DNA from: Candidatus Woesearchaeota archaeon
GTDB taxonomy: Archaea > Nanobdellota > Nanobdellia > Woesearchaeales > GW2011-AR4
Assembly: GCA_018303685.1 (NCBI GenBank)
Contig: JAGVXS010000038.1
Span: 1-32,443 of the forward strand
Length of the DNA: 32,443 nt
Reading direction: 5' to 3'
Shown here: in pieces, positions 1 through 32,443 of the stretch
Layout of the letters: each line of letters opens with the position of its first letter
Numbering within the stretch: the first letter of the stretch is position 1
Program-made: the position numbers and the translations under genes
The notes under the pieces: model-generated
Told to the model about the DNA's origin: nothing
The model's input: the letters and a program-made list of their open reading frames with translations, nothing else
Databases searched by the model: none

Positions 1-1356
1 CGGCAGCTCTGTTGCATACTGCCTCATGACCTTCCTGCTGTTTATTGCGTTTACAAAGTCATTTGGGTCAACCTGCGAATGCGCTCTTTTGGAGTTCCTC
101 AGCAATGCATCCTGGCTGTAGATGTCGCCGTAAAAAAAGTAAACCTTTGCATTGCTTGGGGTGTTTTCGCTCAGCCACTTCAGTGCCTCCCAATGGTAGC
201 TGTCCATTACTCCCTGTGTTTCCAGTTTCTGGTATTTTGGGATGAATGGAACCTTAATCAGACCCAATAAAAGCACCAGAAAAACCGCACTTGCCAGGAT
301 TGAATAAATCAAATTCCAGTTCTTTATGAAAAATCTCAAAATATAATAAACAGCAAATCCAAAAAATACTGAAAGATAAATCGGCCACAAGAATCTCAGC
401 TGGAAAGCCCTCCAGTCAAACCCGAAATAATTTCCGTAGCCCATAGCCAGCATGCTGATGCCTGCCAAAAAAGCAACATTGGTGTTTTTAATTGAGGCAA
501 AAAACAGCAGCAATCCTGCCAAAATAAACACGAGCAAAATCTTGAAATCTGCAAGGTAAAACCCCGGGTTGCCATCCCATACTGGCTTTACGCTGAACTG
601 GTACGGCTGTACAACAAACCAGCTGTTGAGGAAAATTATAAGATAATAGGATGTTAATATCAATGCTAAAATCCCGGCAAATGCCAAGTTTTTTATGTCC
701 TTAGCATTGAATTTTTTAAGCAGAAAATTTGCCGCCATAACAGCAAGAATGAAAAACCCTGCAAAGACAATCTCAGAAGTATGCGTCAGGATTATAGCGC
801 TTAAAAAAATCCCGATGAGCAGAAATGATTTTTCAATGCCGATCCTGCAAATGCCCCAGAAAAGGGCTATGAGGAAAAACTGCCCAAGTATTGAAGGCCA
901 GTGCCCCCATGCAAAGCCAAGGTAGTTCGGGCCTGCGAATATCAGCAAAGCCATTGGAAGGGCGATCAATGCTGCGCTCTTATTGGCGCCCCTGATTATA
1001 ACATACATCAGCATTGCAGCCGCGGATGCAAGCAAAAAAACAATGAAGTATATTGCATCATAAACCTGCAGCCCTGACAAATATGAGAAGATGACAGCCA
1101 GATGGTAAATAACCGGAGGGTATCTTCCGACTGCATTCCCAAAGCCATGCGATATGTAGCTTGCCTCGTATCTGAAATTGCCCATATCCTTTATTGCATC
1201 AGCCCTGACTTGGTGCTGGAACGCGTCAGACGCAAGATACCCATAAGGAAAATCATGCGACAGCTGGTGATTCCATAAATTTGCATTGCCGATGAGCAAT
1301 AAGACTGAGAATACCAAGATCAAATATGCGTTTTCCAGCAAGCCTGAAATCTTCAT
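1..1356 (-). CDS. Polytopic membrane protein, GT-C/mannosyltransferase-like, partial (C-terminus beyond window start)
   Basis: Manual minus-strand translation from ATG at 1354-1356 (MKISGLLENAYLILVFSVLLLIGNANLWNHQLSHDFPYGYL...) is open to position 1; many hydrophobic helices. Absent from the ORF track because no stop lies in the window. Confidence 0.75.
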   Translation of the reverse strand, partial: MKISGLLENAYLILVFSVLLLIGNANLWNHQLSHDFPYGYLASDAFQHQVRADAIKDMGNFRYEASYISHGFGNAVGRYPPVIYHLAVIFSYLSGLQVYDAIYFIVFLLASAAAMLMYVIIRGANKSAALIALPMALLIFAGPNYLGFAWGHWPSILGQFFLIALFWGICRIGIEKSFLLIGIFLSAIILTHTSEIVFAGFFILAVMAANFLLKKFNAKDIKNLAFAGILALILTSYYLIIFLNSWFVVQPYQFSVKPVWDGNPGFYLADFKILLVFILAGLLLFFASIKNTNVAFLAGISMLAMGYGNYFGFDWRAFQLRFLWPIYLSVFFGFAVYYILRFFIKNWNLIYSILASAVFLVLLLGLIKVPFIPKYQKLETQGVMDSYHWEALKWLSENTPSNAKVYFFYGDIYSQDALLRNSKRAHSQVDPNDFVNAINSRKVMRQYATELP

Positions 1357-1357
1357 G

Positions 1358-2074
1358 TCAGCCAAAAATCCTTTTTTTCACAAGCGATAATTTCAGCCTT
1401 AATAAATACAATGGTATGATTACCCCGTCCCTTAAAAGTTTAACGTTGCTGATGCCTTTCTGCCTTCCCTTGTAATTGACAGGCACTTCGACAAACCTGT
1501 AGCCCTTGTCAATGCCTTTTATCGCTATCTCGGGCTCGTATGCAAAATGCCTGCACCGGAAATCAATGTCCCTTATTGCATCGGTTTTCCATGCCTTGAA
1601 CCCTGCATTGACGTCTGTAAACCTTTTGCCAGCCAAAATTGACGTAAACCCCGAAACTACAAAATTAGCCAGCCTCCTCATTTTTGTCAGCGAGCCTTTC
1701 TGTATAGTGCTCCCCTTCACAAACCTCGATGCAAAGACAACATCGGCATTATTATCAAGAATCGGCTTTATCAGCCTTGGCAGCTCCTCAGGCGGAAACT
1801 GCGAGTCAGCATCAACCTGCGCCTGCACAGCCCCTTTTGCAGCATCAACTCCTTTTCTTATGGCGTATCCCTTGCCCATGTTCTGCCTGTATCTTATGAC
1901 TCTCAGATTTTTAATGCCTGTTTTTTTTGCAGCTTCGGAAGTGTTGTCAGCACTGCCGTCGTCAACTGCAATAATCTCGGCATATGGAACTGCCTTGCTT
2001 ATCCTTTTCAAAGTGCCAGCTATGTTTTTTTCCTCGTTGTAGCACGCGACTATGACGGATAAGCTATGCCTCAT
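1358..2074 (-). CDS. GT2 glycosyltransferase, dolichol-phosphate mannosyltransferase-like
   Basis: SVIVACYNEEKNI, IIAVDDGSADNT, QVDADSQF motifs; 238 aa. Confidence 0.9.
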   Translation of the reverse strand: MRHSLSVIVACYNEEKNIAGTLKRISKAVPYAEIIAVDDGSADNTSEAAKKTGIKNLRVIRYRQNMGKGYAIRKGVDAAKGAVQAQVDADSQFPPEELPRLIKPILDNNADVVFASRFVKGSTIQKGSLTKMRRLANFVVSGFTSILAGKRFTDVNAGFKAWKTDAIRDIDFRCRHFAYEPEIAIKGIDKGYRFVEVPVNYKGRQKGISNVKLLRDGVIIPLYLLRLKLSLVKKRIFG

Positions 2075-2085
2075 AATAGAAACCT

Positions 2086-3123
2086 TTACTTGTAAACCTT
2101 GTCAAGCATTTGCCTGTTTTCCATCACCCATTTCAGGATGTTGTCCATCGCTGCTTCCGGGCTGGCTTTTGGCTGCCAGTTGAATGTCTTGGATACCTTT
2201 CTTATGTCGCTTACATAAACGCACTGGTCAGCCCTTCTCGGTGTTTGCTCTGTTTTTATGGCTGGCTTTGAGCCAAGCTTTTTTTCAAGGTAATTCGTTG
2301 CTTCAATCAGCGACATTGTGTTTTTCACTCCGCCGCCGACATTGAAAACCTCCCCCTTGAAATCATCAATATTGTCTATCTGCTTCATTATAAGCTCGCA
2401 GATGTCCTTTATGTAAAGCACGTCCCTTAGCTGCTTGCCCTTCCACCCGATGTAAGTTATCGGAAACTTGTAGGCAAATGCAATAGGCCACCAGCTGAAC
2501 CATCCCTGCTTTGGCAGGCCCCACTGCCATTCTCCCCCAAGGCAGCTGAATCTGTTCACAATGATGTTAATGTTGAATGCGTTTGCATATTCCTGGCAGA
2601 ACAAGTCAGCTGTCAGCTTCGTCAGGCCATAGATGGAATGGTCATTGCCGTCAATAGGAAAGCTTTCGTCAATGCCGTTTTTGTAAAGCTCGTCATCATA
2701 CTCAAACCTTGTTCCAAGCTCTTTTGTCTTTATGGCATTTATTTTGTCGCCTGAGTAAACCTTGTTCGTGCTCCACTGGATTATCTTTATCTTGTTCTTT
2801 CGTGCAAGCTCAAGTATGTTGATGACTGACAGCGAATTGTTGGTGAAGTCAAAGTAAGGGTTTTTGTAGCCTTCGATTGCAGAGGGCTCTGCCGCAGTGT
2901 TCAATATCAAGTCTATCTTCCTGTCAACATTGCTGAAGTCTTCATTGTTCCTTACATCGCCATGCACAAACTCCACTCCGTTGGCTTCAAGCACTGCTCT
3001 TGAAATCTCAGTGCCCCTTCTTACAAGATTGTCCATTGCAATGACATTGAAACCCTTCTTTTTCAGGAACATTGACAGGTTGAAGCCTATAAAGCCGCAT
3101 CCGCCTGTTATCAAGACATTCAT
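2086..3123 (-). CDS. NAD-dependent sugar epimerase/dehydratase (SDR), CDP-tyvelose/paratose 2-epimerase-like
   Basis: ITGGCGFIGFNL Rossmann motif, YGLTK active site, GEWQWGLPKQGWFSWW...GWKGKQLRDVLYIKD region. Confidence 0.8.
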   Translation of the reverse strand: MNVLITGGCGFIGFNLSMFLKKKGFNVIAMDNLVRRGTEISRAVLEANGVEFVHGDVRNNEDFSNVDRKIDLILNTAAEPSAIEGYKNPYFDFTNNSLSVINILELARKNKIKIIQWSTNKVYSGDKINAIKTKELGTRFEYDDELYKNGIDESFPIDGNDHSIYGLTKLTADLFCQEYANAFNINIIVNRFSCLGGEWQWGLPKQGWFSWWPIAFAYKFPITYIGWKGKQLRDVLYIKDICELIMKQIDNIDDFKGEVFNVGGGVKNTMSLIEATNYLEKKLGSKPAIKTEQTPRRADQCVYVSDIRKVSKTFNWQPKASPEAAMDNILKWVMENRQMLDKVYK

Positions 3124-3193
3124 TTTAGCACCCCATAAAATCAGATTAACTTGGGCTTCCCCAACTATATTTAAATTTTGCTATACGATAAAC

Positions 3194-5173
3194 TTACCCC
3201 ACGCTCCCAACAATTCCCAAAAACTCCCTGTAATCAGAGTAGGATTTCATCACAAGATAAGCCGCAATCGCAATCATGGCTATTATTATCAGGGCATAAG
3301 CCATGCGCGATTTTTTGGTGAATTTATTGTGCTTCTTAAGGGCAGGAATATACAAAATCAAAAACAAAGCCATCACTCCAAAAATAAAAGCCAGATGCTC
3401 GGGAAAGAAAGCAATGTGGTTGAAATTATCGACAAAATTGCCCCCTTTATCGCAGTTTTTCTGCCTTCCGACAGCCCCTAAGATTATATTGACAACATTA
3501 TTGGCTGCAAACCTGCTTTTTTTGCATATCCTGTCAAATATCCTGCCATAGTAGTCAACCATTCTAACAAATGTTGTCTGGCAATCCTGTATGTCTTTCA
3601 GGTAGAGTGTTGCAATGTGGATGCTGGTTACAGGCAAATGCTCCATATTTGGAACAATCAGCCTGCAGTACTGGCTTTTAAATCCAGGAGGCATGCCCTC
3701 AAATGCCTGTGCAATTAGGGTTGCGCCTGACCTTGGGCCAATGGCAATCATGCTGTAGTTCTTGACATGCATCAGGCTTCTTATTTCAGCAAGCCTTTCC
3801 TCATTTGCCTTTGCCTTGGCTTCGTCAAGCTTCAGGGCGCTCCAGCCAGTTAAATTTGTAACGCCCAGTTTTGCCAGCCTCGGCCCTGAAAACTCATCTA
3901 TGTTTATCCTGTATTCAGTGTCAGATGCAACATCAAGCCTTTCCCTGTCAAAATCAAAATCATAGCTTGTCAGCAGCTCGGGATACTCTGCAAGAATATT
4001 GCCATCCTGTTTTGGCACAAAATTGATTCCGTACCCAATCTCTTTCTGGAAGTTCGAAATCCCGGTATTAAGCTTTTTGTCTATGAAATCATGCGCAAAA
4101 GGCAGGGGAACTATCGCAGGATACACAATGACAAGGAACAGCCCGCAGTACAATGCAGCCCTTTCAAAAGAGGCCCTTTTCACCTTCTCCTTGAGTATTG
4201 CAAAAGTAAGTATAATGAACAGGAAAGTCAGGAAGTGGTTTCTGCCGAAATACAGGCCTCCAAAATGCTGGTGGTCGTTAAGCAAAACCCAGAATTCAAG
4301 TGCGCCAAGCACAGGAATCACGCTGAATGTCTTGATGAACAAAAGAAAGCAGAAAACCAGCGCAACATACACTATAAAGACAGACTGGTTTACATACCAA
4401 AAAGGAATCATGTCTTTTAATGCCTGCCAAAATGTAAACACAGGAGATTCAAGATGAGCAAATATCATGTATTTGAATATATTGGGATACATCAGCCTGA
4501 ACAGAATTGAAAACAGCAAAACAGGAATGAATATTATGAAAATATTGAGTATTTTTTTGTACCTTATGGAGATTTTGATGTTTTTTGACTCGTTTCTTTC
4601 AATTTTTATTAAGCCAGCCCTGAATGCATAGAACGCAGCTATTATAAATATCGGCATGAGCATTGCAATGTTGACATAAGCAGCAACTGCAAACAGGATT
4701 CCTGCTATTATTTCTTTAAATCTAAGGGCAGAATAATATAAAATATAAAATCCGAAAAACAGGATCATGCCCCCAAACGGGTAGTTGTAAGAGCTGCTCC
4801 ATGGGTAAAGCCATGCCAGCACAAGCAGCCCGATAAAAGCGTAGTTTGGCTTTCCAGTTTCTTTTTTTGAAATTCTCGTCATTAAAAATAATGTTACTAT
4901 GTACAGGATGGCAATCATTATCCCGGTTAAAATCTGGAAGTTCCCGAAAAGCTTTTTGAAAATAAGTTGCGGCAAATACAAGAACGGGCCGCCCTGCTCG
5001 CAGAATGGCTGCCCCCCGTACAAAGTGCCCTGCCCCATGTAGTCAAGGCACACATACCACATCTCGCGATAGGCGTTTTTCCAGTCAGTAACATGGATGG
5101 AATAAACCAATAATGGGATAAGCGCAAGCGCAAATGCTATAGCTTCAATCCTCTCGTATTTTTTATCGTCCAT
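3194..5173 (-). CDS. Polytopic membrane protein, possible GT-C glycosyltransferase
   Basis: 659 aa ORF, multiple TM segments, glycosylation-cluster context. Confidence 0.65.
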   Translation of the reverse strand: MDDKKYERIEAIAFALALIPLLVYSIHVTDWKNAYREMWYVCLDYMGQGTLYGGQPFCEQGGPFLYLPQLIFKKLFGNFQILTGIMIAILYIVTLFLMTRISKKETGKPNYAFIGLLVLAWLYPWSSSYNYPFGGMILFFGFYILYYSALRFKEIIAGILFAVAAYVNIAMLMPIFIIAAFYAFRAGLIKIERNESKNIKISIRYKKILNIFIIFIPVLLFSILFRLMYPNIFKYMIFAHLESPVFTFWQALKDMIPFWYVNQSVFIVYVALVFCFLLFIKTFSVIPVLGALEFWVLLNDHQHFGGLYFGRNHFLTFLFIILTFAILKEKVKRASFERAALYCGLFLVIVYPAIVPLPFAHDFIDKKLNTGISNFQKEIGYGINFVPKQDGNILAEYPELLTSYDFDFDRERLDVASDTEYRINIDEFSGPRLAKLGVTNLTGWSALKLDEAKAKANEERLAEIRSLMHVKNYSMIAIGPRSGATLIAQAFEGMPPGFKSQYCRLIVPNMEHLPVTSIHIATLYLKDIQDCQTTFVRMVDYYGRIFDRICKKSRFAANNVVNIILGAVGRQKNCDKGGNFVDNFNHIAFFPEHLAFIFGVMALFLILYIPALKKHNKFTKKSRMAYALIIIAMIAIAAYLVMKSYSDYREFLGIVGSVG

Positions 5174-7442
5174 TTTTTCTTTTTAGATAGTACATTACTC
5201 CAAAATAAATTAAAGCAATGACTGTTGTTGCCATAGTGATTATTTTCCCAATTTCAAAAGGCTTTGGCTTGTATTCAAAGATGATGCTGTCATAATCGCT
5301 GAGGAGCACAGCTGTTATTGCATTGTCCGCCTTCAAAATACTGAGTTCTTTGCCGCCTGCAAATGCCTTCCATCCGGGGTAATGGGCAAAAACCTCGCTT
5401 AATACCAGGAGCCCCCTGCCTTTTGCACCAACCTCTACTTTATTGTTTGAATACTTTGTTATCTTGGCTTCTTTATAGCCTCCCTTCAGCCTGCTTAATG
5501 CAGTTTCCAGCTCCCCGTTCGAAACAGCATTCTTTCCGCTTAAAATGTCGGGCAGCAAAACACCCCCGCTTTGGGTATACTCTCTTAGAATGGGAACGCT
5601 TTCCTGGCTTACAGAGCCCGGCGCTAATATAACAACATCAAATTTTTTTAAAAAATCTATGCTGTGCTCCCCAACATCGACATTTCCCTGTACTGCGACA
5701 GTATTTTTTGGATTGAATTTGCCATTAAGCATTAAGGAATAAATCAATTGCCTTGAAGCATCCTGATTGCCAACAACCAAAATCGCGTTCTGAACAACAT
5801 AAGCCCTCGGCATCAATTCAAGGTTCTCGTAAAGGTAAGGCCCGAATGCGTTCCACACAGCGCATTCCCTGCATTCTGCAAATTTCCCTGCAAGCTTGAA
5901 GTTCGGAATGTCAAGCTCCCTGTCCGATATTGCATATTTTATATTCAAGATGCCCAAAAGCTTGCTCGGCGCGTACTGATGCGCAACTGCCAGATAGCTG
6001 ACATAATCATTGACCCATATGCCTCCGCCGCCCTTGGCTTCGGGTATTCCAAGCTGTGCATTATAGTTGTAGCCCGCAGCGCCGATAATTTCCTTCAGTC
6101 CCATATTAATTGTCCTGTAGAAATCCTTGTCATTGCTTATGTGTGCCAATATGGGAATATCTTTTGGGTTTATAACATTGACAGATGAAGGCATTTTGTG
6201 CAGTGCAACAAGCTCGGCTAAAATCAGGGCGATAATAAAAAAATGGGCTGCATTTTTGAATTTAATTTTATCAAGCTTCGCATTCAGATTTTCATAGCCG
6301 TATGCGGCAAGCGCTGACGCGGAAAATACAAAAAGAACCATAGCCCTTTCAATATGCCTCATCTTCCCGAATCCGGGAACAGATTTGTAGAACATTTCAG
6401 CCAAAAAAGAGCCAGAGGCGAGCATTATCGAAACAGCAATCACAATAAGAAAGAAAACCACGTTTTTGTTCCTGTATGAAAAAAGGCTCATAGCCAGAAG
6501 AATAAACGCGGCAATCCCCAACGCCCCTGAAAGCCCGTCAAAGCCTATATTTGAGACAAAGACGTGCCATGAATCAGCTAATTTGACTGGGTAGCCAAGG
6601 TATTCCGTGTAGGAAACTCCAGCGTTCCTGTTTGAAATGCCTTCAAATTCCAAAGCCGGCAGTAATTTTATTGCGGCAAACCCGAACAATGCCAGCAGCA
6701 GCACAACTCCAATCAAAAAAACCTTCAGCAGCCTTTTTAGGAAGCCTTTCCCTATAATGCTGAAAGCCAAAAAAATCCCTATTAAAAACCCCGTGTAAAT
6801 GAAAAAAATTATTCCGCCTGCCAGTGCCATCATGGCAAAAAACAATCCCGCAAGTATGGAGTCTGAAAGCCATTTCTCGTTTTTTACAGCCCTGTAGGCA
6901 AACAAAAATACAAATGGAATGAGCGCATAGCTTTCAAGAATATTCAAATGCCCTGAAATTATAAAAGAATGCACGAAGCCGTTGAGCATGTAAACCAATG
7001 CAGAGATAAAAGCAGCCCTGCTGCCTTTTTTGAAGCTTATAATCAATAAGTACATCCCCAGCCCGGCAAGGAAAAAATAGGATATCACTGCAAGGTTCAT
7101 TGCAAGATATATGTTCCTGAATATCAAAATAAACAGGAAATTCAGGTCAAAAAGGTAGCTCTCTGGTATAGCCATCAAAGGCTGCCCTGAGTAAAAATAA
7201 GGAGTCCACAAATGCAGCGTTTTCTGGCTGAAAACAGAATCTTTGACATTATAAGACAGGAAAGTCATGTCGTTGATGTAGTGTATGTTGTTGAGAATTT
7301 TAGTGGCGCTCAGAATATTATAAAAAAATACGACTGACAATAAAAGCAGAATTATTATGTATATGTGCTCTTTGATTAAAAGCTTGAGCTTAGAGATATT
7401 CCACACCCTTGTCCTTTTCTTTCCATAACCCCAGAGCCTCAT
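5163..7442 (-). CDS. YfhO-like polytopic membrane protein
   Basis: 759 aa; SFNV-type YfhO-like N-terminus (MTFLSYNVKDSVFSQKTLHLWTPYFYSGQPLMA). Annotated start overlaps the upstream gene by 53 nt, so the true start may be downstream. Confidence 0.6.
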   Translation of the reverse strand: MRLWGYGKKRTRVWNISKLKLLIKEHIYIIILLLLSVVFFYNILSATKILNNIHYINDMTFLSYNVKDSVFSQKTLHLWTPYFYSGQPLMAIPESYLFDLNFLFILIFRNIYLAMNLAVISYFFLAGLGMYLLIISFKKGSRAAFISALVYMLNGFVHSFIISGHLNILESYALIPFVFLFAYRAVKNEKWLSDSILAGLFFAMMALAGGIIFFIYTGFLIGIFLAFSIIGKGFLKRLLKVFLIGVVLLLALFGFAAIKLLPALEFEGISNRNAGVSYTEYLGYPVKLADSWHVFVSNIGFDGLSGALGIAAFILLAMSLFSYRNKNVVFFLIVIAVSIMLASGSFLAEMFYKSVPGFGKMRHIERAMVLFVFSASALAAYGYENLNAKLDKIKFKNAAHFFIIALILAELVALHKMPSSVNVINPKDIPILAHISNDKDFYRTINMGLKEIIGAAGYNYNAQLGIPEAKGGGGIWVNDYVSYLAVAHQYAPSKLLGILNIKYAISDRELDIPNFKLAGKFAECRECAVWNAFGPYLYENLELMPRAYVVQNAILVVGNQDASRQLIYSLMLNGKFNPKNTVAVQGNVDVGEHSIDFLKKFDVVILAPGSVSQESVPILREYTQSGGVLLPDILSGKNAVSNGELETALSRLKGGYKEAKITKYSNNKVEVGAKGRGLLVLSEVFAHYPGWKAFAGGKELSILKADNAITAVLLSDYDSIIFEYKPKPFEIGKIITMATTVIALIYFGVMYYLKRKNGR

Positions 7443-8859
7443 GCGACCATTTGAAGGGCCTTTCCCCTTTTGCCATGAGCTTTGAAAGAACGAGCATTAT
7501 CTTGCTGCCGACATTGGAGCCGTAAAGCCTTTTCGCATTTGCCATTTTCTTGAGCAGGCTTTCGTCTTTTGCTATGTGGGTTATCAGCTTTAATATGTAA
7601 TCGCTGCTTATTGGCGGAACAAGAATGTTGCTTTTCGCATCAACAACAGTCTCAGGCCTGTCTGTGCTTATCCTGCATGTTAGGCACGGCTTCCCAATCA
7701 GGTTAAGCTCCTCCTGCACCCCTCCGGAGTCTGTCAATGCAGCCATGCAGTTTTTTGACTCAAAAAACTCAACAACATTCGCGTACTCGGGCCATACATT
7801 TGTATGCAAAAAATTCCTGTTTTTCTTCAGCCTGTTTATAATGTCCCTCATCTTGTAGTAGTCAAGGGCGTTTCTTGTGGCGCTCATCTCTATAAAATTC
7901 ACATTATAGCCCTTTTTCACCAGCTCCTGCACAGCGCCTATAATCGCCTTGAACCTTGTTGGAGTCAGGTTTTCCCTTCGGTGTATATCCACTCTAATCC
8001 ATTTTCCCTTTTCCAATTGTGGGAAAACATCAAAAACGCTTTTCTCGGCTTTTTCCTTTCTTTTCAGTTCAAGCGCATCCACAACAACTCCGCCGACAAC
8101 CCATATGCTGCTTTCAGGATAGCCTTCCCTGATTAAGTGCTCCCTGTTGATGCTTACAGGCGCAAACAAAAATTCAGAGCCTGCAGCAGAGGTGTAAGTG
8201 TCCCACTGCTCCGGAAACGGCTCGTTCCTAAGCAAAAGCCACTTGCCGTAAAACTGCTGGTCTATGAAAGTCTGAATATCAACATTTTTGTAGCGCTTCA
8301 TAACTTCAGGAGCCATAGACCTCAGCCCGGCTTCAACCTGGATAGCCTTTTCAACCCTTGAGAACATCCATGCAGCAGGCACAATTGCAGTCATTATAGT
8401 GTCGCCCAAAACAACAGGCACAACTGTAACCTCAGGCCAGTTTTTCTTCAGGTGCCTTGCAAGCCAGCTTACTTTCATCATCAATTCAGCGGATTTTTGC
8501 GCCAGGTCGCCCCTTATTGCAAGGTTGCAGGCAACATGATTCTGCAGATTGAATTCTGTCAATCCCCTTGTCAGCACATCATCATAGTGCTGGTTTGAGT
8601 TTATCACAAAATTCGGGATTCCTGCCTTGTTTGCTGCAACAATTGAGCCATAAAACTTGTAGAAACATGGCTTTGTCCCTATGACAAAAGCAAGCACCCA
8701 TTTCCTGCCTTTGCCTGCCTTTTCCATCACTGAATGGATCAGCTGCTTGTTCAGGCTCAATGGAAGTATATGCGGCAAAAAATGCTCCTCTTCCTTAGCC
8801 TCGCTTCCGAACATTGAGTCATAAGCGTCTGTTACCGGAAATCCTTTTTGCTGCGTCAT
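7390..8859 (-). CDS. UDP-N-acetylglucosamine 2-epimerase-like protein, extended
   Basis: EAGLRS, VDIHRREN, TDSGGVQEEL, RISTDRPETV motifs; 489 aa. Confidence 0.75.
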   Translation of the reverse strand: MTQQKGFPVTDAYDSMFGSEAKEEEHFLPHILPLSLNKQLIHSVMEKAGKGRKWVLAFVIGTKPCFYKFYGSIVAANKAGIPNFVINSNQHYDDVLTRGLTEFNLQNHVACNLAIRGDLAQKSAELMMKVSWLARHLKKNWPEVTVVPVVLGDTIMTAIVPAAWMFSRVEKAIQVEAGLRSMAPEVMKRYKNVDIQTFIDQQFYGKWLLLRNEPFPEQWDTYTSAAGSEFLFAPVSINREHLIREGYPESSIWVVGGVVVDALELKRKEKAEKSVFDVFPQLEKGKWIRVDIHRRENLTPTRFKAIIGAVQELVKKGYNVNFIEMSATRNALDYYKMRDIINRLKKNRNFLHTNVWPEYANVVEFFESKNCMAALTDSGGVQEELNLIGKPCLTCRISTDRPETVVDAKSNILVPPISSDYILKLITHIAKDESLLKKMANAKRLYGSNVGSKIMLVLSKLMAKGERPFKWSHEALGLWKEKDKGVEYL

Positions 8860-8965
8860 TTACATGCTCTGGGTTATGAAGAAGGTATTTAAAATTATCT
8901 TTATTTGTGAGGAGAAAAATGGAAAGTATTTAAAGACATAATAAAGACATTGTGATATAATAAAA

Positions 8966-10585
8966 ATGAAATCAAAACACATTGTGGCATTATTGCTTTT
9001 TTTGGTTTTTGCGCAGGGGCTTTATATTGCCGCCACTAAGTCAAGAACCATTGACGAGGTAACATTCCATCTTAATTCAGGCTACCGCTACTTGACAACA
9101 GGCATATGGGACATTGGAATAAACAATCCTCCTTTGACTGCAACTTTGGCTGCTTTGCCTTTATTGTTTGTCAAGGACAAAAGCAAGTTCATAGATTTTG
9201 ACAAAGGCACGCAGATTGAGTACATTAACAGCAAGCCTGGATTGTTTCCAAAAAGTCTTTTGCTGGTTTCAAGGCTCATCCCATTGCTTTTCATGGTTTT
9301 GCTCGGCTGGTTTGTATTCCTGTGGGCAAGGGACTTGTATGGAATTAAGGCAGGGCTCTTTGCATTGTTTTTGTACTCATTTTCTCCAAACATGCTGGCT
9401 TTTGGAAGCCTTGTCACAGCAGACATTGGCGGCGCTTTGTTTATTTTCCTTTCAATGTACACTTTCTGGAAGTACATCAGCAATCCCACAATGAAAAGCC
9501 TTTTGATTGCAGGCATCTGCTTCGGCTTGGCACAAATAACCAAAATGCTTGCAGTTTTTTTAATCCCGGCATTCATCCTGTACTGCTTAATGATTTATTT
9601 TTTCAGGGATTTTAATGCAAATTTTTTGTTTAATTTTCAGAATAAAAATACAAAGAAAATATCTGACATAGTTTTGTCTTTATTTATTGTTTTTGTGATA
9701 GGATTGCTTATAATAAACACAGCGTACCTTTTCAAAGGGACTTTCACGCCACTGGGCAAATACAGCAAGCAGGAATTCATGAGCTCCACTTTCAAGAATC
9801 TTTATGAAAATAATCTGGTTAATTGGATTCCGATTCCACTGCCGAAGCAGTATGTCCTTGGGCACGACCAGGCCCAGTGGCAGGCAAAAGACGAAGTAAG
9901 AGGATTCTTCTTCTGGGGAAATATTGCAGAGAGATTCAGGAGCTATTATGTGCTGCACTTGCTGATAAAAACACCGATTGCAATTTTTGTTCTCATCTTT
10001 TTGGGATTTTTGTATTTCAGGAAGCTTACAATCCCGGAAATCTTCATGATATTCTATATTTTCCTGATTCTGTTCATGCTTACTTTTTTCAGCAAGCTTG
10101 CCATAGGCTACAGGCACGTGCTTTCAGTCTATCCTTTGCTTTGCCTCTTTTCAGCCAGGATACTGAAAGATGGCATCCCAAAAAATAAAATTGTTACGGC
10201 ATTAATAGCAGCCTCGGCTTTATGGTACTTGGCAAGCTCTTTGCTTGTTTTCCCCCATCATCTTGCCTATTTCAACGAATTCATAGGCGTGAAAAACGGC
10301 TACAAGTACACAATCGACTCAAACCTTGACTGGGAGCAGGACTTGGACTTGGTGAAAAAATACACAAGCCAAAACAAAAATGTCCTTGTTGACCCTGGAT
10401 GCCAGCCTGTAACCGGCAGGATTCTGGTGCCTGCAAACAGCCTCCAGTTCCAGAAATGGGTTTGCTACCAATGGCTCAAGCAAAACTTCAACCCAGTTGA
10501 TTACATTGGCTATTCATGGCTTGTTTACGATGTCAAAGGGCAGTGGCAGCAGACTGATAAAGGATTTGTTTTTATAAAAGAATAA
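8966..10585 (+). CDS. GT39/PMT/ArnT-like integral membrane glycosyltransferase
   Basis: 539 aa polytopic protein; N-terminal SRTIDEVTFHLNSGYRYLTTGIWDIGINNPPLTATLAALP matches the acidic first-loop pattern of the family. Confidence 0.75.
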   Translation: MKSKHIVALLLFLVFAQGLYIAATKSRTIDEVTFHLNSGYRYLTTGIWDIGINNPPLTATLAALPLLFVKDKSKFIDFDKGTQIEYINSKPGLFPKSLLLVSRLIPLLFMVLLGWFVFLWARDLYGIKAGLFALFLYSFSPNMLAFGSLVTADIGGALFIFLSMYTFWKYISNPTMKSLLIAGICFGLAQITKMLAVFLIPAFILYCLMIYFFRDFNANFLFNFQNKNTKKISDIVLSLFIVFVIGLLIINTAYLFKGTFTPLGKYSKQEFMSSTFKNLYENNLVNWIPIPLPKQYVLGHDQAQWQAKDEVRGFFFWGNIAERFRSYYVLHLLIKTPIAIFVLIFLGFLYFRKLTIPEIFMIFYIFLILFMLTFFSKLAIGYRHVLSVYPLLCLFSARILKDGIPKNKIVTALIAASALWYLASSLLVFPHHLAYFNEFIGVKNGYKYTIDSNLDWEQDLDLVKKYTSQNKNVLVDPGCQPVTGRILVPANSLQFQKWVCYQWLKQNFNPVDYIGYSWLVYDVKGQWQQTDKGFVFIKE

Positions 10586-11290
10586 TCACTTCCCAAAAAA
10601 CTTCATTCTCAAAGCCTCAAAAATAACTTTGAAGTATTCAGGTCCCTGCCTGAAATAATTCAAGTTTGACTTGCCAAATTCCCTTTTGTGGTAGCTTATT
10701 GGAATTTCCGCAAGCCTGAATCCTGCAAGGTGCGCCTTTATGGGAATCTCTATGTAAATTCCGAAGGTTTTGCTTTTTAGTTTTATTTTTTTTATGACTT
10801 CTTTTTTATAAGCCCTAAATCCAGATGTGAAATCCCGTATCGGAAGCCCTATAAGGACCCTGAAAACAAAGTTGAACAAGCCGCTTATCACAATCCTGCT
10901 CAAAGCCATGTCAGCTTTTCCGCCTTTCACGTATCTTGAGCCGCAAACCATGTCATAGCCGTTAAGAAGCCCCAGAAATTTTGGAATTTCAGAAGGGTCA
11001 TGGCTTAAATCGCCGTCCATTGTTATTATCACACTGCCTTTTGCATTGCCAAGCCCTTCCCTTATTGCATAGCCAACCCCTGGATTTTTTGTCCTGTTGA
11101 CAATCACAATCTCTTTTATCTGCCTTTTCAGGCTTTTCAGCATTTCAAGGCTGTCGTCAGTGCTGTTGTCATTCACAGCTATAATCTCGAATTTCTCATT
11201 TGTTTTCTGGAGCACGGAACAAGCGCTTTTCAGCAGCCTCACAAGGTTTTCAGATTCATTATGCGCCGGTATCACAAGGGAGTATCTCAT
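10586..11290 (-). CDS. GT2 glycosyltransferase, dolichol-phosphate mannose synthase-like
   Basis: SLVIPAHNESENL, IIAVNDNSTDDS, TMDGDLSHDP, TSGFRAYKKE. Confidence 0.88.
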   Translation of the reverse strand: MRYSLVIPAHNESENLVRLLKSACSVLQKTNEKFEIIAVNDNSTDDSLEMLKSLKRQIKEIVIVNRTKNPGVGYAIREGLGNAKGSVIITMDGDLSHDPSEIPKFLGLLNGYDMVCGSRYVKGGKADMALSRIVISGLFNFVFRVLIGLPIRDFTSGFRAYKKEVIKKIKLKSKTFGIYIEIPIKAHLAGFRLAEIPISYHKREFGKSNLNYFRQGPEYFKVIFEALRMKFFGK

Positions 11291-12021
11291 TTTTGCTTCA
11301 AATCCCTGTAAAGCATTCTCATCTCTTTCAGCAAGTCAATGACGACTCTTGGCTTCGGCAAATTCAGGAACCTGCCTTCAAACACAGGCTGCCCGAATCT
11401 CCTCGGGTAATGCCCCACCCCAATTTCCTTTATCTTAAAGCCCATTGCCCTTGCCTTTGCCAAAAGCTCTGTTGTTGCAACCCCTGTGCGGCATTTAAGG
11501 CTGATGCTGTCAATAACCCTTTTGCTTACCAATCTAAATGCACAATCCAAGTCGCGCTCTTTCACGTTGAACAAAAGCCGCATAATGGCATTGTAGATTC
11601 TTGATACTAATATCCTCATTAACGGGTCCTGCCTGTTTATCCTGTAGCCCGCTATCACATCGTATTTGCCTATATAAGGCACAAATTTCATGAACTCACC
11701 CAAGTCAAACTGGTTGTCGGCATCAGCATAAAATATGTATGGATATCTCGCATTTTTAAAGCCCATAACATTTGCATACCCTATTCCTTTCCTGTCCTTT
11801 GGCTGCACAATTAACCTTATTTTTTTGCTTCTTTTTGCCAGCCCCTTCACAGCGTCTATGGTGCCGTCTGTCGAGCCTTCATAGACAACAACAATAATCT
11901 CGTAATTGTTTGCAGCTTTCTTCAGAATTTTTTCCGCAGACTCAACCAATTTTGGGATGTTTTCCGCCTCGTTATAGGCGGGAAAAAACATTGTGATGTC
12001 CGGCTTCATTTTAATCAGCAA
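11287..12021 (-). CDS. GT2 family glycosyltransferase, divergent
   Basis: FFPAYNEAENI, VVYEGSTDGT (atypical), YADADNQFDL. Confidence 0.85.
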   Translation of the reverse strand: MLIKMKPDITMFFPAYNEAENIPKLVESAEKILKKAANNYEIIVVVYEGSTDGTIDAVKGLAKRSKKIRLIVQPKDRKGIGYANVMGFKNARYPYIFYADADNQFDLGEFMKFVPYIGKYDVIAGYRINRQDPLMRILVSRIYNAIMRLLFNVKERDLDCAFRLVSKRVIDSISLKCRTGVATTELLAKARAMGFKIKEIGVGHYPRRFGQPVFEGRFLNLPKPRVVIDLLKEMRMLYRDLKQK

Positions 12022-12724
12022 ACCTGTATCTTATTAGGTAAAATATTGCCTTGACCCCGTCAATCCATGTTATCTTTTTGCCCTCGCTGAATTTTCTCCC
12101 GAAAAAGTTTATCGGCACTTCATGTATCTTATAGCCTTTCTTGAGCAGCTTGGCTGTTATCTCAGGCTCGAAGTCAAACCTTCTTGCCCTTAAATTTATG
12201 TCGTTTAAAGCTTCCTTCCTGAAAACCTTGTACCCTGTTTCCATGTCGGTTATATTTGCATTGTAAAGCAAATTAGTCAGCAGCGTCAAAAGCACGTTCC
12301 CGATATAGTGGAGCTTGTACATTTTTTTGAGGTTCTTCCTTATGGCATTTATCCTTGAGCCGTAAACAACATCCGCATTTCCTTTTATTATAGGCTCCAG
12401 CAGCCTGCCGTATTCCTTTGGGCTGTACTCCAGGTCAGCATCCTGGATCAGTATAATGTCGCCTGTTGAGTTGTTAATGCCTGTTTTCACCGCAGCGCCC
12501 TTTCCCATGTTCTTTTTATGGCAAAAAATCTTTATCCTGCCTTTTGCCTTTTTCAGGATGCCACTTGTCCCGTCTGTTGAAAAGTCATCAACTACAATAA
12601 TCTCTTTTGCCATGCCTTTTATTTTTGTATTTTTTACCTCTTCAATAACCCTTGCGATTGTCTTTTCCTCGTTATAAACAGGGACTATAACTGACAGCTT
12701 TGGCATACCCAAGAAAAACCCCAA
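12011..12724 (-). CDS. GT2 glycosyltransferase, DPM1-like (likely start at MPKL, 12706)
   Basis: SVIVPVYNEEKTI, VVDDFSTDGT, IQDADLEYSP, DMETGYKVF. Confidence 0.88.
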   Translation of the reverse strand: MGFFLGMPKLSVIVPVYNEEKTIARVIEEVKNTKIKGMAKEIIVVDDFSTDGTSGILKKAKGRIKIFCHKKNMGKGAAVKTGINNSTGDIILIQDADLEYSPKEYGRLLEPIIKGNADVVYGSRINAIRKNLKKMYKLHYIGNVLLTLLTNLLYNANITDMETGYKVFRKEALNDINLRARRFDFEPEITAKLLKKGYKIHEVPINFFGRKFSEGKKITWIDGVKAIFYLIRYRFAD

Positions 12725-12746
12725 AATGTTTAAAAAACTATTGATT

Positions 12747-12794
12747 TTTTAGTAGCTGACAAAAGTAATTGCCCATAATAATCAGCTACTAAAA
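12747..12794. repeat. 13-bp inverted repeat TTTTAGTAGCTGA / TCAGCTACTAAAA, 22-nt loop
   Basis: Perfect arms 12747-12759 and 12782-12794 in the hldC/GT2 intergenic region. Confidence 0.7.
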
Positions 12795-12796
12795 TT

Positions 12797-12821
12797 AGAA
12801 AGACAAAACTTTTGTCTTTCT
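12797..12821. terminator. 25-nt palindrome AGAAAGACAAAA-C-TTTTGTCTTTCT directly after the hldC-like stop codon
   Basis: Perfect 12-bp arms, 1-nt centre; abuts the TAG stop at 12822-12824. Confidence 0.5.
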
Positions 12822-13307
12822 CTATTTGGCTTTTAGAATTTTATTTATCAAGCTGGTTGTGGAATAGCCTTTCAGCATCGGGATTAATGCAATTTTTCCC
12901 CCATTTTTCTGAACAACATCTTTTTCAATGATTTTATTCAGCTTATAGTCGCCAGCCTTTGCATGGATATCAGGCTTGATTTTGTCCAGCCATTTTCTGG
13001 GGTCCTTTTCGCCAAAAAGAAAAACATAGTCAATGCTTTCAAGCCCTGCCAGCACCCCAATTCTTGATTTCTCGCCGTTAACCGGCCTTTTGTCGCCTTT
13101 GATTTTTTTGACTGAAGCGTCAGTATTAACCCCGACAATCAGGACATCGCCAAGCCTTTTTGCAGTTTCAAGGCATTTTACGTGCCCCAGGTGCAGTATG
13201 TCAAAAACACCATTAGTAGTGACAATTTTCTTATTCTGCTTTTTAAGTTTCCGGGCTATATGGGCCAGCTGGCTGATTGTTTTTATCTTATTTTTTGTCA
13301 TTTTCAA
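12822..13307 (-). CDS. hldC: D-glycero-beta-D-manno-heptose 1-phosphate adenylyltransferase (RfaE2/HldC-like)
   Basis: TTNGVFDILHLGHVKCLETAKRLGDVLIVGVNTDASVKKIKG...AGDY...GYSTTSLI cytidylyltransferase-like signatures. Confidence 0.88.
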   Translation of the reverse strand: MKMTKNKIKTISQLAHIARKLKKQNKKIVTTNGVFDILHLGHVKCLETAKRLGDVLIVGVNTDASVKKIKGDKRPVNGEKSRIGVLAGLESIDYVFLFGEKDPRKWLDKIKPDIHAKAGDYKLNKIIEKDVVQKNGGKIALIPMLKGYSTTSLINKILKAK

Positions 13308-13818
13308 TTATCCATTGTGCAGCATCAACCAAGTCCTTTGCAAAATAATCGGGAGTTACCTCATTTTTGTGCTTTACGCCGTCTCCAGTAAGCACGTGTA
13401 TTGTCCTGCAGCCCATGCTTTTGCCCATCTCAAAATCGCTTTTCCTGTCCCCTATGACGAATGACTTCTTCAAATTAATGCCAAATTCCGTCTCGGCGTC
13501 CTTCAAAAACTTTGTTTTTGGCTTGCGGCATTCGCAGTTGTCCTCGGGCTTGTGGGGGCAAAAATACATTTTTTCAATCTTAATGCTGTGCTTTCCAAGT
13601 TCCTTAAGCAGATGGCTGCTGAACTTGTTGAAATCCTCCATGGTAAATATTCCCTTCCCGAGCCCGGCCTGGTTTGTTATGATAAAAAGCTTATAACCTC
13701 CCAATAGCCTCAGCCCCTCGGCTGCATTTGGAATCATCCTGAAGTCTTCTAGCTTATGGACATAGCCCTTGTCCTCAACCAATACGCCGTCCCTGTCAAC
13801 AAAAACAGCTGATGTCAT
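13288..13818 (-). CDS. gmhB: D-glycero-D-manno-heptose 1,7-bisphosphate phosphatase (GmhB-like HAD)
   Basis: FVDRDGVL, FIITNQAGLGKG, CPHKPEDNCECRKPKTKF, VIGDRKSDFEMG. Confidence 0.9.
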   Translation of the reverse strand: MTSAVFVDRDGVLVEDKGYVHKLEDFRMIPNAAEGLRLLGGYKLFIITNQAGLGKGIFTMEDFNKFSSHLLKELGKHSIKIEKMYFCPHKPEDNCECRKPKTKFLKDAETEFGINLKKSFVIGDRKSDFEMGKSMGCRTIHVLTGDGVKHKNEVTPDYFAKDLVDAAQWIIENDKK

Positions 13819-14786
13819 ATGCTCTCAATTTCCCTTTTTATCTCTTCAATGCTGACAGAAGCAGTCCCTATCTTTCCCACCTTGATGCCTGCTGCTATGT
13901 TTGCAAGGGTTGCCGCCTCTTTCAGGTTAGAGCCTGAGGCAATTGCAAGGGCTATCGTTGCAACAACAGTGTCGCCTGCGCCTATAATGCTGTAAACCTC
14001 TTTCGCCTTGGCGGGAATGTGTGTGGTGCTTCCATCCTTCTCAAATAAAGACATCCCCTTTTCCCCCCTTGTCACTAAAACATTTGCATTGAGGGACTTT
14101 AAGAGTTTGGTGCCCATCTCCAAAACAGCTTCGTCGCCATCCTCTATGCCAGTCATTTCGCTTGCCTCTGCATTGTTCGGAGTTACTAGGGTCACATTCG
14201 CATACAAATCCTTGTGTTTAGGCTTAGGGTCGACAATTACAGCCTTGCTGTGCTCTTTTGCCATCTGAATCAGCTTATCGCAGATTGAAGGTGTTATCAC
14301 GCCTTTCGCATAGTCTGAAATTATAATAACATCCACTTGCTTGATTATTTTATTAAAGAATGAAATCATTCTGTCTTCTATGTCTTTGTGCACATGGTCT
14401 TTCTTTTCATAATCAACCCGCAATAATTGCTGGCTTTTGCCTATTATCCTTATTTTTTGCGTGGTGGGCTTGCCCCTGTCAATAAATATCCCTTCAGTGT
14501 TTATGCCTTTTTTATTCAGCTCCTCCAGAAGGATGTTTTTTGCATCATCATTTCCCGCAATTCCGGCCATAAAAGCCTTTCCTGTAAGCGCTGAAATGTT
14601 GCTTGCGACGTTTGCAGCACCCCCCGCCTCATAAGTTTCCCTCAATACATTCACTACTTGCACCGGCGCCTCGGGGCTTATCCTTGACACATCCCCCCAG
14701 AGGTACTTGTCGAGCATGATGTCGCCTATCACAAGTATTTTCTTGTTCTTGAACTGCTCTAAAATCCTCAACAGCCTTTGCTTCAT
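13815..14786 (-). CDS. hldA: D-glycero-beta-D-manno-heptose-7-phosphate kinase (RfaE1/HldA-like, PfkB fold)
   Basis: VIGDIMLDKYLWGDVSRISPEAPVQVV, GGAANVA, SDYAKGV, VDPKPKH, GAGDTVVA. Confidence 0.9.
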   Translation of the reverse strand: MKQRLLRILEQFKNKKILVIGDIMLDKYLWGDVSRISPEAPVQVVNVLRETYEAGGAANVASNISALTGKAFMAGIAGNDDAKNILLEELNKKGINTEGIFIDRGKPTTQKIRIIGKSQQLLRVDYEKKDHVHKDIEDRMISFFNKIIKQVDVIIISDYAKGVITPSICDKLIQMAKEHSKAVIVDPKPKHKDLYANVTLVTPNNAEASEMTGIEDGDEAVLEMGTKLLKSLNANVLVTRGEKGMSLFEKDGSTTHIPAKAKEVYSIIGAGDTVVATIALAIASGSNLKEAATLANIAAGIKVGKIGTASVSIEEIKREIESI

Positions 14787-14836
14787 TTTTAATCACAACG
14801 GTTTACTTTTATCACCAATACTTCCAAAAGTCGTTC

Positions 14837-15007
14837 TTAGTTTTTTGATTTATTCTTAGTTTTTGACTTTTTTAATAACTTTGAAAAATATTCTGAATAT
14901 TTTATCCAGTTTTTTATAACTAAATAAACTAATACCGAAATTAAAATAATATTTATTGGATTTTTAAAATTTAATGGACTATTTAGCCAATCATTAATAA
15001 TTCCCAT
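14837..15007 (-). CDS. Small putative single-TM protein (56 aa)
   Basis: Manual translation MGIINDWLNSPLNFKNPINIILISVLVYLVIKNWIKYSEYFSKLLKKSKTKNKSKN*; starts 5 nt after the preceding stop; below ORF-track cutoff. Confidence 0.5.
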   Translation of the reverse strand: MGIINDWLNSPLNFKNPINIILISVLVYLVIKNWIKYSEYFSKLLKKSKTKNKSKN

Positions 15008-15012
15008 TTTAA

Positions 15013-15906
15013 TTAAATTTCATCAACAATCTTCCTGTGCAATGTCGGAATGGTTTTTTCATGCCTCTCAATTATGGCAAACCCTTCCCCTCCAAGCGAA
15101 GTCGGCCTTTGGACGACATTCTCTCTTGGCCTGTAGTGGTTTATCATGTCAAAATTCGCCGCAGTTATTTTCTCGACTTTAAACCCAAGGTTTCTTGCGA
15201 TTGTAAGCGCCTTTAAAAAAACTTCAGGCAGCACGACTGCCGAGCCCGCATTAATAACAACCCCTTCTTCAAGCCTGCTCACGCTTTCAGCAAAAATCTT
15301 GAAGTCATGGTAGCTTGTCTTTCCTACAGCAGCGCCGTCGCAGCTCGGGTGCTGGTGTATTATGTCTGTGCCGATTGCAACATGCACGGTTGCCGGAATT
15401 CCTAGTTTGTAGGCATTGTACAGGATGCTGCACTCCTTGTTTGGAAGGTTCAATTCATTTATTTTCTTTCCTATCGCATAGCCCATGCCATGGCTGTTTT
15501 TTGCGCCCTCTTTTATCGCTTCATTCAATATACTTCCTGTTTCCTCTATCATTCCGAATGTGCCGTCTTCGATTGTCTTTTCAACATACTCCGATGTTTC
15601 GCCTATAAGCGCAAGCTCAAAGTCATGAATCGGAACTGCCCCGTTCATTGCAATATGCTTTATTATTCCATTTTTCATCAAGTCTATGACAAGAAGGCTC
15701 ATGCCGACTTTTACGACATGTGCACCCATCATCAAAATTATCTGCTTTTTGTTCTTGTGGGCAAAAATTATTTTTTTTACCAAATCATCAAATTTTTTTG
15801 ACTCTATCAATATCCTAGAATTTGCAGGCTTAACCAAATCACTTAGCTTCACCTTATTTTTTCTCTGTTTTATTGATATTGTTTTTATCTTGCTGAAGTC
15901 TAGCAT
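15013..15906 (-). CDS. Conserved protein of unassigned function in the heptose operon; weak deoxyhypusine-synthase-like fold suspected
   Basis: 297 aa; GAHVVKVGMS, MNGAVPIHDFELALIGETSE, GTDIIHQHPSCDGAAVG. Confidence 0.6.
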   Translation of the reverse strand: MLDFSKIKTISIKQRKNKVKLSDLVKPANSRILIESKKFDDLVKKIIFAHKNKKQIILMMGAHVVKVGMSLLVIDLMKNGIIKHIAMNGAVPIHDFELALIGETSEYVEKTIEDGTFGMIEETGSILNEAIKEGAKNSHGMGYAIGKKINELNLPNKECSILYNAYKLGIPATVHVAIGTDIIHQHPSCDGAAVGKTSYHDFKIFAESVSRLEEGVVINAGSAVVLPEVFLKALTIARNLGFKVEKITAANFDMINHYRPRENVVQRPTSLGGEGFAIIERHEKTIPTLHRKIVDEI

Positions 15907-15908
15907 TT

Positions 15909-16487
15909 TTATCTCCCGAATAGCTCTTTTTCAGCCAACTCGCATATGATATGCAGGATCATAAGATGGGCTTCCTGGATTCTGGGAGTGTTGTCTGATG
16001 GGACAATTATCTCGACATAGCATGTGTTTTTCATTTTTCCGCCATTCTGGCCAAGAAGCCCGATAACTTTAACATTCATTTTTTCCGCCTTCTCAACAGC
16101 CTTTATTATATTTTGAGAGTTGCCGCTTGTAGATAATGCAATGAAAACATCTCCTTCATTTCCCAAAGCCTCAAGCTGCCTTTCAAATACCATTTCAAAT
16201 CCATAATCATTGCTTATCGCCGTCACAGACGCCAAATCTGTTGTCAATGCTATTGAAGGCAATCCTTTCCTTTCAAGCTTGAATCTTCCCACAAACTCGG
16301 CTGCAATGTGGACTGACTGACTGGCTGAGCCGCCATTGCCAGCCAAAAGTATTTTTTTATTATTTTTCAACGCGTTGACTATCAGCTTTACAGCCTCTTC
16401 TATCCTTGGAGCCAGAGACTTGCATGTCCCGATTGTTTCGGCGCTTTCCCCAATCATTGATTTTATTTTGTTCTGCATCAGCAACAC
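15909..16487 (-). CDS. gmhA: Sedoheptulose-7-phosphate isomerase (GmhA, SIS domain); likely ATG at 16476-16478
   Basis: [60 protein letters not shown]. Confidence 0.92.
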
Positions 16488-16489
16488 CT

Positions 16490-16510
16490 TAGTATGAATA
16501 TTTCATACTA
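16490..16510. promoter_or_regulatory. Putative operator: inverted repeat TAGTATGAA-TAT-TTCATACTA
   Basis: Perfect 9-bp arms; about 20-30 bp downstream of the minus-strand TATA box (TTTATATAC, 16524-16532), i.e. over the expected gmhA start site. Confidence 0.7.
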
Positions 16511-16611
16511 TACTCACAAACTAGTATATAAACCTTTCTATTTTTTAGGTCTTTTTAGTCAATAAAACACAAAAGCTTAAATAGTCATACTTTCTACTAC
16601 TATTTCATACC

Positions 16612-17361
16612 ATGGTAAAGCCAAAGATAGCGATATCGCTTGACAATTCGCTATTGAAGTTGATTGACTCTAAAGTGGACGGCTCTGTCATAAGAAGCAG
16701 ATCGCAGGCTGTAGAGTATTTTCTCAAGAAAGGGCTTCAGGAGCAGTCTGTAAGCGCAGCAGTCCTTCTGCTCAAGGGCGAGCATCAGCCAGTTGCCCTG
16801 AAGCAAGCCAAGGGCATGTCATTGATTAGGAACCAGATTGGCTTTTTTTCAAAATATGGGATAAGGACTGTGTATATTGTGACACAGCATACAAAAAACA
16901 TGAATTTACTGCTGCATGAAATTTCCAATGCCGGAATAAACGTTGAAATCATAGAAAAACAATCCAGAGGGAATGCAGATGCCCTGAAAGCCGTCAAAGA
17001 AAAAATAGCTGGCAACTTCATTGTAATGTCAGGCGACACCTACAACAATTTTGACTTGCTGAAGATGGTTAAAAAGCATGTTGAAGCTGAAAAAATGGCT
17101 ACAATGGGCCTGATGACTAGGGAAAAAACAAGCAGCTACGGGACAGCAATACTTGACGGAGACCTGATTGTCGATTTTGAGGAGAAGCCAAGGCATTACT
17201 CAACCAATATTGTGAATGCAGGAATCTACATTTTCAAGCCCGAGATTTTTGAATTGTTTGGGGATGCCATATCATTGGAAAAAGACTTGTTTCCAAAGCT
17301 TGCCAGAATGAAGCAACTGGTTGGGTTTTTCACGTATGGGGAATATTTGCATCTTGCTTAA
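16612..17361 (+). CDS. Ribbon-helix-helix domain fused to sugar-nucleotidyltransferase-like domain; putative regulator
   Basis: N-term KIAISLDNSLLKLIDSKVDGSVIRSRSQAVEYFLKKGLQE (RHH); C-term GNADALKAV, VMSGDTYNNFD, FEEKPRHYSTNIVNAGIYIFKPEIFE (NTP_transferase-like) without GxGTR. Confidence 0.8.
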   Translation: MVKPKIAISLDNSLLKLIDSKVDGSVIRSRSQAVEYFLKKGLQEQSVSAAVLLLKGEHQPVALKQAKGMSLIRNQIGFFSKYGIRTVYIVTQHTKNMNLLLHEISNAGINVEIIEKQSRGNADALKAVKEKIAGNFIVMSGDTYNNFDLLKMVKKHVEAEKMATMGLMTREKTSSYGTAILDGDLIVDFEEKPRHYSTNIVNAGIYIFKPEIFELFGDAISLEKDLFPKLARMKQLVGFFTYGEYLHLA

Positions 17362-18500
17362 ACCATCTTCTCCACTTCTTTCAGCACATCGTCAACGCTT
17401 ATGTTCTTCATGCACTTCTGGTAGTCATTGGAATTCTTGGGATACAGGCAGTCCGGTACTTCCCCTTTGTGTACGTTAATGCACGGGCTGAACTCACAGT
17501 TGTAGCCCTTGTACAGCCCGATGTTCCCTTTTCCGTAAGGCCCGAATCTTGCAGGAAGGTTAGGTCCAAACAATCCGAGTGTTTTAATGCCCTGTGCTGC
17601 AGCGATGTGCATCGCACCAGAATCATTTCCAACAAACAGCTTGCATTTTATCATCAAGTAAAATAATTGGTTTAAATTAATGTGTCCTGCCGTATTTATT
17701 GTCTTGCCTTTGTTTTCCATTTTTGCCTGTATTGATTTTATTAAATAGCCCTCTTCCGGTATTCCAGTAAAAATAATTTTTGCATTATGCCTTTCTATAA
17801 TTTCGTCGCAAAGCTCTGCATATCTTTCATATGGCCACATTCTTGCTTTTGCCGACTCGGCAGCTCCCGGAGCAACACAGATGACAAAGTCATTGCTTTG
17901 GATTTTATTGTTTTTTAAAAATTTATCAATGAAAGTTTTGTCATTTTTAGAAAAATTTAACTTATGCAGTTTGCTTGCATCATGCGCAATACCCAAAGCC
18001 CTGATTAAATCCAGAAATGTCTGCACAGCATGCTGCTTGTCGTTATACCTGACTTTATCATTGTACAACCTAGCCCTGGAGCCGTGGGAATATCCAACAA
18101 CCCTTTTTCCCGCAAAAAAAGAAATAATTGCCGATATATTGAGGTACTCCTCCATGTCCACAACCAAGTCGTATTTTTTTATGTTTTTGAAAATAAAGTT
18201 AAGAACTGAAAATGGATTTGGCTTTATTAAACAGACTTTATCAATGCTTTTATTTCCAAAAAACACGTCCTTGTTTCTTGCAGTTGCCAGAATGTTTATC
18301 TCGGCATTTGGAAAATTCTTTCGCAGGGCTTCAAGCGCAGGCAGCACTAGAACTGTCTCGCCAATTCCCCAAAGCTGGACTGCAAGAATTTTTTTATATT
18401 CAATTTTTTTGATTTCAGCATTTCTTCTGCTGAACAAGCTCAGGATATTGCACACTAAGTTCCCGACATGCCTGTCAATGAATTTGATTAAAAATACCAT
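17358..18500 (-). CDS. Glycosyltransferase family 9 (heptosyltransferase-like)
   Basis: ILAVQLWGIGETVLVLPALEALRKNFPNAEI, FVGNDSGAMHIAAAQGIKTLGLFGPN, CEFSPC. Confidence 0.9.
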   Translation of the reverse strand: MVFLIKFIDRHVGNLVCNILSLFSRRNAEIKKIEYKKILAVQLWGIGETVLVLPALEALRKNFPNAEINILATARNKDVFFGNKSIDKVCLIKPNPFSVLNFIFKNIKKYDLVVDMEEYLNISAIISFFAGKRVVGYSHGSRARLYNDKVRYNDKQHAVQTFLDLIRALGIAHDASKLHKLNFSKNDKTFIDKFLKNNKIQSNDFVICVAPGAAESAKARMWPYERYAELCDEIIERHNAKIIFTGIPEEGYLIKSIQAKMENKGKTINTAGHINLNQLFYLMIKCKLFVGNDSGAMHIAAAQGIKTLGLFGPNLPARFGPYGKGNIGLYKGYNCEFSPCINVHKGEVPDCLYPKNSNDYQKCMKNISVDDVLKEVEKMV

Positions 18501-18549
18501 ACTATTGGTGGGATAAGAGGCTATTTAAACTTATACTCACAAAATCGTC

Positions 18550-18888
18550 TTATTTCTTCCTTCCCTTAATCGCAATCTCCCTTACAATGGACTCTAGCTG
18601 CTTTTTGTTCTTCTTTGTAATAGTATATATGTAGAAAATTGCCAGAGTCAGAAACAGGAACCCGGTCATCACGAGGAAATCAAGCGCCCTGAAGAAGCCC
18701 AAGGGCTTTATTATGGGGTCCAGTATGGAAGGAAACATTGCAATGGCAACAAGCACAAACCATAAAAAAATCCAAAACCCAAACTCCTTTGCATTAAACT
18801 CCTTTCTTTTATAATTCAGGAAAGAGTAATACAGCATGAACAGCCCAAACAATACCCCTGCTATCTGGATTCCGAGTATTTTCGCCAT
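18550..18888 (-). CDS. DUF2304-family small membrane protein
   Basis: 112 aa, three hydrophobic helices, adjacent to a DPM1-like GT2 as is typical for DUF2304. Confidence 0.7.
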   Translation of the reverse strand: MAKILGIQIAGVLFGLFMLYYSFLNYKRKEFNAKEFGFWIFLWFVLVAIAMFPSILDPIIKPLGFFRALDFLVMTGFLFLTLAIFYIYTITKKNKKQLESIVREIAIKGRKK

Positions 18889-18892
18889 TGCA

Positions 18893-19564
18893 TTATTTCC
18901 CGTTTTTGAAGAGTTTCCACCAAAACATGTTCAGCACAATTTTCATGCCGTCTATAACAGTGGTGCCTTTGTACTTGTCAGAGTATATTGTCTCAATGGG
19001 TATCTGCACATATTTTAACCTTTGCTTTCCGGCCCTTGTTATCATCTCGGATTCCATCGAGTAATCAGGGGCGTTCCACCTTATTTTTTTGTAAGCCTCT
19101 CCTGAAAAAGCCCTGAATCCGCATTGAGTATCATTGAGGCTTATGCCATATAATGCTTTCACAACATTGGATATGAACCAGTTTCCGAAGCGTAGCACAA
19201 AAGGCATTTTCCTGCTCGCCTTCCTGTAGCTGAATACAATGTCATATTTTTTTAATTTGTCCGCAAACCTCGGAATGTCTTCAGGGTTGTGCTGCGCGTC
19301 TGCATCAAGCGCGACAATGTGCTTCGCGCCTTTCCTGACAGCATAGTCGCAGCCTGTTTTCAATGCAGCGCCTTTGCCTAAGTTTATCACATGTGTAAGC
19401 ACTGCTGCCCCTGCATTTTCAGCGGCATCTTTTGTCTTGTCTTTGCTGCCGTCGTTGACAACTACAACCATGCCTGCATACAGCCTTGTTTTTTTGATTA
19501 TTCCGGCAATGCTCTTTTCCTCGTTATAGGCTGGGATCACAGCCCAGATGTTGCTTTTTTCCAT
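18893..19564 (-). CDS. GT2 dolichyl-phosphate glycosyltransferase
   Basis: WAVIPAYNEEKSI, VVVNDGSKDKT, ALDADAQHNPEDI, DTQCGFRAFSG. Confidence 0.9.
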   Translation of the reverse strand: MEKSNIWAVIPAYNEEKSIAGIIKKTRLYAGMVVVVNDGSKDKTKDAAENAGAAVLTHVINLGKGAALKTGCDYAVRKGAKHIVALDADAQHNPEDIPRFADKLKKYDIVFSYRKASRKMPFVLRFGNWFISNVVKALYGISLNDTQCGFRAFSGEAYKKIRWNAPDYSMESEMITRAGKQRLKYVQIPIETIYSDKYKGTTVIDGMKIVLNMFWWKLFKNGK

Positions 19565-22500
19565 CTAAGAATTGCCTGCAGTGCTGTTTATTGACTCTGT
19601 GGCTTCGCTGCTCTCTTCTTTGCTGATCTTCTCCAAAATATCGGCGTAATCCTGCACTATTGTGGCATTTCCGCCTTCCCAGTCAACCTTATACACATAA
19701 ATATTTGTTTCAAGCTGGGAGCCGGGAAATACAAGCTGATGGTCAATCACTTTGAAATATTTAAGCCCGTGCCCTTTCATGTAAAACATTCTCGTGAACA
19801 TGCCGCCGACCAATTCCTTCATTGACAGGATGCCTGTAATCTCATTCTCGCTTTTCGGCACCAAGGTTATCCCAAAGTCAAGCGTAGCGCCTTCAAAATC
19901 TTTCCTGAAAAGCCCGTCTTTTGACGCGAATGCAGCCGATTTTGGCCTTAAAATTCCCTGCTGCCCGATTCCGAAAACATCATAGTTGCTTAAGTTCACC
20001 TGCAGCCCGTTGCCGCACACATAAATTTTGCTTTTGTCGCTTCTGATGCAGTCGGTTATGCCTGCGTAGCTGGGCCACGGCGCAATCCATGTGTTTGCCT
20101 CGTTGTCGCTTGTTATTGACTGGATTTCAAAGTAAATGTTTTCCGCTTTCTCCCTTGTATAATTGAACTTCTTCATCATATAGCTGACAGCCTCCACCTG
20201 CGGCATTTTTCTTGCATTCTGCCAGATGTCAGCCCTTTCAAAATTCCAGCTGCCGAAATGCCCCCATACCCCGCTTTTGCCTATCATGTCGTTAGATGCA
20301 ATAAAGTACGCCTCTGGCTCCTCGCAATGCGTGAATGAAAGTATTTTTTCAACATCCTTTGAATCAAGCTTGAGAGCTTTCAGCTCTTTCTGTGCCTGAT
20401 TCCTGCCCAAAAGTATAATTTTGTTAAGTATCTTCAGCGTTTTGTGGGAGTCATTGGTGATTTCAAACAGCTTGTTGAATGCATTGTCGCTTCCGCAGTC
20501 GAGCATCCTTAGAATGCCAATAGCCTCTCTTTCATCGCTTACCATCAGCAGCTTGCCCACCCAGTGAGCTGCAGTGGCAGTCTGGGTAGTGCCGTCAAAA
20601 GTGACTCTTCTGCCCGTAAGCGCCTTGAAGTGATGCCCGAAGTCCCACCACGACGTGATTATGGCATCTTCGCCAGAGCCGTTCTTTATGGTGTTCAATG
20701 CATTGTACCATGCGTCATTGACGATTGGTATGTCGGATCCAGCAGCGGCAACAGCCCCTTTTATGGGATTGGCAAAAACCAGCAGCCACACCACAATCAG
20801 CATTCCGCTGCTTATTATTTTATGGATTTTGAATTCCTTTGTCAGCCATCTGGACAGGTGGGTATAGCTTTTTCCGATGGCAACGCCCAAAGCAACGCTG
20901 AATGCAGGGGCCAAAAGCAGCGTAAACCTCACGCCTTTGATGCTTGCGAACATAGTAGATACAATCCAAAGCGACAATAGTATGGGAAGCTGGAAATCAT
21001 AAGAAGAGTCTTTTTTGTAAATTGAAATCGCTATTCTGGCTAAAACAGGCAGCATTATCCATGCCAGCAGCGTGTATATCTTCAACGACTGGTATATTGG
21101 CGGGCTGCTGCCGAAGCTGATAAATAAAATCCCGTAGAAAACGGCAGCTCCGATAAAGTACACAAAGTCAGATTTTTTTATCCCCTCGCTTCTTGATATT
21201 GAAAGCACAAGCCCCAGGAGGCTTATGAAAAACAGGAAAATGCCCCCCATGGAATTTATTATGTTGTTTATTGAGCCTTCGTTCAGCTCTGCAACGGTTG
21301 TCAGCACATTCGGCCAGAATGCAGTCGGCGAAATCACAGGCGCCTTGATTGAGGTAAAGCTGAAGGGGCCTGCAAAGCTGCTGCTGAATGTATGCCATCC
21401 TGAAAATAAAGTTACAAATGCAGCAGTTGAAATGAAGTAAATAGTTCCTGCAAGCGCCATTCGCCTTATGGCCGGGTTGGCTAAAACAGGCTTTATGCTT
21501 TTGGCTGCAAAAAAATCAGTCAACGCCAGATAAGCCAAAACCGCTGCAGCAGTCGCAATCAGGAAGTCAAAAACATACCACCACCCGCTCCATGCAGAGG
21601 TGAACATGCCTGTAAAAAATCCTGCAAGCGCTGCAAGCACAATCCCTCTTATTTTTTTGCCGTCAATCGCCTCGATGAAAAGCCATGTCACCAAAAGAGG
21701 GAAAAATACAACCCATGCGTCGCTGTCAGCATGCCCGAACAAAGTCCTGCCGAGAAAAGCTGAATTGACCGCCATCATGACGCCTGCAAAAAGCCCCCCC
21801 ATGTTGCCTGCAATTTTTCTGGTAATCAGGAATACAAGCAGCACGCATAATGCCGAAACAAAAATCGGGTAGTAAAACAATGAGCGCATAAGCGTCAGGC
21901 CCGGCACAAGCAAATGCAGAGCCTTGTAGAAATAAGCCAGAAAATAAGGGTGGAACATGTCAGGGAAGACAAACCTTCCGTTTGGGGCGTACTGCCTGGT
22001 GTCAAATGGCCTGTTGTCCTTCAGTATGTCGCCCGGATGCCCGTTCTCAATGATGTTTTTTGCGTACCTGAACCAGTAATACGGGTCGATATCCGGCATA
22101 TAGTTTCTGTTGTTCCCGTCCTGAAAAAATGACTTGAAGTAAGCTGAGGTTTCCCTGATGCGCTGCTCAATCTGCTGGCTGTTCTGGCTTATCGCTCTTT
22201 GGAGCTCTGTATCAACAAGCGCATTTTTGTTTGAGTCAGGCAGATTTGGGTACTGCTGGTCAATCGAAGCCCTTATCTGCGCTCTTATGGAGTTTACCAC
22301 GCTGTCTGCAGCCCACCTGTCTGTCATTGGCAGCAAGCCCGCCTGCATCCTGATATAGATTGAAAGAATTATCGGGATAAGCGCTATGAATATAACGCCG
22401 TATTTTTTGAAGAAATCTGCAACTTTGCCCCAATTCACCTGTATGTCATCGCCGCCTGCAGCCTCTTTTTCTTCATGTCTGAAAAATTTCTTTATCCTGC

Positions 22501-22732
22501 CAAAGTCAAATGACAGCTCGTCATCATCTTTTTCCTTTGCCGGGGCTCGGGCATCTTCTGTTTTTTCGCTTTTGAAGAAATTCTTTACTTTGCTGAAGTC
22601 TATAGTTATCTCTTCATCATCTTTTTTCCCTTCTTTTTGAGCTTCATCAGGCTTTTTTTCCTCTTTGCTTTTGAAGAAATTCTTTATTTTCCCGAAGTCA
22701 ATAGATATCTCTTCATCTTCTTTGCTTTCCAT
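19565..22732 (-). CDS. aglB: Oligosaccharyltransferase STT3/AglB with N-terminal repeat extension
   Basis: DPYYWFRYAKN, GHADSDAWVVFFPL, SWWDFGHHFKALTGR (WWDxG); 1055 aa polytopic. Confidence 0.93.
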   Translation of the reverse strand: MESKEDEEISIDFGKIKNFFKSKEEKKPDEAQKEGKKDDEEITIDFSKVKNFFKSEKTEDARAPAKEKDDDELSFDFGRIKKFFRHEEKEAAGGDDIQVNWGKVADFFKKYGVIFIALIPIILSIYIRMQAGLLPMTDRWAADSVVNSIRAQIRASIDQQYPNLPDSNKNALVDTELQRAISQNSQQIEQRIRETSAYFKSFFQDGNNRNYMPDIDPYYWFRYAKNIIENGHPGDILKDNRPFDTRQYAPNGRFVFPDMFHPYFLAYFYKALHLLVPGLTLMRSLFYYPIFVSALCVLLVFLITRKIAGNMGGLFAGVMMAVNSAFLGRTLFGHADSDAWVVFFPLLVTWLFIEAIDGKKIRGIVLAALAGFFTGMFTSAWSGWWYVFDFLIATAAAVLAYLALTDFFAAKSIKPVLANPAIRRMALAGTIYFISTAAFVTLFSGWHTFSSSFAGPFSFTSIKAPVISPTAFWPNVLTTVAELNEGSINNIINSMGGIFLFFISLLGLVLSISRSEGIKKSDFVYFIGAAVFYGILFISFGSSPPIYQSLKIYTLLAWIMLPVLARIAISIYKKDSSYDFQLPILLSLWIVSTMFASIKGVRFTLLLAPAFSVALGVAIGKSYTHLSRWLTKEFKIHKIISSGMLIVVWLLVFANPIKGAVAAAGSDIPIVNDAWYNALNTIKNGSGEDAIITSWWDFGHHFKALTGRRVTFDGTTQTATAAHWVGKLLMVSDEREAIGILRMLDCGSDNAFNKLFEITNDSHKTLKILNKIILLGRNQAQKELKALKLDSKDVEKILSFTHCEEPEAYFIASNDMIGKSGVWGHFGSWNFERADIWQNARKMPQVEAVSYMMKKFNYTREKAENIYFEIQSITSDNEANTWIAPWPSYAGITDCIRSDKSKIYVCGNGLQVNLSNYDVFGIGQQGILRPKSAAFASKDGLFRKDFEGATLDFGITLVPKSENEITGILSMKELVGGMFTRMFYMKGHGLKYFKVIDHQLVFPGSQLETNIYVYKVDWEGGNATIVQDYADILEKISKEESSEATESINSTAGNS

Positions 22733-22783
22733 AAGTTGAGACCACCTTTTCGGAGGGATAGAGTGTGTTTTAAAAGCTTTTTG

Positions 22784-23872
22784 TTAGTTAAAAAATATTT
22801 TTGAAAAGCGCAGAAACCTCGGCTCTTTGAGCAGGAGATTTACAACCAGCGGAATTGGAGAGTCCCTGTCGTACTTTTTAAGCACTTTCCTTACTTTCTC
22901 CTGAGCCATCAGTCCAAGAAGCTTGTCGTAATCCCTGTCGGAAAATTTGTTCAGCATATTCCTTATCATTAAATGCAGGCGGAGCTCCCTGCCGGACTGC
23001 CTTCTGAATTCCCTGTTATAATCTTTGTTATTGGCGATGCAGTCGCACAAAGTCTGCGCTGCCTTGAGCGAGGGAATTATGCCGCCTCCTGTTGTGGCTT
23101 TTACCTGTGATGCAGCATCGCCAATCAAATACACATTGCCTTTTTGTATTGGCTTTTTTGGATTGTACAATGGTATTAGTCCTGATTCCCAGCAAAGCAC
23201 ATCTTTTTTGCCTGTTCTTTTTTTGAGGAATGCGTAAAAATGCTCCTGCGCATTCTCAAAGCATCCTATGCCAAGCCTTGCAGTGTCTTCGCTTTCAGGC
23301 ACAACCCATCCGAAAAAATTCGGAAAATCTGAGCCAAAATAAGTCTCAAATGCAGTTGTATCCATTGCAAGCTTTACTTTTGCCTGCATGCCGATATAGC
23401 TCTTTGCCGGGTTGATTTCTGCTGCCTTTGCAACAGCCGAGTAAGGGCCGTCTGCGCCGACAATTGCATCAGTTTTTACCTCTTTTATTTTGTTGTTTTT
23501 TGTGTCCCTGGCTTTTATTATGTTCCTGCCGCCAATCCCGATGAATTTGTGGTTTAACAAAATTTCAGCGCCCTCGTTTTGTGCCATCTCGGCAACAAAC
23601 TGGTCAAATTTGTCGCGCCACATTACAATTTCGTCAACACTAACTTCTATCCTGTTGTTTTTGCTAACTACAACAACTTTGTCCAGCTTTTCTGCAATAA
23701 TCTCATTTTTCAGCTTGAAGAATTTTTCAATGGAATGGGTTACAATGCCGGTGCATTGCACAGGGCTGCCTATTGTATTATGCTCTTCAAGAACTGCCAC
23801 TTTTTTGCCCTGTTTTGCCAGCAAATAAGCTAAATAAGAGCCTGCAGGACCCGCCCCCACTATTGTTATCAT
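22784..23872 (-). CDS. Geranylgeranyl reductase family FAD-dependent oxidoreductase
   Basis: IVGAGPAGSYLAYLLAKQGKKVAVLEE; PVQCTG; GADGPYSAVAK; YLIGDAASQVKATTGGGI. Confidence 0.88.
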   Translation of the reverse strand: MITIVGAGPAGSYLAYLLAKQGKKVAVLEEHNTIGSPVQCTGIVTHSIEKFFKLKNEIIAEKLDKVVVVSKNNRIEVSVDEIVMWRDKFDQFVAEMAQNEGAEILLNHKFIGIGGRNIIKARDTKNNKIKEVKTDAIVGADGPYSAVAKAAEINPAKSYIGMQAKVKLAMDTTAFETYFGSDFPNFFGWVVPESEDTARLGIGCFENAQEHFYAFLKKRTGKKDVLCWESGLIPLYNPKKPIQKGNVYLIGDAASQVKATTGGGIIPSLKAAQTLCDCIANNKDYNREFRRQSGRELRLHLMIRNMLNKFSDRDYDKLLGLMAQEKVRKVLKKYDRDSPIPLVVNLLLKEPRFLRFSKIFFN

Positions 23873-24039
23873 GCGTTTTGGTAGTTGTTTTTGGTTTATA
23901 TATATAGTGTTGGCTGGTTTTGTGGGTAGTGGTGTAGAAAACCCACTTTACTCAATAAATGTAACTACTATAAAATAACGAAAACTTTAAAAAGGGGTAT
24001 GAATTACTCCCATAACATCATATACAAGAGTGGGGGCAA

Positions 24040-26079
24040 ATGATTAAAAAACTATTCACTTTAACGGCATTACTGCTTGTTTTTGCATCTCTATTTAGCG
24101 GCATTTCTTATGGAGCTTCTGGAAGCTTTTCCGGCTTTGACGTATCAATTGACAGGGTTACAGCCAATGGCAATGTCGTAACAGAGTCAAGAAGCAATCT
24201 TATGGATGATGCAAACGCATTCTCAGTCATAGTTGAGTTTACAGCTGTGAGGGCACTTGACGACGGGCACGTGGAAGCAATTTTGAGGGGGAGGCAGTCC
24301 GGCGATGTAGTGTCAGATGCAACAGGCACTTTTGACATGTTTGAAGGGCAAAACTCCATTGTATTGCTGAGCCTTGTCCTTACAGACGGGCTTAAGAGGG
24401 AAGATGAGTTTGACTTGACTGTAAAGATTGTCGACATCAGGGGAAACTCAGAGCAGAAAACCTATGGGATAAAGACAAGGGATACAAGGACAAGAGGCAG
24501 GCTTGATGTTTCAATAGACAGGGTGTTTGTCAACAACAAGGTGGTTGCCGAGTCAAAAACAAATTTTATCGACGAAAGCAATGATTTTGATGTCTTGGTT
24601 GAATTCACAGCCCTTGAGGATTTGGAAGACGCGCGTGTAGAGGCTGTTTTGAAGGACTTGAGAAGCGGCAATGTTGTCGCAGACGCCTCTTCAAATTTTG
24701 ACCTGAGCCAGGATTCAAGCTCCTCGGTTTTGCTTAGCCTTGAGCTGCTTGACAAGCTTAAGGACAGCAGCTCGTTTGAGCTGGCTGTAAGGATTGCAGA
24801 CGCTGAAGGAGATTCAGTGCAGAAAGTGTATGGACTTAGAATGAAAGATGGCAACGGCAATGGAGTTTCAGGCGGCAGCAGTTCAAGGAATTTGGACATT
24901 TCAGTAGACAGTGTGGAAGTTGAAAGCAGGGTTGTTGCTGAAAATGAGAACAATTTTGTAGTCATAGGGGAAAGCAAGAAGGAGCTGGACCTGAGGGTAA
25001 GGCTGACATCGCTTGAAGACATCCAGGACGCGCATATAGACGCTATTTTAACTTTTGAAAACGGGGATGTTGTGGCTGATGCAACAGCAGCTTTTGACAT
25101 TTCTGAAGATGAAAATGCAGCCAAGAAGCTCGAGCTTCCGCTGATTGGCAGCTTCGGGCAGAACAGCTTCAAGCTTAAAGTCAGGGTGATAGACGCAGAA
25201 GGTGATTCAGAGGAGAAAGTTTATGGCTTAAAGATAAGCAAGAAAAGGTTTCCTTTCGTGATAAGCAGCATTTCATTAAGCCCTGAAAGCAATGCAGAGG
25301 CTGGCAAGAATCTTATTGCAAAAGTCAGGTTCAGGAACAGCGGGGTAGTGCCTCTTGACGGCGTGAATGTAAAAGTAAGCATTCCCGAGCTTGGAGTTTC
25401 AGCCTCAAAATTTGCAGACAGCATAGAGGGATTTGACACAGAAGCAAGCGAGGAATTCGTGCTGAAAATACTTGACAATACACCTACTGGAACTTATACT
25501 TTGAGGTCAGAGGTAACATCGCAGTTCGGCAGCGAGAGCGAGGTAAAGGAGATTCCTGTTTTTATCCTCGGCAAAGGCGATCAGGAAAAGCAAATAGTAA
25601 ATGACAAGCTTTTAATCAACGTGCCGGTGCTGAAGCAGAGCATGAAAAATGACGGCACTGAGGCAATCTACCCAATTATGCTTACAAACAATGGCCCTGA
25701 CGCAAATTCCTACACGCTGCTGCTTGACAGCGGAGACTGGGCAGGATTCAGGCTTTCAGACTCAAACACATTTGTGCTCGAGCCAAAAGAGTCGAAAACA
25801 ATTAATGTTTATGCTTCCGCAACAGCTGCTTCAAAAGGCGAGCATATATTTGTAGCAACCATAAAAAGCAACGACAAGGTTCTGAAGCAGATCCCGCTAA
25901 AAGCCAATGTTGTTGCAGGAAAAGGGCTATTGGCAGCTAATCTTAAAAATATACTTGGGATGCTACTCATCAGTTTTGTGGTTTTGCTTGCTGCAGTGGG
26001 CTTGTTTTTCGGCGTCAAAAGGCTGGCGCAGGGAAGTAACGAAGAGGAAATGCAGGAAGAAATGCAGGATTATTACTGA
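24040..26079 (+). CDS. Secreted/membrane-anchored surface protein with three tandem repeats plus CARDB/NEW3-like domains
   Basis: Signal peptide MIKKLFTLTALLLVFASLFSGISYGA, three ~120-aa repeats, C-terminal TM. Confidence 0.8.
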   Translation: MIKKLFTLTALLLVFASLFSGISYGASGSFSGFDVSIDRVTANGNVVTESRSNLMDDANAFSVIVEFTAVRALDDGHVEAILRGRQSGDVVSDATGTFDMFEGQNSIVLLSLVLTDGLKREDEFDLTVKIVDIRGNSEQKTYGIKTRDTRTRGRLDVSIDRVFVNNKVVAESKTNFIDESNDFDVLVEFTALEDLEDARVEAVLKDLRSGNVVADASSNFDLSQDSSSSVLLSLELLDKLKDSSSFELAVRIADAEGDSVQKVYGLRMKDGNGNGVSGGSSSRNLDISVDSVEVESRVVAENENNFVVIGESKKELDLRVRLTSLEDIQDAHIDAILTFENGDVVADATAAFDISEDENAAKKLELPLIGSFGQNSFKLKVRVIDAEGDSEEKVYGLKISKKRFPFVISSISLSPESNAEAGKNLIAKVRFRNSGVVPLDGVNVKVSIPELGVSASKFADSIEGFDTEASEEFVLKILDNTPTGTYTLRSEVTSQFGSESEVKEIPVFILGKGDQEKQIVNDKLLINVPVLKQSMKNDGTEAIYPIMLTNNGPDANSYTLLLDSGDWAGFRLSDSNTFVLEPKESKTINVYASATAASKGEHIFVATIKSNDKVLKQIPLKANVVAGKGLLAANLKNILGMLLISFVVLLAAVGLFFGVKRLAQGSNEEEMQEEMQDYY

Positions 26080-26097
26080 CTGTTCAAATTCAATTTC

Positions 26098-27594
26098 ATG
26101 AATCAGATAAAAAAGATGCTGATGCTTTTTGTATTCTTGTTTTTAATTAGCCAGGCTTATGCGCAGGACTTCTCATTATTCTCAGGAAAATTTTATGACC
26201 TGAAGCAGGGCGAAAAAAGCATTGATTTTGAGCCTTACAACGGCACTTACAACATATGCGGGAATGAAGAAAAGACAATACCAATACTTGTTGCGAACAA
26301 AGGCGCAGCCGGTAACAAATATTCTCTGGATTTAGCAGGGGTGAGCTGGGCAAGCCTGAATGTAAATGAATTTGCATTGCCAAAAAAGCAGAGCGGTGCT
26401 ATATTCCTGAATTTAAATCCCGGCATTGATGCGGAGGGGAAATACAGCATAAAAGTAAATGGCGTTTCTTTGGCTGGAAATATTGAAAGAAGCCTTGACA
26501 TTGACGTAAACGTCGAGAAATGCCACTCATTTAGCCTGGAGATTGAAAAGGACTATGACAGGGTTTGCGGCGGTGCAGTTAAAAAATACACGGGAGAAAT
26601 TGCAAATGAAGGCAAGGGAAAAAATGATTTTGAGCTCGGCATCCGGGGGCCTAACTGGATAAGCATGGATGAAAATGAATATTCAATCGATGCGGGTGGA
26701 AGGCAGAAATTTGAGTTCAATGCGGATATTCCTGCAGGCGCAAAGGGCATTTTTGACGTTGTTGTGAGCACCGCAATAAAAAGTCTGCCGTCAGTAAAAT
26801 CGGAAAAAAAGCTGGGCATAGAGGTTGTGCCAAAGTACGACTGCTACAAAGCAGATTTTTTGGCAGATTCAAAAATAACAAATTATTATTCAGACGAGTA
26901 CATTTTAATAAAAATAAAAAATGATGGAATCAAGCAGGCAGGCTACAAAATCAGTTTGGATGCTCCGGATTGGGTTTCTGTCGATGCAAAAGAAATTGTA
27001 GTGAATCCGCAGCAGTATGGCGGCGTAAACTTGCATTTAAATCCCGGCAATGAAGTTCCTGAAGGAACTTATCCAATAAAAATCAATGCGGAATTTGACG
27101 ATGTTTTATATTCAAAGAATGCCGATGTCGTTCTAAAGAGAAACAAATTTGCAGATATAAAGTCTATTTTTGCATTCTACCTGTATTACTTTTATGTTTT
27201 GGCATTTATCCTAATATCCTTGTTTATTCTCAGGCGGCAAATAAAAAATAAGATAAAAACATCGTATAAAAATTATCGTGTAAGAAAAGCAAGATTAAAG
27301 GCTTTGGAAGCCGCCAGGGAAGCAAGGCAAAAGAAAGCAAAAGAAACCAGGAAGCCTGAATTCAAAATCAAAAAATTCAGCTGGAAATGGTTTTTGATTG
27401 CATTAATTGCAGTTTTTTCATTGCTGTTTTTTTCAGCCTGGAAATTTGATTTTCCCGTCTCAAAAGAAATCCTAGAAGATTATTACGCTTATTTCATCAC
27501 TGGAATTTTGATTTCTTTGGCTATAATATTGCTGATAGAATTCTACAAGCCGCTGTTTAGGGTTCTGGAAAAAATAGGCAGAAAGAAAAAATAA
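26098..27594 (+). CDS. Surface protein with NEW3/CARDB-like ectodomains and C-terminal TM helices
   Basis: Signal peptide, repeated LDLAGVSWASLNVNE / LGIRGPNWISMDENE / ISLDAPDWVSVDAKE beta-sandwich units, basic cytoplasmic linker. Confidence 0.75.
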   Translation: MNQIKKMLMLFVFLFLISQAYAQDFSLFSGKFYDLKQGEKSIDFEPYNGTYNICGNEEKTIPILVANKGAAGNKYSLDLAGVSWASLNVNEFALPKKQSGAIFLNLNPGIDAEGKYSIKVNGVSLAGNIERSLDIDVNVEKCHSFSLEIEKDYDRVCGGAVKKYTGEIANEGKGKNDFELGIRGPNWISMDENEYSIDAGGRQKFEFNADIPAGAKGIFDVVVSTAIKSLPSVKSEKKLGIEVVPKYDCYKADFLADSKITNYYSDEYILIKIKNDGIKQAGYKISLDAPDWVSVDAKEIVVNPQQYGGVNLHLNPGNEVPEGTYPIKINAEFDDVLYSKNADVVLKRNKFADIKSIFAFYLYYFYVLAFILISLFILRRQIKNKIKTSYKNYRVRKARLKALEAAREARQKKAKETRKPEFKIKKFSWKWFLIALIAVFSLLFFSAWKFDFPVSKEILEDYYAYFITGILISLAIILLIEFYKPLFRVLEKIGRKKK

Positions 27595-27609
27595 GTGGGG
27601 ACGTAGGGA

Positions 27610-27621
27610 TTTTCGCTTTGT
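27610..27621 (-). other. tRNA intron 4 (12 nt, T-loop 59/60)
   Basis: Helix TTCG/CGAA flanked by AAA and AAT bulges, outer helix TAGGG/CCCTA; splicing gives canonical TTCGAAT. Confidence 0.85.
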
Positions 27622-27634
27622 TTCGAACCCTAAT

Positions 27635-27663
27635 TTCGGCTCTTAGTAATTTCTTACTAAAAT
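27635..27663 (-). other. tRNA intron 3 (29 nt, variable region, ~45/46)
   Basis: Helix CGGT/GCCG, bulges GGA and AAA, 9-bp inner stem with GAAA tetraloop. Confidence 0.8.
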
Positions 27664-27671
27664 CCACCGGT

Positions 27672-27715
27672 ATCACCTTCAGTAATTCATCGTCTTGCGA
27701 CTCATCGCTCCAATG
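27672..27715 (-). other. tRNA intron 2 (44 nt, canonical 37/38)
   Basis: Bulges AGC and ATA; helix CTCC/GGTG with one U-U mismatch; outer helix is the anticodon stem. Confidence 0.85.
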
Positions 27716-27739
27716 CTGGAGCCGGTGATAATAACCAGG

Positions 27740-27756
27740 CTGTACGGATTACTCCT
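27740..27756 (-). other. tRNA intron 1 (17 nt, D-loop, ~15/16)
   Basis: BHB-like: GTAT/GTAC 4-bp helix, AAA and AGC 3-nt bulges, GGA-GTAA-TCC inner hairpin. Confidence 0.75.
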
Positions 27757-27814
27757 TTATACGACGTCCCCTTAAGTTTGAAGTAATCTAATCTTTATTT
27801 AAAAGTTGTTGTTT

Positions 27815-28204
27815 TTATTCTAGAATTATAACGTTGTCCAATCCTTTAAAGTGATTGTCGCCCGATACCAGTGTGGCATTGCTTAGCATGGCGGAGCTGT
27901 ATATCAAGCTGTCCACAGTATGCAGCTTGCGCTTAAGCGATACTTCAGCAGCATTCCTGCATATTTTTTCATCTAACACTATTACCAAGCCTCTGCTTTT
28001 TATAAAATCCAAAAATCCCTCAATTTTCGGTTCTTTGGCATTCCTCATCAGCATCTTTCTCTTGATTTCAAAAATTGACAGCACAGAAGTCATTATCAGA
28101 TACCTCCCACCTTCGATAAATTTCCTGCTTAAATCATTTTCCGCCAGAAAATAGGACAGCCATGCAGAGGAATCCAGAAAAAGGCGTTCACCTGTCACTT
28201 TCAT
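27815..28204 (-). CDS. vapC: VapC-like PIN-domain toxin
   Basis: LFLDSSAWLSYFLAEND; TVDSLIYSSAMLSNATLVSGDNHFKGLDNVIILE PIN acidic pattern. Confidence 0.85.
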   Translation of the reverse strand: MKVTGERLFLDSSAWLSYFLAENDLSRKFIEGGRYLIMTSVLSIFEIKRKMLMRNAKEPKIEGFLDFIKSRGLVIVLDEKICRNAAEVSLKRKLHTVDSLIYSSAMLSNATLVSGDNHFKGLDNVIILE

Positions 28205-28388
28205 CCCTCAGCCCCCTTAATATATTCTTCATGCTTTTTTCCTTCCCCAGGGCGCCGTACATTGACTTCTTGACTCCGCCTCTCAGTACTTTGTTTATTA
28301 CATCGTCGTAGCTTTCAGCATTCAAGCTGTCCTTAAACTTTTTCAATAGGTCAAGAGTTTCACTATTAATCTGGATTGTAGTTGGCAT
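28188..28388 (-). CDS. vapB: VapB-like antitoxin
   Basis: 66 aa MPTTIQINSETLDLLKKFKDSLNAESYDDVINKVLRG; overlaps vapC by 17 nt. Confidence 0.8.
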   Translation of the reverse strand: MPTTIQINSETLDLLKKFKDSLNAESYDDVINKVLRGGVKKSMYGALGKEKSMKNILRGLRDESDR

Positions 28389-28528
28389 ATAATATTATAA
28401 TACTATAGGCTTATATATAAACTTTTCTGTTTTACAAGCGGTTTACTTTTTCTTGCTGGGAAATCACAAAGTTGCTCTCATATTTTTTGATTTGTTTTAT
28501 TGACTTGAATTTAACAATTAAAAAATAT

Positions 28529-28783
28529 TCAAAACTCAATTTTATCCCCAATCTCCGTCTTTGTTTTCTTTATAATTCCATTCGGCAGTTCTATCGCATA
28601 CATCGCCTTTTTCCCTGATTTACAGAATGTGAACGGCCTGAAATTTTCCTTGGCATCAACTGCGATTTTATTTTTATCGAGGAACAATACATCAATCGGG
28701 TAGAAGACAAAAACCATGTGCATATCCCCGCATAATTCTGCATCATTTGCAATAATTTTATTTTTTGTTGTGTTTTTTATCAT
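28529..28783 (-). CDS. DUF192 family protein
   Basis: MVFVFYPIDVLFLDKNKIAVDAKENFRPFTFCKSGKKAMYAIELPNGIIKKTKTEIGDKIEF. Confidence 0.75.
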   Translation of the reverse strand: MIKNTTKNKIIANDAELCGDMHMVFVFYPIDVLFLDKNKIAVDAKENFRPFTFCKSGKKAMYAIELPNGIIKKTKTEIGDKIEF

Positions 28784-28809
28784 TTTTTTGATTATTTTGC
28801 TAAAACTAT

Positions 28810-28835
28810 CCTATAATATAATCCTATAATATAAT
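28810..28835. repeat. Perfect tandem duplication of CCTATAATATAAT
   Basis: Two adjacent 13-bp copies, 28810-28822 and 28823-28835. Confidence 0.9.
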
Positions 28836-29043
28836 TATTGTAGTATATAAATATTGATAAAATAACAAAAAGTTTAAATACAACTTCATTTTGTTGATTT
28901 GAAAAGGGGGTTTGGCGTTTTCAAACATAAGCTTGGATGGAAAGCTGGCTGTATATAAACTATATGCCTAAATCAAAAGATTTAAATATGTGCTGCCAAA
29001 CCAATAGCCTTTAAATATCCGCCGCATAAAGAGGAGTGAATTA

Positions 29044-31566
29044 ATGAAAAAAGAGGAGACTAGGAGTTTGTTTAATTCTCAAGACGGCAAGATAAATGTA
29101 TTGCTCTTATTCTCTATTCTCTTGATTTTTGCTTTTATGATGCTGGCTGTGAATGCGGTGATAACTATTACGTTAGTTGCGCCTGTTGACGGCTCTATTA
29201 ATGGTTCTAGTGCTAGACAAGTCAACTTCAGTTTCACACCTATTTGGAATGGTGATAATGATGATAGTGGAAACTGCAGTGTTTGGACGAATATAACTGG
29301 AACATGGGCAGAAGCTGCAGTAAACTCCTCTAATAATTCGGTAATAAACAATACTGTAAGCACTATTAATGCAACATTTGACAGGGACATGGGTAATTTT
29401 AGCTGGGCAATAGGCTGCACAAACAAATCAAATGGTGTGTTTAACTTCTCTGTGAACAGAACTTTATCAATGGATTCAGGTGCCCCTGCTGTCATTGCAG
29501 ACACTCCAAAAGGGCTCATACAAAATAACCTGCATCTTAACATTACAGGCTATACACATGTAACAGCTAATTTCTCAGACAACGGCTCGCTAGCAGCGGT
29601 GTATTATGTATTAAATTCTCTTAATGGAGGCTTAGGCACTAATGAGACGGTAAGTGCCTTAAGCAGAAACATGAGTTTATTTGCTGGCAGCTATAATGCA
29701 AGCATTCCACTTGACTTCAACAGCAGCTTTAGGGGTCCGGGAATACACAGCATTTACTTCTGCGCAAATGACACTTTTGCAAGGCAGACATGCCGTGGAC
29801 CATTTGACTTTGTAGTGTCTGGCGTCAATATATCCCAGATGGAAACCCTATTTTCAGCACTGCCTAACGTGAACCCAGACGGAGGTGCTTCTACATTTAA
29901 CTTCGGAGGACTGAACATCACTTATGGAAATGGCACAGAAATAACTGCAGATTCTTTCTTCAATCCACTTGGGGGCAACTTCACTTTTATATTCAATATC
30001 ACTGGCGGGCCTAGCATATATATTGTTGGCGGCAGGCTTAATGAAAATAATTTGTCCGCTGCAGGCAAAACCAACTTCAGCAGGGAAATCACTCCTGAGG
30101 TAAGGCAGGCAACAGGCACCGGCTATAGGTCTAATTTGTCATGGTTTGACATAGCAAGCTTCATTCCAAGCGAAGTTTCCTACGAGTTTGGAATTATAGC
30201 AATGCCTGGAATCTTCAGCAAAAAACTATATTGCAATGGCACTTCTGTTTCAAATCCAAACTGCTTCACAGTAAATAGGTGCAATGCCACAGCCTTTAAC
30301 ATATTCAACAGCACAAGGGTAATCCCGCCAAACAGCGCATGCTGGCTTGATAGTGGTACTACTGGCATCTTCTGGGATGTTGCTGGCGTAAGCAATTTAT
30401 CAAACTCTGGCACTACCTATATGTTTGTTGACCATTTCTCAGGTCCCGTAGGTGGAAACGACTTTGGCGGCCCGGATAATATTACTTTCTCAGCGCCAAC
30501 AGACTTTTTGAATGTAAGTACTGCTGGAGAAAGGACAATAACATTCTCGGTGTTTGATACAAACAGCACAGGCATTAATCTTACAAGAAATGGAACTATA
30601 AACGTAACCATCTTCTTGGGAGGAAGTAATCTATCATTCTTTAATTACACAAACCAGAGCAATATCAACAGATTGACGTGCACAACAGCAGACATAGTAA
30701 GTCCCCAAAACACAACGGCAGTTTCATGTAACCTATCATTCAACTTCGCATACAATGGCACTTATACAATAAACGTTTCAGCCTCAGACACAAGCAACAA
30801 TACCAACTTTGGCAATAACGCAACAAGAATAACAGTAGATAACATAAAGCCCGTTATTAGTTATTTCAACATAACAAACAGCTCTACATTCAATGCTTCA
30901 GGCGGCGATTTCGCCAATACAACTGAATTAGGAAGTGTTGATCCAGCAGCAGTTCCGGCAGGTGGAGGCTCATGGGCACAGGGCAATAGAACTCTGTGGG
31001 CTGTTGCAAACTGGACAGATAACTTGACAAGGCCAGTAAATGCAATCTTGCAGTTCTATAATGTGTCTAAGAACGATTGGGTAACTATCAATACAACAAA
31101 TGTCACGCCTTCTGCAACAAGTGTTGGCGGCTGGACTAATATATCATTTGCAGTTCCAACCGGGCACAATGACTTTGAAGGCAGGAATATAACATTCAGG
31201 CTTGTAGTGAATGACAGCGTGCAGAACCTTGAAAACTCAAGCAACAGGACAATCACCATTAACGACACAACAAAGCCGACTATAACTGTCACTATTAACG
31301 ACTTAGTCCATTTAAACGGCACAAACACATCAGATACAACCCCAAAAATAATATGGAATGTTACTGAAAACAACAGGCTCAGGAATATCAGTGTGCGGAT
31401 TGATGGAAGCAGTAGTATTCCATGCAACAAGTACACGCTCTTTGAAGAAGCAGATGACTTGACTAAATCCAACAGGAATGGCAGTATAACAGTAAGCAGC
31501 ACAGAAGCATGCCCAGACTATACAAAGCGGAAGCCAGCCAGGCTTGACTTTCAGCAGCATGACTAG
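29044..31566 (+). CDS. Large secreted surface protein, Ig-like/CARDB-like repeats, dense in N-glycosylation sequons; first part of frame-disrupted ORF
   Basis: SD-like gaggag upstream of ATG, N-terminal hydrophobic segment, Asn/Thr/Ser-rich repeats. Confidence 0.75.
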   Translation: MKKEETRSLFNSQDGKINVLLLFSILLIFAFMMLAVNAVITITLVAPVDGSINGSSARQVNFSFTPIWNGDNDDSGNCSVWTNITGTWAEAAVNSSNNSVINNTVSTINATFDRDMGNFSWAIGCTNKSNGVFNFSVNRTLSMDSGAPAVIADTPKGLIQNNLHLNITGYTHVTANFSDNGSLAAVYYVLNSLNGGLGTNETVSALSRNMSLFAGSYNASIPLDFNSSFRGPGIHSIYFCANDTFARQTCRGPFDFVVSGVNISQMETLFSALPNVNPDGGASTFNFGGLNITYGNGTEITADSFFNPLGGNFTFIFNITGGPSIYIVGGRLNENNLSAAGKTNFSREITPEVRQATGTGYRSNLSWFDIASFIPSEVSYEFGIIAMPGIFSKKLYCNGTSVSNPNCFTVNRCNATAFNIFNSTRVIPPNSACWLDSGTTGIFWDVAGVSNLSNSGTTYMFVDHFSGPVGGNDFGGPDNITFSAPTDFLNVSTAGERTITFSVFDTNSTGINLTRNGTINVTIFLGGSNLSFFNYTNQSNINRLTCTTADIVSPQNTTAVSCNLSFNFAYNGTYTINVSASDTSNNTNFGNNATRITVDNIKPVISYFNITNSSTFNASGGDFANTTELGSVDPAAVPAGGGSWAQGNRTLWAVANWTDNLTRPVNAILQFYNVSKNDWVTINTTNVTPSATSVGGWTNISFAVPTGHNDFEGRNITFRLVVNDSVQNLENSSNRTITINDTTKPTITVTINDLVHLNGTNTSDTTPKIIWNVTENNRLRNISVRIDGSSSIPCNKYTLFEEADDLTKSNRNGSITVSSTEACPDYTKRKPARLDFQQHD

Positions 31567-32443
31567 TGGGCTATCGGCAGTAAACAATACAAATATAACA
31601 GCTTCAGGCGGAACAAACTTTGTAGGGCTTAACTTCACCACATTAACAGGGGCAGTTGGGCTTTCAAGCATAACTTATGTGTCAAGTTGCAACACCTCAG
31701 CAATTGTTACAATAAGTGGCAACTCCAGTTACAGTGGCAACTCCACAACAATATACCCGTTCAACACAACAACATGCCAGACTTCCTCAAGCAATGTCAC
31801 ATTAAAAGTCACTGTAACAGACACAGCAGGCAACACCAACTCAACAGTGTTTGGCTTTGTGCTTGACAATGTAGCTCCGACAATTGCAGTCCACACCCCG
31901 CTTAACAACCAGAGGTTTACAAGCATTACAGACATCAATGTTTCGGCATTTGACAGCGAGAGCCAGGTGGACATGATAACCTTTACGCAAACAGGGGTAC
32001 TTAATTTCAGCGATCTGGTTAATGTTAGCCTAAGTGTTTACCTCACTAATACAATGACATATCCTTCAAATGCAACCCTAAGGCTGAAGAGTGCAAGCAC
32101 AGGCTCGTATGAGAGCCTTGGTGTTGACAATGTAACAAATATTGATAACACATATGAAATATTCTTATACTTAAACTCGTCCAGCGCTAACACTCAGATT
32201 AACGTGACAATCACAGACATTAATGGCTCAGGAGCCAACTGGGATGAGATAAACTTCTCTGTACTCATTAATGACTCTGTTAACTTTGAATCTCATGTAG
32301 CTAATAACTTCACAGTAAACTTACTTGCCTTTGTTGCATTCAACGGCAGCTTTGAGAAATTCCTGCCGAATGCAAATGACTACTTTGGTGTTGTGCTGTT
32401 GCCGTTTAACATATCAGGGCCAGCTGCTACAGCACGGGAAATA
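31529..32443 (+). CDS. Continuation of the surface protein in another frame, running off the window
   Basis: Stop-free manual translation GSQPGLTFSSMTSGLSAVNNTNITASGGTNFVGLNFTT... of the same character as the upstream ORF. Confidence 0.7.

What the first reader, a model, noticed from the sequence alone, without database searches (positions are those of the whole stretch)
16612..17361. RHH DNA-binding domain fused to a catalytically degenerate sugar nucleotidyltransferase
Residues ~1-45 fit a ribbon-helix-helix domain. The rest matches the sugar-nucleotidyltransferase fold (GNADAL, SGDTYNNFD, FEEKP...NAGIYIFKPEIFE), but the usual GGxGTRLxPLT loop is replaced by LLLKGEHQPVALKQAKG. This suggests loss of catalysis and retention of a sugar/nucleotide-sugar pocket as a sensor. 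It is divergent from gmhA and convergent with the GT9 gene, so it probably controls ADP-heptose output. I know of no characterised regulator of this architecture.
Basis: partly seen in the sequence, partly recalled or inferred. Interest (0 to 1): 0.87.

Follow-up and report, generated by a model that had tools for sequence, protein, structure and literature searches.

The report
Archaeal repressor built from dead sugar enzyme
In tiny uncultured archaea (Woesearchaeota), a sugar-activating enzyme appears to have lost its catalytic parts, gained a DNA-binding domain and become a switch that most likely shuts off the neighbouring heptose-sugar genes by binding a conserved DNA site; related fusions face other sugar pathways.

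Summary
Window 16612-17361(+) encodes a 249-aa protein: an N-terminal ribbon-helix-helix (RHH) domain joined to a sugar-1-phosphate nucleotidyltransferase fold that lacks the GGxGTR loop, the PK lysine and the second metal Asp but keeps the sugar-side motifs. It is not a start-call artefact: about 50 Woesearchaeota/Nanoarchaeota orthologues carry the same fusion. New evidence: nearly every orthologue faces a divergent ADP-heptose operon, and the shared promoter region holds (i) a palindrome GTATGA-N4/5-TCATAC beside the operon start and (ii) a 28-bp direct-repeat site filling the gap between the gene's own TATA box and ATG. Across 36 family genomes, 31 of 32 palindromes lie at this locus. The protein belongs to a wider DPANN family of RHH-nucleotidyltransferase fusions. 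One branch keeps the full catalytic set and faces gluconeogenesis genes; another faces UDP-glucose dehydrogenase. Operator sequence tracks the RHH strand residues. Best explanation: an autoregulated, single-target, one-component repressor of heptose biosynthesis whose pseudo-enzyme domain senses a pathway sugar phosphate or nucleotide sugar. DNA binding and target are well supported by sequence; repression is likely; the ligand is inferred. No description of this architecture was found in the papers searched.

The parts
16612..17361 (+). CDS of the RHH-pseudo-nucleotidyltransferase (249 aa)
16612..16755 (+). RHH DNA-binding domain, residues 1-48 (strand KIAISL; helices 12-20 and 30-44)
16756..17358 (+). 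Degenerate sugar-1-phosphate nucleotidyltransferase domain, residues 49-249
   Evidence: PF00483 1.9e-23; AlphaFold pLDDT 90; Foldseek GMPP 7x8k 8.9e-18
16765..16815 (+). Residues 52-68 LLLKGEHQPVALKQAKG replacing the GGxGTRLxPLTxxxPK catalytic loop
16490..16510 (.). Operator 1: perfect palindrome TAGTATGAA-TAT-TTCATACTA at the gmhA-operon promoter
16584..16611 (.). Operator 2: 10-bp-spaced direct repeats GTCATACTTTCTACTACTATTTCATACC between the gene's own TATA box and ATG
16524..16533 (-). Putative TATA box of the gmhA operon (read on the minus strand)
   Evidence: sequence, conserved; inferred by resemblance
16576..16583 (+). Putative TATA box of the regulator gene (CTTAAATA)
   Evidence: sequence, conserved; inferred by resemblance
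15909..16487 (-). gmhA, D-sedoheptulose 7-phosphate isomerase (first gene of the putative target operon)
   Evidence: TIGR00441 9.6e-63, above cut-off
15013..15906 (-). GSU2086-family, deoxyhypusine-synthase-like protein
   Evidence: NF052581 3.1e-125
13815..14786 (-). hldE kinase domain protein (heptose 7-phosphate kinase)
   Evidence: TIGR02198 3.7e-115
13288..13818 (-). gmhB-like heptose 1,7-bisphosphate 7-phosphatase
12822..13307 (-). hldE adenylyltransferase domain protein (heptose 1-phosphate adenylyltransferase)
   Evidence: TIGR02199 1e-55

Best explanation
The gene encodes a local, autoregulated one-component repressor. Its RHH domain binds a palindrome over the promoter of the divergent ADP-heptose operon (gmhA onward) and a direct-repeat site over its own promoter, both placed between TATA box and start codon so that bound protein would block TBP/TFB/RNA polymerase. 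Its C-terminal domain is a former sugar-1-phosphate nucleotidyltransferase that has lost the NTP-binding and catalytic elements but kept the sugar-phosphate half of the pocket, and it most likely senses an intermediate or product of the pathway (heptose phosphate or NDP-heptose) to give feedback control. Shown by sequence: architecture, loss of catalytic residues, conserved neighbourhood, conserved operators, near-single-locus regulon. Inferred: that this protein is what binds those sites, repression rather than activation, and ligand binding and its identity.
For: Full-length fusion conserved through a whole archaeal family (35 of 36 genomes match, nearly all with the RHH included) and in about 50 named Woesearchaeota/Nanoarchaeota loci. 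Divergent from gmhA or a cupin gene followed by hldA-gmhB-hldC-(HldD or GSU2086) genes. Palindrome within 300 bp upstream of 39 of 54 orthologues, the other 4 copies in those 700 kb also belonging to these loci, median 11 bp from the divergent gene's start. In 36 genomes 31 of 32 sites lie at this locus, the reversed control pattern gives 0, and the one off-site lies inside a methionyl-tRNA-synthetase-like ORF. Footprint alignment: both TATA boxes and both operators conserved, the middle diverged. Where genes have been inserted before the regulator, the palindrome stays at the operon promoter. Paralogous RHH-nucleotidyltransferases have their own 10-bp direct repeats that track the RHH strand residues: R-[TS]-x with TCATAC-N4-TCATAC (13 of 25; 3 per Mb background), K-S-x with CTAC-N6-CTAC (6 of 9; 5 per Mb). 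Catalytic residues lost, sugar-side GNA/GD/EK/NAG kept. Purifying selection on both domains.
Against: RHH_1 is below Pfam's gathering score. The RHH strand is not assigned in the monomer model, as expected for a strand that pairs only in the dimer, so the dimer is untested. No ligand, expression or binding data exist. Orthologues share sites partly by descent. 15 of 54 orthologues lack the exact palindrome within 300 bp: in some a gene was inserted, in others a diverged site was seen by eye only.
Confidence: 0.75

Rival explanations
1. A trigger enzyme: still an active nucleotidyltransferase using a non-canonical loop, with the RHH adding autoregulation (PutA- or BirA-like).
For: Fold and sugar-side motifs are kept; D142 of SGD and the EKP lysine are conserved; the B-type paralogues with a full catalytic set show that such RHH-enzymes exist.
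Against: GxGTR, the PK lysine and the second metal Asp are absent in all 17 A-type proteins tabulated; a separate heptose 1-phosphate adenylyltransferase is encoded in the same operon.
Confidence: 0.1
2. An RHH regulator whose enzyme-like domain is only an oligomerisation scaffold and senses nothing.
For: The loop region evolves faster (pN/pS 0.314), and D-type relatives have lost still more motifs.
Against: The sugar-side pocket motifs are almost invariant in A-type proteins and the domain is under purifying selection.
Confidence: 0.2
3. An activator or dual regulator rather than a repressor.
For: The sign of regulation cannot be read from sequence; some RHH proteins activate (own knowledge).
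Against: Both sites lie downstream of the TATA box and overlap the expected start of transcription, a repressor position.
Confidence: 0.15
4. The RHH part is a mis-called start or a chance fusion, and the palindrome belongs to another regulator.
For: RHH_1 alone is weak.
Against: Fusion conserved in about 50 orthologues plus at least four paralogous groups; no other regulator gene was recognised as conserved at the locus.
Confidence: 0.03

Closest known systems
Enzyme-derived one-component regulators: NadR, BirA, PutA (RHH on a proline dehydrogenase), ROK and RpiR/SIS families (own knowledge)
   Same: DNA-binding domain fused to a metabolic-enzyme fold that senses pathway metabolites; often local and autoregulated
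   Different: None known to me pairs an RHH with a sugar-1-phosphate nucleotidyltransferase; those known to me are mostly bacterial
GMPPA, the non-catalytic paralogue of GDP-mannose pyrophosphorylase B (PMC11228364)
   Same: Same fold (Foldseek 7d72); a dead nucleotidyltransferase that binds the nucleotide sugar and gives feedback
   Different: Regulates an enzyme by protein contact, carries no DNA-binding domain, eukaryotic
NikR and other RHH (MetJ/Arc/CopG) repressors
   Same: N-terminal RHH, C-terminal sensor domain, operators with repeated short half-sites
   Different: The sensor is a nickel-binding ACT-like domain, not a nucleotidyltransferase
HddC, heptose 1-phosphate guanylyltransferase (5xhw)
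   Same: phmmer 1.7e-10 and Foldseek 2.3e-13; uses a heptose phosphate
   Different: Active enzyme with the catalytic loop, no RHH; not the closest family by score (archaeal GlmU-type is stronger)

Membership tests
Ribbon-helix-helix DNA-binding proteins | Profile match above curated cut-off | tested here: not met
   RHH_1 13.8 vs 20.5 bits; sister B-type 17.4
Ribbon-helix-helix DNA-binding proteins | Strand-helix-helix at the N-terminus, conserved | tested here: inconclusive
   Helices 12-20 and 30-44 predicted with high pLDDT and residues 5-33 highly conserved; strand not formed in the monomer model
Ribbon-helix-helix DNA-binding proteins | Repeated operator half-sites at controlled promoters | tested here: met
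Ribbon-helix-helix DNA-binding proteins | Dimer that binds DNA | not testable with these tools
   Monomer prediction only
Sugar-1-phosphate nucleotidyltransferase (NTP_transferase, PF00483) fold | Profile and fold match | tested here: met
   1.9e-23; Foldseek E 8.9e-18
Active sugar-1-phosphate nucleotidyltransferase | GGxGTR loop and PK lysine | tested here: not met
   Absent in all 17 A-type proteins tabulated
Active sugar-1-phosphate nucleotidyltransferase | Second metal Asp near the C-terminus of the domain | tested here: not met
   Replaced by His in all 17 A-type proteins tabulated
Active sugar-1-phosphate nucleotidyltransferase | Sugar-side motifs G[TN]A, GD, EK, NAG | tested here: met
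Enzyme-derived one-component regulators | Ligand-dependent DNA binding | not testable with these tools
   Needs EMSA with metabolites

The most novel reading that the evidence does not exclude
RHH-nucleotidyltransferase fusions form a DPANN-wide family of sugar-status regulators. Catalytically intact members act as trigger enzymes that report sugar-nucleotide synthesis at the gluconeogenesis/phosphomannomutase node, and several degenerate branches became pure sensors, each assigned by RHH specificity to one sugar-nucleotide operon (heptose, UDP-glucuronate/xylose-type, aminotransferase/methyltransferase cluster).
Probability: 0.5. Interest if true: 0.85.

Novelty: new variant of a known kind. 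Interest (0 to 1): 0.74.

Why it matters
It gives a DPANN archaeal metabolic regulator a predicted target, operator and sensor logic. It shows an apparent route from metabolic enzyme to transcription factor with intact and dead relatives surviving side by side, in genomes of about 1 Mb. The operators are short and the protein small, so the model can be tested in vitro without culturing the organism.

Tried and rejected
Mis-called start: rejected by conservation. Large regulon: rejected, one exact palindrome in the 1.13-Mb genome and about one per related genome. Control of the convergent GT9/AglB genes: no matching sites in the window outside 16490-16611 at their promoters. Bacterial sigma-70-type promoters, terminators and known RNA families: nothing informative. 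First direct-repeat scan used the wrong spacing and was redone. A simple regular-expression check of catalytic motifs was misleading and was replaced by an alignment-based table. Literature searches for this fusion found no description.

Full report
What is there. Window 16612-17361(+) is an intact 249-codon gene. Residues 63-216 match the nucleotidyl transferase family at 1.9e-23, while the N-terminal 48 residues match RHH profiles only weakly. The genome is a 1.13-Mb, 83-contig assembly whose named relatives are Woesearchaeota and Nanoarchaeota. AlphaFold2 with 67 related sequences gives mean pLDDT 90.3, two N-terminal helices (12-20, 30-44) and the alpha/beta nucleotidyltransferase domain. 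The closest solved structures are GDP-mannose pyrophosphorylases, including human GMPPA/GMPPB, with HddC further down.

The fusion is real. In the GTDB-type family of this genome nearly every genome has a full-length relative that includes the RHH, and a collection scan found about 50 orthologues at 46-82% identity. Against 29 orthologues the RHH has pN/pS 0.128, the replaced loop 0.314 and the rest of the enzyme domain 0.164. This rules out a mis-called start.

The enzyme part is dead on the nucleotide side. In an alignment-based table all 17 A-type proteins lack GxGTR and the PK lysine, and have His where active enzymes have the second metal Asp. They nearly all keep G-N-A, G-D, E-K and N-A-G, the sugar-side motifs. 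Sister groups in the same genomes include one with the complete catalytic set (B: LVGGRGTRL...PKALL, NGD, VEKP, NAGFY, GQWFDIG) and others that have also lost it (C, D and a Diapherotrites/Aenigmatarchaeota group). A tree of the enzyme domain, with RHH and loop left out, recovers each group as one clade (SH-aLRT 97-100) and puts the degenerate groups together on one side of a branch with moderate support (90). Long branches meet there, so a single loss is suggested, not shown.

The neighbourhood points to heptose. The gene is divergent from gmhA or a cupin gene, followed by the heptose kinase, bisphosphatase and adenylyltransferase genes and either a GSU2086-family gene or an ADP-heptose epimerase-like gene. 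Other groups face other pathways. B-type genes face GlpX fructose-bisphosphatase, class I aldolase and type II GAPDH, often with a phosphomannomutase/phosphoglucomutase downstream. C-type genes face UDP-glucose dehydrogenase and a dehydratase-like SDR. D-type genes face a DegT-like aminotransferase and a methyltransferase-like gene (judged by eye, not scanned).

The operators. The 124-bp gap between gmhA and the regulator holds a perfect palindrome TAGTATGAA-TAT-TTCATACTA (16490-16510) and a second site GTCATACTTTCTACTACTATTTCATACC (16584-16611) with a 10-bp repeat period. The palindrome occurs within 300 bp upstream of 39 of 54 orthologues. The only four other copies in the same 700 kb are at these loci too: in L074, L083 and L090 a gene now lies between it and the regulator, and in L073 it is at the contig edge. 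It lies a median 11 bp from the divergent gene's start. Over 36 genomes of the family it occurs about once per genome, against zero for the reversed control. Of 32 distinct sites, 30 lie beside the regulator gene (positions), one is at the gmhA promoter of a genome whose locus is split between contigs, and one lies inside a methionyl-tRNA-synthetase-like ORF. An alignment of 16 divergent regions shows four conserved blocks: a TATA-like box on each side, the palindrome and the direct-repeat site; the middle has diverged. Both sites lie between TATA box and start codon.

Specificity follows the RHH. Groups whose strand residues read R-[TS]-x have TCATAC-N4-TCATAC upstream (13 of 25 exact, against 3 in 1.0 Mb of other sequence). 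K-S-x groups have CTAC-N6-CTAC (6 of 9, against 5). The K-A-S group, to which the window belongs, has the palindrome. The groups are few and related, so this is suggestive rather than a statistical proof, but it is what direct recognition by the RHH strand predicts.

Mechanism. Shown: architecture, loss of catalytic elements, conserved target operon, conserved operators, near-single-locus regulon. Inferred: that this protein is what binds the sites; repression, from operator position; autoregulation, from the second site; sensing of a heptose phosphate or NDP-heptose, from the retained sugar pocket and the target pathway. GMPPA, a non-catalytic paralogue that binds GDP-mannose and regulates GMPPB (PMC11228364, abstract seen), is a precedent for the sensing half; NikR and PutA (own knowledge) are precedents for the DNA-binding half.

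Relation to the known. I file it as a new variant of enzyme-derived one-component regulators. It has the nucleotidyltransferase fold but fails the tests for an active nucleotidyltransferase. As an RHH protein it fails the Pfam cut-off but has the predicted helices, conservation and operators; the dimer and DNA binding are untested. Searches of open-access papers found no description of this fusion; subscription papers were not searchable.

Noticed in passing
window 15013-15906 (-) and the same slot in about 50 loci: A GSU2086-family (deoxyhypusine-synthase-like) gene and an HldD-like epimerase gene never occur together in these heptose operons, and the window's genome has no HldD-grade epimerase. 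GSU2086 may be a non-orthologous replacement for ADP-heptose 6-epimerase.
   Followed up: partly
L078:7534-7893 (-) and other A-type loci: A 119-aa cupin (Cupin_2/mannose-6-phosphate isomerase C-terminal-like) and gmhA never occur together in these operons; the cupin may replace GmhA.
   Followed up: partly
L037:5410-6270 and L034-L041: B-type RHH-nucleotidyltransferases with an intact catalytic set, divergent from gluconeogenesis genes and often followed by a phosphomannomutase/phosphoglucomutase; a direct repeat TCATAC-N4-TCATAC lies between the promoters.
   Followed up: partly
L108, L113, L115: Diapherotrites loci carry one degenerate and one intact-loop RHH-nucleotidyltransferase close together, beside sugar-nucleotide genes.
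   Followed up: no
window 22430-22732 (-): The AglB/STT3-like protein begins with about four degenerate repeats of the type DDEEISIDFGKIKNFFKSKE before its first membrane segment; seen in the translation.
   Followed up: no
L077 upstream of 3838; L167:1100-1406: Short inverted-repeat or insertion-like DNA lies between the two halves of the divergent promoter in two genomes, separating the regulator from its operator.
   Followed up: no
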